Assembly (NCBI GenBank): GCA_037147175.1
Contig: JBAWVS010000017.1
Coordinates: forward strand, 1 to 47,123
Direction: 5' to 3'
Length of the DNA stretch: 47,123 bases
Source of the DNA: a bacterium
Lineage (GTDB): Bacteria > Cyanobacteriota > Vampirovibrionia > Gastranaerophilales > UBA9971
The notes under the pieces are model-generated. The model made no database searches and was not told where the DNA came from. It worked only from the letters and a program-made list of their open reading frames with translations. A program made the position numbers and the translations under genes. Of this stretch, positions 1-47,123 are shown one piece after another (positions within the stretch are counted from its first letter, which is position 1; each line of letters begins with the position of its first letter).

Positions 1-5
1 TTCTT

Positions 6-106
6 ATTGTCATGTTGAGCAAAGCGAAACATCTGTCCTTTTTGGGTTTTAAGCTCAAATACTTTTCTGGACAGATTCTTCGGGCTTTAGCCCTCAGAAT
101 GACAAT
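6..106. repeat. Dispersed imperfect inverted repeat, family I copy 1
   Basis: About 100 bp bounded by ATTGTCAT (6-13) and its inverse ATGACAAT (99-106). Inside are GAGCAAAGCGAAACATCTGTCC on one arm and GGACAGATTCTTCGGGCT on the other, so the transcript would fold into a long hairpin. Closely related copies lie near 9271 and 16463 and a diverged one near 24051. It carries no ORF. It is followed by the tail motif AGCAATTCCGGTTATTTAA, which also follows other copies. It looks like a small non-autonomous (MITE/REP-like) element. Confidence 0.75.
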
Positions 107-150
107 ACCAGTATTCATTTGGATTTCGACTATTTAGCAATTCCGGTTAT

Positions 151-492
151 TTAATCTTTTTTCGCAAATTTTGCAAAAGGATTAAAGTTATCTGAATTAA
201 TTTCTGATTTTTTATCTATAAAATCATTTATTTTTAATTTTTGGCTTTTTTCAATTCTTTTTAAATTAATCATATTGGAAATTGCAAGAGAATTAAGGCT
301 TGCGTTTAACTGCGCGCTTCTGTCAACGAAATTTGATTTATGAAACTCTTCTTTAGTCGACTCTTCTTTTTTGTTATTAGAAGAATTATTATTTTGCTGT
401 TTTTTGTCAAAAAGTTGAGGAACATATCTTTCATTTCTGCTGAATTTAACACTATTTCTGCTTATTGAACCTGTTCCGGAAGTTTGCGCCAT
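151..492 (-). CDS. Unknown small hydrophilic protein (113 aa)
   Basis: No family was recognised. The protein is hydrophilic and rich in Lys, Asn and Ser, with an Asn/Lys low-complexity stretch near residues 32-46 and no signal peptide or membrane segment. It ends in a basic/aromatic FAKFAKKD tail. The start is set at the ATG at 492 because GAGGGAAAAGGTC precedes it as a ribosome binding site; a TTG five codons upstream overlaps that site and is unlikely. It lies downstream of the receiver-like gene on the same strand, about 110 bp away, so the two could be co-transcribed. The composition suggests a mostly disordered cytoplasmic protein. That it is a real gene is supported only by the RBS and the open frame. 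Confidence 0.5.
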   Translation of the reverse strand: MAQTSGTGSISRNSVKFSRNERYVPQLFDKKQQNNNSSNNKKEESTKEEFHKSNFVDRSAQLNASLNSLAISNMINLKRIEKSQKLKINDFIDKKSEINSDNFNPFAKFAKKD

Positions 493-600
493 GACCTTTT
501 CCCTCAAATTGTTTTTAAAAATAATTAGAAGTTCTCTCGTTATAACTTTAGTTTAACAAGTTGGTCATTTTTTTTAATCCACTATTAATAGGTAAATAGT

Positions 601-1278
601 TTATGAAATCAAAGTTTTTTCTTCATCGCAAAAATCAAGAAAATTCTGGTTTAGTGCCTCTAAAATTAAATTATTTGACTTTTCTTCACTACAGTATTTC
701 TGTAAAAATTTAATTCTTGAAATCCTTACCTTTTTAATTTCCGATAAATTCAATGTGCTTACTATTATAAAAGTATGTGTATTTCTCAACAAAGAATATT
801 TTTCAACACATTTTTCACAAATTTCATATAATTCTTCGTCTATAAAAAGAAAATTAATCTGCTTCGCCCTAAAATACCTGTTTATAGTATTGGGATTATT
901 GGTAACAAATATATTCCCTTCTTTAAAACCGTTGCTAACCAGCTGCCTGACTAAAGTGCTTGCATTTATAAGATTTTTTTCGACTATTAAAACGCTTTGA
1001 GTAGCGGTAAAGTGCTTTAATAATTTCTGTTGTTCTTCTTTGTCAGGCTCTTCAACGATTACATCATCAAAATCAACATTTACTTTTTTTACACCAAAAT
1101 TCATAAGTTTGCCGATTATTTCTTCCGTTAGATACATTCCGCTTCTTAAAATCAATGTATCTTTTCCCCAAACATCATCTTTAAGGAAAAAACCGCCTTC
1201 TTTTCCATCAATTAATTTATCTGTTTTAAGCTTAATCAACTCCATTGATTTTTTAAGAGACCAGGTTTCTGACATCAT
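601..1278 (-). CDS. Degenerate receiver-domain protein (225 aa)
   Basis: Residues 1-70 contain a segment (ILRSGMYLTEEIIGKLMNFG, then VKKVNV) like the N-terminal module that precedes HD-GYP domains, including the one in the HD-GYP gene at 5696. Residues 96-200 look like a response-regulator receiver: VLIVEKN at strand 1 (E100 kept, second acidic residue replaced by Lys), FIDEE at strand 3 with D147 at the phosphorylation position, VST at 173-175, and FLQK with K194 where FLxKP is usual. No output domain follows. The acidic pocket is incomplete, so it may not be phosphorylated normally. The start ATG at 1278 has AGGGG eight bases upstream. It is transcribed divergently from ilvB. The receiver assignment is inferred from motif pattern, with no alignment. 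Confidence 0.55.
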   Translation of the reverse strand: MMSETWSLKKSMELIKLKTDKLIDGKEGGFFLKDDVWGKDTLILRSGMYLTEEIIGKLMNFGVKKVNVDFDDVIVEEPDKEEQQKLLKHFTATQSVLIVEKNLINASTLVRQLVSNGFKEGNIFVTNNPNTINRYFRAKQINFLFIDEELYEICEKCVEKYSLLRNTHTFIIVSTLNLSEIKKVRISRIKFLQKYCSEEKSNNLILEALNQNFLDFCDEEKTLIS

Positions 1279-1598
1279 AAAAGATACCCCTATGTTTTAT
1301 CTAAGGACTTGTTAAGATAATTAGTTTTAAAGCTTCGAGGTTATAATTTAGATATCGGACATTTTTAACATTTCTTAATATAAAAAAACAATTCTTAATA
1401 AAATTCCTCTGTTTGGTGTAGGCTGCTTTAATAAAAACAACTTTTTACAGTTATTTTTCATATATTTTTAATAAACTTTTAAAATAATATTAGAACTAAT
1501 TTTTGCTTTAGATATAATATTTAAAATACTATTAAATTTACATTTTAATAAATCCGCAAACAAATTTTAGTAAAGACGAATACAAAACGGAGAAATAA
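1279..1598. other. AT-rich divergent intergenic region, receiver-like gene / ilvB
   Basis: A 320-bp gap between divergent genes that must hold promoters in both directions. It is very AT-rich, with several A or T tracts. The best forward -10 candidate is TATAAT at 1513-1518, which would give an ilvB leader of about 75 nt; no convincing -35 box accompanies it. No leader peptide rich in Ile, Leu or Val codons and no T-box-like element was seen, so the region gives no sign of classic attenuation. Confidence 0.4.
1513..1518 (+). promoter_or_regulatory. Candidate -10 box for the ilvBN-cimA operon
   Basis: TATAAT matches the sigma-70 -10 consensus exactly and lies 80 bp before the ilvB start. The hexamer 17 bp upstream (TTAGAA) is a poor -35 match, so the call rests on the -10 alone. 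Confidence 0.35.
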
Positions 1599-3380
1599 AT
1601 GTCTAAAATGAACACAACTAACCCTAAAGAAATAAAAAAAGAGCTTAAATCACTTACAGGAGCGCAAATATTTATTGAATGCCTCAAAGAAGAAGGTGTT
1701 AAAGAGATTTTTGGCTATCCTGGAGGTGTAATTCTACATATATATAATGAACTTTACAGTTGTAAAGAAATTAAACACTATCTGGTAAGACATGAGCAGG
1801 GCGCAATTCACGCTGCCGAAGGTTATGCAAGAGTTACAGGAAGAGCAGGTGTTGCTATTGTAACGTCAGGACCGGGAGCTTGTAATGCGATTACAGGCAT
1901 AGCAAACGCTTATTATGACGGATATCCGCTTGTTGTATTTACAGGGCAGGTATCTTCCGAGTTAATAGGAAATGACGCTTTTCAAGAAGCAGATATAGTA
2001 GGTATCACAAGATCATGCTGCAAGCATAATTATCTTGTGAAAGATGTGAAAGACCTTCCAAGAGTTATTAAAGAAGCTTTTCACCTTGCAAATACCGGAA
2101 AGCCCGGTCCTGTAATAGTTGACATGCCTAAAGATATTCTCGTCAACAAAACACATTTTAGTTATCCGGAAAAAGTTCATCTTCCGGGTTATAACCCTAA
2201 CTATAACGGACATCCGCTTCAAATTGCCAAATCGCTGAATTTGCTTTATAAAGCTGAAAAACCTGTAATTATGTGCGGGGGAGGCGTTATTGCCTCAGAA
2301 GCTTCTGAAGAATTAATTAAACTGGCTAAAACATTGAACATACCAGTTGTTAACACTCTTATGGGTACAGGCGGATTCCCTCAAACTGATGATTTATCTC
2401 TTGGGATGGTCGGAATGCACGGAAATTACTGGGCAAATCACGCTGTTTCTAACTGTGATGTTTTATTCGCAGTAGGAGCAAGGTTTAGCGACAGGGTTAC
2501 AGGAAAAGTAAGCAAGTTCTGTACCGATGCAAAGGTTATTCATGTCGATATAGACCCGTGTTCAATCAGTAAAAACGTGGCTGTCGACATTCCTATCGTT
2601 GGAGATGCAAAAAGAATCATTTCAGACATGCTTAATATCATAAATCCTGAAGAAATTCAGAAAAAAGCTGCTCAAAAAGTTCTTTGGGTTGAACAAATAA
2701 ATGATTGGAAACAAAAAAAGGCTAAACCGACAGTTATTTCGGATAAAATAAATCCGACAACAGTATTTGAAAAAATATATGAACAAACAAAAGCTAAAGA
2801 CCCTATTATTGCAACAGAAGTTGGTCAACATCAAATGTGGACAGCACTTCTTTACCAATTCGATACCCCTCGCAAGTTCGTATCTTCAGGCGGATTAGGG
2901 ACAATGGGATTTGGTTTTCCTGCTGCAATGGGTGCGCAGGTTGCATTCCCGGATAAACTTGTTATAAACATTGCAGGAGATGGAAGTATTCAAATGAATA
3001 TCCAAGAACTTGCTACTTGTGTACATTACAACATTCCTGTCAAAATATTTATCATAAATAACGGATATTTAGGGATGGTCAGACAGTGGCAGGAAAGGTT
3101 ATTTAACGCACAATACTCGGAAACAGTAATGACGGGTCCTGACTACGTTAAACTCGCAGAAGCCTACGGAGCAACAGGATTCAGGGTTGAAAGAGAAGAA
3201 GACATTGAAGCCACAATTCAGAAAGCAATAAATACCGAAGGCCCGGTTATTGTAGACTTTGTAGTCGAGGCAATGGAAGCTGTATTCCCTTGGGTACTGG
3301 CAGGTGATCCTATCAGTAATGTTCTTCTTTGCAAATGTGAAAGAAAATGTTCCAAAAGCGAGTGCGAAAACTGCATTTAG
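1599..3380 (+). CDS. ilvB: Acetolactate synthase large subunit with a Cys-rich tail
   Basis: Catalyses thiamine-diphosphate-dependent condensation of pyruvate with pyruvate or 2-oxobutyrate, the first common step of valine, leucine and isoleucine synthesis. Visible signs are the catalytic Glu in RHEQGA (E66), the central FAD/acyl domain, and the ThDP motif GDGS at 460-463 closed by NN at 487-488. At 593 aa it is slightly long because the usual C-terminus is followed by LCKCERKCSKSECENCI, with Cys at 578, 580, 584, 589 and 592. That extension is not part of the usual enzyme and could bind a metal or be redox active. The start ATG follows ACGGAGAAATAA, a good RBS. It is the first gene of ilvB-ilvN-cimA; the gap to ilvN is 36 bp. 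Confidence 0.96.
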   Translation: MSKMNTTNPKEIKKELKSLTGAQIFIECLKEEGVKEIFGYPGGVILHIYNELYSCKEIKHYLVRHEQGAIHAAEGYARVTGRAGVAIVTSGPGACNAITGIANAYYDGYPLVVFTGQVSSELIGNDAFQEADIVGITRSCCKHNYLVKDVKDLPRVIKEAFHLANTGKPGPVIVDMPKDILVNKTHFSYPEKVHLPGYNPNYNGHPLQIAKSLNLLYKAEKPVIMCGGGVIASEASEELIKLAKTLNIPVVNTLMGTGGFPQTDDLSLGMVGMHGNYWANHAVSNCDVLFAVGARFSDRVTGKVSKFCTDAKVIHVDIDPCSISKNVAVDIPIVGDAKRIISDMLNIINPEEIQKKAAQKVLWVEQINDWKQKKAKPTVISDKINPTTVFEKIYEQTKAKDPIIATEVGQHQMWTALLYQFDTPRKFVSSGGLGTMGFGFPAAMGAQVAFPDKLVINIAGDGSIQMNIQELATCVHYNIPVKIFIINNGYLGMVRQWQERLFNAQYSETVMTGPDYVKLAEAYGATGFRVEREEDIEATIQKAINTEGPVIVDFVVEAMEAVFPWVLAGDPISNVLLCKCERKCSKSECENCI

Positions 3381-3416
3381 TAAATAAATAATAAAAACAA
3401 ATAAGGATAAATCATA

Positions 3417-3923
3417 ATGAAACATACACTTTCAGTTCTTGTTCAGAACGAAGCAGGAGTTTTAAGCAGAATAGTAGGGCTTTTCAGCGGAAGAGGCTAC
3501 AATATTGAGAGCTTAACCGTTGCGCCTACGCAGGATGCAGAATATTCAAGGATTACTATTGTTACTTCAGGAGAAGACGGAGTAATAGAGCAAATCGGCA
3601 AACAGCTTAATAAACTGATAAACACCATAAAAGTTGTGGATATAACAGGCGAAGGCAGCATCGAAAGAGAACTTATTCTCGTAAAAGTCGCCGCAAAAGA
3701 AGACGACCGCTCTGAAATTCTCCGTATTGCAGAAATATTTGACGCTAAAATCGTTGATGCTACCCCAAAAACGTACACATTAGAAGCAATGGGCGATGAT
3801 ATTAAAATAAGGTCAATGATAGAGCTTTTAAGAGCAGTCGGAATAAGAGAACTTGTTCGTTCCGGCAAGGTTGCAATCTCCAGAGAAATGCAATTTAACA
3901 ACCTGAGCAACAGTTCACGCTAA
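3417..3923 (+). CDS. ilvN: Acetolactate synthase small (regulatory) subunit
   Basis: Regulatory partner of IlvB; in this family it stabilises the holoenzyme and confers valine feedback inhibition. The N-terminal ACT domain (about residues 3-75) is plain from the LSVLVQNEAGVLSRIVGLF segment and the RGYNIESLTVAPT loop. A second ACT-like C-terminal domain covers about 80-160. The length of 168 aa is typical of the bacterial IlvH/IlvN group. AAGGATAAATCATA precedes the ATG and supplies the RBS. It sits between ilvB and cimA with short gaps (36 and 17 bp), so one mRNA is likely. Whether it is labelled ilvN or ilvH is only nomenclature. Confidence 0.96.
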   Translation: MKHTLSVLVQNEAGVLSRIVGLFSGRGYNIESLTVAPTQDAEYSRITIVTSGEDGVIEQIGKQLNKLINTIKVVDITGEGSIERELILVKVAAKEDDRSEILRIAEIFDAKIVDATPKTYTLEAMGDDIKIRSMIELLRAVGIRELVRSGKVAISREMQFNNLSNSSR

Positions 3924-3940
3924 ATAAGGATTAACTTATA

Positions 3941-5539
3941 ATGCTTCAAAATAAAATCGAAATATATGATACAACTTTAAGAGATGGCGGTCAAGCTGAA
4001 GGCATAGCTTTTTCAGTCAATGACAAGCTGAAAATAATTCACCTGCTTGACGAATTAGGAGTTGATTATATTGAAGCGGGCTGGCCTGGCGCAAACCCGA
4101 AAGATATAGAAGTCTTTGAAACGGCAAAAACGCTTAAACTGAAAAATTCTAAAATTACAGCCTTTGGCTGCACCAGAAAAGCAAACGGAAATGCTGAATC
4201 AGATTTTGTACTTAATCAGCTTATTGATTCAGGGACAGAAATAATAACTATATTCGGGAAAACATGGGATTTCCATGTTGAACATGCTCTTTGCACAACG
4301 CTTGAAGAAAATTTAAATATGATTTACGACAGTGTTGTTTATTTAAAGAGCAAAGGGAAAAGAGTTTTCTTTGATGCAGAGCATTTTTATGACGGATTTA
4401 AGAATAATTCCGATTACGCACTAAAAGCCATCGAAGCGGCATACAGAGCAGGTTCGGAGAGAATAATTCTCTGTGACACAAATGGAGGTTGTCTTCCTGT
4501 AGAAATGAGAGAAATTACAGAAACTGTAGAAAAACATCTTCCTGATGCAATAATAGGGATTCATGCGCATAATGACAGCGATACTGCTGTTGCAAATTCC
4601 ATAATTGCCGTTCAATCAGGGGTTAAACAGGTTCAAGGGACTTTCAACGGCTACGGGGAAAGATGCGGAAATGCAAATCTATGCTCAATAATCCCTGCAC
4701 TTCAATTCAAATTAGGATTTGATATTCTCGGTGACAATATTATCGGTCTGGTTTCTACTTCCAGACAAATTAGCGAAATAGCCAATAAAAAAGCAAATGA
4801 TTTCGCTCCGTATGTAGGTAGAAGCGCATTTACGCATAAAGCAGGCGTACATGCAAGCGGAGTAATGAAAAATTCGAGTACTTATGAACACATAGATCCT
4901 GAAAATGTCGGAAACTTAAGAAAAATATTGATAAGCGATCAAGCTGGCACTGCTTCAATCAAAGAAAAAATTTCCAAACTAAATCTGGGAAAAGATTTGA
5001 CAAGTGATGAGATGAAAAAAGTTCTTGAACAAATTAAAAACCTCGAATGGCAAGGATTTACATTTGAAGATGCAGATGCTTCTTTTGAGCTTATGGTTAG
5101 AGGAATTCTTGGCATAAAACCCCAGTATTTTGAGCTTAAAGGCTTTAGGGTTATTTCAGATACCAGAGGAATCGGACCTTTAAACACTGAAGCCTCTGTA
5201 AAAATAAGAGTAGGCAACGAAATTTTGCATACCGTATCAGAGGGAGAAGGTCCGGGGAATGCTCTGGACAGCGCAGTAAGACTTGCTTTAAAACCTTTTT
5301 ACCCGAAAATAGAAAAATTCAAGCTTACGGATTTTAAAGTCAGAATCCTTGACGGAACAGACGGAACAGGCGCTAAAACCCGCGTACATGTTGAAACTTC
5401 CGACGGATACGAAAGATGGGATACAGTGGGTCTTAGCAGAAACATTTTGGAAGCAACCTATCTGGCTATTGTCGATAGTTTAGATTACGGGCTTTTAATG
5501 CAAAATGAAATTCCTGAAAACATGCATTTGTTAACTTAA
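3941..5539 (+). CDS. cimA: (R)-citramalate synthase
   Basis: Condenses pyruvate and acetyl-CoA to citramalate, giving 2-oxobutyrate for isoleucine without threonine. It belongs to the DRE-TIM/HMGL-like family: DTTLRDGGQAEG (residues 10-21) carries the catalytic Arg and metal Asp, HAHND (208-212) gives the metal-binding His pair, and a C-terminal LeuA-dimer-type regulatory domain covers about 400-520. The length of 532 aa and the motif in the form RDGGQAEG rather than RDGxQxPG favour CimA over 2-isopropylmalate synthase. It is 17 bp after ilvN with AAGGATTAACTTATA as RBS. Placement behind ilvBN fits a pyruvate-derived isoleucine route, with feedback control expected through the C-terminal domain. 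Confidence 0.92.
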   Translation: MLQNKIEIYDTTLRDGGQAEGIAFSVNDKLKIIHLLDELGVDYIEAGWPGANPKDIEVFETAKTLKLKNSKITAFGCTRKANGNAESDFVLNQLIDSGTEIITIFGKTWDFHVEHALCTTLEENLNMIYDSVVYLKSKGKRVFFDAEHFYDGFKNNSDYALKAIEAAYRAGSERIILCDTNGGCLPVEMREITETVEKHLPDAIIGIHAHNDSDTAVANSIIAVQSGVKQVQGTFNGYGERCGNANLCSIIPALQFKLGFDILGDNIIGLVSTSRQISEIANKKANDFAPYVGRSAFTHKAGVHASGVMKNSSTYEHIDPENVGNLRKILISDQAGTASIKEKISKLNLGKDLTSDEMKKVLEQIKNLEWQGFTFEDADASFELMVRGILGIKPQYFELKGFRVISDTRGIGPLNTEASVKIRVGNEILHTVSEGEGPGNALDSAVRLALKPFYPKIEKFKLTDFKVRILDGTDGTGAKTRVHVETSDGYERWDTVGLSRNILEATYLAIVDSLDYGLLMQNEIPENMHLLT

Positions 5540-5695
5540 AGATAAGACATTTTCTTGTATTTTTTATTAGATTTGTATTAATTATTAATATTTTATTATG
5601 AAACTGGATTTATATAGAAACTTCTTTTATAATCATGGTTAGACGATTATTTTCTGTTACAAATTCAATAAGATAAAATTAATAAGGAATTTAGT

Positions 5696-6658
5696 ATGAG
5701 ACGTATTATAGCTCTTGAACTGGTAGGATTACAAAAATTAGATTGTGATTTGTATGACGAAAACGGTAATACTATTTACGAAAAAGGGACTGATTTTACA
5801 CCTGAATTATTGATGAGATTTAGTCATGCAAAAATATTTAAGAGAGATGAACAGGATTATATAGACCAAAAGACAGTAATGGTTATTGAAAAGCCTACAA
5901 TTCAAGATCCTCCCGAGCCTAAAAGTATTTCGGAAAAAGCAGAATACAAAACTGTAGTAAACGTTGAAAAAGTTGAAAAACTTATTGATAATGTCAAGGA
6001 AATATTAAAAGCCATAGAATCTGGCATACCCCCAAAAGCTTCTGTTTGTCAGGATGCAACAATGTCTATTTGTGATGAAGTCTATGAAAAATGCGATAAA
6101 GTTGCAAATATCGGCGAATTAAGAGTCCATGATTTTTATACCTACTCGCATTCAATTAATACAGCCGTAATAAGCGCTATTATAGGCAGAGAAATGGGTT
6201 TTCACGAAAACAAAGTTAAAGATTTAACATTTTCAGCACTCTTGCATGATATAGGAAAAATCAAAATTCCTCAAAGGATTTTATACAAACCTGATAAGCT
6301 GACACAGGAAGAGTTTACACTAATTAAAGATCATTCTGTTCTTGGTTATGACTATATTATAAATGAGATGAAACTCCCTGAAATTATTGCAAAAGGCGCA
6401 CTGGAACACCATGAAAAATGGAACGGAGACGGTTATCCAAACAAATTAAAAGGTAAAGAAATTTCCGAATTTGGTCAGATAATAGGGATAGCAGATGTTT
6501 TTGACGCTCTTATTTCTGAAAAAATTTATAGAAATTCTGTTCTCTCCAATGAAGCCATCAGAATAATGCTTACAGAAGAATCCAAGTCTTTTAACCCTGA
6601 AATATTCCACAAATTTGCGTTTTTAGCTGTTGTAAAAAATGTAAAATTAGGTCCCTAA
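5696..6658 (+). CDS. HD-GYP domain protein, probable cyclic-di-GMP phosphodiesterase
   Basis: Expected to hydrolyse cyclic di-GMP in the cytoplasm. The C-terminal half (about 145-310) has all the family landmarks: H152, HDIGK with H184-D185, H213, HHEKWNGDGYP with H238-H239 and GYP at 246-248, and IADVFDAL with D267 and D270. The N-terminal 60 residues form a module also seen in the receiver-like protein at 601-1278. A linker at about 85-145 is helical and includes several Cys. There is no receiver, PAS or membrane segment, so its input is unknown. The ATG follows AATAAGGAATTTAGT. It is separated from cimA by 156 bp and from the next gene by 175 bp, so it is probably monocistronic. Confidence 0.9.
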   Translation: MRRIIALELVGLQKLDCDLYDENGNTIYEKGTDFTPELLMRFSHAKIFKRDEQDYIDQKTVMVIEKPTIQDPPEPKSISEKAEYKTVVNVEKVEKLIDNVKEILKAIESGIPPKASVCQDATMSICDEVYEKCDKVANIGELRVHDFYTYSHSINTAVISAIIGREMGFHENKVKDLTFSALLHDIGKIKIPQRILYKPDKLTQEEFTLIKDHSVLGYDYIINEMKLPEIIAKGALEHHEKWNGDGYPNKLKGKEISEFGQIIGIADVFDALISEKIYRNSVLSNEAIRIMLTEESKSFNPEIFHKFAFLAVVKNVKLGP

Positions 6659-6676
6659 AAAACTATTGAATTGTCA

Positions 6677-6704
6677 TTGCAAAATATAACTTAAATACTA
6701 TAAT
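6677..6704 (+). promoter_or_regulatory. Candidate sigma-70 promoter for the DHS-like/metY operon
   Basis: TTGCAA (6677-6682, 4 of 6 to TTGACA), a 16-bp spacer and TATAAT (6699-6704, perfect). Transcription would start near 6711 and leave an untranslated leader of about 120 nt, long for this compact window. Confidence 0.5.
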
Positions 6705-6833
6705 ATAAAGTGTTATTATAGACTGTCTTTGTTATCATCAAGTGTAAAAGCACAGAAAGAAGCTGTCTAATATTATTCTACGGATTGACTATCATAGCAA
6801 AAGTCCTTAGAATGGCACTTTAAAGGAAAAATA

Positions 6834-7808
6834 ATGACTAAAACCTCGATTACAAACTTTTTGAAAGAAAATTTCAAGCATTTTAACGCTGCTACTCTTG
6901 TAGATTCAGCAGAAGCATACAAAAATCACGTTGAAAACAACGGAAAAATGTTGGTTACTCTGGCAGGTGCGATGAGTACGGCAGAGTTGGGGATTTCCCT
7001 TGCGGAAATGATAAGACAGGATAAAGTTTCTGCTATTTGCTGCACAGGAGCTAACCTTGAAGAAGATTTGTTTAATCTTATTGCGCATAATTTTTATAAA
7101 AGAATCCCAAATTATAGGGACTTGACCCCAGAAGATGAAGAAAATCTTTTAAACAACCACTTTAACAGGGTTACTGACACCTGTATTCCTGAAGAAGAAG
7201 CAATGAGAAGAATTGAAAAATTCATGAAAAAATACTGGTTTAATGCTGACAAAGAGCAGGAACGCTATTTCCCGCACGAATTTATATTTAAAGTCTTACA
7301 AGATCCTGATTTAGAGCAGTTTTATCAGATCGACCCAAAAAACAGCTGGCTTTTAGCAGCTTTAGAAAAAAAACTGCCTATTTTTGTTCCAGGCTGGGAA
7401 GATTCGACCTTAGGAAATTTTTACACATCTCACTGCATAAAAGGAGATATCAAAAATCCTCTTACGGTAAAAAGCGGCATTGAGTATATGATAAGCTTAT
7501 ACAAATGGTATGTTGAAGCCTCTGAAAACAATTCTATCGGATTTTTTCAAGTAGGTGGAGGTATTGCAGGGGATTTCCCTATTTGTGTAGTTCCTATGAT
7601 TCATCAGGATTTAGGCTTAGATGTGCCTCTCTGGGGTTATTTTTGTCAGATAAGCGATTCTACAACCAGTTACGGTTCTTACAGCGGAGCTATCCCCAAT
7701 GAAAAAATCACATGGGGCAAATTAGCCAAAGACACACCAAAATTCGTTATAGAATCTGATGCAACTATCGTTGCGCCTTTAATATTTGCTTATATTTTGG
7801 GTTTATAA
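6834..7808 (+). CDS. Deoxyhypusine synthase family protein
   Basis: A full-length member (324 aa) of the deoxyhypusine synthase family. The eukaryotic enzyme transfers the aminobutyl group of spermidine to a lysine of eIF5A through an NAD-dependent enzyme-imine. The active-site lysine context is kept: ITWGKL with K296, matching SWGK around the catalytic lysine of the human enzyme, and a Gly-rich VGGGIAGDF segment fits the NAD site. Bacteria lack eIF5A, so the substrate must differ; a homospermidine-synthase-like or other aminobutyl transfer to a small amine is plausible but not shown. Its RBS is AAAGGAAAAATA. metY follows after 55 bp on the same strand, so the two are probably co-transcribed. 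Confidence 0.88.
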   Translation: MTKTSITNFLKENFKHFNAATLVDSAEAYKNHVENNGKMLVTLAGAMSTAELGISLAEMIRQDKVSAICCTGANLEEDLFNLIAHNFYKRIPNYRDLTPEDEENLLNNHFNRVTDTCIPEEEAMRRIEKFMKKYWFNADKEQERYFPHEFIFKVLQDPDLEQFYQIDPKNSWLLAALEKKLPIFVPGWEDSTLGNFYTSHCIKGDIKNPLTVKSGIEYMISLYKWYVEASENNSIGFFQVGGGIAGDFPICVVPMIHQDLGLDVPLWGYFCQISDSTTSYGSYSGAIPNEKITWGKLAKDTPKFVIESDATIVAPLIFAYILGL

Positions 7809-7863
7809 TTAAATATACATATTAGATTTATAGTATTTGAGGAACTCATAAAAGGAGATAATA

Positions 7864-9132
7864 ATGAAATTTGATACAATTGCTTTACATGGCGGTCAGG
7901 AACCTGATCCCGTAACGCATTCAAGAGCTGTTCCGATATATCAGACTACTTCATACACTTTTGATGATTCACAGCACGCTGCTGATTTATTCGGGCTTAA
8001 AAAATTCGGCAATATATATACAAGATTAATGAATCCGACAACAGACGTTCTGGAAAAAAGAATTGCTTTGCTTGAAGGCGGCATTGGAGCTCTTGCTGTC
8101 GCATCAGGTCAAGCCGCAATTACTCTTGCTATTTTAAATATTGCAAAACCGGGAGATGAAATAGTCTCTTCCTCCGCTCTTTATGGCGGAACATACAATC
8201 TTTTTGCACATACGCTCTCAAGATTGGGAATCAAGACCATTTTTGTTAACTCAAATAATCCTGATGACTTTGATAAGGCTATTACAAAAAACACAAAACT
8301 CGTTTATACAGAAACTATAGGCAACCCGAAACTTAATATTGTAGATATAGAAAAGCTTTCAAGGATTGCTCATAAAAACCATGTCCCTCTTATCGTGGAT
8401 AATACGGTTCCGACTCCTTATCTTTTCAAACCGTTTGAATATGGAGCAGATATTATAGTTCATTCCGCCACTAAATTTATCGGCGGACACGGAACTTCTA
8501 TCGGCGGATTAATAGTGGATTCAGGGAATTTTGATTGGTTTGGCGCAAGCACTTTCCCTGATTTAACTTTACCCGACCCGAGTTATCACGGTGTAATTTA
8601 TACAAGAGATTTCGGAAAAGCAGCTTATATTATAAGAGCAAGGGTACAGCTTTTGAGAGATATGGGTCCTGCAATCAGTCCGTTCAACTCATTTATGCTT
8701 TTGCAGGGACTGGAAACGCTTCATATAAGAATGCAAAGACATTCAGAAAATGCTCTTAAAGTCGCAAAATTCCTAAAAAGCCATAAACAGGTAAGCTGGG
8801 TAAATTATCCGGGGCTTGAAGACCATCCTGACTACAAACTTGCTCAAAAATACCTGCCAAAAGGGCAGGGGGCAATAATAGGGTTTGGAATAAAAGGCGG
8901 AAAATATTCGGGTATCAAATTTATAGACAATGTAAAACTTTTATCACACCTTGCAAACATCGGTGATGCAAAATCTCTGGTGATTCATCCTGCAAGCACA
9001 ACGCATCAGCAGCTTACAGAAGAAGAAAAACTTTCGACAGGTGTTACAGATGATTTCATCAGGCTTTCTATCGGTATAGAAGATGTGGATGATATTATTG
9101 CAGACATTGACCAAGCTTTAAAAGCTTCTTAA
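7864..9132 (+). CDS. metY: O-acetylhomoserine sulfhydrylase (aminocarboxypropyltransferase)
   Basis: A PLP enzyme of the Cys/Met metabolism family that makes homocysteine from O-acetylhomoserine and sulfide. The PLP lysine is K204 in [11 protein letters not shown]. The N-terminal LHGGQEPDP and [13 protein letters not shown] segments and a length of 422 aa match the sulfhydrylase subgroup, which is longer than cystathionine gamma-synthase (about 380 aa). AAAGGAGATAATA is a strong RBS. It lies 55 bp downstream of the DHS-like gene; methionine feeds S-adenosylmethionine and, in many bacteria, polyamine synthesis, so a metabolic link is possible but inferred. No SAM riboswitch is visible upstream. 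It is followed directly by a double repeat block. Confidence 0.93.
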
Positions 9133-9137
9133 TAACT

Positions 9138-9264
9138 GTCATTGCGAGTAAACTCGAAGAGATGACGCGACAATCCATTTGCCGATTAAATTTACACGTC
9201 GAATGCTTTGGACGTGGCAATCTATTTTATTTTTTATAGATTGCTTCGCTATGCTCGCAATGAC
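9138..9264. repeat. Dispersed inverted repeat, GTCATTGCGAG type
   Basis: Begins GTCATTGCGAG (9138) and ends with the inverse CTCGCAATGAC (to 9264). The inner right arm ATAGATTGCTTCGCTATGCTCGC is shared almost exactly with the element near 31327 and in degraded form near 42245. Non-coding; it sits right after the metY stop and may serve as a 3' end hairpin for both converging units. Confidence 0.7.
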
Positions 9265-9270
9265 GATTAA

Positions 9271-9368
9271 TGTCATTCTGAGGGCTTTAGCCCGAAGAAT
9301 CCGTCCGAAAAAGTGTTTAAGCTTAAAACCCAAAATGGGCAGATGCTTCGTTTCATTCAGCATGACAA
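9271..9368. repeat. Dispersed inverted repeat, family I copy 2
   Basis: Starts TGTCATTCTGAGGGC and ends CAGCATGACA, i.e. the family I element in the orientation opposite to the copy at 6-106. GGGCTTTAGCCCGAAGAAT is its conserved internal block. It abuts the GTCATTGCGAG element, making a compound repeat between converging genes. Confidence 0.75.
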
Positions 9369-9381
9369 AAAAGAAAATACT

Positions 9382-9603
9382 CTATTTTGTATTGTCAGTT
9401 AAAGCCCACACAAGAGCGATTACCCAACCGAAAAAAGTCCACCCGAGAAACAAATTTAAAACTATGATTGGATTTTTATTATTATGTTTTCTGTATACAG
9501 CAACAAAAGAAGGTATAAAATAAATCAAAATCCCTATTATCTGTAATAACAACAAAATCAAAGGATTAGTAATTTCTTTGTAAAAATAGAAATTATGCAT
9601 CAT
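9382..9603 (-). CDS. Small two-helix membrane protein, superinfection-immunity-like
   Basis: A 73-aa protein with two hydrophobic segments (about 14-36 and 47-68) joined by a basic loop YRKHNNKN. The second segment, LNLFLGWTFFGWVIALVWAL, is the signature of the small family named after phage T4 superinfection immunity protein and is widespread in bacteria without phage context. AAAGGAAAAGAAA precedes ATG 9603. It lies 33 bp after the radical SAM gene on the same strand. Its role here is unknown, and the family name is not evidence for a prophage. Confidence 0.75.
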   Translation of the reverse strand: MMHNFYFYKEITNPLILLLLQIIGILIYFIPSFVAVYRKHNNKNPIIVLNLFLGWTFFGWVIALVWALTDNTK

Positions 9604-9636
9604 TTTCTTTTCCTTTCATCAGAGCAAAAACAAATT

Positions 9637-11100
9637 TTAGCTGAATACTTTGCTGAAATGAATGTATAAAACAGAATTATCTAACGCGGCAACAAAGCAT
9701 TTTGGACGTTTTAACAAAGTTTCTATCAGGAGTTTAAACACATAAAATTTACCTTTTTCCAGATTCTTCATGATAAAGAGAATTTTGTAAAATGACGGTA
9801 CAATTCTTTTGTTTAAAGGAATTACTCTAGCCGGTTCATAATATTTTAAAAAGTTGTTTATTCTTTCAAAATAATATTTTGGAGAATAAGCTTTTTTAAC
9901 TAAATCGTTATACCCTTTAACTAAGATTTCTTTGTCCAGTTTGGGAATAAAATTAATCGTTGAATCCTGATTGATACCAGAAGAAGTTTTAACCAACCTT
10001 CCTTCTTCTTTTAGCCTTTTATAAAGCTTAGTTCCGGGCAAAGCCTGAAGTAAATCAATCATAGCTTTAGAAACTCCGGCTTCTTGAATGAAATTAAACT
10101 GGCTTTCAAATATAGTCTCATCATCAGTATCAAAACCTACTATAAAACCGCCTGTAACTTCCATTCCATGCTTATAAAATTTCCTTATAGAATCAACCAA
10201 ATTACGGTTTTGGTTTTGAAGCTTGTTACATTCCTGCAAGCTTGCTGTCGAAGGAGTTTCTATTCCTATAAAGACAAGAAAGAACCCTGCTTCGCTCATT
10301 AATTTTAACAATTCATCATCATCAGAGGCATTTATAGAGATTTCCGTAAAGAATGACTGTTTAAAGTCAACTTTCTTTCTCCACTCTATTATTTCTTTAA
10401 GCAACTCTTTTGTTTTATTTTTATCACCCAAAAAATTATCATCCACGAAGAAAATACTTCCGCGGAAACCGGAATCATGTATTGCCTGAAGCTCGTTCAA
10501 TATTTGTTCAGGACTTTTATTTCGCGGTATTCTTCCGTTAAGGTTTACTATATCGCAAAAATCACAGTCAAAAGGACAACCTCTGGAGAATTGCAGCGGC
10601 ATTATGTAATAATCAGAAGGGTTTATTAAGCTTAAATCGGGTTTTGGAGTGTTTTTAATGTCAGGTTTAATTTGTGAAGTGTAAATTCTTTTCAGTTCAC
10701 CTTTTTCAAGGTCTTCTAAAAACATCGGTATGGTAACTTCTCCTTCGTTAAGGATAAAGTGGTCGACATCGTCAAACTGCTCATGCAGAGAAGTAAATAA
10801 AGGGCCGCCTGCTATTGTTTTGACTCCGAGGTCTTTACATCTTTTTATAACGGCAATAGAAGTGCCTTTTTGGACAATCATTCCGCTTATGAAAGCAAAA
10901 TCTGCCCATAAAATATCTTCATCGGTTAATTTTGTTGTGTTCATATCAACAAGTCTTTTTTCAAACTCCTGAGGTAATAGAGCCGAGACGGTCATCAACC
11001 CGAGAGGCGGCAAATATGCCTTTTTCCCGAATAATTTTATTATATGAGTAAAACTCCAAAAGGAACCCGGACATTCGGGATATATCATTAAAATTTTCAT
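9637..11100 (-). CDS. B12-binding-type radical SAM protein with DUF4070-like C-terminus
   Basis: Order of parts: an N-terminal cobalamin-binding-type Rossmann domain (about 1-140, starting MKILMIYPECPGSFW), a radical SAM core with the cluster motif CPFDCDFC (C175, C179, C182), and a C-terminal region from about 380 (SPKYYFERINNFLKYY) resembling DUF4070. This architecture is shared with HpnP-type hopanoid C-2 methylases and related enzymes. The substrate cannot be told from sequence; methylation of an unactivated carbon in a lipid or small molecule is one possibility. The B12-binding domain lacks a DxHxxG motif, as in several relatives. It starts 60 bp after tRNA-Thr on the same strand with a weak RBS. 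Confidence 0.88.
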   Translation of the reverse strand: MKILMIYPECPGSFWSFTHIIKLFGKKAYLPPLGLMTVSALLPQEFEKRLVDMNTTKLTDEDILWADFAFISGMIVQKGTSIAVIKRCKDLGVKTIAGGPLFTSLHEQFDDVDHFILNEGEVTIPMFLEDLEKGELKRIYTSQIKPDIKNTPKPDLSLINPSDYYIMPLQFSRGCPFDCDFCDIVNLNGRIPRNKSPEQILNELQAIHDSGFRGSIFFVDDNFLGDKNKTKELLKEIIEWRKKVDFKQSFFTEISINASDDDELLKLMSEAGFFLVFIGIETPSTASLQECNKLQNQNRNLVDSIRKFYKHGMEVTGGFIVGFDTDDETIFESQFNFIQEAGVSKAMIDLLQALPGTKLYKRLKEEGRLVKTSSGINQDSTINFIPKLDKEILVKGYNDLVKKAYSPKYYFERINNFLKYYEPARVIPLNKRIVPSFYKILFIMKNLEKGKFYVFKLLIETLLKRPKCFVAALDNSVLYIHFSKVFS

Positions 11101-11159
11101 TATTTAAACCCAACTATATTTTTAAATTAATTATCTGTTAAACGTTTATATTCTTAAAA

Positions 11160-11232
11160 AGCCGGTAACAGGATTCGAACCTGCGACCCCCTCATTACGA
11201 ATGAGATGCTCTACCACCTGAGCTATACCGGC
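11160..11232 (-). tRNA. tRNA-Thr(CGU)
   Basis: A complete cloverleaf on the minus strand: acceptor GCCGGTA/TACCGGC, D-arm GCTC-AGGTGGTA-GAGC, anticodon arm TCTCA-TTCGTAA-TGAGG (anticodon CGT, reading ACG) and T-arm GCAGG-TTCGAAT-CCTGT. The discriminator base is U. CCA is not encoded; the next bases are a T run, so CCA must be added by the nucleotidyltransferase. It lies 6 bp after the aroQ stop and is probably processed from the aroQ transcript. Confidence 0.97.
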
Positions 11233-11238
11233 ATAAAA

Positions 11239-11673
11239 TTAGCCTTTTAAGTGATTTACAAGTGCTTTAAGCCCTAAAAGATAGCTATCTAAGCCAAAAC
11301 CTGTTATTTGTCCTACGCACACAGGCGCAATAAAAGAATGATGCCTGAATTCTTCTCGCGTATAAATGTTGGACAGATGAACTTCAACACATGGCTTTGT
11401 TACCGCCAGAATAGCATCTCTCAAAACAATGCTTGTATGGGTATAACCCGCAGGATTTATTACAATTCCGTCAAAGTTTTGTTTTGCTTCCTGTATTTTG
11501 GAAACTAATTGTCCTTCACAGTTTGATTGAAAAAATTCAATTTCAGTTCCCAGCTCAACTGCAAGCTTTTTTATGGAAGCGTTGATAGCTTCAAGTGTTC
11601 TTTTACCGTATTTTTCCGGCTCTCTTTCGCCTAAAAGGTTTAAATTTGGACCGTGAACAACAAGAATTTTCAT
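11239..11673 (-). CDS. aroQ: Type II 3-dehydroquinate dehydratase
   Basis: Third step of the shikimate pathway, 3-dehydroquinate to 3-dehydroshikimate, by a dodecameric type II enzyme. The motifs are complete: [16 protein letters not shown] with the catalytic Tyr at 22, [10 protein letters not shown] with the Asn and His, and [18 protein letters not shown] with Glu, His and Arg. The length of 144 aa is normal. AAGGAGAACTAAA precedes the ATG at 11673, and a perfect TATAAT (11693-11698) lies just upstream, so the gene has its own promoter despite following dnaE. The stop is 6 bp from tRNA-Thr, which implies shared transcription. Confidence 0.97.
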
Positions 11674-11692
11674 TTTAGTTCTCCTTGTATTT

Positions 11693-11698
11693 ATTATA
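11693..11698 (-). promoter_or_regulatory. Candidate -10 box for aroQ/tRNA-Thr
   Basis: Minus-strand TATAAT preceded by CAGG, 20 bp before the aroQ ATG, leaving a short leader that contains AAGGAG. The -35 region is not convincing. Confidence 0.45.
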
Positions 11699-11829
11699 CC
11701 TGAAATTATTTAATTTTTAAGAACAGCCTCTTACCCACGCCCTAAAGGGATTTACTGTAACAATTCCGAACATTATCATCTGGATTACCACTATATTTTA
11801 ATAAGAATCACCAAGGTTTACAACATTTT

Positions 11830-14800
11830 TTATGAACAATCAAGCGAACAGATTTCTACTTCTGATTTAAAGTGATTTTTAATTATATTCTGAAGATCGT
11901 TGGTTGCCTGTACCCAATAACTTGATGACACAAGGATTTTAACAGAGCCGCCGTTATTTCCTATTTTAAAAACAACGGGATCCGTGCCTTTATGCTCAAT
12001 CAAAAGGTCTTTAAGAGCAATTATTTCTTCAAATTTCATGCTTTCGCCCATATTAATGTTAACGATATTGCAGTTTTCCACCTTAGAAACATTGTTAATC
12101 ATTACATTGACGGAAATTTCTTCATCGCCTCTGTGCTGGAGTTTTCCGCCTATTATAACTTTTGATTCCGGTTCAAGAAAGTCACCGAATTTATTGAGGA
12201 TTTCGCTATAAGCAACAAATTCCACACTTCCCGTTAAGTCCTCAATCGTTCCTACTTTGAGCATTTTTCCTGATTTAGTGGTAATAAGTCGCACACTGGA
12301 AATCAATCCGCAGATAGTAACAAGCGCACCTTCTCTTATTTCGGCCAATTCAGAAACATTATGCGTGGTAAGGAAAGGTAATTGGTCTTTTATGCCTGAT
12401 AACGGGTGGCTGGTTACATAAAAGCCCAATAAATCTTTCTCAAATCCCTGAATTTCGCTGTCGGGAAATTCTTCTTCGGAAGATCCTGAAAGAACGAACA
12501 CTGGAGCATTTCCTCCTGCCAGCATAGCAAAAAGATTCATCTGTCCGCTGGATTTCGCTTCATTTTCTCTTATGGCAGTATTCAATGCAGAATCAAAGTT
12601 TTCCAGTAATTGTTTTCTGCTTTTCTCGATAGTTACAAAAGCACCTGCTTTTATTAAACTTTCAAGAGTCCTTTTATTGAACTGTTTAAGCTCGACCTTT
12701 GTGCAGAAATCGTAGAAAGACTTGTATTCTTCGTCTTCCCTGCCTTTTACAACCTGCTCTACAACGCCTTCGCCGACATTTTTCACTGAAGCAAGCCCGA
12801 ATCTTATATTATTTTCATCAGGTGTAAAATCAGAACCTGACTTGTTAATATCAGGAGGAAGCACTTCCATTCCCATCTTCTGGCACTCCACGATATATTG
12901 CTGAATTTTATCCTGATTGCTGCTAACGCTGGAAAGCAATGCGGACATATATTCCACAGGATAATGCGCTTTTAAATATGCCGTCTGGTAGGCAAGAAAA
13001 GCATAAGCTGCCGAATGCGACCTGTTAAAGCAGTATGCGGCAAATTCTGTCATTGTATCAAACAAAGTTTCCGCAACTTTTTGGTCAACTTTATTTTTTA
13101 CAGCACCCGAAACAAAAATTTCTCTTTGTTTATCCATCTCGTCAGATTTTTTCTTACCCATAGCCCGTCTGAGAATATCAGCCTGACCGAGTGTATAGCC
13201 TGCAAGCGATTGTGCAATCTGCATTATCTGCTCTTGATAGACTATTGTTCCGTAAGTATCGTTTAAAATAGGCTCAAGTCTGGCATCTTTATATTCAACC
13301 TTGGCACGTCCGTGTTTTCTCTGGACAAAATCCCCAACCATGCCGGAATTGAGAGGACCTGGACGAAAAAGTGCCACTAATGCGCCTAAATCCTCAAAAA
13401 CAGAAGGTTTTAAATCTTTAACAAGCGTTTTCATACCGGAAGATTCAAGCTGGAAAACTCCGTCCGTATCTCCTTTCGAAAGCATTTCATAGACTTTTTT
13501 ATCATCAAGGGAAATTTTGTCTATGTCGATTTGAACTCCGTGCCTATTTTTGATTGATTTAACTGTTTTATCAATTATCGTAAGGTTTCTCAATCCGAGA
13601 AAATCCATTTTTAAAAGACCGAGTTTCTCGATATCTCCCATCGGATAAGATGTAATTACAGATTTTTCTTTTGAATACTGAACAGGAACTATCTCGGACA
13701 GCGGATCACGAGAAATTATAACCCCTGCGGCATGAGTTCCGACATTGTATTTCATTCCTTCAACTGACCTGGCTAAATCAACAAGTTCTTTTACCTGCAA
13801 ATTAGTGTCATAAAGCTTTTTTAAATCCATTCCCGCCTGCAAAGCATCGTCAATTTTGGTTTTTGGAAGCGCGGGAATCATTTTTGCGTATTTATCAGAC
13901 TCAGAATATGGTATATCAAGAACACGTGCAACGCTTTTCATCGCTGCTCTGGCGGCAAGCGTTCCAAAAGTGATAATCTGGCAGACTTTATCTTTGCCAT
14001 AAGTTTCGGTTACATAATTAATAACTTTTTCACGCTTATCAATACAAAAGTCAATATCAACGTCAGGCATGCTGATTCTTTCAGGATTCAAGAACCGCTC
14101 AAAAAGGAGATTATGCCTGATAGGGTCAATTTCTGTAATTCCGAGTATATAAGCAATAATGCTTCCTGCCGCAGACCCCCTGCCCGGCCCTACAGGAACT
14201 TCGTTATCTCTTGCATACTTAATAAAATCCCACACAATAAGGAAATACGCCGCAAAACCCATTTCCTCGATAATTTTCAGCTCAAACTTAACTCTGTCTT
14301 CAATTTTTTGAGTAAGTTCATCGTAACGGTTTGAAATATTTTCCCTGACAACTTTATCAAGATAAGACTCAACCGTGTGATTTTTAGGAATAGGATAATT
14401 GGGAAGAATTGATTTTCCCATATCAAGAATAAGGTTGCACTTTTCGGAAATTTTTACTGTGTTATCTATAGCCCTGTTGAAAGTTTCTTCTTCCATCCAG
14501 TCGAAAGCGAATCTTAATTCCCCGGCATTTTTGATATAAAACTCATTATTCGCAAATTTCATGCGGGAAGGATCGTTTCTGGTCTTTCCTGTCTGCATAC
14601 AAAGAAGGATATCATGGCATACAGCGTCTTCTTTTTTTGTATAATGGCTGTCGTTTGTAATTACCAGCTCAACTTCCATTTCTTTAGCCAGCTTTATAAG
14701 TCCGGGGTTGATTTTTTTCTGTCCTTCAATCCCGTGATCCTGCAATTCCAGATAAAAATCCTTACCGAAAAGATTTTTGAAATACAAAGTTTTTTCTTTA

Positions 14801-15258
14801 GCTTTTTCGTAGTCATCATTGAGAAGAGCTCTTGGAATTTCTCCGCCAAGACAGGCCGATAAAGCAATTAATCCTTCACGATGTTTTTCCAGAATTTCAT
14901 GATTAATTCTCGGTTTATAATAAAATCCGTCAATATGCGCAATGCTGACAATTTTTACAAGATTTTGATAACCTTTTTTGTCTTTTGCCAGTAAAACAAG
15001 ATGGTTATTAGAAACCTTTTTGCTTTTGTCGTTAATATCCCCTTCTATCATGTAGACTTCGCAGCCTATGATAGGTTTTATGCCTTCTTCTTTTGCTGTT
15101 TTATAAAACTCAATAGCACCGTACATTACGCCATGATCTGTTATTGCGGCTGCCGGCATGTTATTTTCTTTTGCATGCTTTAAAACATCCTTGATTCTTG
15201 TTGCTCCGTCAAGAAGACTGTATTCCGTATGCAAATGAAGGGGAACGTAAGCTCTCAA
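11830..15258 (-). CDS. dnaE: DNA polymerase III alpha subunit
   Basis: Replicative polymerase, 1142 aa, full length. An N-terminal PHP domain begins with HLHTEYSLLDGA. The palm carries PDVDIDF with D399, D401 and D403, and the third metal Asp is in KMDFLGLRN. A helix-hairpin-helix region and a C-terminal OB fold (from about 985, LVTICGLISSV) follow. The start is a TTG at 15258 preceded by GGGTGG about 9 bases upstream; no ATG lies near. The segment AAYCFNRSHSAAYAF is uninterrupted; this is the site where cyanobacterial dnaE genes are split by an intein. Two small genes precede it on the same strand. Nothing unusual in the motifs was noticed. Confidence 0.97.
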   Translation of the reverse strand: MRAYVPLHLHTEYSLLDGATRIKDVLKHAKENNMPAAAITDHGVMYGAIEFYKTAKEEGIKPIIGCEVYMIEGDINDKSKKVSNNHLVLLAKDKKGYQNLVKIVSIAHIDGFYYKPRINHEILEKHREGLIALSACLGGEIPRALLNDDYEKAKEKTLYFKNLFGKDFYLELQDHGIEGQKKINPGLIKLAKEMEVELVITNDSHYTKKEDAVCHDILLCMQTGKTRNDPSRMKFANNEFYIKNAGELRFAFDWMEEETFNRAIDNTVKISEKCNLILDMGKSILPNYPIPKNHTVESYLDKVVRENISNRYDELTQKIEDRVKFELKIIEEMGFAAYFLIVWDFIKYARDNEVPVGPGRGSAAGSIIAYILGITEIDPIRHNLLFERFLNPERISMPDVDIDFCIDKREKVINYVTETYGKDKVCQIITFGTLAARAAMKSVARVLDIPYSESDKYAKMIPALPKTKIDDALQAGMDLKKLYDTNLQVKELVDLARSVEGMKYNVGTHAAGVIISRDPLSEIVPVQYSKEKSVITSYPMGDIEKLGLLKMDFLGLRNLTIIDKTVKSIKNRHGVQIDIDKISLDDKKVYEMLSKGDTDGVFQLESSGMKTLVKDLKPSVFEDLGALVALFRPGPLNSGMVGDFVQRKHGRAKVEYKDARLEPILNDTYGTIVYQEQIMQIAQSLAGYTLGQADILRRAMGKKKSDEMDKQREIFVSGAVKNKVDQKVAETLFDTMTEFAAYCFNRSHSAAYAFLAYQTAYLKAHYPVEYMSALLSSVSSNQDKIQQYIVECQKMGMEVLPPDINKSGSDFTPDENNIRFGLASVKNVGEGVVEQVVKGREDEEYKSFYDFCTKVELKQFNKRTLESLIKAGAFVTIEKSRKQLLENFDSALNTAIRENEAKSSGQMNLFAMLAGGNAPVFVLSGSSEEEFPDSEIQGFEKDLLGFYVTSHPLSGIKDQLPFLTTHNVSELAEIREGALVTICGLISSVRLITTKSGKMLKVGTIEDLTGSVEFVAYSEILNKFGDFLEPESKVIIGGKLQHRGDEEISVNVMINNVSKVENCNIVNINMGESMKFEEIIALKDLLIEHKGTDPVVFKIGNNGGSVKILVSSSYWVQATNDLQNIIKNHFKSEVEICSLDCS

Positions 15259-15363
15259 AATCTATAACCACCCTATAATACCGTTATAAAAAATATTTAT
15301 ATAACGATGACAAAAATTCCATCTGCATGCATGGTAGCAAAAAATAAGGCGTTATAGAAAGAT

Positions 15364-15531
15364 TTATCTCAAATATTTTCTAAGTCTTAACAATGTTGAA
15401 TCATCAACTTCTCTTGATTGTTTAAATTTTCTTATTGAATGAAGAAATCCCTCTCCATCTTTACTGTTCAAAATTTCTTCAACTACATCAATAGCAAAAC
15501 TTAAATCTTGAGACATATTTATAGTCTTCAT
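15364..15531 (-). CDS. Unknown 55-aa protein
   Basis: A short open frame starting MKTINMSQDLSFAIDVV and ending LRLRKYLR, with a near-consensus RBS GGAGGTTTTTT before the ATG. The protein is charged and predicted helical, with no signal peptide. It ends 105 bp before dnaE on the same strand and starts 68 bp after the 95-aa gene, so the three may share transcription. No family was recognised. The strong Shine-Dalgarno, optimal spacing and codon pattern like the neighbours argue that it is real even though it is short. Confidence 0.65.
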   Translation of the reverse strand: MKTINMSQDLSFAIDVVEEILNSKDGEGFLHSIRKFKQSREVDDSTLLRLRKYLR

Positions 15532-15599
15532 AAAAAACCTCCAAAAAAAATTTCCCCGTTAAAACTATTTTAATCTTTTAAGAAGGTTTTTTTCATCCT

Positions 15600-15887
15600 C
15601 TATTTATAATATTTTCTTTTTCCTTCATCCCCGAATTTATCATCTTTATAATCGTCATAATCCGCATATTCGTCAATAAGTTCGGTTTCAGGATATAAAT
15701 CATTTACATCAGAAGTATTAGAATCGGAAATTTCCGAAAACGTAGGCTCTATATCGTTGCAGGATAAAACGATTTCTCTTCTGTCAGTGGGAGGAAGTCC
15801 TTCTTCTTCATCGAGAATGAGAATTTCACATTCTACATATTTTTTCTTTTCATCATCATAAATTTGTTTAGAAATTGTGTGTGCCAT
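15600..15887 (-). CDS. Unknown acidic protein (95 aa)
   Basis: Begins MAHTISKQIYDDEKKKYVEC and becomes strongly acidic toward the end, with an Asp/Tyr-rich stretch (YADYDDYKDDKFGDEG) before a basic KRKYYK tail. The start at 15887 is chosen because AGAGAGGAATAGAC precedes it; the frame is open for another 45 codons upstream, but that extension has no RBS and a different composition. No domain was recognised. The acidic low-complexity tail suggests disorder. It is upstream of the 55-aa gene and dnaE. Confidence 0.6.
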   Translation of the reverse strand: MAHTISKQIYDDEKKKYVECEILILDEEEGLPPTDRREIVLSCNDIEPTFSEISDSNTSDVNDLYPETELIDEYADYDDYKDDKFGDEGKRKYYK

Positions 15888-16043
15888 GTCTATTCCTCTC
15901 TTACCTGATTTTAAGTTTTGTAATTTTAATTTAACATTTTTATTTACAGATTTAATGAGCGAAAGGACTAATTTTTCAACTTTTTTTGATAAACAAAAAA
16001 TTAAAGATTTAATTATTTTCAAAAATATTATATAAATATAACT

Positions 16044-16406
16044 ATGAACTTAGAACAATTTGATTTCCAAGAAAAACTTAATATTGTAAAAAGCAATTAT
16101 TTCAAAGGCTTAAACGAGAAATACAATTTTTTAACAACTGTAAAAGATTGCATCTTTAGTGCTGAAAATCTAAAGGAAGAAAATTCAATTGCAGCACTGC
16201 AAGAAGCATACGGACATATACATAAAATATCCGGATCAAGCGCTATGTTCGGCTTCAACAAACTAAGCAAAACTTCCAACAAATTAGAACATTCATTAAT
16301 AGAATTAATTAAAAATGATTATTCGACAGATAAAAAAATTATTTTACAAAATTTTGAAAATTTGTTGTCGGAAATAAAAAAAACTCTGGCAGAACAGACC
16401 GTTTAA
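16044..16406 (+). CDS. Histidine phosphotransfer (Hpt) domain protein
   Basis: A stand-alone Hpt domain of 120 aa that would relay phosphate between a histidine kinase and a receiver. The motif HKISGSSAMFGF has the phospho-acceptor at H60 in the usual HxLKGSS context. Helices flank it on both sides and there are no other domains. There is no Shine-Dalgarno; the ATG follows TATAAATATAACT, which looks like a -10 box seven bases before the start, so a leaderless mRNA is likely. No kinase or intact receiver is adjacent; the degenerate receiver at 601 is in the window but distant. Confidence 0.8.
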   Translation: MNLEQFDFQEKLNIVKSNYFKGLNEKYNFLTTVKDCIFSAENLKEENSIAALQEAYGHIHKISGSSAMFGFNKLSKTSNKLEHSLIELIKNDYSTDKKIILQNFENLLSEIKKTLAEQTV

Positions 16407-16462
16407 ACTCTATTTAACTCGAGTCGCCTGCTAAAATTATTGCAAATATTGATTTTTGAGAA

Positions 16463-16560
16463 TGTCATCCTGAGCAAAGCGAAGGATCTGTCCAATTTAT
16501 GATTTTAGCTAAAAATGCTTACCGGACAGATTCTTCGGGTTAAAACCCTCAGAATGACAA
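16463..16560. repeat. Dispersed inverted repeat, family I copy 3
   Basis: Starts TGTCATCCTGAGC and ends CTCAGAATGACAA. The arms contain AAGGATCTGTCC and GGACAGATTCTTCGGG, matching the copy at 6-106. It lies between the Hpt and ybeY genes, which converge, so the hairpin may also act as a transcript end. Confidence 0.75.
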
Positions 16561-16590
16561 TTTGTAAAAATAAATTAATTTGCGACTGAG

Positions 16591-17097
16591 TTATTTAACG
16601 GCAAAATTTATCATTTCATGCTGAAGAGCAAGCATATCCTCAAGCGTTCCTTCGTCAGGATGGTCAAATCCTAGCAAATGCAAAATGCCGTGACTTAGTA
16701 AAAAATAAATTTCTTCTTTAAATGATTTACTTCTTTCCTCTGCTTGTTTTTTGGCAGTTTCAGTCGAGATAATGATTTCTCCGAGCGAAATTTGATTATC
16801 TATTATAAAATTTTCATCGGGATTATCTGCAAAAAGAGCAAAAGATAACACATCTGTCGCTTTATTCTTGCCTCTATAAGAAGTGTTTAATTCTGTTATT
16901 TCTTCATCATCACAAAAGACAATATCCACTCCCAGAGTATATTCTAGCAAATCTATATCTTTTAATACTGATGATTCTAATATTTCAGCATCTTTAACAA
17001 GATATTCCAACATTTCTGAGGCAATTCCCTCTATTTCAGAAGTATTTATGCTGAATTTATCCTGATTATCAGTTATTAAGATTTCAAATTTATTCAT
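16591..17097 (-). CDS. ybeY: Endoribonuclease YbeY (rRNA maturation factor)
   Basis: A metal-dependent endoribonuclease needed for 16S rRNA 3'-end maturation and ribosome quality control. The signature SHGILHLLGFDHPDE gives the three metal-binding histidines H136, H140 and H146. The RGKNKATDVLSF segment (75-86) is also typical. At 168 aa it is of usual length. It begins 5 bp after the pgpH stop on the same strand, so the two are certainly co-transcribed; the same pairing of PgpH and YbeY is seen in Firmicutes and Cyanobacteria. Confidence 0.96.
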   Translation of the reverse strand: MNKFEILITDNQDKFSINTSEIEGIASEMLEYLVKDAEILESSVLKDIDLLEYTLGVDIVFCDDEEITELNTSYRGKNKATDVLSFALFADNPDENFIIDNQISLGEIIISTETAKKQAEERSKSFKEEIYFLLSHGILHLLGFDHPDEGTLEDMLALQHEMINFAVK

Positions 17098-17102
17098 ATT
17101 TA

Positions 17103-19319
17103 TTACTGTTTATTTTCTTTAGTCTGGTCTTCAACGGGGAATATCGGCAAGGTTTCAGCTTCAAGCTGCTGCTGAATTTGTTTTAAACTTGTAGATGCGG
17201 TTTTTTGATTTAGTTCTTCAAGGACATTTTGATGGTATTTAATTCTATGGTGCTGCATCCCTCTGAGAACACGCTTAAATACTCCCGCTACAACTTTTAA
17301 ATCTTTTTGTGTAAGCGGGCTTTCAGAAAGCTGGCCGTCATAAAGTCTTTCTTTAATAATATTCTCTACTATATCTTCTATCATTTCCTGTGTCGGGGTT
17401 TTAATTGATCTTACCGCAGATTCAACTGCGTCAGCCAGCATAAGAATCGCTGTTTCTTTAGTAGAAGGCTTAGGATTATTGTACCTGAACTGCTCTTCGG
17501 AAACGTTTTCCGCTCCTTCTTGTTCCAGAGCCTGAATATAGAAATACGAAGCAATTCCGTCGCCATGGTGCTGAATTATAAACTGAAGAATTACCGGAGG
17601 AAGTCCGTATTCTTTGGCAAGTTCAAGTCCGTCTTTGGGATGAGCAGTAATTACCATCTTGCTTAGCCTTGGATTAAGTTTTTCATGCGGGTTTTCAATA
17701 CCAAAATAAGATTGATTTTCTATAAAAAACAGCGGTCTTTTTAATTTTCCTATATCGTGATAAAAAGCTCCTACTCTGGCCAAAACAGGATTTCCTCCAA
17801 TGGCTTCAGCTGCGGCTTCGCACAAATTGCTTACCATAAGACTGTGATGGTAGGTACCAGGCGCTTCAAACTGTAGCCTTCTGAGCAAAATCTGATTATG
17901 GTCAGCCAGTTCAGCAAGTCCGTAAGGCGTAATTATCTTAAATGCACTTTCAATTAGCGGTAAAGACCCCAGAGCGATTATTCCGCTTCCCAGTCCGTTC
18001 ACAAAACCAAGAAGAATATTTTTCAGCAACGGCGCAAATTCAATACTGTCCGTACCGTTTTGCAGTAAAAATATTGAAATAATAACAAAAGTTTGAACAA
18101 GACCAACATAAAAACCTGCACGTACTATATCCATTCGTCTGTAGTAGTTAACTGAATTTGAAGTAAAAATTGCTATCAAACCGCCGAGCAAAAAGACAAA
18201 TATATCTGTCGCCTGATACTGAAGCGCAACTCCAAGCAGTATTATACTCATTACCGTAACGAGCATTGATATTCTCGAGCTGGTGAAAATAGTTAACAGC
18301 ATTGCTATAGCAGGTATTGGAAGGATATATACAGGAACATCAGGGGGCAATAAGACAGCAAACATGGTGATAACAGATATTAAAAGCGCAATAAGAGCAA
18401 GATAAGAAGGTTTTAAATATTTAGAATCAAAAGTAATAAGAAAATAAGCAAAAGTAAAAACACACAAACTTACCAGAGAAAATATGCCTAAAAGACCGAA
18501 AAAATCAAGCTGTGCAACATTATAACCCATTTTTTTCAACGCAGCTTTTTGAACCAGCGTTATTCTGTCTCCAACTGAGACAATAATATCGCCTTTTTTG
18601 TAAATAGAATATATAGGTTTAACCTGACTGATTGCTTTCTGCTTTTCTAATTCTGTAGCGAGCTTGTCTTCAGTCATGTTTGGCTCAAGTATTTTATTTA
18701 AAATTAGTGAAATTGCTCTTTTTTGTGTTTTAGGAAGTGAACTTCGGATATGTTTAGTTAAAATATCATTTCTTTTTACTATAAAATCAGTATCAGAAAG
18801 ACCTTCAGCAAGAATATCGTTTAAAGAATTAAGCGATTCTGTTGCTATTCTCGCAAATCCGGCTTCCGAAGAATTAAATAAATAATCAATAGAATTATTT
18901 ATAAAATAGTTATCTTCAGAAATTTCAAGCAGTTCTTTTACTTCAGACCTTTTAGCAGATTTGTTTTCGCTTTTTTCTCTAACTTCTTTTACTGAATTTA
19001 GGAGCTCTCCCAGATTTTTCCTGATATATTCATCAATACCATTTTGTAGAGGTTTTAAGACAGGCTTAATTTTTGAAACTTCAAGCTGTTTTGCTCTTTC
19101 AATTTTGTCAGGATCTGCGACTTTGATGGTTTTTGGAGCTATAACATCAACCTTGCTCATACCGTTTTCTACTATATTTTGAAATAAGTAATAACGGCTG
19201 GCTAACAATCCTGTTATAACAAAAAGACTTAAAACCAATATTAAAATTGCCAAAAATTTATCTGATGCTATTATTTGCAGTGTTTTTTTAATTATTTTTG
19301 AATATTTTTCTGTGCGCAT
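17103..19319 (-). CDS. pgpH: 7TM-HD family cyclic-di-AMP phosphodiesterase-like protein
   Basis: A membrane protein of the PgpH/YqfF family, members of which degrade cyclic di-AMP. Order: an N-terminal membrane helix (about 18-40), an extracytoplasmic 7TMR-HDED-type domain (about 45-265), several membrane helices (about 270-465) and a cytoplasmic HD domain with HHSLMVSNL and FYHDIGKLKRP (H521-D522), then a C-terminal tail. The length of 738 aa is normal. Nothing in the catalytic motif is missing. Start ATG at 19319 with AGG 11 bases upstream. First gene of a two-gene operon with ybeY. Cyclic di-AMP signalling would affect osmotic or wall homeostasis; no diadenylate cyclase is in the window. 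Confidence 0.92.
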   Translation of the reverse strand: MRTEKYSKIIKKTLQIIASDKFLAILILVLSLFVITGLLASRYYLFQNIVENGMSKVDVIAPKTIKVADPDKIERAKQLEVSKIKPVLKPLQNGIDEYIRKNLGELLNSVKEVREKSENKSAKRSEVKELLEISEDNYFINNSIDYLFNSSEAGFARIATESLNSLNDILAEGLSDTDFIVKRNDILTKHIRSSLPKTQKRAISLILNKILEPNMTEDKLATELEKQKAISQVKPIYSIYKKGDIIVSVGDRITLVQKAALKKMGYNVAQLDFFGLLGIFSLVSLCVFTFAYFLITFDSKYLKPSYLALIALLISVITMFAVLLPPDVPVYILPIPAIAMLLTIFTSSRISMLVTVMSIILLGVALQYQATDIFVFLLGGLIAIFTSNSVNYYRRMDIVRAGFYVGLVQTFVIISIFLLQNGTDSIEFAPLLKNILLGFVNGLGSGIIALGSLPLIESAFKIITPYGLAELADHNQILLRRLQFEAPGTYHHSLMVSNLCEAAAEAIGGNPVLARVGAFYHDIGKLKRPLFFIENQSYFGIENPHEKLNPRLSKMVITAHPKDGLELAKEYGLPPVILQFIIQHHGDGIASYFYIQALEQEGAENVSEEQFRYNNPKPSTKETAILMLADAVESAVRSIKTPTQEMIEDIVENIIKERLYDGQLSESPLTQKDLKVVAGVFKRVLRGMQHHRIKYHQNVLEELNQKTASTSLKQIQQQLEAETLPIFPVEDQTKENKQ

Positions 19320-19497
19320 TTTGTAAAAAACCTGTTATATATACAAAAATTTGTAAAATTTGTTTACCAGTTAAGTATAGCAATAATATCAACTTTTATC
19401 TATTTTTTAAAATAGTTTAATTAATTTATTTTTGATAAACTGTTTAATTAAGAAGAAATTGTCTTGTTAAAATTACAATATGGACTGAAAAAATAAG

Positions 19498-20769
19498 ATG
19501 AAACGCGCAGAACTCTTGTTACCGGCAGGAAATACAGAAAAAATGCAGTATGCAATGGCATACGGAGCTGATGCCGTTTATCTTGGAACTGCTGATTTCA
19601 GCCTCAGGAGTCCAAAAACAGGAAATATAATAACAAACGAAAATATAAAAAATTCTATCGAAATCGCGCACAGTATGGGAGCTAAAGCTTATGTTACGCT
19701 CAATGTCTTTCCAAATAACGAAATTATAGAAAAACTCCCTCCGCTTATGGAATTACTTGCAGATGCTAGTCCTGACGGTATAATTTTTGCAGACCCTGCG
19801 TTTTACTCCTTCACAAAAAGATATTTGCCAAACGTTCCTATTCATATAAGCACGCAGGCAAATGTTTTAAATTATGAATCTGCTAAATTCTGGCAGGATT
19901 TGGGAGCAACAAGAATAATTTTAGCAAGAGAACTGTCCTTAAAAGAGATAGAACAAATTGCGGTAAAAGTTCCCGATATAGAACTGGAAGCACTTGTTCA
20001 CGGTTCCATGTGCGTTGCTTATTCGGGAAGATGCCTGCTAAGCGATTATATGACAAATAACACAAGAAAATCCAATCAAGGAGCCTGCGCTCAGCCATGC
20101 CGCTGGACATATAAACTCATTGAAAGCAAAAGACCCGATGATGAATATGAAATTACCGAAGATCAGCACGGAACTTATATTTTAAACCCTAAAGACCTTT
20201 CTCTTATTGAGTATATCCCTGATTTAATCAATGCAGGCGTTTCTTCCTTCAAAATTGAAGGCAGGACAAAAAGTATGTATTACGCCGCTTTAGTGGCTAA
20301 AACTTATAAAAAAGCTCTTAATGCTTTCTATGACGGAAACCTGATAAATATAGAAGAATTTTATGAAGAACTATTTAATATAGGAAATCGCGGATTAACT
20401 ACGGGATTTTTGCTTGAAAGACCTGACAGCAGCCATTATGATTACAAAGCGAGCAAAAGCACTTTGAAATCAGTTTTTCAGGCTATAATTCTTGAAAAAG
20501 TAGAAAATAATATCTTTAAGATTAAAGCCAAAAATCAACTAAAATCAGGCGAAATTGTTGATTTTATAACACCGACTTCCTGCATCTCAACAGAAATTCT
20601 TGAAATAATTAACAAATTTGAAGAAAAAGTTGAAGTAACCAACACAAATGATGAAGTTTGTATTAAATTAAATATAGAGAATTCTCCCGAAGATTGGAAA
20701 TGGGGAATTATTAGACAGAAAGAGCAAAAAAATAATGCCATTAAGACTGAAACCCACTTATATAGTTGA
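19498..20769 (+). CDS. Peptidase U32 family protein, tRNA/rRNA hydroxylation type
   Basis: U32 family members characterised in E. coli (TrhP, RlhA) take part in hydroxylating tRNA wobble uridine or a 23S rRNA cytidine, despite the peptidase name. Signs: LLPAGNTEKMQYAMAYGADA at 7-26, the signature VHGSMCVAYSGRCLLS (167-182) and GACAQPCRW, giving four Cys at 172, 179, 197 and 201 that may hold a metal centre, and a small C-terminal beta domain. At 423 aa it resembles TrhP more than the longer RlhA, so 5-hydroxyuridine tRNA modification is the best guess. There is no clear RBS. Its 3' end overlaps the YqeG gene by 35 bp, indicating translational coupling. Confidence 0.85.
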   Translation: MKRAELLLPAGNTEKMQYAMAYGADAVYLGTADFSLRSPKTGNIITNENIKNSIEIAHSMGAKAYVTLNVFPNNEIIEKLPPLMELLADASPDGIIFADPAFYSFTKRYLPNVPIHISTQANVLNYESAKFWQDLGATRIILARELSLKEIEQIAVKVPDIELEALVHGSMCVAYSGRCLLSDYMTNNTRKSNQGACAQPCRWTYKLIESKRPDDEYEITEDQHGTYILNPKDLSLIEYIPDLINAGVSSFKIEGRTKSMYYAALVAKTYKKALNAFYDGNLINIEEFYEELFNIGNRGLTTGFLLERPDSSHYDYKASKSTLKSVFQAIILEKVENNIFKIKAKNQLKSGEIVDFITPTSCISTEILEIINKFEEKVEVTNTNDEVCIKLNIENSPEDWKWGIIRQKEQKNNAIKTETHLYS

Positions 20770-21247
20770 TCGAGTTACCGATATCAATCTCGAAGAGCTT
20801 AAAGATGAGAATATTAAAGGTTTGATTTTTGACCTTGATAATACGCTGATGCCTCCTAATACCTGCGTATTACCTGAAGACATAGCACAATGGATTATCA
20901 AGGCAAAAGAAGATTTTCAAATTGCAATTTTAAGCAACAACCCCGACAAATCTTATGTTCAGGAAGCAGGAGAGCAAATTGGCTGCATAGCATTTGACAA
21001 AGCAGGCAAACCCAGAAGAAAAGCCGCTTTGCTCGCGCTCAAGCAACTGGAATTGATTCCATCTCAAGTTGTTATAGTCGGAGACAGACCGCTTACAGAT
21101 ATTTGGGTGGGCCAAAGACTAGGTATTGTTACTATACTTGTTGACCCTATTATGAAACATAAAGAAGCAAAAATTATAAAATTACTAAGAAAAATCGAAA
21201 GATTATTTGTTTCTTCACCAAAAAAATCTTTTTCCGATAAAAGATAA
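20735..21247 (+). CDS. YqeG family HAD-IIIA phosphatase
   Basis: A HAD-superfamily phosphatase of the YqeG family, 170 aa. Motif I is DLDNTL with the nucleophile D33 and D35, motif II is ILSNN, and motif III/IV is VIVGDRPLTDI. The family is common in Firmicutes and Cyanobacteria; some cyanobacterial and plant relatives are reported as phosphatidylglycerophosphate phosphatases, so a phospholipid role is possible. The start lies inside the U32 gene (35-bp overlap), with only a weak RBS, so expression probably depends on the upstream gene. A promoter for the following SLH gene lies at its stop codon. Confidence 0.9.
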   Translation: MPLRLKPTYIVDRVTDINLEELKDENIKGLIFDLDNTLMPPNTCVLPEDIAQWIIKAKEDFQIAILSNNPDKSYVQEAGEQIGCIAFDKAGKPRRKAALLALKQLELIPSQVVIVGDRPLTDIWVGQRLGIVTILVDPIMKHKEAKIIKLLRKIERLFVSSPKKSFSDKR

Positions 21248-21253
21248 ATTTGG

Positions 21254-21259
21254 TATAAT
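21254..21259 (+). promoter_or_regulatory. Candidate -10 box for the SLH gene
   Basis: TATAAT preceded by TTTGG, 65 bp before the chosen SLH start. The -35 match (TTTCCG) is weak. Confidence 0.45.
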
Positions 21260-21323
21260 CAGTGCAAACATTTATTTAAAGAATAATATATTCGGGTATA
21301 AAGTCGAAAAAGGGAGAGTGAAA

Positions 21324-22469
21324 ATGAAAAGTTTTGTAAAGGTGTTGATAGCACTTACATGTGCGGGGCTTGTTATTAACAGCGTTTCCGCCAAAAATTA
21401 TTCTGATTTAAGCAAAAATCACTGGGCTTCTCCGCAAATTCAGAAGCTTTCAACAGATGATGTCGTCATTGGTTATCCTGACGAAACATTTAAGGCAGAT
21501 CAGCCTGTTTCAAGAGCCGAATTTGCAACAATGGTAGTCAAAGCTTTAGGTCAGGAAAACTGCATCCTGAAAGAAATTTACTATTTTAGCGATGTTCCCC
21601 AAAACTATTGGGCTTATGACATGATTGAAAAAGCTCAAAGCTTTGACTTGCTAAAAATTTATTCCGACGGAACATTTAAGCCTGATGACAATATCAACAA
21701 AGCAGACGCTGTTTATATGATGATTGCCTCTGTTGAAACAAGTAATATTACAGAAGCTCAAGCAAAAAAAGCTTTGAAAGTCTATAAAGATGCTGCTAAA
21801 ATTCCGACATGGGCAGTTCTTAGTGCGGGAAAAGCTGAAATTCTTAAAGTAACCGCACATAATCCGGCAAGCCCAAATCTTTTTAACCCTGATGCAAAAA
21901 TTTCCAGAGCAGAGCTTGCAGTAAGTCTTTATAATATGAGAAAACAGGCACTTAAAAGACCAAATTCCAAACTTGCACTCGCAATGCAACCTATCAAAGC
22001 AACAGGAACAGTTATAGACCCTGTAAGCCTTAACGGTACAATAGCGACAATTCCTGAAGGAACATTGCTTCCTGTTACTCTTCTTGGCGTAATAAACAGC
22101 CAAAAAAGCCAACAGGGAGAAGTTTTTGTTACAGAAGTCAAAGATAATCTCGTTACAAAAGATAATTACCTTTTAATTGCTAAAGGTACGTATATCAGCG
22201 GTCAAATTACAGATTTAATTCCTGCAAAATACTTTATTAGAAACGCTAAATCTGTTTTTGAAGCTCAAAATATAAATACGGTAAGAAGACAAAAAACAGA
22301 TTTCCCCGGAAGTGTTGATTTACCTTCTAAAAAATACAAATGGTATCAAAAAGCCGTGAATTTTGTTATAAAAGGAAGAAAAATCAAACTTAATGAAGGC
22401 GATCAGATTTATGTAAAACTTAAAAAGCCTGTCAGAATTGATTTAACCAACAGCACAATCTTAAAATAA
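21324..22469 (+). CDS. Secreted protein with three S-layer homology repeats
   Basis: A 381-aa exported protein. The signal peptide (1-23, cut after VSA) follows a start chosen at 21324 because AAAGGGAGAGTGAAA precedes it; the frame extends 39 codons upstream without RBS or signal sequence. Three SLH repeats: 26-75 (YSDLSKNHWA), 87-137 (FSDVPQNYWA) and 153-206 (divergent). The rest (about 210-381) is a beta-rich domain with IPEGTLLPVTLLG near the start. In Cyanobacteria and relatives SLH domains anchor proteins to peptidoglycan or its attached polymer, often in outer-membrane porins; this protein is too short for a porin barrel, so a cell-wall-associated periplasmic role is inferred. Confidence 0.85.
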   Translation: MKSFVKVLIALTCAGLVINSVSAKNYSDLSKNHWASPQIQKLSTDDVVIGYPDETFKADQPVSRAEFATMVVKALGQENCILKEIYYFSDVPQNYWAYDMIEKAQSFDLLKIYSDGTFKPDDNINKADAVYMMIASVETSNITEAQAKKALKVYKDAAKIPTWAVLSAGKAEILKVTAHNPASPNLFNPDAKISRAELAVSLYNMRKQALKRPNSKLALAMQPIKATGTVIDPVSLNGTIATIPEGTLLPVTLLGVINSQKSQQGEVFVTEVKDNLVTKDNYLLIAKGTYISGQITDLIPAKYFIRNAKSVFEAQNINTVRRQKTDFPGSVDLPSKKYKWYQKAVNFVIKGRKIKLNEGDQIYVKLKKPVRIDLTNSTILK

Positions 22470-22487
22470 ATTTCAAAATCTAAACTA

Positions 22488-22558
22488 CGAATGAGTACTT
22501 TATTCTTGAAGACACTTCTATCAGCAAACGGTGTCAGAGGGATTTGGTACTCATTTCG
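22488..22558. other. Long stem-loop, possible structured RNA or 3' end
   Basis: Outer arms CGAATGAGTAC (22488-22498) and GTACTCATTTCG (22547-22558) pair over 11 bp with one bulge. An inner hairpin GACAC/GTGTC (22511-22515 with 22531-22535) sits inside with asymmetric internal loops. There is no T run on either side, so it is not a classic intrinsic terminator. It lies between the SLH gene and a converging unknown gene. Confidence 0.55.
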
Positions 22559-22570
22559 ATATAACTAAAT

Positions 22571-23209
22571 TTAACTATTATTTGATTCTTCGGTACTATT
22601 TTCGGCGTTATATGTTTTGAAATAAGGATAAAGCTTTATTATTCTTTGAATAGCAGGCTTTTTTAGTCTGTTTCTTAAAGTTGCGGCTATTTTTTCAGGT
22701 GGAATTTTATGGTTATAGTACAAATCACATGCCCTGTACTCCATCTTGATAACATCTTTGGGCTTTTTCTTTTTCTCTGCGTCAACAGTATAATGATGCG
22801 CTTCTATAAGTTCGTTTATATCGGATTTATCTTTTTTTATATCAAATTTATTTCTTTTTAAAACGGTCAAATAAGATTTAGGAAAATTTTTTAACTCTGA
22901 GGGTTCAAAAACACAATTATTATTGATAATTTCGTAATTTAATTTATATTTACCTTCAGATTCGGGAATATTTTCAAATAAATAATATAATTTGCCTTTT
23001 GCTTCGCTAACTTTTTGAGAGTCTAATATAGCGACATAAACTCCATACAACCAGCCTTCAAACAATGTTTTAATTTCAGGATATTTGGATAAAAGAACCG
23101 CTCTCTTTTTCGAGATTTTTTTAGCTAAAAACTGCTCGTATTTGGTTTCCAGCTTAGTCATTTCCAACTGTTTTTGCTGTTTTTCCTCGGGAGTTTTTCT
23201 AAATGTCAT
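22571..23209 (-). CDS. Unknown lysine-rich protein (212 aa)
   Basis: No family was recognised. It is a basic, charged, soluble protein without signal peptide or membrane segment. Residues 1-45 form a likely coiled coil or long helix (TPEEKQQKQLEMTKLETKYE). An aromatic hydrophobic patch FEGWLYGVYVAIL lies near 50-62, and the C-terminal third (ATLRNRLKKPAIQRIIKLYP) is basic and helical, which could suit nucleic acid binding, though that is a guess. AAAAGGAATTATA precedes the ATG. It is 54 bp downstream of the nitroreductase on the same strand. Confidence 0.6.
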   Translation of the reverse strand: MTFRKTPEEKQQKQLEMTKLETKYEQFLAKKISKKRAVLLSKYPEIKTLFEGWLYGVYVAILDSQKVSEAKGKLYYLFENIPESEGKYKLNYEIINNNCVFEPSELKNFPKSYLTVLKRNKFDIKKDKSDINELIEAHHYTVDAEKKKKPKDVIKMEYRACDLYYNHKIPPEKIAATLRNRLKKPAIQRIIKLYPYFKTYNAENSTEESNNS

Positions 23210-23263
23210 TATAATTCCTTTTAAAATTTTGCATTGTAATCAGTATAACCTTTATAATAATTA

Positions 23264-23824
23264 TTATCTTATAAAATTAACCGTATTTTCTCTTCTTGGT
23301 GCAGGTTGTGCATTTTCCTCCGTTTTATAACCGAGGGCAACTGCATAATAAAGCTCAAAATCATCAGTAATACCGAATAATTTTGAAAATTCATCTGCTC
23401 TTTCGCTTTTGAAAAGCGGCGTAACAAGTCCGACCCAACAAGTGCCTATATTTAAAGATTCTGCCGCAATAAGCATGTTCTGTATAGCAGCAGCGCAGTC
23501 CATACGGGGAGCTAAAGCTGATTTCTCGCCTGAAACAACAATTACAGTCGGTGCATTATAAAAAAGATTAAAATTTTCATTTGTTGCAAATTTATTTAAA
23601 TACTCATATTCCGGCTTAAGCATAGCTTCTTTGGATGATTCATTTAAGTTATCTATAACTTCTTTATCCTGAATAACCGTAAAATGCCACGATTGCTGAT
23701 TATGCGCACTTGGCGCGTACAGTCCCGCTTTTAAAATCAAATCAAGCTCTTCATCTTTAATTTGTTCAGCAGAATAACTTCTTACGCTTCTCCTGCTAAG
23801 AATTGTTTTTAATGTAGCGTTCAT
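23264..23824 (-). CDS. Nitroreductase family protein
   Basis: A FMN-dependent oxidoreductase of the nitroreductase fold, 186 aa. N-terminal ILSRRSVRSYSAEQI carries the FMN phosphate-binding Arg pair, LYAPSAHNQQSWHF is the second FMN loop, and GTCWVGLV near 130 and VALGYKTEE near 165 complete the fold. The start at 23824 is chosen over an upstream frame extension because of GGAGAATTTTATT. The physiological substrate is unknown, as is usual for this family. It shares strand with the unknown gene downstream. Confidence 0.88.
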   Translation of the reverse strand: MNATLKTILSRRSVRSYSAEQIKDEELDLILKAGLYAPSAHNQQSWHFTVIQDKEVIDNLNESSKEAMLKPEYEYLNKFATNENFNLFYNAPTVIVVSGEKSALAPRMDCAAAIQNMLIAAESLNIGTCWVGLVTPLFKSERADEFSKLFGITDDFELYYAVALGYKTEENAQPAPRRENTVNFIR

Positions 23825-23950
23825 AATAAAATTCTCCGTTAATTTTGCTAATAGACTTATTAAACTATAAAAAACCATAATTGATAGATATAGTGCTCTG
23901 AAAAAGTAATTAAGAAATGAAATATTTTTTGCGAAAGCACTATAGCTTTT

Positions 23951-24020
23951 AGGAGTGATGCTTTTCGGGAAAATCAGGCTTTGCCGGTTTTCCTGAAAAC
24001 AAACTCGTTTCAGTATAGCT
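23951..24020. repeat. Dispersed repeat, family II copy 1
   Basis: 70 bp starting AGGAGTGATGCTTTTCGGG and ending AAACTCGTTTCAGTATAGCT. Both ends, and a CTGAAAA block, match a 60-bp segment at 41461-41520, while the middle differs. It lies in a 370-bp gap (23825-24194) that also contains a diverged family I repeat and no gene. Confidence 0.55.
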
Positions 24021-24050
24021 AAGAATACTGTAAATAATGATTATTTAAAA

Positions 24051-24143
24051 TGTCATCTTGAGCAAAGCGGATTGCGAGCTGAGGCTTAAGAATAGACTTA
24101 GAGTGATTCTTCAAGTAAGCGATAAAAACCAACAAAATGACAA
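24051..24143. repeat. Diverged dispersed repeat, family I copy 4
   Basis: Starts TGTCATCTTGAGCAAAGCG like family I and ends AATGACAA, but the inner arms are scrambled. It is followed by the tail motif GCAATTCGAGTTAGTTAAT shared with other copies. Together with the preceding family II element it fills most of the gap between dacB and the nitroreductase gene. Confidence 0.55.
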
Positions 24144-24194
24144 GCAATTCGAGTTAGTTAATCACAGGCACTGTTGCTGCCTTTGATATTGCGA

Positions 24195-25568
24195 CTACAT
24201 ACCAAGTATTGTCAATATTTCATCTTCGAGTTCTTTAACAGGTTTTGCGCTGTCTTTGAAATTTTGGATGATTATTGCAAATGAATAAGTTTTTCCCGAT
24301 TTACCTGTCAAATAACCTGTTATTGCGCTAACTCCTGCATTTGTGCCTGTCTTGGCAAAAAGTTTTCCTTGAAGGACAGCCAGTCTATTCTGCAATGTTC
24401 CGCTTTCTAAAGGAGTTGCGAGCGTGCTTTTGTAGGTCTCAAAATTCTGACTCTTATAAAGCTTTGCAAGGGTATTCGTCATCCAATTTGCTGTTATAAG
24501 ATCGTTTTGGGAAACTCCGCTGGCATCAACTATTGAAATTTCTGATGTATCAATCCCCAGCTTTGAATAAAAAGATTTAAAAGCTTTTAGTCCGTTTTCA
24601 GTTGAACCTGTCAACCCTGTATATTCAGCACCTGCAAGCTTAAACAAAGTTTCAGTAGAGAGATTATCGCTTTGTTTATTTATTATTTTTACTTCATCAA
24701 GTATATTATGAGATATTTCACTAATTAAAACAGCGTCAACGGGAAGTTTTACTGTTTTATATTGTCCTGAAAACTTGATTTTATTATCTTTAATGATTTT
24801 TTGAAGCTGATATTTAAAAAATATTTCAGGATTTCCAACAGGCAATATTTTTGCTGTCAAAACGGAAATTTTACCGTCCACATAAAGATTTTCAGAATTT
24901 TTCCATACTTTTCGTTCAACTGAAAAATTGGTTTCATTGGAAGTAACGGCATTGTTAATTATTTTTACAGGGTAGTATGGAATAATTTCCACTTTTGGTT
25001 TTTGATTTAACTCTGTTGGAGTAACTTTTACTGATATTAAATTTCTGTTTAAGTTATATGCATTGAATTTTGGCATATAAGAGTTGTTTTCATCGTCCCA
25101 CATCCACCCCGTACCCCACGGAATATCATCAATAGCCGAATCATCAAGATACAAGCTGCCTTTAATTCGGTTATATCCTTTTATTTTGAAGCCCATTATC
25201 AAATCAGAAAGTTTTTCTGTGTTTAATTGAGGGTCTGCGCAGAGTTTTAAATAAATATTCCCTTTATTATCTTTATAAAGACCTGTTGATAAGTTTTTTG
25301 TCAAAACATCAAGAATTACAGGAGTTGTAAATGCTTTGAGAGTAGAAGCAGGATGCAATAGCAGGTTTGCATCTCTTTGATAAACCGATTTTTCGCTTTG
25401 AATATCTCTTATAGAAACAGAAACTACAGAACTTTTTGATATTTGACTTCGATTGATTGTTTCATCTATTGAGTTAAAAGGAGTTTCAGACTTATAAGAT
25501 GTTAAAAACAAGCTTGAAATAAGAAATATAACCACTATAAAAAAAATTTTTTTCTGTTTAATACACAT
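24195..25568 (-). CDS. dacB: D-alanyl-D-alanine carboxypeptidase/endopeptidase (PBP4 type)
   Basis: A peptidase S13 family penicillin-binding protein that trims or cleaves peptidoglycan peptides in the periplasm. The three active-site motifs are intact: STLK (S75, K78), SDN (300-302) and KTG (406-408). A signal peptide covers about residues 1-25. The length of 457 aa is typical of PBP4-like enzymes, including the inserted domains between the first two motifs. AAGGAGTTAAAATTA is a strong RBS. It starts 5 bp after the PHP-domain gene, so they form an operon. Confidence 0.93.
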   Translation of the reverse strand: MCIKQKKIFFIVVIFLISSLFLTSYKSETPFNSIDETINRSQISKSSVVSVSIRDIQSEKSVYQRDANLLLHPASTLKAFTTPVILDVLTKNLSTGLYKDNKGNIYLKLCADPQLNTEKLSDLIMGFKIKGYNRIKGSLYLDDSAIDDIPWGTGWMWDDENNSYMPKFNAYNLNRNLISVKVTPTELNQKPKVEIIPYYPVKIINNAVTSNETNFSVERKVWKNSENLYVDGKISVLTAKILPVGNPEIFFKYQLQKIIKDNKIKFSGQYKTVKLPVDAVLISEISHNILDEVKIINKQSDNLSTETLFKLAGAEYTGLTGSTENGLKAFKSFYSKLGIDTSEISIVDASGVSQNDLITANWMTNTLAKLYKSQNFETYKSTLATPLESGTLQNRLAVLQGKLFAKTGTNAGVSAITGYLTGKSGKTYSFAIIIQNFKDSAKPVKELEDEILTILGM

Positions 25569-25573
25569 TAATT

Positions 25574-26773
25574 TTAACTCCTTAAAAGAAGCTTAAGTTC
25601 TTCTTCTGATAAATCCAAAGTATGCGTAAAGATATTTGCTTTATGTCCGTCAGTACCGCCTGTTTTCAGGAATCCAATTTCTTCGCAAGCAAGCTCGGTT
25701 ACATCAATAAGTTTTTGCAGTTCTTCGTTAAAATGTCTCATCGTATAATGATAATTGCTTTCTGTCAGCACTGCTCCCTGATTAGCCGAATCTTTTAAAA
25801 GTAAGTAGAGCGATTCCTGTTGAATGTCCCTATCACTCGAAGAAAAAACCTTGGATTCATCGACTTTGCCTAAATGAATTCTTCCGGGATGCGCAAGACC
25901 TGCATACCCGAAACTTTTATTTAAAACCTGTGTTACTTGTTTTATGGTAGGACTAAATGCAATTTGTTTTCCTGCGAATAATTTTTCTATTTCATCTTTA
26001 TGTTTTAATAATTCCGATGATTTTTTGTATTTTTTGTAAATATAACGTTTAATAAAGTCAAAAAATGCCATACTTCCACCAATTTTAATTAAAGGATGAG
26101 AATTTTTCAAAGTTTCAAAATTTTCATTTATTCCAAATTTACTTAATTTTAGTAAGATTTTTTGAGCTTCTTCATTTCTGGAATTTTTAATATTTTGTAT
26201 AAAATTATTCAAATCCTCATCAAACGGATTTATGCAATACCCCATCAAGTCAGCCGCAACAGGCTTTTTGAAAATTTCTTCATTATCAAGACTCACGCTA
26301 AACTCAATACCTGTAACAAATTTAATATCATTAAATTTTTCCGGATTTTCAGCAATAAGTTTAAGGGCTTTTTTGGTGCCTTCTAAAGAATCATGATCGG
26401 TTATAGAAACAACAAAAGCAGGCAAATCATCTTTATTTTGAGCTTTAACACTTTTTGCATAAAGAACAGCCTGATTAAGAAGCTCTTCTACTGAAATAAT
26501 TCCGTCAGATTCAACGGTATGAAGATGAAGATTTATTCTGAAAGTTTTATTCAGTACATTTTGATATAAATTTTCAAAATTTCCAGATAAAAAATCACCT
26601 GTATGAAAGTTTTCAGGAGTATATTTGTTAATAAGATTGATAAATTCGACAGGAGCTACTATAGAAGACAAATTTTCTACAGGACAGCTAAGGTTTTCTG
26701 CTAATAATTTCTTGTAGTTACAATCTGTTGCGTTATTAATATTATATTTTTCTGATTTGATATTGATTTTCAA
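25574..26773 (-). CDS. PHP-domain metal-dependent phosphoesterase
   Basis: PHP-family metal sites are visible: HLHTVESDG (H83, H85, D90), ITDHDS (D126, H127) and GIEFSV, with a later AHPGR. Relatives include nucleotide 3'-phosphatases and histidinol-phosphate-phosphatase-like enzymes; the substrate is not clear. At 399 aa it is longer than the common 280-aa forms owing to an N-terminal extension of about 78 residues and an insertion around 195-270. The start is a TTG at 26773 without a good RBS, so the exact start is uncertain; a TATAAT at 26805-26810 fits a short leader. dacB follows after 5 bp. Confidence 0.8.
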   Translation of the reverse strand: MKINIKSEKYNINNATDCNYKKLLAENLSCPVENLSSIVAPVEFINLINKYTPENFHTGDFLSGNFENLYQNVLNKTFRINLHLHTVESDGIISVEELLNQAVLYAKSVKAQNKDDLPAFVVSITDHDSLEGTKKALKLIAENPEKFNDIKFVTGIEFSVSLDNEEIFKKPVAADLMGYCINPFDEDLNNFIQNIKNSRNEEAQKILLKLSKFGINENFETLKNSHPLIKIGGSMAFFDFIKRYIYKKYKKSSELLKHKDEIEKLFAGKQIAFSPTIKQVTQVLNKSFGYAGLAHPGRIHLGKVDESKVFSSSDRDIQQESLYLLLKDSANQGAVLTESNYHYTMRHFNEELQKLIDVTELACEEIGFLKTGGTDGHKANIFTHTLDLSEEELKLLLRS

Positions 26774-26804
26774 TGTGTTAGACCAAAACTCTTATTTCTA
26801 TAAA

Positions 26805-26810
26805 ATTATA
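26805..26810 (-). promoter_or_regulatory. Candidate -10 box for the PHP/dacB operon
   Basis: Minus-strand TATAAT in CAGGATATAATTTTATAG, about 30 bp before the PHP start. No strong -35 is seen. Confidence 0.4.
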
Positions 26811-26870
26811 TCCTGAAAAAGATATATAATTTTAATTAGAAATCAAAATTCCAGTAAAAAAATATTAAAT

Positions 26871-27116
26871 TTATGCTGAGAAATCTACTTTTTTACCAAG
26901 CACACGATGAGCAAGATCATCTATAACTTTACCTATTGATTTATCACCGTCATAATTAACTACGCCCAGAGGCTGCCCTGATTTATTTTTTATAGTAATT
27001 GTAGGGCTAAATAACGTACCTAAATGAGCACCGGAATAATCAATTTCAATTTTATTAACAGCAGTATCTTCAGGCTTATAAGGAAATATTTTAGCTCCGG
27101 GTATTGTAATAGTCAT
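26871..27116 (-). CDS. Unknown small protein (81 aa)
   Basis: Starts MTITIPGAKIFPYKPED with AAAGGAGAAAGAG as RBS, which fixes the start at 27116 rather than ten codons earlier. The middle (IKNKSGQPLGVVNYDGDKS) and the C-terminus (VIDDLAHRVLGKKVDFSA) suggest a compact alpha/beta fold. There is no signal peptide, membrane segment or Cys. It is a separate unit about 95 bp upstream of the PHP gene. No family was recognised. Confidence 0.6.
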   Translation of the reverse strand: MTITIPGAKIFPYKPEDTAVNKIEIDYSGAHLGTLFSPTITIKNKSGQPLGVVNYDGDKSIGKVIDDLAHRVLGKKVDFSA

Positions 27117-27270
27117 CTCTTTCTCCTTTGTCTTATATACTGGCAACTTCTAAATAATTAAAGCGTACTCAAAATAAAAATTGCCGCTAATATTTAAAAA
27201 AGAGAGTTGTAAAGCTGAAAATACTTGATAATGTTGAAAAGTTTCAGTTTAATAATTCTTAATAAAATAG

Positions 27271-27276
27271 TATAAT
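27271..27276 (+). promoter_or_regulatory. -10 box six bases before the uvrC start
   Basis: A perfect TATAAT followed by six T and then the ATG. Transcription would begin at or next to the start codon, implying a leaderless uvrC mRNA. Confidence 0.55.
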
Positions 27277-27282
27277 TTTTTT

Positions 27283-29148
27283 ATGAAACCAGTACTAACA
27301 ATTGAAGAATCTCTCAAATTGCTTCCTGATGCATCAGGGGTCTATCTCATGCACGATAAAAACAATGAAATAATTTATATCGGCAAAGCTAAAAATCTGA
27401 AAAAGCGTGTAAAAAGCTATTTCCAGAAAAATCATGACTCTCCAAAACTTATTGTTATGGTTCCTCAGATTATAAGGTTTGATTTTATTATTACTGACTC
27501 GGAAGTTGAGGCATTAATACTTGAATCTCATTTAATAAAAAAGCATAAACCGAAATATAACGTTCTTCTTAAAGATGACAAGAGGTTTCCGTGGTTTTTA
27601 ATTACAGAAGAACAATATCCCCGAATAATTGTAACAAGAAAAGCTGATAAAAAGTTTCAAAAAGGGAAATATTTCGGACCTTATACAAATGCAAGAGCAA
27701 TGTATTCAACTCTTGAGCTGATTAAAAAGATGTTTCCGCTTAAACAATGCAAAACTCCACGTTTTAAAGACCGCCCATGCATGTATTATCAAATAGGTAA
27801 GTGCCTTGGACCATGCCAAAAACTTACAGCCTCGGAAGATTATAAGGAAGTTGTTAAGCAGGTTGAAATGTTTCTTTCCGGTAAACAAAGCGAGTTATTA
27901 GCCGAATTGAAAAACCGGATGGAGATTTTTGCGGAAAATCAGGAATTTGAAAAAGCTGCACGCTACAGGGACAGTTATTTTGACGTATTGAAGGCAGTCG
28001 GCAAGCAAAAAGTGGTTTCTGAAAATACCGACATAAACCAAGATATACTGGGATTTGCACGGGATAATTCCATAATGAGCATTGCTCTTTTAAAAGTCAG
28101 AGACGGCAGGCTTATAGCTAAAGAAGATTTTGACATCAAGCTTGATGAAATCCACACACCTTATGAAGCATTAATTGCTTTTATTCAAGAGTACTACCAG
28201 CTTGTTGACAGGTCAGAAATTCCTAAAGAACTGCTTATTTCCTGCGAAATCGAAGATGAAGAAAGCAAAATCATTAAAGAATGGCTCTCTTTCAAAAAAG
28301 GCTCTAAAGTCAGTCTTATGTCTCCCAAAAGCCAAAAGAAGTTTGAACTCGTTGAAATGGCGGACAAAAACGCTTTAGCCGCTCTTGAAGGTTTAAAAGT
28401 TTCAGAAATGGCAAGTCTTCAAAATGACTGGAACGAAATCGGTTGTTATATTCAGGAAAAACTTAATCTTCCAAATTTTCCGGCTCGAATCGAATGTTTT
28501 GATATTTCGCATATTCAAGGAACAAATACTGTGGCAAGTATGGTCGTCTTTATTAACGGAAAACCATATAAATCAGAATACAGGAAGTATAAAATCAGAA
28601 CTCTTGCCGAAGGGCAGACAGATGATTTTGCTTCAATGAAGGAAGTAATAAAAAGACGGTATCAAAAACTTTTGCGTGATATGTCAAATAATGCCCAAAA
28701 AGAACAAATTTTTCCTGACTTAATAATAGTAGACGGAGGAAAGGGACAACTTTCCGCCACATTGGAGTCATTGGAAGAACTGGGGCTTAGCAATATGCCT
28801 ATAGTTTCTCTTGCCAAAAAGTTTGAAGAGATTTTTCTTCCCGAGCAGCCAAATCCTATTATTCTTCCTGCTAATTCAAAGGCATTATTTCTTTTTCAAC
28901 AGGTCAGAGATGAAGCCCATCGCTTTGCTGTGAGTTATCACAGGAAATTACGGGAAAAAAGCGCTATAAAATCAATACTTGATGATATATCTACGCTGCA
29001 ACTTTCTCATAAAAAGACACTAATAGAATATTTCGGCGATATAAACGGGATTATGACGGCGAACAAGTCAGAATTATCAAGAGTTATAGGAAAAACTCAC
29101 GGCTCTAAAGTTTATAACTTTTTGCAAAAATATAACAATTCAAAATAA
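27283..29148 (+). CDS. uvrC: Excinuclease ABC subunit C
   Basis: Makes the 3' and 5' incisions in nucleotide excision repair together with UvrA and UvrB. Order: GIY-YIG nuclease domain (about 15-95, SGVYLMHDKNNEIIYIGKAK), a Cys cluster C156, C166, C174, C178 where E. coli UvrC binds a 4Fe-4S cluster, the UVR UvrB-binding motif (about 200-235), the RNase H-like C-terminal nuclease (FDISHIQG, IVDGGKGQL) and tandem HhH motifs at the end. At 621 aa it is full length. There is no Shine-Dalgarno, and the start directly follows a -10 box. No gene follows on this strand. Confidence 0.97.
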   Translation: MKPVLTIEESLKLLPDASGVYLMHDKNNEIIYIGKAKNLKKRVKSYFQKNHDSPKLIVMVPQIIRFDFIITDSEVEALILESHLIKKHKPKYNVLLKDDKRFPWFLITEEQYPRIIVTRKADKKFQKGKYFGPYTNARAMYSTLELIKKMFPLKQCKTPRFKDRPCMYYQIGKCLGPCQKLTASEDYKEVVKQVEMFLSGKQSELLAELKNRMEIFAENQEFEKAARYRDSYFDVLKAVGKQKVVSENTDINQDILGFARDNSIMSIALLKVRDGRLIAKEDFDIKLDEIHTPYEALIAFIQEYYQLVDRSEIPKELLISCEIEDEESKIIKEWLSFKKGSKVSLMSPKSQKKFELVEMADKNALAALEGLKVSEMASLQNDWNEIGCYIQEKLNLPNFPARIECFDISHIQGTNTVASMVVFINGKPYKSEYRKYKIRTLAEGQTDDFASMKEVIKRRYQKLLRDMSNNAQKEQIFPDLIIVDGGKGQLSATLESLEELGLSNMPIVSLAKKFEEIFLPEQPNPIILPANSKALFLFQQVRDEAHRFAVSYHRKLREKSAIKSILDDISTLQLSHKKTLIEYFGDINGIMTANKSELSRVIGKTHGSKVYNFLQKYNNSK

Positions 29149-29160
29149 AAAGCTGTTTGA

Positions 29161-30588
29161 TTAAGAATAAACAAACGGAGGACCGCTTTTGATTTCTGAA
29201 AGTACGTTTTCTTTCAGTTTTTTAATTTCGTTTAAAGAAAGCGGCTGCTTGATTTTTTCCTTATAATCTTCCATTAAAGGCTGAATATAGCTGTTTTTCT
29301 TCCGATAAAAGTTATTAAGCTCTACCTGAACAAGCCTGTCTTGAAGATCAATTTCTGTTTTGGCGTTTGCTTTTTCTACCTGAGTTTCTTTAATTCCTTC
29401 TATGGCTTTTTCTCCCACGTACTCAAAGGCTGCCGAGGAACAAAGAAGTATTGCCAAATTCCTTGTTTGAGGAGATTTATTAATCATATACGTGTAAATA
29501 AAGGATGAAACGTGGCTTACAACCGCAGAAAAAATTGTTTTGCCGCTGCTTCCGTATACCTCGCGAGAGGCATCTTCAAATACTGAATTATTTGATTTTG
29601 CTTTATTACAGTCATTTACAAAAGATTGTTTTATTTCTGCTGTAGCACTAGAATTTTCCAGAGTTTTTTTCAAGTCTTGTTGGGAAATATTTTTCAAATC
29701 ATCACCCAACTTTTGTTGAATTTCACTTTTATAAGCTTCCAGATGTTGCGCCATTTTGCCAATATTTTTGAAAATAGATTTTGCAAACAATAAAGATAGC
29801 CCTATAGTTGCAACCCCTACGCCTGAATATAAAGCAATTTTGCCTAAATCATTTTTATTTTCATCTTTATTATTATTTTTATTTCCAAAAGCCGCTTGTT
29901 TTTTATCAGAATTTTCCTGATTTACTAAAAAATTGTCATAACTGTTTAATTCATTATTTTTTTGAGACATCAAACTTCTGATTATCTGGTTTTTTCCTGA
30001 GAAACTTTTTGTTTCTATATCAATAAGTTTTTCTTCTTTATCACGTTTTATATCTGCAAAATTTTTCTTAACCCAAATTTCTTTTACCCCGTCAACAACA
30101 TTTTTCATCATAAAACCTGTTGCGGAAGCTGCTAAAACTGCTGCGGCAGTTAGTAATGTTTTTGTAGAAGGATCATGAATAAAAGCATACAGAACTAATC
30201 TATTATCATTGTTTAATGTAACCATTCTTGGAACATCAGGTATTTTGACATCCGATAATAAATTATTTTTGTTGATTAAAGAATTTTTGAATAATTTCGC
30301 AGCTCCCGCACCAATACCAAGAATTAACAAAGGTGCTGCAATTATTGGAACTATCGGGTTGTTATACCATTTAGCGGAATTATTTTCTTTTTTCTCCAAC
30401 ATAGCCTTCGGCAAAGGTGTATCCTGCACCGGAGAATCCGCATAATATGTTTCGGGGTCTTTTATAAAAGTATTTACAACAACGCCTTCTTTTGTAATTT
30501 CTTCTTTAACTTTTTTTCTATTATTGGTATCAGTAGAATTACGGGGTTGCAGTGCAGAGAAATTATTTATTACAGAATTTTTATACAT
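29161..30588 (-). CDS. Unknown large membrane protein (475 aa)
   Basis: No family was recognised. Hydrophobic segments lie near residues 80-100 (PIVPIIAAPLLILGIGAGAA), 145-160, about 250-272 (ALYSGVGVATIGLSLLFAKS) and about 355-395, separated by charged helical stretches; an Asn/Lys linker sits near 230-245. The N-terminal 70 residues are polar. It seems built of two similar halves, each with a membrane segment followed by an acidic/basic helix (KEEKLIDIETKSF and KTEIDLQDRLVQVE). The start at 30588 overlaps the stop of the preceding gene by 8 bp in ATGTATAA, with GAGGAATTACTTA as RBS, so it is translationally coupled to it. The two probably work together. Confidence 0.65.
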   Translation of the reverse strand: MYKNSVINNFSALQPRNSTDTNNRKKVKEEITKEGVVVNTFIKDPETYYADSPVQDTPLPKAMLEKKENNSAKWYNNPIVPIIAAPLLILGIGAGAAKLFKNSLINKNNLLSDVKIPDVPRMVTLNNDNRLVLYAFIHDPSTKTLLTAAAVLAASATGFMMKNVVDGVKEIWVKKNFADIKRDKEEKLIDIETKSFSGKNQIIRSLMSQKNNELNSYDNFLVNQENSDKKQAAFGNKNNNKDENKNDLGKIALYSGVGVATIGLSLLFAKSIFKNIGKMAQHLEAYKSEIQQKLGDDLKNISQQDLKKTLENSSATAEIKQSFVNDCNKAKSNNSVFEDASREVYGSSGKTIFSAVVSHVSSFIYTYMINKSPQTRNLAILLCSSAAFEYVGEKAIEGIKETQVEKANAKTEIDLQDRLVQVELNNFYRKKNSYIQPLMEDYKEKIKQPLSLNEIKKLKENVLSEIKSGPPFVYS

Positions 30589-31300
30589 TAAGTAATTCCT
30601 CGTAAGTTTCTGCATTGTTTTTCTGATCTTCTAATTCTTCAAAAGAATTGTCAGTCGGTTCTACTATTCTGAAAAGTTTTTTCTTTAGCCTGTTTGCAAA
30701 AGCAGCTAAAAACTCTTTTACAGCCTTTTCTTTATCTTTCATATTAGAAATAAAAGTTTCCATAGCATTTTTAAAGTTTTCTGTTGCCTGTTTTAGTTTG
30801 TTCATAATTTGTTGGAGTTTTTCATTTAACAAACCTGCAAGTTTAGTTATATTTTGAAAAAGCTGTGTTTTTAATTCGGTAAAAATATTATTTATTGCCT
30901 GCATTGTTCGGGTTATGGTTTTTGCAAGAGGTGTTAAACCTGTTGAATTAAACAGTTTAACAAGATTATTATCGATAAAGTTATTTATTGTTTTAAAAAT
31001 ACTTGATTGCTCGATAAATTTTTTCATAGCAGACATGTTATCAAGTTTTTGATTGAATTCCTGTCTTTGTTTTGCAGCAAGCATTGCATTCCACGCAGGA
31101 AGCAAGTCAGCCCATGTCAGAAGCCCTAATTCTTTTGCGGTAGGCTTTGATTTTGCTGCCGAGCCTCCTCCGCCTCCGCCCATTCCAAGACATAGAGGAC
31201 ATGAACCGCCGGGATTTCCATGCGGACAGCAAACTCCCATCGTTTTTTGCTGAACAAGAATTTTAGGCGTATTATTTGTATTTAAAGCTTGTATTTTCAT
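30581..31300 (-). CDS. Unknown protein with a Cys/His-Gly motif and helical body (239 aa)
   Basis: The N-terminus MKIQALNTNNTPK is followed by CCPHGNPGGSCPLCLG and a run of Gly (residues 24-46). The spacing of Cys and His could bind zinc or another metal. Residues 60-220 are almost entirely helical with many Asn, Lys and Gln, like a long coiled coil or amphipathic bundle; there is no signal peptide. No function is assigned. CAAGAAAGAAAC precedes the ATG. It is coupled to the membrane protein downstream, and 180-300 bp upstream on the same strand lie a terminator hairpin and a cobalamin aptamer, so B12 could influence it only if the terminator is read through. Confidence 0.65.
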   Translation of the reverse strand: MKIQALNTNNTPKILVQQKTMGVCCPHGNPGGSCPLCLGMGGGGGGSAAKSKPTAKELGLLTWADLLPAWNAMLAAKQRQEFNQKLDNMSAMKKFIEQSSIFKTINNFIDNNLVKLFNSTGLTPLAKTITRTMQAINNIFTELKTQLFQNITKLAGLLNEKLQQIMNKLKQATENFKNAMETFISNMKDKEKAVKEFLAAFANRLKKKLFRIVEPTDNSFEELEDQKNNAETYEELLNV

Positions 31301-31326
31301 GTTTCTTTCTTGGTATTTAATTTTTA

Positions 31327-31399
31327 TAGATTGCTTCGTTATGCTCGCAATGACGATTTAGGCGATTTAGCAATTCGAGTTTTTCAGGCAAAATGACAA
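31327..31399. repeat. Partial dispersed repeat, GTCATTGCGAG type
   Basis: ATAGATTGCTTCGTTATGCTCGCAATGACGA is the right arm of the element at 9138-9264, followed by TTTAGCAATTCGAGT (the tail motif) and AAAATGACAAA. It lies in the 350-bp gap (31301-31650) that also holds the terminator and riboswitch. Confidence 0.6.
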
Positions 31400-31440
31400 A
31401 AAACATAGAAGAACGCTTTTAATTTAAAAGCGTTCTTCTA
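31398..31440 (-). terminator. Strong intrinsic terminator downstream of the cobalamin aptamer
   Basis: Perfect 17-bp arms (31406-31422 and 31424-31440, core GAACGCTTTTAA) followed on the minus strand by TGTTTTTTG. There is no T run on the plus strand, so it acts on minus-strand transcripts, that is on RNA coming through the riboswitch about 65 nt upstream. It may be the riboswitch expression platform or simply the end of a short RNA. Confidence 0.8.
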
Positions 31441-31502
31441 TAAAATTATAAATATGTAATTATCATCGAAATAATCCTCTAGTGCTCGCTATTAACATAT
31501 AA

Positions 31503-31622
31503 CAAAGAGGTATTCTGACTTGAAAGCATAAATTAAACAAAATGCCTTCTTTACAGTTGCGGCACAGTCCCGGATTTTAACCGGAGTTTCCCTATTTGTT
31601 GTGATAAATTTTATCATCAGCA
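31503..31622 (-). promoter_or_regulatory. Cobalamin riboswitch aptamer
   Basis: Read on the minus strand, the segment has the conserved blocks in order: AATAGGGAAACTCCGG, TTAAAATCCGGGACTGTGCC, GCAACTGTAAAGAAGGC (the B12-box core GCCGCAACTGTAA), a small GCAT/ATGC stem, then TCAAGTCAGAATACCTC. These are the hallmarks of cobalamin aptamers. The peripheral domain is short. It follows the YhcH-family gene stop by about 30 bp and precedes a strong terminator. AGAGG at 31506-31510 (plus) could pair with CCTCT at 31476-31480, offering an alternative fold. No B12 transport or synthesis gene is recognised downstream. Confidence 0.9.
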
Positions 31623-31650
31623 ATATTTGTTGTAAAGAGAATTTTGATGT

Positions 31651-32100
31651 TTATATCTTTATTTTTACAACCGCTTTTTTGACGTATTGAGAAGTTATTG
31701 CTTCAATTCCCGGCATGTGGGCATCTAACGGAGTGAAAATAGTGAAAAATTTTTCTTCAACTGTAACTAAATAGCCATTACCTTCCAAAAACATAATATC
31801 TGCGGTTTCATCATAATCAGTTAGAGGTTTTAGCGTATTAACATTTGTATAGCCCATTTTTTCTACGCCTTTAATCAAATACTGAATATCAATATGCTTT
31901 TTATGAGCTTCAAATCTTCCTTCTGCAAGAGGTTTTGTCTGGTAATCCTGTACTAATACAAAAATATCATCGCCTAAAATTTCGTATTTTCCGTTTTGAA
32001 TTTCAGAAAAGTCAGTATTTTCAAGATATTTAAGGGCTATGGCCATTTTTTCGTTGATATCATAATACAAAGATGCATTCTGTATTTTATCTATAATCAT
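31651..32100 (-). CDS. YhcH/YjgK/YiaL family protein
   Basis: A small cupin-like family (149 aa) whose members occur with sugar or sialic acid catabolism and include the EbgC beta-galactosidase beta subunit. The usual motif FEAHKKHIDIQY (about 73-84) carries two His and an acidic residue for metal binding, and FTPLDAHMPG near 123 gives another. No sugar-catabolic genes are adjacent, so the substrate is open. It begins 5 bp after the TPR gene stop and is probably co-transcribed with it. The RBS is weak (GAGAATTAATTGTT). Confidence 0.87.
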   Translation of the reverse strand: MIIDKIQNASLYYDINEKMAIALKYLENTDFSEIQNGKYEILGDDIFVLVQDYQTKPLAEGRFEAHKKHIDIQYLIKGVEKMGYTNVNTLKPLTDYDETADIMFLEGNGYLVTVEEKFFTIFTPLDAHMPGIEAITSQYVKKAVVKIKI

Positions 32101-32105
32101 AACAA

Positions 32106-35096
32106 TTAATTCTCATTATTATTTCCCGTATTTTCCATACTGCTTAATTTACGCTGAATTAGCAGGCTGAGTGTGCCGTTTGGTTTTTTGACAAGATAAT
32201 CTGAAAGCAATTTTTTAGCTGAATTTATAGCGCCTGTTTTTTCGTAAAAATTTGAAAGCACCACATAAAGATAATCATTATCAGGCAAAATGGCAATCCC
32301 TTCTTTCAAAACTTTTATTGAATAACTCGGCATTGAGCGGTCATAAAAAATTTCCGAAAGGTCGATAACGTCCTGTATGGATTTAGGCTGGTTATTTACA
32401 GCTTTCTCAAACTCCATTTGGGCTTTGTTTTTCATATTCAGACAAATATAGCTCTGGCTCAGGTTGTAATGATAGACAGACCTGTTGGGATTAAGAGCGA
32501 TAGCTTTCTGAAAAGCATTGGTTGCTTCTATATATTTATCTTTTTTCAGATACAGCAAACCTTTATAATTATATGGTTCCGCATTTGACTGATTTAGCTG
32601 TATTGCATCATTTAACGTATCGATAGCCCTGTCAACTTCATCGTTTTGTTCATAGACCTTGCTTAAAGCCAGATAAGCTTTATAATTTGAGGGATCAAGT
32701 TCTATGGTTTTGCGGTAATTTTCTATTGCATCAAATACACTCCCTGTACTTTGATAAATAGAAGCAAGGTAATAATATGAAGTCGGGTTATCTTTATTGA
32801 GCCTTATAGCTGTTTTCAGGTAATTTTCAGCTTCCGTTTTGTTTAACTCGTTTGCATAAATAATCCCAAGATTTTGACTTGCAAGATAATGGTCATTTTT
32901 GAGATTCAATACTTCTTTAAAATTATATTTAGCCTGTTCATACTTTCCTGCATTGTAATAAGCAAGTCCTTTTGTAAAATAAGCTTGATAATATTTTGGG
33001 TCAGCTTGTATAGCTTTATCTAAATAAGCAATTTCATTGGCAAAATCTTTTTTCTTTTTATAAATCAATGCTAAATTATAGAAAGATTCAGGATAAGAAG
33101 GCTCGATCGCAAGTGCCTTATTGCTGTATTCAATAGCTTTTTCGGGATTATCTTTTTGTACTTCTATATTTGCAAGGTTATTATAAGCTTTTGCGTACAT
33201 TGGATTTAATTCCAAGGCTTTTTTAAAGAAATTTTCAGCCTTTTGGGCATTATCACGTTTAAAATATTCAATACCTTTTTCATTATAATAATCAGCTGTA
33301 TATTGTACTTCTTTAGTTTCTTCCTGCATTGGTTTTTCGTATTGAATCTCGGCAGGTTTGGCATGTTCCGGTTCCTGAGTCTGGTAATACTTCATATCAT
33401 TGCCAAAGACAGAAGCCGGCATTTCTGTTGAAGCTGTTTGCTGCTTTGAAATATCTGTTATTAAAGTTTTTGATTTGTCGACTTTAACACTTATTTTTTC
33501 TTTAACTTTTTCTTTTTGAGGAACTTTTACTACTATTTTTTCCTGATAATAATTGTTAAATTGGCTAAAATCAGGCTTCAGTTTGTTAAAAAAGGCTGAT
33601 ATTTCCAGTAATTTTTGATTTTTAATAACATGAGGCTTTTCTGCTGATTTAACTTCGGAAACGTCTTGTTTTTCTGTTGATACGGTTTCATCTTCAGGAT
33701 TTATTTTTGGATCTTCAGCTATCATTTTAAGGGGCGAAACTAAGTTATTAAAAGACGGGTTCTGTCTTTCTTTTGAAAATTTATTCAAATCAGGATTAAG
33801 TTTCACGACCTTATTAGTTTTGCTTTTTGTAAAATTATCAGGTATTTTGTACGACAAGGCCGTATTGTTGTCAGAATTCAATTTATTTAAGATTTCATCT
33901 TTAAAATAAAAATATTTTTTCTGCGAAGAAACCGAATTAAAGGCAATGGCTTTATCTATATATTTATCGGCATTTTTATATTGTTTCATGTCAAGAAAAC
34001 ACCGTGCAAGCTTGTAATAAGTATAATCATTATTTGAATTGATATTTAAAGCAAGAGTATAATACTCGATAGCCGTTTCCAGTTCTTGATTGTCATAATG
34101 CAAGTCGGCTAAATCGAGATAATCTAGTTCCTGTGATTTCCCTTGAGATGAATTTTCCTGATTAATTAACTGTTTTTTGTCTTCTGTAAATGTATTTTTG
34201 TAAGCTGGTGATTTTATTTCAGAAACAATCTTTGGTTTTAAAATCTTGTCATTTAATTTGATATTTGGAATTTCAATTTTTTTTGTTTCTTCTTTCTGAA
34301 AATCAGGGTTATTTTTTGATTTATTTATTTCTGTGCTTACTTTAACCGCAGGGGTTTCTTCGCGGAAAAGTTCTTTTTTGTTTATAGGCTGATTAACAGT
34401 TTTTTGCGGTAAATTAATTTTTTTACTGCCTGTATTTTTTTCTACAAGATCTTTATAGTAAGTAAATTTTGGATTTTGCGGAGTTAATTCAACTGCTTTT
34501 GTTATATATGGCTTTGCCTTAATGAAATTTCCCGCATCAACATAACTTTTTGCAATTTTGAAATAAATACTGTCATTATAAGGATTTATTTGAAGAGCAA
34601 GATTATAGTATTCAATAGCGGTATCAAACTGCTGATTGTCATAATGAATGTCCCCGAGGTCAATATAATCATTTTCCTGCGATTTAACCTTTGAATAAAG
34701 TCCGTATTTATCTGAGGCAAGCTCATTGCTGTGCAGGATTCTGTTTTCCTGACTAATTTTGTTTATGTCTATTTCTTTTACTTGAGAATTTTTTGGGTCA
34801 TTAAGTAATTTTACAACCGTATCAAATTCTGAAACTGATTTTTCTGCCATACCTGATTTTTTATAAGCTAAAGCCAGATTATAATAAGCTTCAATATTTT
34901 TTGGATTTTTTTGCACAACCAGTTCAAAATATCTTATTGCTTGTTTATAATCATTTTGCTTAAGACAGCTAACTCCAAGTTCAAAGTTTATTTTTTCAAT
35001 ATTAATTCCCTCTGCTCTTGTACTTACTGAATTTGAAGCCAGGATAGAGCAGAGTAGAAAAGAAAAAATATACTTATTTATACTTTTATTGTTCAT
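32106..35096 (-). CDS. Large secreted TPR-repeat protein (996 aa)
   Basis: A signal peptide (1-28, cut near STRA) suggests a periplasmic or envelope location. TPR units occur at about 30-95, in two duplicated modules of about 95 residues (YIDLGDIHYDNQQFDTAIEY and YLDLADLHYDNQELETAIEY), and in a long uninterrupted array from about 610 to 970. Between them (about 420-605) is a Lys/Glu/Ser-rich, probably disordered linker. Such arrays scaffold protein complexes; no enzymatic motif is seen. There is no clear RBS before the ATG. It leads an operon with the YhcH-family gene, 5 bp apart. The partners are unknown. Confidence 0.88.
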   Translation of the reverse strand: MNNKSINKYIFSFLLCSILASNSVSTRAEGINIEKINFELGVSCLKQNDYKQAIRYFELVVQKNPKNIEAYYNLALAYKKSGMAEKSVSEFDTVVKLLNDPKNSQVKEIDINKISQENRILHSNELASDKYGLYSKVKSQENDYIDLGDIHYDNQQFDTAIEYYNLALQINPYNDSIYFKIAKSYVDAGNFIKAKPYITKAVELTPQNPKFTYYKDLVEKNTGSKKINLPQKTVNQPINKKELFREETPAVKVSTEINKSKNNPDFQKEETKKIEIPNIKLNDKILKPKIVSEIKSPAYKNTFTEDKKQLINQENSSQGKSQELDYLDLADLHYDNQELETAIEYYTLALNINSNNDYTYYKLARCFLDMKQYKNADKYIDKAIAFNSVSSQKKYFYFKDEILNKLNSDNNTALSYKIPDNFTKSKTNKVVKLNPDLNKFSKERQNPSFNNLVSPLKMIAEDPKINPEDETVSTEKQDVSEVKSAEKPHVIKNQKLLEISAFFNKLKPDFSQFNNYYQEKIVVKVPQKEKVKEKISVKVDKSKTLITDISKQQTASTEMPASVFGNDMKYYQTQEPEHAKPAEIQYEKPMQEETKEVQYTADYYNEKGIEYFKRDNAQKAENFFKKALELNPMYAKAYNNLANIEVQKDNPEKAIEYSNKALAIEPSYPESFYNLALIYKKKKDFANEIAYLDKAIQADPKYYQAYFTKGLAYYNAGKYEQAKYNFKEVLNLKNDHYLASQNLGIIYANELNKTEAENYLKTAIRLNKDNPTSYYYLASIYQSTGSVFDAIENYRKTIELDPSNYKAYLALSKVYEQNDEVDRAIDTLNDAIQLNQSNAEPYNYKGLLYLKKDKYIEATNAFQKAIALNPNRSVYHYNLSQSYICLNMKNKAQMEFEKAVNNQPKSIQDVIDLSEIFYDRSMPSYSIKVLKEGIAILPDNDYLYVVLSNFYEKTGAINSAKKLLSDYLVKKPNGTLSLLIQRKLSSMENTGNNNEN

Positions 35097-35220
35097 AATT
35101 TTAAAGAAAAAACATCCAATATGCCTTAATAAGACAATTATACAATTATATTTTTTTAATTATAAAAAATTTTCAAAATAATACAACAAATAAATGATTA
35201 CTATAAGACAAGAACAGTAT

Positions 35221-35236
35221 ATCCTTGTCAAAGGAT
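35221..35236. promoter_or_regulatory. Palindromic operator-like site upstream of the 92-aa gene
   Basis: ATCCTT-GTCA-AAGGAT is a perfect 6+6 inverted repeat that contains TTGTCA, a possible -35 box. It lies in the divergent gap between the TPR gene and the small Cys protein, 45 bp before the latter. It may be a repressor site or a small hairpin. Confidence 0.35.
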
Positions 35237-35280
35237 GATGCAATTTTGTATCAGGGTGTTCGTTTTAGAGGATATAAGGG

Positions 35281-35559
35281 ATGTCAGGTTATATGATAAA
35301 CAAAGCTTATAATAAATCAGAAAATGCTTCAAAGATTAGCTACATTCCATCACGAGAACTTAATGAAATATCAAACTCGATAACTAAAAATTGGACTGAT
35401 CAGGCAATAAGATGTTATTTAAGCAATGGAAACTGCCTTGATTGTTCTATTGTAAAAAGCAGCTATTCTTTCGTCTGTCAAATGTCAAATGTTATCAAGA
35501 TTCTGCTTGATCAAATAGGTCCTCCGGAACAAAACAAAATTGATAAATTAGTTTCTTAA
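35281..35559 (+). CDS. Unknown small Cys-containing protein (92 aa)
   Basis: Soluble, no signal peptide. The central part reads RCYLSNGNCLDCSIVKSSYS then FVCQM, giving Cys with spacing C-x7-C-x2-C-x10-C, which could bind zinc or an iron-sulfur cluster. The rest is helical (ELNEISNSITKNWTDQAIR before, VIKILLDQIG after). The ATG is preceded by GAGGATATAAGGG. It is divergent from the TPR gene and followed by a good hairpin terminator. I recall similar short proteins in related genomes but cannot name a family; a regulator is a guess. Confidence 0.6.
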   Translation: MSGYMINKAYNKSENASKISYIPSRELNEISNSITKNWTDQAIRCYLSNGNCLDCSIVKSSYSFVCQMSNVIKILLDQIGPPEQNKIDKLVS

Positions 35560-35587
35560 TTTTATAAAATTATTTTAAAAATAGAGA

Positions 35588-35609
35588 AGCCCGATCTCAT
35601 GGTCGGGCT
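35588..35609. terminator. Bidirectional terminator hairpin
   Basis: AGCCCGA (35588-35594) and TCGGGCT (35603-35609) enclose an 8-nt loop. On the plus strand it is followed by ATATTTATAAT, and on the minus strand by TCTCTATTTTTA. It can end both the 92-aa gene and the converging ilvC transcript. Confidence 0.8.
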
Positions 35610-35703
35610 ATATTTATAATATATAATTAAACAAAATAATTTGCAAATATTTTTTTAAATTATATACAAAGTTATTAACAAACTAATATCAAACTTTTAT
35701 TTA

Positions 35704-36738
35704 TTATCTTTCGTCTGAGTTAATAAGCTGAGTATCTTTAATCCAGCTCATCATACCGCGAAGTTTTCTTCCAACTCTTTCAATTTCGTGATCTTTGTCT
35801 TCATCAACGAGTGCTTTAAGATTTGGTTGACCTTTTTGGTTTTCTTCTATCCACTCTTTTGCAAATTCACCGTTCTGAATTTCTTCAAGAATTTTTTTCA
35901 TTTCAGCTTTGGTATCTTTTGTAACAAGTCTTGGCCCGCGAGTCACATCGCCATATCTGGCTGTATCACTGATAGAATATCTCATATCGCTGATTCCGCC
36001 GTAATAAATCAAATCAACAATTAGTTTTAATTCATGAAGACATTCAAAATATGCCATTTCTGGGGGATATCCGCCTTCAACAAGAGTTTCAAAGCCTGCT
36101 TTAATCAATGCTGTTGCGCCACCGCAAAGTACAGCCTGTTCTCCGAAAAGATCTGTTTCTGTTTCGTCTTTGAAAGTTGTTTCAATAACGCCGCCTCTAG
36201 AGCCTCCGTTACCTTTTGCATAGGCAAGAGCAACATCTAAAGTATCGCCTGATGGATTTTGACCAACAGCTACCAGTGAAGGAACGCCTCTGCCGATTTT
36301 GTATTCTGATCTTACAAGGTGTCCAGGACCTTTTGGTGCAACGATGAATGTATTTACATCTGCCGGTGGAACAATCTGCCCGTAGTGAATACTGAAACCA
36401 TGTCCAAATCCTAAATACTGACCTGCTTTTATATTTGGAGCGATATCTTTGTCATAAATTTCTTTATGAACTGTATCAGGGAGCAAAATCATTAAAACAT
36501 CAGCCCATTCAACTGCTTCTTGAAATGTTATACATTCCAGACCGGCATTTTTAACTCTCTCACAAGTTTTTGAACCTTCTCTAAGTGCAACTTTTACGTT
36601 TGCGCCTGATTCTTTTAAATTTTGAGCGTGTGCATGTCCCTGACTTCCATATCCTAAAATTGCTACTTTTTTAGTTAATATAGGATTAGCGTCAATATCT
36701 TTGTCATAATAAACTTTTAAATCTACTGCATTTGACAT
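35704..36738 (-). CDS. ilvC: Ketol-acid reductoisomerase
   Basis: Isomerises and reduces acetolactate or acetohydroxybutyrate with NAD(P)H and magnesium, the second common step after IlvBN. N-terminal Rossmann motif [13 protein letters not shown], cofactor loop [12 protein letters not shown], then the knotted domain with the metal ligands in [13 protein letters not shown] and YFECLHELK. At 344 aa it is a class I (short) enzyme. The start at 36738 is chosen for the RBS GGAGGTATTTATA; 19 further upstream codons are open but cross the promoter or terminator region. It is alone on its transcript, away from ilvBN. A strong terminator lies just upstream, so it has its own promoter or attenuation. 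Confidence 0.96.
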
Positions 36739-36768
36739 TATAAATACCTCCAGTACTATTTCAAGTAA

Positions 36769-36774
36769 ATAATA
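36769..36774 (-). promoter_or_regulatory. Candidate extended -10 box for ilvC
   Basis: Minus-strand TATTAT preceded by TGC (the TGn extended -10), 31 bp before the ilvC ATG. Any -35 would lie within the upstream terminator stem. If this is the promoter, the hairpin just upstream ends the preceding operon rather than attenuating ilvC. Confidence 0.35.
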
Positions 36775-36778
36775 GCAC

Positions 36779-36823
36779 CAAAAAAAAGAAATCAAACCAA
36801 AAATATTATTTTGGTTTGATTTC
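36779..36823 (-). terminator. Perfect intrinsic terminator between the Spy-like gene and ilvC
   Basis: A 16-bp perfect stem (36786-36801 with 36808-36823, core AGAAATCAAACCAAAA) with a 6-nt loop, followed on the minus strand by a run of T. It is 147 bp after the Spy-like stop and 41 bp before ilvC. Confidence 0.85.
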
Positions 36824-36892
36824 TAAGAGCCGATCTTGCTAAAATATTAAAATTAATATATATAAGCTTTTAAGGCTCGTTTAGGGACTGCG

Positions 36893-36939
36893 GTTAAAAT
36901 CATAAACGGCTTGTTTGACAAGGCGGTTCTGATTTTAAC
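36893..36939. other. Long imperfect hairpin in the 36.74-36.97 kb gap
   Basis: GTTAAAATCA (36893-36902) pairs with TGATTTTAAC (36930-36939), and inside it CTTGT pairs with ACAAG around a short loop. A further GAGCC/GGCTC pair spans 36826-36878. On the minus strand these precede the terminator and ilvC, so they could belong to a leader or be a repeat remnant. Confidence 0.45.
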
Positions 36940-36969
36940 AAGACAGCTTCTAAGAATTATTTTATTAAT

Positions 36970-37452
36970 TTAATTTTTATTATCTTTTTCTTCAAATTTA
37001 TTTTTATGATTCCTGAATTTTTTACGTTCTTCATGCATTTTATTGAATTCTTTTTGTTGTGCAGGAGTCAAAAGCGCCTGAGTTTGTTCAAAATTCGATT
37101 TTCTGATAGTTTTTATCGAATCTCTAATACTTCCGGCTTTTTGCTGCTCTGCTTGAATTTCCTGCTCTAAAGCGCCGGAAGATTTTAGCTGATTCAATTT
37201 TTCTCTTTCTGCCTTAAGACTCTCAAAGAGAGGTTTGATTTGATCTCTTGAAGCTTCGTGAATGGCTTTCATTTTATCTTTTTGTTCCTGCGTCAGGTTT
37301 AGCCTTTTTTCAAATTCAGCCTTTCTTTGTTCCATTTTAGCTTTCATTTCCGGGGAAAATTTGTCAGGATGACGTTTTTCTTCAGCATGAGCAAAATTGG
37401 AAAGTCCTGAAATGATAACAATTCCACAAAGAGTAATAAGCAGTTTTTTCAT
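36970..37452 (-). CDS. Spy/CpxP-like periplasmic LTxxQ protein
   Basis: A 160-aa exported protein with a signal peptide (1-23, cut after AHA) and a helical, highly charged mature part. Two LTxxQ-type motifs, LTQEQ (about 53) and LTPAQ (about 128), mark the Spy/CpxP fold. Such proteins act as periplasmic chaperones or as stress sensors, and some bind metals. The start overlaps the sigma-factor gene by 4 bp (ATGA), so it is a target or accessory of that system. The Lys/Asn-rich tail FRNHKNKFEEKDNKN could be a metal-binding or disordered end. Confidence 0.82.
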   Translation of the reverse strand: MKKLLITLCGIVIISGLSNFAHAEEKRHPDKFSPEMKAKMEQRKAEFEKRLNLTQEQKDKMKAIHEASRDQIKPLFESLKAEREKLNQLKSSGALEQEIQAEQQKAGSIRDSIKTIRKSNFEQTQALLTPAQQKEFNKMHEERKKFRNHKNKFEEKDNKN

Positions 37453-37952
37453 AATAAATCTCCTTCTATTAATTTTTCAAGATCAGCCTGAAGCTGTTTT
37501 CTTGCGGTAAATAACCTTGATTTTACAGTTCCAATCGGACATTTTAGTTTTTGCGCAATAATATTTTGTTCCAATTCTTCTATATCATAAAGAATAATAA
37601 CTTCTTTAAGCTTTGGCGAAAGATTATTTATGGCATTTGTTATCATTTTTTGCCTGAATATTCTTTCTGTTCTTTGATGAGGGGTATCTGTCGCTGCTTT
37701 TGCGGATAGGAGTTTTTCATCATCATTAAAAGTTTGTTGAGATTGTTTGTATTGTTTTGATTTAAAAAAATCTTTGCAGGTATTCACCACAATAGTTTTT
37801 ACATAACCAAAAGGTTTGTCCTGTGCAGAATTTTTCCATATTTTTAAGTAAACATCCTGTTCAATATCCTTTGACGTTTCATCATCAGTAAATTGACCTA
37901 TTATGTTTCTGATTTTTATTTGGTTTTGTTTAATAAAATCTTCTATTAGCAT
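37449..37952 (-). CDS. ECF-type sigma-70 family RNA polymerase sigma factor
   Basis: A group 4 sigma factor of 167 aa. Region 2 is marked by DIEQDVYLKIWKN and PFGYVKTIVVNTCKDFFKS (about 28-67); region 4 by LSPKLKEVIILYDIEELEQN followed by the helix-turn-helix PIGTVKSRLFTARKQL (about 138-153). It lies between a putative anti-sigma gene upstream (overlap TAATG) and the Spy-like gene downstream (overlap ATGA). The arrangement suggests an envelope-stress module. The target promoter motif is not known. Confidence 0.92.
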   Translation of the reverse strand: MLIEDFIKQNQIKIRNIIGQFTDDETSKDIEQDVYLKIWKNSAQDKPFGYVKTIVVNTCKDFFKSKQYKQSQQTFNDDEKLLSAKAATDTPHQRTERIFRQKMITNAINNLSPKLKEVIILYDIEELEQNIIAQKLKCPIGTVKSRLFTARKQLQADLEKLIEGDLL

Positions 37953-38269
37953 TATTGGACTTCTAATAACCCGTATTGATCTACCGGAAACGCTGTAGAA
38001 ACAGACTCATCATAAGCAATTTTTGTAACATAGCAATTATTAAATATAACTGTTGAAGTTATTACAAGTAAAGCTACACTGGCAGCCATATTTACAAAAA
38101 CTTTAGTTTTTTTTCTTCCTAAAAAATGAGGTTTTGATTCCTTAATTATTTTTTCTGTTATTAACATTTTTTTGTACTCAAAATTACAGGTTTCACAATT
38201 TTTAATATGACTTAAAAGTTCATCCTGCGTTTCCTGAATAAAAAGTTTTTCAAATTTATCACAACTCAT
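37952..38269 (-). CDS. Putative membrane anti-sigma factor (zinc-finger type)
   Basis: A 105-aa protein. Its N-terminus has HIKNCETC (H21, C25, C28 approx.), the HxxxCxxC motif of ZAS-type anti-sigma factors, with a further Cys at residue 3. A single membrane helix spans about 57-78 (VFVNMAASVALLVITSTVIF), leaving a short extracytoplasmic tail of about 25 residues. The gene precedes the sigma gene with a 1-bp overlap. Anti-sigma genes more often follow the sigma gene, so the order is noted. The short tail may leave sensing to the Spy-like protein; this is inferred. Confidence 0.75.
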   Translation of the reverse strand: MSCDKFEKLFIQETQDELLSHIKNCETCNFEYKKMLITEKIIKESKPHFLGRKKTKVFVNMAASVALLVITSTVIFNNCYVTKIAYDESVSTAFPVDQYGLLEVQ

Positions 38270-38364
38270 TTTTTAAACCTTTTAATTATGTTCTCTTAAT
38301 ATCATAACGAAATTGCAAATAAAAAGGTTCAAAATTTAAAAAAAAATTAAACTTCCGAATTTTC

Positions 38365-38498
38365 AGATTGTAACAAAGTCTTACAATTTTATTTAAAACT
38401 CAATAAAAAGAGCAAATTTAAACTAAAACAATTGTTTATATTTATAGCAATTATTTATCTGGTTCATGGAACATAAGTTATAAAATTCGGGAAGGGCA
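38365..38498 (+). repeat. Duplicated upstream region, copy A
   Basis: 134 bp before the C39-like gene that matches 42741-42876. Shared blocks include TTGTAACAAAGT, CAATTTTATTTA, ACAATTGTTTATATT, TATTTATCT-GTTCATGGAA and AATTCGGGAAGGGC. The block TTGTAA-N7-TTACAA is a perfect inverted repeat in this copy. The region probably contains the promoter and leader. Confidence 0.85.
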
Positions 38499-39590
38499 AT
38501 GACTACACAAAATATTCAAAATTATATACTTTTGCAGCCTTTTCAGAATAATGTTTCCCTTAAGCAAATTTCCGGAGATATACCATCACAAGATGTTCAT
38601 GGACAAACTCAAATATATCAACCGATACAAAATTATTACATTCCAACAAGATATATTTCTTTGATTAAACAAGGTCAAATTTATTGCGTACCAGTTCCTG
38701 TTAGTTATATTCAGACATCAACTCCTGTATATCAGTCTATTCAAAATAATTATATTCCACGATATACATTTTCAAACAAACAAAGTCCTTCTTATTCTGT
38801 ACCTATCTATTCTCAGGTTAAGCAGGTACAACATAATATAAATGATATGCCTGTTACTGTTCCATTGCAGAAAACACCTGCGCTGCCAATATCGGTTCCT
38901 TTTCCTAATTTAAAGCAGGAAGATGAGTATTCTTGCGCACCTGTTTCTGCTGCAAACAGTATTATATGGTTAAGCAACAATGGCTATAAAAATTTATACA
39001 CATCCAATAATCCTTCTACTCTTATTGAAGAACTTTCAAAACATGTAAAATTAATTAAAGAAGTAAACAAAGGCACTACAGCAAATAATATGTGTGTCGG
39101 GCTGGAAAACTTCATTAATAGCAGAGGTTATAAAATTTCAAAACTTGAATATCAAGGGATTCGTCCTGTGGACGATAAATATAAAACTTCTATGTGCCCT
39201 GATATTGAAAAAATCAAAAAAGAAATAAAAAAAGGTAACGTTGTTCTGTTAAATTTGGGTATTTATAATAAAAAGAATTCTCAATATGAAAGACATTACG
39301 GACATTGGATTACCGTAACAGGTACAGGTCAGAATGATTCTCTTTCTGATGATAAGTCCTTAGCGATTCATGACCCGTATTCTAAATCAAACGGTAATTT
39401 TTATATAAAACCTGCCAAAATCGAATCAGGAAAATTTTTTCATAATTATGATGATAATGAAAAAACTCTTACTGATGACGCCTCAGGTTTTTATGAAATT
39501 CCTGAAAAATTCAATTATTTAGAAAATGACGAAATTGCTGTTATAGACGGTGCCGTAATTTTAGAAATGGATAAAAATTCTAAACAATAA
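38499..39590 (+). CDS. C39-like (papain-fold) peptidase with Q/N/Y/P-rich N-terminus
   Basis: Residues 1-130 are low complexity and rich in Gln, Asn, Tyr, Pro and Ile, with an internal repeat (IYQPIQNYYIPTRY at 39-52 and VYQSIQNNYIPRYT at 77-90). From about 134 a C39-like domain begins: LKQEDEYSCAPVSAANSI holds the oxyanion Gln (Q140) and the nucleophile C146, HYGHWITVTG holds H269, and AIHDPYS holds D292. All catalytic positions are present, so an active thiol peptidase or isopeptidase is plausible. There is no signal peptide and no transporter domain, so it is not a bacteriocin-processing ABC exporter. GGGAAGGGCA is its RBS. Its N-terminus and upstream DNA are shared with the gene at 42877. 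Confidence 0.8.
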   Translation: MTTQNIQNYILLQPFQNNVSLKQISGDIPSQDVHGQTQIYQPIQNYYIPTRYISLIKQGQIYCVPVPVSYIQTSTPVYQSIQNNYIPRYTFSNKQSPSYSVPIYSQVKQVQHNINDMPVTVPLQKTPALPISVPFPNLKQEDEYSCAPVSAANSIIWLSNNGYKNLYTSNNPSTLIEELSKHVKLIKEVNKGTTANNMCVGLENFINSRGYKISKLEYQGIRPVDDKYKTSMCPDIEKIKKEIKKGNVVLLNLGIYNKKNSQYERHYGHWITVTGTGQNDSLSDDKSLAIHDPYSKSNGNFYIKPAKIESGKFFHNYDDNEKTLTDDASGFYEIPEKFNYLENDEIAVIDGAVILEMDKNSKQ

Positions 39591-39594
39591 TTTA

Positions 39595-41253
39595 TTAACA
39601 GCTTATTGCGCCTTTACTTGCAGATGATACTGTTTTGGAGTATCTGGAGAGATAACCTTTTGTTATTTTTTGAGGAAGAAGCTTGATTTCCTGTTTTCTT
39701 TTTTCTAATTCTTCATCAGAAATATCCACATTCAATTCTCTGGCGAGTATGTCTATTTTAATTTTATCACCGTCTTTCAGGTAGGCAATAGCTCCTCCTG
39801 CTGCGGCTTCAGGCGCAACATGTCCAATACAAAGTCCTCGTGTACCGCCTGAAAATCTTCCGTCTGTGATAAGCGCGACACTTTTGCCAAGACCTTTTCC
39901 TACTATTGAGGAAGTTGGGGCAAGCATCTCTCTCATTCCGGGTCCGCCTTTTGGTCCTTCGTATCTGATTACAATTACATCACCGGCTTTAACTATATCG
40001 GAATTTATTGCTTCCATTGTTTCGTCTTCGCTGTTGAAAATTCTTGCGGTGCCTTCGAATTTAAGGCATTCAGCATCAACACCGGAAATTTTTATTACTG
40101 CTCCTTCCGGGGCAATATTTCCATAGAGAACAGCCAGTCCGGGATTTGAAGTTACAGGACTTTCTACAGTTCTTATTACTTCTGTATCAACCCATGCTTT
40201 TTCTGCTATTTCTTTTATTGTCAAGCCTGATAGCGTTTTTGTGTCTGCAATACCTATTTCTTTGTGCGTAAGGTTTTTTAAAGTTCCCGAAATTCCTCCT
40301 GCATTTTCAAAATCAGTCATGGTAAGAGTGCTTGACGGGTCAAGCTTTATAATTTGCGGAATTTTATAACTTAATGCTTCGAAATCTTTCAAAGAGATAT
40401 CTAAACCTGCTTCATTTGCAATAGCAAGAAGGTGCAGAACAGAATTTGTTGAGCCGCCAAGTGCAAGATCAGCTATAATTGCATTGCTTACCGATTCTTT
40501 TGTTATTATATCAAGAGGAAGAATTTGTTTTTCGACGAGTTCAACGATTTTCATTCCACTATCAAAAGCTATTCGGCGTTTTTTTGCAGAAACAGCCGCA
40601 GCAGAAGCACATCCCGGCAAACTCATTCCCATAACTTCAGTCAAACAGGCCATGGTGTTTGCAGTATACAAGCCCTGACATGAGCCTACCCCCGGACAGG
40701 AATTTAATTCGTATTTTTCGAGTTGTTCCTCAGTCATTTTTCCTGCTTTTACCTGACCAACAGCTTCAAAAGTTCCTCTAATAAGAGTTAAAGTTTGATT
40801 TTCACATTTTCCGTCAACCATTGGTCCGGCTGTTACGACAATACAGGGAATATTTAATCTTGATGCAGCCATTAACATTCCGGGAGTAATTTTGTCGCAA
40901 TTTGACAGCAAAACCAAACCGTCTAATGAATGCGCGCTTGCAACTGATTCAACGCAGTCAGCAATTAAATCCCTTGACGGAAGAGAAAATCTCATTCCTT
41001 CATGCCCCATAGCAATTCCGTCACACACAGCAGGAACTCCAAAGATAAAGGAATGCCCGCCTGCTGAATGAACTCCTTTTTCTATAAATCTTTCTAAATC
41101 CCTCATCCCTGAATGACCGGGGACTAAATCAGAAAAGCTGCTGGCTATCCCGATAAATGGTGTTTTTAACTGACCTTTTGTCATACCCAATGAATACAAT
41201 AGTCCTCTATGTGCAGCTCTATCCAGTCCCTGCGTTATTTTGTCACTTTTCAT
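39595..41253 (-). CDS. ilvD: Dihydroxy-acid dehydratase
   Basis: An iron-sulfur enzyme that dehydrates dihydroxyisovalerate and dihydroxymethylvalerate in valine and isoleucine synthesis. The cluster region shows [11 protein letters not shown] (C119) and [16 protein letters not shown] (C186, C192). The position that is Cys in 2Fe-2S-type enzymes (PCN) reads VPGHSG, as in E. coli, so an oxygen-sensitive 4Fe-4S type is inferred. At 552 aa it is normal. The start at 41253 is chosen for GGAGAATTAATT; eight upstream codons are open but lack an RBS. It is separate from ilvC and ilvBN. It converges with the C39-like gene, 4 bp apart at the ends. Confidence 0.96.
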
Positions 41254-41460
41254 AATTAATTCTCCAATATGATACAATTATTTAAAAAAAATTATATCAT
41301 ATTTGCCTTTTCAATAAAGTTTTCAACGATTCATGTATTTTTCAAAAATTTACTTTAAACATACGTTAATTTTCTTTCTCAATAAGACGAAGATTTAAAT
41401 ATACCGCTTCAAAATAAATTCAGGATTTTAACAAACTGCAAAAAAGCGGTAATCGACAGT

Positions 41461-41520
41461 AGGAGCGTTATTTTCGGAAACGATGAATTTTTGAAAATAT
41501 AAACTCGTTTTAGTATACCT
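41461..41520. repeat. Dispersed repeat, family II copy 2
   Basis: AGGAGCGTTATTTTCGG at the start and AAACTCGTTTTAGTATACCT at the end match 23951-24020, with a shorter, different middle. It lies 18 bp before the 41539 gene, in the 285-bp gap upstream of ilvD, so it may also carry promoter elements. Confidence 0.55.
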
Positions 41521-41538
41521 GCATAATGGAAAAATATA

Positions 41539-42216
41539 ATGAAAAAAATTGATTTTTTTATATATTGGATGCTGGCTTTGATATTATATTTGGTGTGCAA
41601 CAATGCTTATAATACGCCATTTACTATTAAAGACTCACCTGAAAATCAAGAAATGGCAAAAACATATAATTTCGAAAACCTCAAAGACCCTGAGCAATGT
41701 GTTTATTATAGTTTTAAAAGTAATCCTATCAGGATTGAAAAAAATGATTATAAATTAAAGCTATATCCTCAAGCAAATTATAGAATCTATGCAATGGTTA
41801 TGAGCAAAAACAGATATATATGGGGATGGGATGGAGAAGTTGCTCCTTATGACCTTGCACTGGCATGGAACAAGTTAATGCTTCCTGAAAATCAGAAAGG
41901 TATTTCGTATACTCAATCAAACAGGTGGTATTATTACCAGTATGACAAAACTTTTACGCTTTCGCCTTCTTATATAGTCTCTCATTCGGCTAACCATCAT
42001 ATTATTCCCGCAAATAAAAACGTCTTTAATGCCATTGACAAAGTTAGAACCGGAGAAAAAATTTATATGGAAGGCTATCTGGTTTATATAAGCGGAACGG
42101 TTGGAAACGGAAATATTCATTGGAATTCCAGTTTAACAAGAGATGATTCAGGTGATGGAGCCTGCGAAGTCTTTTATGTAAAAAGAGCAATCCTCGATGG
42201 CAAAATTTATGATTAA
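41539..42216 (+). CDS. Conserved-looking exported protein of unknown function (225 aa)
   Basis: An N-terminal hydrophobic segment (about 6-24) is a signal peptide or membrane anchor; the rest is a globular, Tyr/Trp-rich extracytoplasmic domain. Motifs that look conserved are YPQANYRIYAMVMSKNRY, DLALAWNKLM, IVSHSANHHIIPAN with two His, and WNSSLTRDDSGDGACEVFYV near the C-terminus. I recall a widespread uncharacterised family with this pattern in other diderms but cannot name it. A metal or active-site role for the His and acidic residues is possible. The RBS is weak. The family II repeat lies directly upstream. Confidence 0.65.
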   Translation: MKKIDFFIYWMLALILYLVCNNAYNTPFTIKDSPENQEMAKTYNFENLKDPEQCVYYSFKSNPIRIEKNDYKLKLYPQANYRIYAMVMSKNRYIWGWDGEVAPYDLALAWNKLMLPENQKGISYTQSNRWYYYQYDKTFTLSPSYIVSHSANHHIIPANKNVFNAIDKVRTGEKIYMEGYLVYISGTVGNGNIHWNSSLTRDDSGDGACEVFYVKRAILDGKIYD

Positions 42217-42237
42217 TTTTTTTATTTGCTAAATTCT

Positions 42238-42300
42238 CAGAATCGTCGTTACTTCGCTATGCTTGCAATGACACTCAAATTTAACTAGCAATTCAAGTTA
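42238..42300. repeat. Degraded dispersed repeat, GTCATTGCGAG type
   Basis: CAGAATCGTCGTTACTTCGC and TATGCTTGCAATGACA resemble the right arm of the element at 9138-9264, followed by CTAGCAATTCAAGTTAATTAA (the tail motif). It fills the gap between two plus-strand genes. Confidence 0.5.
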
Positions 42301-42320
42301 ATTAAGGATAAACTAAATTT

Positions 42321-42650
42321 ATGAGAAATTTTAAATATTTACTTTTTATGATTTTTATTTGTATATTTTTCCTGTGTCCCCAAAAAGCCAACGCAGGAAG
42401 AGCTTCTGCTATGATTGATGAGAGCATAAACCTTACAGCCAAAGCCACTTACAACGTAACCAAATACACATTAAAAGCCGGCTGGTTTGTTATCAAAGAA
42501 ACAGCAAAAGGAATAAAAGTAATTTCAACAAGTATTTTTAACGGAACAAAAGATGCTTTTTATACGGCGCCAAAAATAGAAAAATTAAAACCTGTTAATA
42601 AAAGCAATAATTCTATATATATATTGCCGCCTGCGCCCAAACTTAATTAA
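42321..42650 (+). CDS. Unknown small secreted protein (109 aa)
   Basis: A signal peptide (1-25, cut after ANA) is clear. The mature part has an amphipathic, Thr/Lys-rich helical stretch (AKATYNVTKYTLKAGWFVIK and so on) and a Pro-rich end YILPPAPKLN. There is no Cys. AAGGATAAACTAAATTT precedes the ATG. It follows the 41539 gene by 104 bp on the same strand. No family was recognised; membrane or surface association through the helix is possible but unproven. Confidence 0.6.
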   Translation: MRNFKYLLFMIFICIFFLCPQKANAGRASAMIDESINLTAKATYNVTKYTLKAGWFVIKETAKGIKVISTSIFNGTKDAFYTAPKIEKLKPVNKSNNSIYILPPAPKLN

Positions 42651-42676
42651 CTCGGGTTTAATTTTGCTGCAATTTA

Positions 42677-42702
42677 TTGGATTTATATCGATATAAGTCC
42701 AA
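42677..42702. other. 26-bp near-perfect palindrome
   Basis: TTGGATTTATATC followed at once by GATATAAGTCCAA: 12 of 13 pairs match and the other is G-T. It lies 26 bp after the small secreted protein stop and before duplicated region copy B. With no T run it is either a protein-binding site or a short hairpin. Confidence 0.5.
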
Positions 42703-42740
42703 ATATCAAAGGAAGAAATAAGCTTATTTAATTATTTCTA

Positions 42741-42876
42741 AGATTGTAACAAAGTGTTGCAATTTTATTTAGAACTCAGCAAATAACGCAAATTTTTATA
42801 TAAACAATTGTTTATATTAATAGCAAGTATTTATCTTGTTCATGGAAAGCGTAAATTTCAAAATTCGGGAAGGGCT
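42741..42876 (+). repeat. Duplicated upstream region, copy B
   Basis: 136 bp matching 38365-38498 in the blocks listed there. The inverted repeat is slightly altered here (TTGTAA-N7-TTGCAA). It ends with AATTCGGGAAGGGCT, the RBS of the following gene. Confidence 0.85.
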
Positions 42877-43773
42877 ATGTCTACACAAAATATTCAAAAT
42901 TACATATCTCAGCAGCCTGTACAGAACTATATTCCTGTGCAGCAAGCTTCTGAATTCAGCCCTTCGCAATATATTCAGGGACAAACTCTTGAATACCAGC
43001 CTATTCAAAATAATAATTATATTCCAACACGATATAACTCTTTAATTCAAGATGGTATTGTTTATGCCGCACCTGTGCCTTCACAGGGACAACCGATTCA
43101 ACAGGGCTTAAATAACGGAGGCGCTGCTCCTGCCGTAAATATTACTATTAATGGAGTTAATTCCCCAACTGTTCCACAAATTATACCTCCTGTTGTTCAT
43201 TATTATCTGCCCGTAAATAATAAACCCGCAGCTGAGTCAGCAGAACCCAAAAAAGAACCTTTGCCTACTGTGGCACCTGAAAAAAAACCTGCCGCTGAAT
43301 CGGCAGAACAGAAAAAAGAACCTTTGCCCGCAACGGCACCTGAAAAAAACCCTGAAGAAATAGCTAAAAACAAACCAGTAGTTGAATTAACTGATGATTA
43401 TGTCCAACAGCTTGAAAAAAATTTAAACGAATCAAACAAAACTGTACGTCTACACGCTGTTGCGGAACTTATTACCAAATTTAAGGAAGATCCATCAAGA
43501 AAAGATGATATACGACTTACAAACCTCTTGAATGTTGCGCTGCAAGATGACTCTAAGCCTGTTGTACTTGCGGCAATGCAAGCGCTTGAAAACAGATATG
43601 CAGTAGGAAATCCTGTAACAGTACAACGTTTGCAAGCAATAAAAGATAAAAAAGATACTTTTGGTAATTCAGAAACAGCCGAAGTACTTTTAACAAAAAT
43701 CGCAGGAATACAATCAGAGAACAAAAAACCTGATAGTGTTTCGGAGCCGAAACCTAATTTAGTGTCAAGATAG
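42877..43773 (+). CDS. Low-complexity N-terminus / HEAT-like C-terminus protein (298 aa)
   Basis: The first 68 residues align without long gaps to the C39-like protein (MSTQNIQNYISQQPVQNYI, then YQPIQNNNYIPTRY). Residues 86-101 (AVNITINGVNSPTVPQ) recur in the 44443 protein. Two tandem 21-residue units (KPAAESAEPKKEPLPTVAPE type) occupy about 116-157. The C-terminal part (about 168-285) is helical and HEAT-like (VRLHAVAELITKF, VVLAAMQALENR). There is no signal peptide or catalytic motif. The start at 42877 follows GGGAAGGGCT; a 23-codon upstream extension crosses the duplicated leader and is rejected. The next gene follows after 10 bp. Confidence 0.7.
   Translation: MSTQNIQNYISQQPVQNYIPVQQASEFSPSQYIQGQTLEYQPIQNNNYIPTRYNSLIQDGIVYAAPVPSQGQPIQQGLNNGGAAPAVNITINGVNSPTVPQIIPPVVHYYLPVNNKPAAESAEPKKEPLPTVAPEKKPAAESAEQKKEPLPATAPEKNPEEIAKNKPVVELTDDYVQQLEKNLNESNKTVRLHAVAELITKFKEDPSRKDDIRLTNLLNVALQDDSKPVVLAAMQALENRYAVGNPVTVQRLQAIKDKKDTFGNSETAEVLLTKIAGIQSENKKPDSVSEPKPNLVSR
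43222..43347 (+). repeat. Tandem 63-bp coding repeat, two units
   Basis: Two in-frame 63-bp units encode 21-residue Pro/Glu/Lys/Ala-rich segments differing at only a few residues, within the 42877 gene. Such units change copy number easily. Confidence 0.7.
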
Positions 43774-43783
43774 GTGCTTGTAT

Positions 43784-44401
43784 ATGAGCAAAACTAACTT
43801 ATTATTCAAAATACCATCAATGGCAATCGGTGCTGCCGGTGCTGCTGTTTCTATTTATAGCATCGTAGTTGACGGAAACGTTAAAGCTGATTGTAAAACA
43901 AAAGAAAATCTTGCCGATGACTATACTGATATGTATATAAAAAATCTTTCTTCTTCTAAAGAATCCGAGTTGCTGGAAAAAGTTAAGGAATATGCGACAG
44001 AAAAAAGATTAGATGATACTTATATGCCATTTTTATCAAGTGCAATGAATCATGCACTCTGCTGGATTAAGGAAACTGAAGAAAATATTGTCCCTCTGGG
44101 GCTTTCTATAATGGCGATGGCCGCACCGGCTATAATTGAGAAATATAAAAGTGCTCAAATAATGCCTACAGTTCTAAAAGTTCTGGAAAAGATTGACAAC
44201 TCCGTTACAAAAATCTGTAAAGCACTTACAAACACGGATTTTAGGAACCAAATGTTTTCTTCTATCGGCAAAATGCTAAAGTGCTTAACTTCTCAAAGTG
44301 CAGGAACTATTATTGCTGCCACTTCTGCGGGTCTTCTTCTCTTTGGAGCAGGCGCACTGTTTTTACATGATGTTCTGGGTGTAGGCAAATCTAAAGACTA
44401 A
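43784..44401 (+). CDS. Unknown protein with hydrophobic segments at both ends (205 aa)
   Basis: A hydrophobic stretch lies near residues 11-28 (IPSMAIGAAGAAVSIYSIVV) and another near 175-198 (IIAATSAGLLLFGAGALFL), plus a weaker one at about 103-117. Between them are charged helices (SSSKESELLEKVKEYATEKR). It may span the membrane twice or three times. The start ATG 43784 is preceded by AGGTGCTTGTAT, 10 bp after the previous stop, so it is co-transcribed with the 42877 gene. No family was recognised. It might anchor the soluble neighbours at the membrane, an inference from gene order only. Confidence 0.6.
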   Translation: MSKTNLLFKIPSMAIGAAGAAVSIYSIVVDGNVKADCKTKENLADDYTDMYIKNLSSSKESELLEKVKEYATEKRLDDTYMPFLSSAMNHALCWIKETEENIVPLGLSIMAMAAPAIIEKYKSAQIMPTVLKVLEKIDNSVTKICKALTNTDFRNQMFSSIGKMLKCLTSQSAGTIIAATSAGLLLFGAGALFLHDVLGVGKSKD

Positions 44402-44442
44402 TAATGGAAATAAACGGAAGCTAGATATAAAAGGGGAAGAAA

Positions 44443-45597
44443 ATGATACAAAATACAACTCCGCAACAATTTTACTTACCGCAGGGTATAGTCCCTGCAA
44501 TGAAAGATAATTCGTCACCTGTACTTATTCATGACAACGCAACAGAGCCTTTACAACATGCCGGTGTTGTACCTGTTTATAGCAGTATTCCTTACAATCC
44601 TGTTTATAAAACTTTTGCACCAAAACTTTCAGCAGTAAATATTGAGCTTAATGGAATTGAATCACCGAAAATTCCTGAATATAATACTTATCAACAACAA
44701 ATAATACCTGTTTATCCGGGATTAACTCAAATTTCTCCACAAACAGAAGCACAGCCTTTACCGCAGGAGATTCCTCATTCTGCCACTATTGGTGCAGTTC
44801 CGCCACCTCCGCAATATATACAGCAGGAACAAGCTCCAAAGCAAGAGTCAGCAACAAAACCTGAAGCAAATTCTCCGACAGAACAAACAGCAACTCCAAA
44901 ACAAGAAGAAATTCCGCAAAAGAAAGAAGTTTCGCAAGCTCCTTCGCAACAAGAACAGGAAGCTCTCAAACCTCTTGAAGATGCTATAAATATTATTGCA
45001 CCGCAACAAGGAACTCCTGAAGCAGCTATAGAACAACAAATTACGGCAATAAAAACTATATTTAAATTCGTACAAGTTGCAGGCGCAATTAATAAAAGTA
45101 TTATTGCTTCTCCTGCCAGTGCAGAAGCTAAAAAAGCAAAAGAAAAACTTGATAGTCTGGTTTTACCAAAGTTACTTGAGCAAAATACATTTCTGGGATT
45201 AGCCAATATAGCAACTAAAGATACATCTGCTCTAACGGGAGATGACAAAAATAAAGCTGATAATATCAAAATTGCTGCAGTCTTGACGTTATCAACGGTT
45301 CAAAAATTACTTAAACAAGGACTAAAAGAAGAAGCTGCTAAAGCTAACATTCCTGCACCTTCCATGACAGAAATTTCAGGTATTGTGCAGGTTGTAGAAG
45401 TTGCGCAAAAAGATACCAACCCTAAAGTTAGAGAAGCAGGTCTTGCTTCCCTTGTGATGCTTGCTGATCCTCAGGATAAAAAAGATGCTGAAACAATGAG
45501 AATAATTCTTGGCGAAGCGCAAAATGACAGCGATGCTAATGTAAAAAATATTGCTTCTCAGGCTATAAATTTGTATACAGAAAAGGCAAATAAATAA
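44443..45597 (+). CDS. Pro/Gln-rich protein with HEAT-like C-terminus (384 aa)
   Basis: Residues 1-110 are Pro/Tyr/Gln/Ile-rich (PQQFYLPQGIVPAM at 7-20) and share AVNIELNGIESPKIPE (64-79) with the 42877 protein. Residues 110-175 are Gln/Glu/Pro/Lys repeats that look disordered. From about 180 the protein is helical, and the last 90 residues (PKVREAGLASLVMLAD, then ANVKNIASQAINLY) are HEAT-like. There is no signal peptide. GGGGAAGAAA precedes the ATG; the gene is 41 bp after the 43784 gene, so the three probably form an operon. It appears to be a third, diverged member of the 38499/42877 family. Confidence 0.68.
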   Translation: MIQNTTPQQFYLPQGIVPAMKDNSSPVLIHDNATEPLQHAGVVPVYSSIPYNPVYKTFAPKLSAVNIELNGIESPKIPEYNTYQQQIIPVYPGLTQISPQTEAQPLPQEIPHSATIGAVPPPPQYIQQEQAPKQESATKPEANSPTEQTATPKQEEIPQKKEVSQAPSQQEQEALKPLEDAINIIAPQQGTPEAAIEQQITAIKTIFKFVQVAGAINKSIIASPASAEAKKAKEKLDSLVLPKLLEQNTFLGLANIATKDTSALTGDDKNKADNIKIAAVLTLSTVQKLLKQGLKEEAAKANIPAPSMTEISGIVQVVEVAQKDTNPKVREAGLASLVMLADPQDKKDAETMRIILGEAQNDSDANVKNIASQAINLYTEKANK

Positions 45598-45603
45598 AAA
45601 CGT

Positions 45604-46629
45604 CTATTTTACCGTGTTAACCAAATTTCCTTGAATATAGCCGTTTATATTTTCTATGGTTGTATACAAAATCCTGTGTATGGCTTCTATGGTATCAAAA
45701 GCTATATGAGGGGTTATTATAACATTTGGCATATCTAGGAGTTTATGATTTATAAGCGTTTTCTCAAGGCAATCTTTTTTTACGCAATCAATTTTGGAAA
45801 AAAATAATTCCTCATTTGCAATAATTTCTTCACACTCAAGTACATCTAATCCTGCACCTGCTACCTTGCCTGACTTAAGTGCTTTATAAAGCGAATTTGT
45901 GTCTATAATTTCACCGCGTGCCGTGTTGATTATTATTACACCGTCTTTCATTTGAGAAAAAGCGTTATCATTTATCATATGAAAGTTTTCTTTTCGAGAA
46001 GGCGCATGAATACTTATTATGTCAGATTCCTTATAAAGTCTGTCAAGCTCAACGTATTCAGCCCCGAGTTTTTCTTTTAACTCTTCGCTGGGAAAAGGGT
46101 CATAAGATAAAATTTTCATCCCGAAACCGTAAGCAATCTTTGCTGTGTATGCTCCGATTGCACCTGTTCCTATAATTCCTATTGTTTTATCGAGTAAATC
46201 ATGTCCTATGTATTTTTCAAGATTAATGACTCCGTGCCGTAATTCATCATTAGCTGTGCTTACTTTTCTTATTACATTTAAAAGAAGCGCAAATGTGAAT
46301 TCTGCAACGGTACAATCTCCGTATTTCGGGACATTTGCTACATTGATTCCTTTTTCTTTGCAATATCCAATATCAACATTGTTATATCCTGTTGATCTGG
46401 TTGTAACAAATTTAAGATCAGGCATTTTCTTGAGTAAATCCCCTGAAGCTATAGAGCCTGTAAAAATAGAAATAATTTCTGCATCTTTAATTTTTTCCAG
46501 ATTATCTTCAAATCCTATATGCAAAGGACTTTGAATATAAATAAAATCACAATTTTCAGGTTTATTTTTTTCAAGAAAATTTTGTTCTATGTCTTTTATA
46601 TCAAAAAATACGACTTTGATTTTTGGCAT
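45604..46629 (-). CDS. D-isomer-specific 2-hydroxyacid dehydrogenase
   Basis: An NAD-dependent dehydrogenase of the D-lactate/phosphoglycerate dehydrogenase superfamily, 341 aa. The NAD motif GIIGTGAIG (151-159) is followed by SYDPFP; an Asp ends this strand, favouring NAD over NADP. Catalytic residues: R238 in NTARGE, E265 in GLDVLE and H308 in TPHIAF. The overall pattern and length are closest to D-lactate dehydrogenases (ldhA type), so pyruvate reduction is likely; another 2-oxoacid is possible. Its ATG directly abuts the stop of the upstream gene, so the two are one operon. Confidence 0.9.
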   Translation of the reverse strand: MPKIKVVFFDIKDIEQNFLEKNKPENCDFIYIQSPLHIGFEDNLEKIKDAEIISIFTGSIASGDLLKKMPDLKFVTTRSTGYNNVDIGYCKEKGINVANVPKYGDCTVAEFTFALLLNVIRKVSTANDELRHGVINLEKYIGHDLLDKTIGIIGTGAIGAYTAKIAYGFGMKILSYDPFPSEELKEKLGAEYVELDRLYKESDIISIHAPSRKENFHMINDNAFSQMKDGVIIINTARGEIIDTNSLYKALKSGKVAGAGLDVLECEEIIANEELFFSKIDCVKKDCLEKTLINHKLLDMPNVIITPHIAFDTIEAIHRILYTTIENINGYIQGNLVNTVK

Positions 46630-47034
46630 TTAAAGTATTACTTCTTGTGGTTCTTGCGGTACGAATAAAGTGGCTATCTGATAAATTCTTTCCAGAATTA
46701 ATTTGTCATCTCTATAAACATAAAACTTCATGCTTTTTGAATTTTCAGGAATCATTAGTTTTAAATCAGAAGCAAGCGCATTGTAAGTAAAATGCTCATT
46801 GGGGATTTTTACATGCGTTTGACCGAGTTCATTAATTTCCGATTCATCAACCTGAACTCTAATTGAAATTGAGTATTCTCCTTCTTTCCAACAGGGTCCG
46901 CAAATAGCAACGAGGTCAAATTGGAATTCTGACGGGAGTTTTATTGTTAAAATCTGGTCAATTATATTTATGCAGCTTAATTTACTGTTTTTATAAACTA
47001 TATTTTCTGCAAGCATTAAATATTGATTTTCCAT
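46630..47034 (-). CDS. Unknown protein, DUF6941-like (134 aa)
   Basis: Begins MENQYLMLAENIVYKNSKLS and looks like an all-beta sandwich: FDLVAICGPCWKEGEYSISI and SMKFYVYRDDKLILERIYQI. The pattern resembles small uncharacterised proteins I recall as DUF6941, with low certainty. It is soluble with no signal peptide. The start ATG 47034 is preceded by GTGGGGATAATAATT; a GTG five codons earlier is part of that site and is rejected. The dehydrogenase follows with no gap. A role in the same pathway is possible but not shown. Confidence 0.55.
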   Translation of the reverse strand: MENQYLMLAENIVYKNSKLSCINIIDQILTIKLPSEFQFDLVAICGPCWKEGEYSISIRVQVDESEINELGQTHVKIPNEHFTYNALASDLKLMIPENSKSMKFYVYRDDKLILERIYQIATLFVPQEPQEVIL

Positions 47035-47123
47035 AATTATTATCCCCACTTTTAATTAATAGAAATTAATACTAGTGCATTGTTAATTTAATTTATTAGG
47101 ATAAAGTTTTTTTAACTTAATTC

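Follow-up and report, generated by a model that had tools for sequence, protein, structure and literature searches.

How does a bacterium use a cobalamin riboswitch that is followed by no recognizable B12 gene? Such an element lies on the minus strand of the 47,123-nucleotide stretch of Gastranaerophilales DNA analyzed here in full (the window). The initial annotation left two readings side by side: either the genes that follow are a new B12-responsive pair, or the aptamer and its terminator make a short regulatory RNA.

An Infernal search with the Rfam cobalamin models (cmscan) returned a match to RF00174 that scored 40.1 bits against a gathering threshold of 31.5 (E 8e-7 for the window), which bears out the minus-strand aptamer of the initial annotation. 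This was the only RF00174 match in the genome (2.66 Mb), and the folded leader was 5.7 s.d. more stable than its dinucleotide shuffles (z -5.7). The element resembles members of RF00174 and of the AdoCbl-II family RF01689 (clan CL00101) in its above-gathering scores, conserved core boxes, L5–L13 complementarity, and 5' leader position; it departs from them in preceding a gene pair unrecognized by Pfam and NCBIfam and, in its own family, in acting (by inference) via a leader open reading frame (ORF) and a terminator. The features of the locus are collected in Table 1. The putative promoter overlaps the first 20 or so nucleotides of the Rfam match, which puts the probable transcript start near 31600; promoter-like sites in this AT-rich region are no more numerous than chance would provide.

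Table 1. Features of the riboswitch locus, in order of transcription (positions are those of the window)
Feature	Position	Strand	Basis or remark
Putative sigma-70 promoter: TTTACA 31636-31631, 17-nt spacer, TAAAAT 31613-31608	31608..31636	-	10/12 consensus
Cobalamin riboswitch aptamer (RF00174)	31488..31629	-	Rfam score; transcribed core probably from ~31600
P3-like closing helix, 5' strand AACAAATAGG	31591..31600	-	Sequence; pairs with CCTCTTTGTT at 31510-31501
L5 GUGC, complementary to L13	31562..31565	-	Complementarity covaries across relatives
P3-like closing helix, 3' strand CCTCTTTGTT	31501..31510	-	Sequence
L13 GCAC, kissing-loop partner, directly 5' of the Shine-Dalgarno sequence	31482..31485	-	Complementary to L5 GUGC
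Shine-Dalgarno sequence AGAGGA of leader ORF	31475..31480	-	Equivalent in all 6 f1 loci with a leader ORF
Leader ORF, MIITYL then stop	31446..31466	-	5-8-codon ORF at the same place, 6 loci, 3 genera
Intrinsic terminator: 18-pair stem 31442-31404, T6 31403-31398	31398..31442	-	Starts 3 nt past the leader-ORF stop
27-bp dispersed repeat GTCATTGCGAGCATAACGAAGCAATCT (GTCATTGCGAGCATARCGAAGCAATCT), between terminator and CPHG gene	31328..31354	-	Second copy 9264-9238, minus strand, 1 mismatch
CPHG gene, 239 aa	30581..31300	-	N-terminal C-P-H-G...C-P-x-C motif, Gly-rich linker, then helices; no predicted TM segment
Membrane-protein gene, 484 aa (476 aa from the ATG at 30591)	29161..30615	-	About 4 TM segments, internal duplication, C-terminal GPPFVYS

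Comparison among relatives lends further support to the fold. In a fixed-register test that ignores relatedness, L5 and L13 were fully paired at 46 of 80 distinct loci versus 14 under shuffling, and the two loops change jointly from locus to locus (CUGC/GCAG, GUGC/GCAU, GUGC/GCAC, and others). Because the shuffles ignore relatedness and L13 was located by a simple pattern, we regard this covariation as supporting rather than decisive. (A free-register version of the test, with 22 pairings observed and 21.2 expected by chance, had no power and was replaced by the fixed-register one.) On the strength of its sequence, the element is a cobalamin riboswitch; cobalamin binding and a change in expression remain to be demonstrated, as there are no in-line probing or reporter data. 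Our search of the literature and data turned up no account of cobalamin riboswitches from these bacteria and no expression or binding data for the switch or for the genes that follow it.

The next genes on the same strand encode, as had been annotated, a Cys/His-Gly protein (CPHG) and a membrane protein, and neither has a match above the curated Pfam or NCBIfam cut-offs. In the CPHG motif, C-P-H-G-x-P-x-G-x-C-P-x-C, residues C25, P26, H27, G28, C34, P35, and C37 are invariant in 29 sequences, and we infer from the motif that its C/H/C/C residues would form a zinc site. The membrane protein is internally duplicated (half-to-half alignments of five sequences scored 8 to 11 s.d. above shuffles), and its C-terminal GPP motif is invariant among its relatives. 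No FecCD (BtuC-type permease) domain or TonB plug was found in the pair by Pfam and NCBIfam searches, and the membrane protein had no significant match to importer families of the BtuM or ECF type in Pfam, NCBIfam, or PDB profiles. PDB sequence profiles likewise gave no significant match for either protein, only weak coiled-coil matches. Pfam matches of CPHG to apolipoprotein and other families fell under the curated cut-offs and reflect its helices. AlphaFold models of the two proteins were of low confidence (pLDDT 62.6 and 51.8) and were left out of the functional reading; a PDB structure search with the membrane-protein model, which yielded no matches at E <= 0.001 and only long coiled-coil proteins, was uninformative.

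Which genes follow the aptamer in related genomes? Scanning a genome collection with the membrane protein, we identified 307 places that encode relatives and kept the best 80. Most of these 80 are labeled Gastranaerophilales or Melainabacteria, and in 76 of them a CPHG ORF lies upstream. A strict B12-box double motif was present no more than 420 nt upstream at 69 of these 76 pair loci, and only once elsewhere in 1.54 Mb. Among further pair loci, a riboswitch was recognizable at 35 of 36 (four of the 35 by divergent or partial boxes). Rfam gathering thresholds were passed at 37 of the 42 pair loci tested, with two just below and three not reaching them; at one of these three (G005) the pair is present and the switch truly absent. 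The Rfam class varies with the family (f1, f2, and g15 are labels that the analysis tool gave to families and genera): f1 loci match RF00174, and those of f2, a large family, and of others match AdoCbl-II RF01689. The membrane gene was found in 53 of 60 relatives; a survey of 244 genomes from the phylum located it in 103, all of them members of the window's order. Thus, the pair that follows the aptamer recurs in related genomes, and the order-wide retention of riboswitch, CPHG gene, and membrane gene as a unit means that the genes after the switch are not there by accident. The proposal of a new B12-responsive pair is thereby strongly supported, and, as far as sequence comparison can tell, the riboswitch almost certainly controls the pair.

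The same comparison bears on the suggestion that the aptamer and terminator constitute a stand-alone short regulatory RNA, with the downstream genes there by coincidence. This could be argued for the window, in which a strong terminator lies 45 nt past the aptamer and the CPHG gene starts about 100 nt beyond the terminator, after a dispersed repeat. Across the order, however, the pair lies behind the switch, and the CPHG ribosome-binding site adjoins the switch in most relatives. In f2, the expression platform (UCCUCU...AGAGGAUUUUUUAAUG) is a hairpin that would sequester the ribosome-binding site of CPHG; this platform ends at the CPHG start codon. In a sister species of the same genus (G001, locus L047), moreover, a deletion has removed both leader ORF and terminator, leaving the Shine-Dalgarno sequence of the switch directly in front of the CPHG ATG, so that the switch is fused to the start of the gene. 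The short-RNA proposal is therefore without support, and we consider it very improbable.

Beyond the pair, a third small gene of about 150–190 aa commonly lies 3' of the membrane gene at f2 loci (L063, L065, L067, L070, L072, L076-L078, and similar ones), often with a conserved gene (starting MGMAASQARFLGLTAR) after it; the window has neither gene downstream of its pair.

We now turn from what the switch controls to how it might do so. The terminator described in the initial annotation was confirmed as a perfect stem with a T run, though it has 18 pairs rather than 17 and its distance from the aptamer, given there as about 65 nt, measured 45 nt; the repeat reported between it and the next genes is also present. 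By chance, 0.3 such terminators would be expected. A Shine-Dalgarno sequence, a 5–8-codon ORF, and a terminator occur in all six f1 loci in which a leader ORF is retained (from three genera, and related to one another), and the terminator stem begins between -2 and +8 nt relative to the leader-ORF stop codon. The leader-peptide sequences are not conserved among these loci, so it is translation itself, rather than the peptide, that would matter.

The window's version of this arrangement has peculiarities that could indicate that the switch is a relic in this species, disconnected from the pair by the insertion of the repeat and by the long, perfect terminator. Its terminator is longer and more stable than those of relatives (-21.9 versus -5 to -9.4 kcal/mol), the repeat sits between terminator and CPHG gene, and the CPHG gene has only a weak Shine-Dalgarno sequence. 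Against such decay, the aptamer score falls within the range of sister species and family members (38.7–51.6 bits), and P3, L5/L13, the Shine-Dalgarno sequence, and the leader ORF are all intact in the window. Loss of function is accordingly a very improbable explanation.

Known members of the cobalamin riboswitch class hide a Shine-Dalgarno sequence when B12 is bound. The deletion in G001 amounts to a natural experiment on the riboswitch. There, the Shine-Dalgarno sequence of the switch drives CPHG directly, which implies that B12 turns expression off if the switch hides that sequence; we hold this polarity to be very likely. If the sister species keep the polarity of G001, then translation of the leader must favor expression, that is, by antitermination, an inference that we regard as evenly balanced. 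Specifically, ligand binding would stabilize L5–L13/P13 and so hide the Shine-Dalgarno sequence just 3' of it. When B12 is low, a ribosome on the f1 leader ORF would disrupt the terminator and let transcription reach the pair; when B12 is high, the leader would go untranslated and transcription would stop at the terminator. The architecture is observed in the f1 loci, and the mechanism is inferred from it.

A short ORF behind a cobalamin aptamer has a precedent. In Mycobacterium tuberculosis, the ppe2 B12 OFF riboswitch masks the Shine-Dalgarno sequence of a short uORF that must be translated for the downstream gene to be expressed, and the uORF stop overlaps the start of that gene, allowing termination-reinitiation (PMC11260477). 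The six f1 loci share with it an ORF, led by a Shine-Dalgarno sequence, directly after the aptamer. Unlike in ppe2, however, the stop of the window's leader ORF (31446) does not overlap the CPHG start (31300): the two are separated by about 145 nt that include an intrinsic terminator, which makes termination-reinitiation unlikely and points instead to antitermination. If this is correct, the f1 platform would represent a mode of riboswitch control in which the ligand governs intrinsic termination only through the ribosome.

What, then, might the pair do? The remark that B12 supply matters here is consistent with the gene content of these genomes. NrdJ, the B12-dependent class II ribonucleotide reductase, scored above cut-off in 54 of 60 genomes, the window's among them; the activation domain of MetH, searched for as another B12 consumer, was absent from all 60. 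A B12-type radical SAM protein had also been reported in the window, and there is indeed a match at 10726-11016, but at 27.5 bits it remains below the PF02310 cut-off. With regard to supply, a strong BtuC-type permease match and a TonB plug occurred in the same six of the 60 genomes, and CobS in three. No CobS and no TonB receptor or plug was detected in the window's genome, which has only a marginal BtuC-type FecCD match (28.1 bits). Neither Btu nor CobS was found in 50 of 53 pair-bearing genomes as against two of seven lacking the pair (Fisher p 2e-4, relatedness uncorrected). In a second genome set, however, the five genomes lacking the pair also lacked BtuC. Over 117 genomes BtuC was present in four of 105 with the pair and three of 12 without it (p 0.02). 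As the second set fails to replicate it, the complementarity between BtuC and the pair is no more than suggestive. This survey covered BtuC, TonB, CobS, NrdJ, and MetH; ECF-type importers, other B12 enzymes, and adenosyltransferase lay outside it.

Dependence on a B12-dependent reductase in genomes that mostly lack detectable BtuB/BtuC and CobS is what leads us to suggest that the pair may help the cell acquire cobamides. Transport has no direct evidence behind it: in sequence, neither protein looks like any known transporter, and the structural models carry little weight. Four BtuC-bearing genomes, moreover, keep the pair. We therefore put this role at roughly, if not quite, an even chance, and favor it over a low-B12 response of unknown kind. 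Such a response, in which the pair, though under the control of the switch, serves a B12-independent bypass, stress, or envelope function, is possible, though we doubt it. The pair looks coiled-coil or helical and membrane-associated, unlike a recognizable transporter, BtuC-bearing genomes can keep it, and in relatives, genes read by eye as MetE-like and NrdDG-like follow aptamers of the same class. Yet no enzymatic motif was recognized in the pair, and most pair-bearing genomes, although they need B12, showed none of the other known routes to it that were tested.

Returning to cobamide acquisition, two known systems invite comparison. In a few members of the order (G015, G017, G018, and G020), BtuB–BtuFCD is preceded by a riboswitch of this class, but it is unrelated in sequence to the CPHG pair and is absent from most pair-bearing genomes tested. 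BtuM is a solitary B12 transporter with a cysteine as axial cobalt ligand (PMC8123684). The likeness to it is conceptual only, that of a B12 membrane protein with a key cysteine: the invariant Cys and His residues of the pair are on a separate, soluble-looking partner, there is no sequence match, and the pair is not a member of that family. The explanation as a whole, in which plentiful B12 turns off an order-specific operon of CPHG and a four-TM protein, by way of leader antitermination, for cobamide acquisition, is one toward which we lean slightly. That CPHG and its duplicated four-TM partner are an undescribed cobamide system that replaces BtuB–BtuFCD in most of the order, with f1 control through a leader-ORF ribosome that blocks the terminator, is a stronger statement, and on present evidence an unlikely one. 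Common inhabitants of animal guts and groundwater bacteria both belong to this order, in which the membrane gene is nearly universal; a B12 switch governs its locus almost without exception, and the gene carries no annotation. These bacteria need B12, and known B12 importers are mostly absent from them; with NrdJ common and no recognizable importer or late B12 synthesis gene among the genes tested, the pair is a concrete candidate for B12 acquisition.

Three genomes of genus g15 (G021, G041, and G046) keep both pair and switch, two of them without an NrdJ match and the third with only weak ones, so another B12 user should exist there; these genomes, like G005 with its pair but no switch, count against the explanation as a whole. 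Other riboswitch loci in the order (L053, L054, L056-L061, L066, and L074) precede BtuB/BtuCD-like, CbiM-like, CobT-like, MetE-like, and NrdDG-like genes, names assigned by eye from sequence starts and partly supported by BtuC and TonB-plug profile results; a wider B12 regulon thus exists in the order.

Finally, we note that membrane-protein relatives at L090, L110, L128, and L135 are on contigs labeled Clostridia, Heliobacteriaceae, and Alphaproteobacteria, which are probably mislabeled metagenome bins, and that an F-x-G motif (NVSFKG, NVNFTG, INFTGK) occurs near residue 235 of the membrane protein and in several neighboring, unrelated-looking proteins at L048 and L064.
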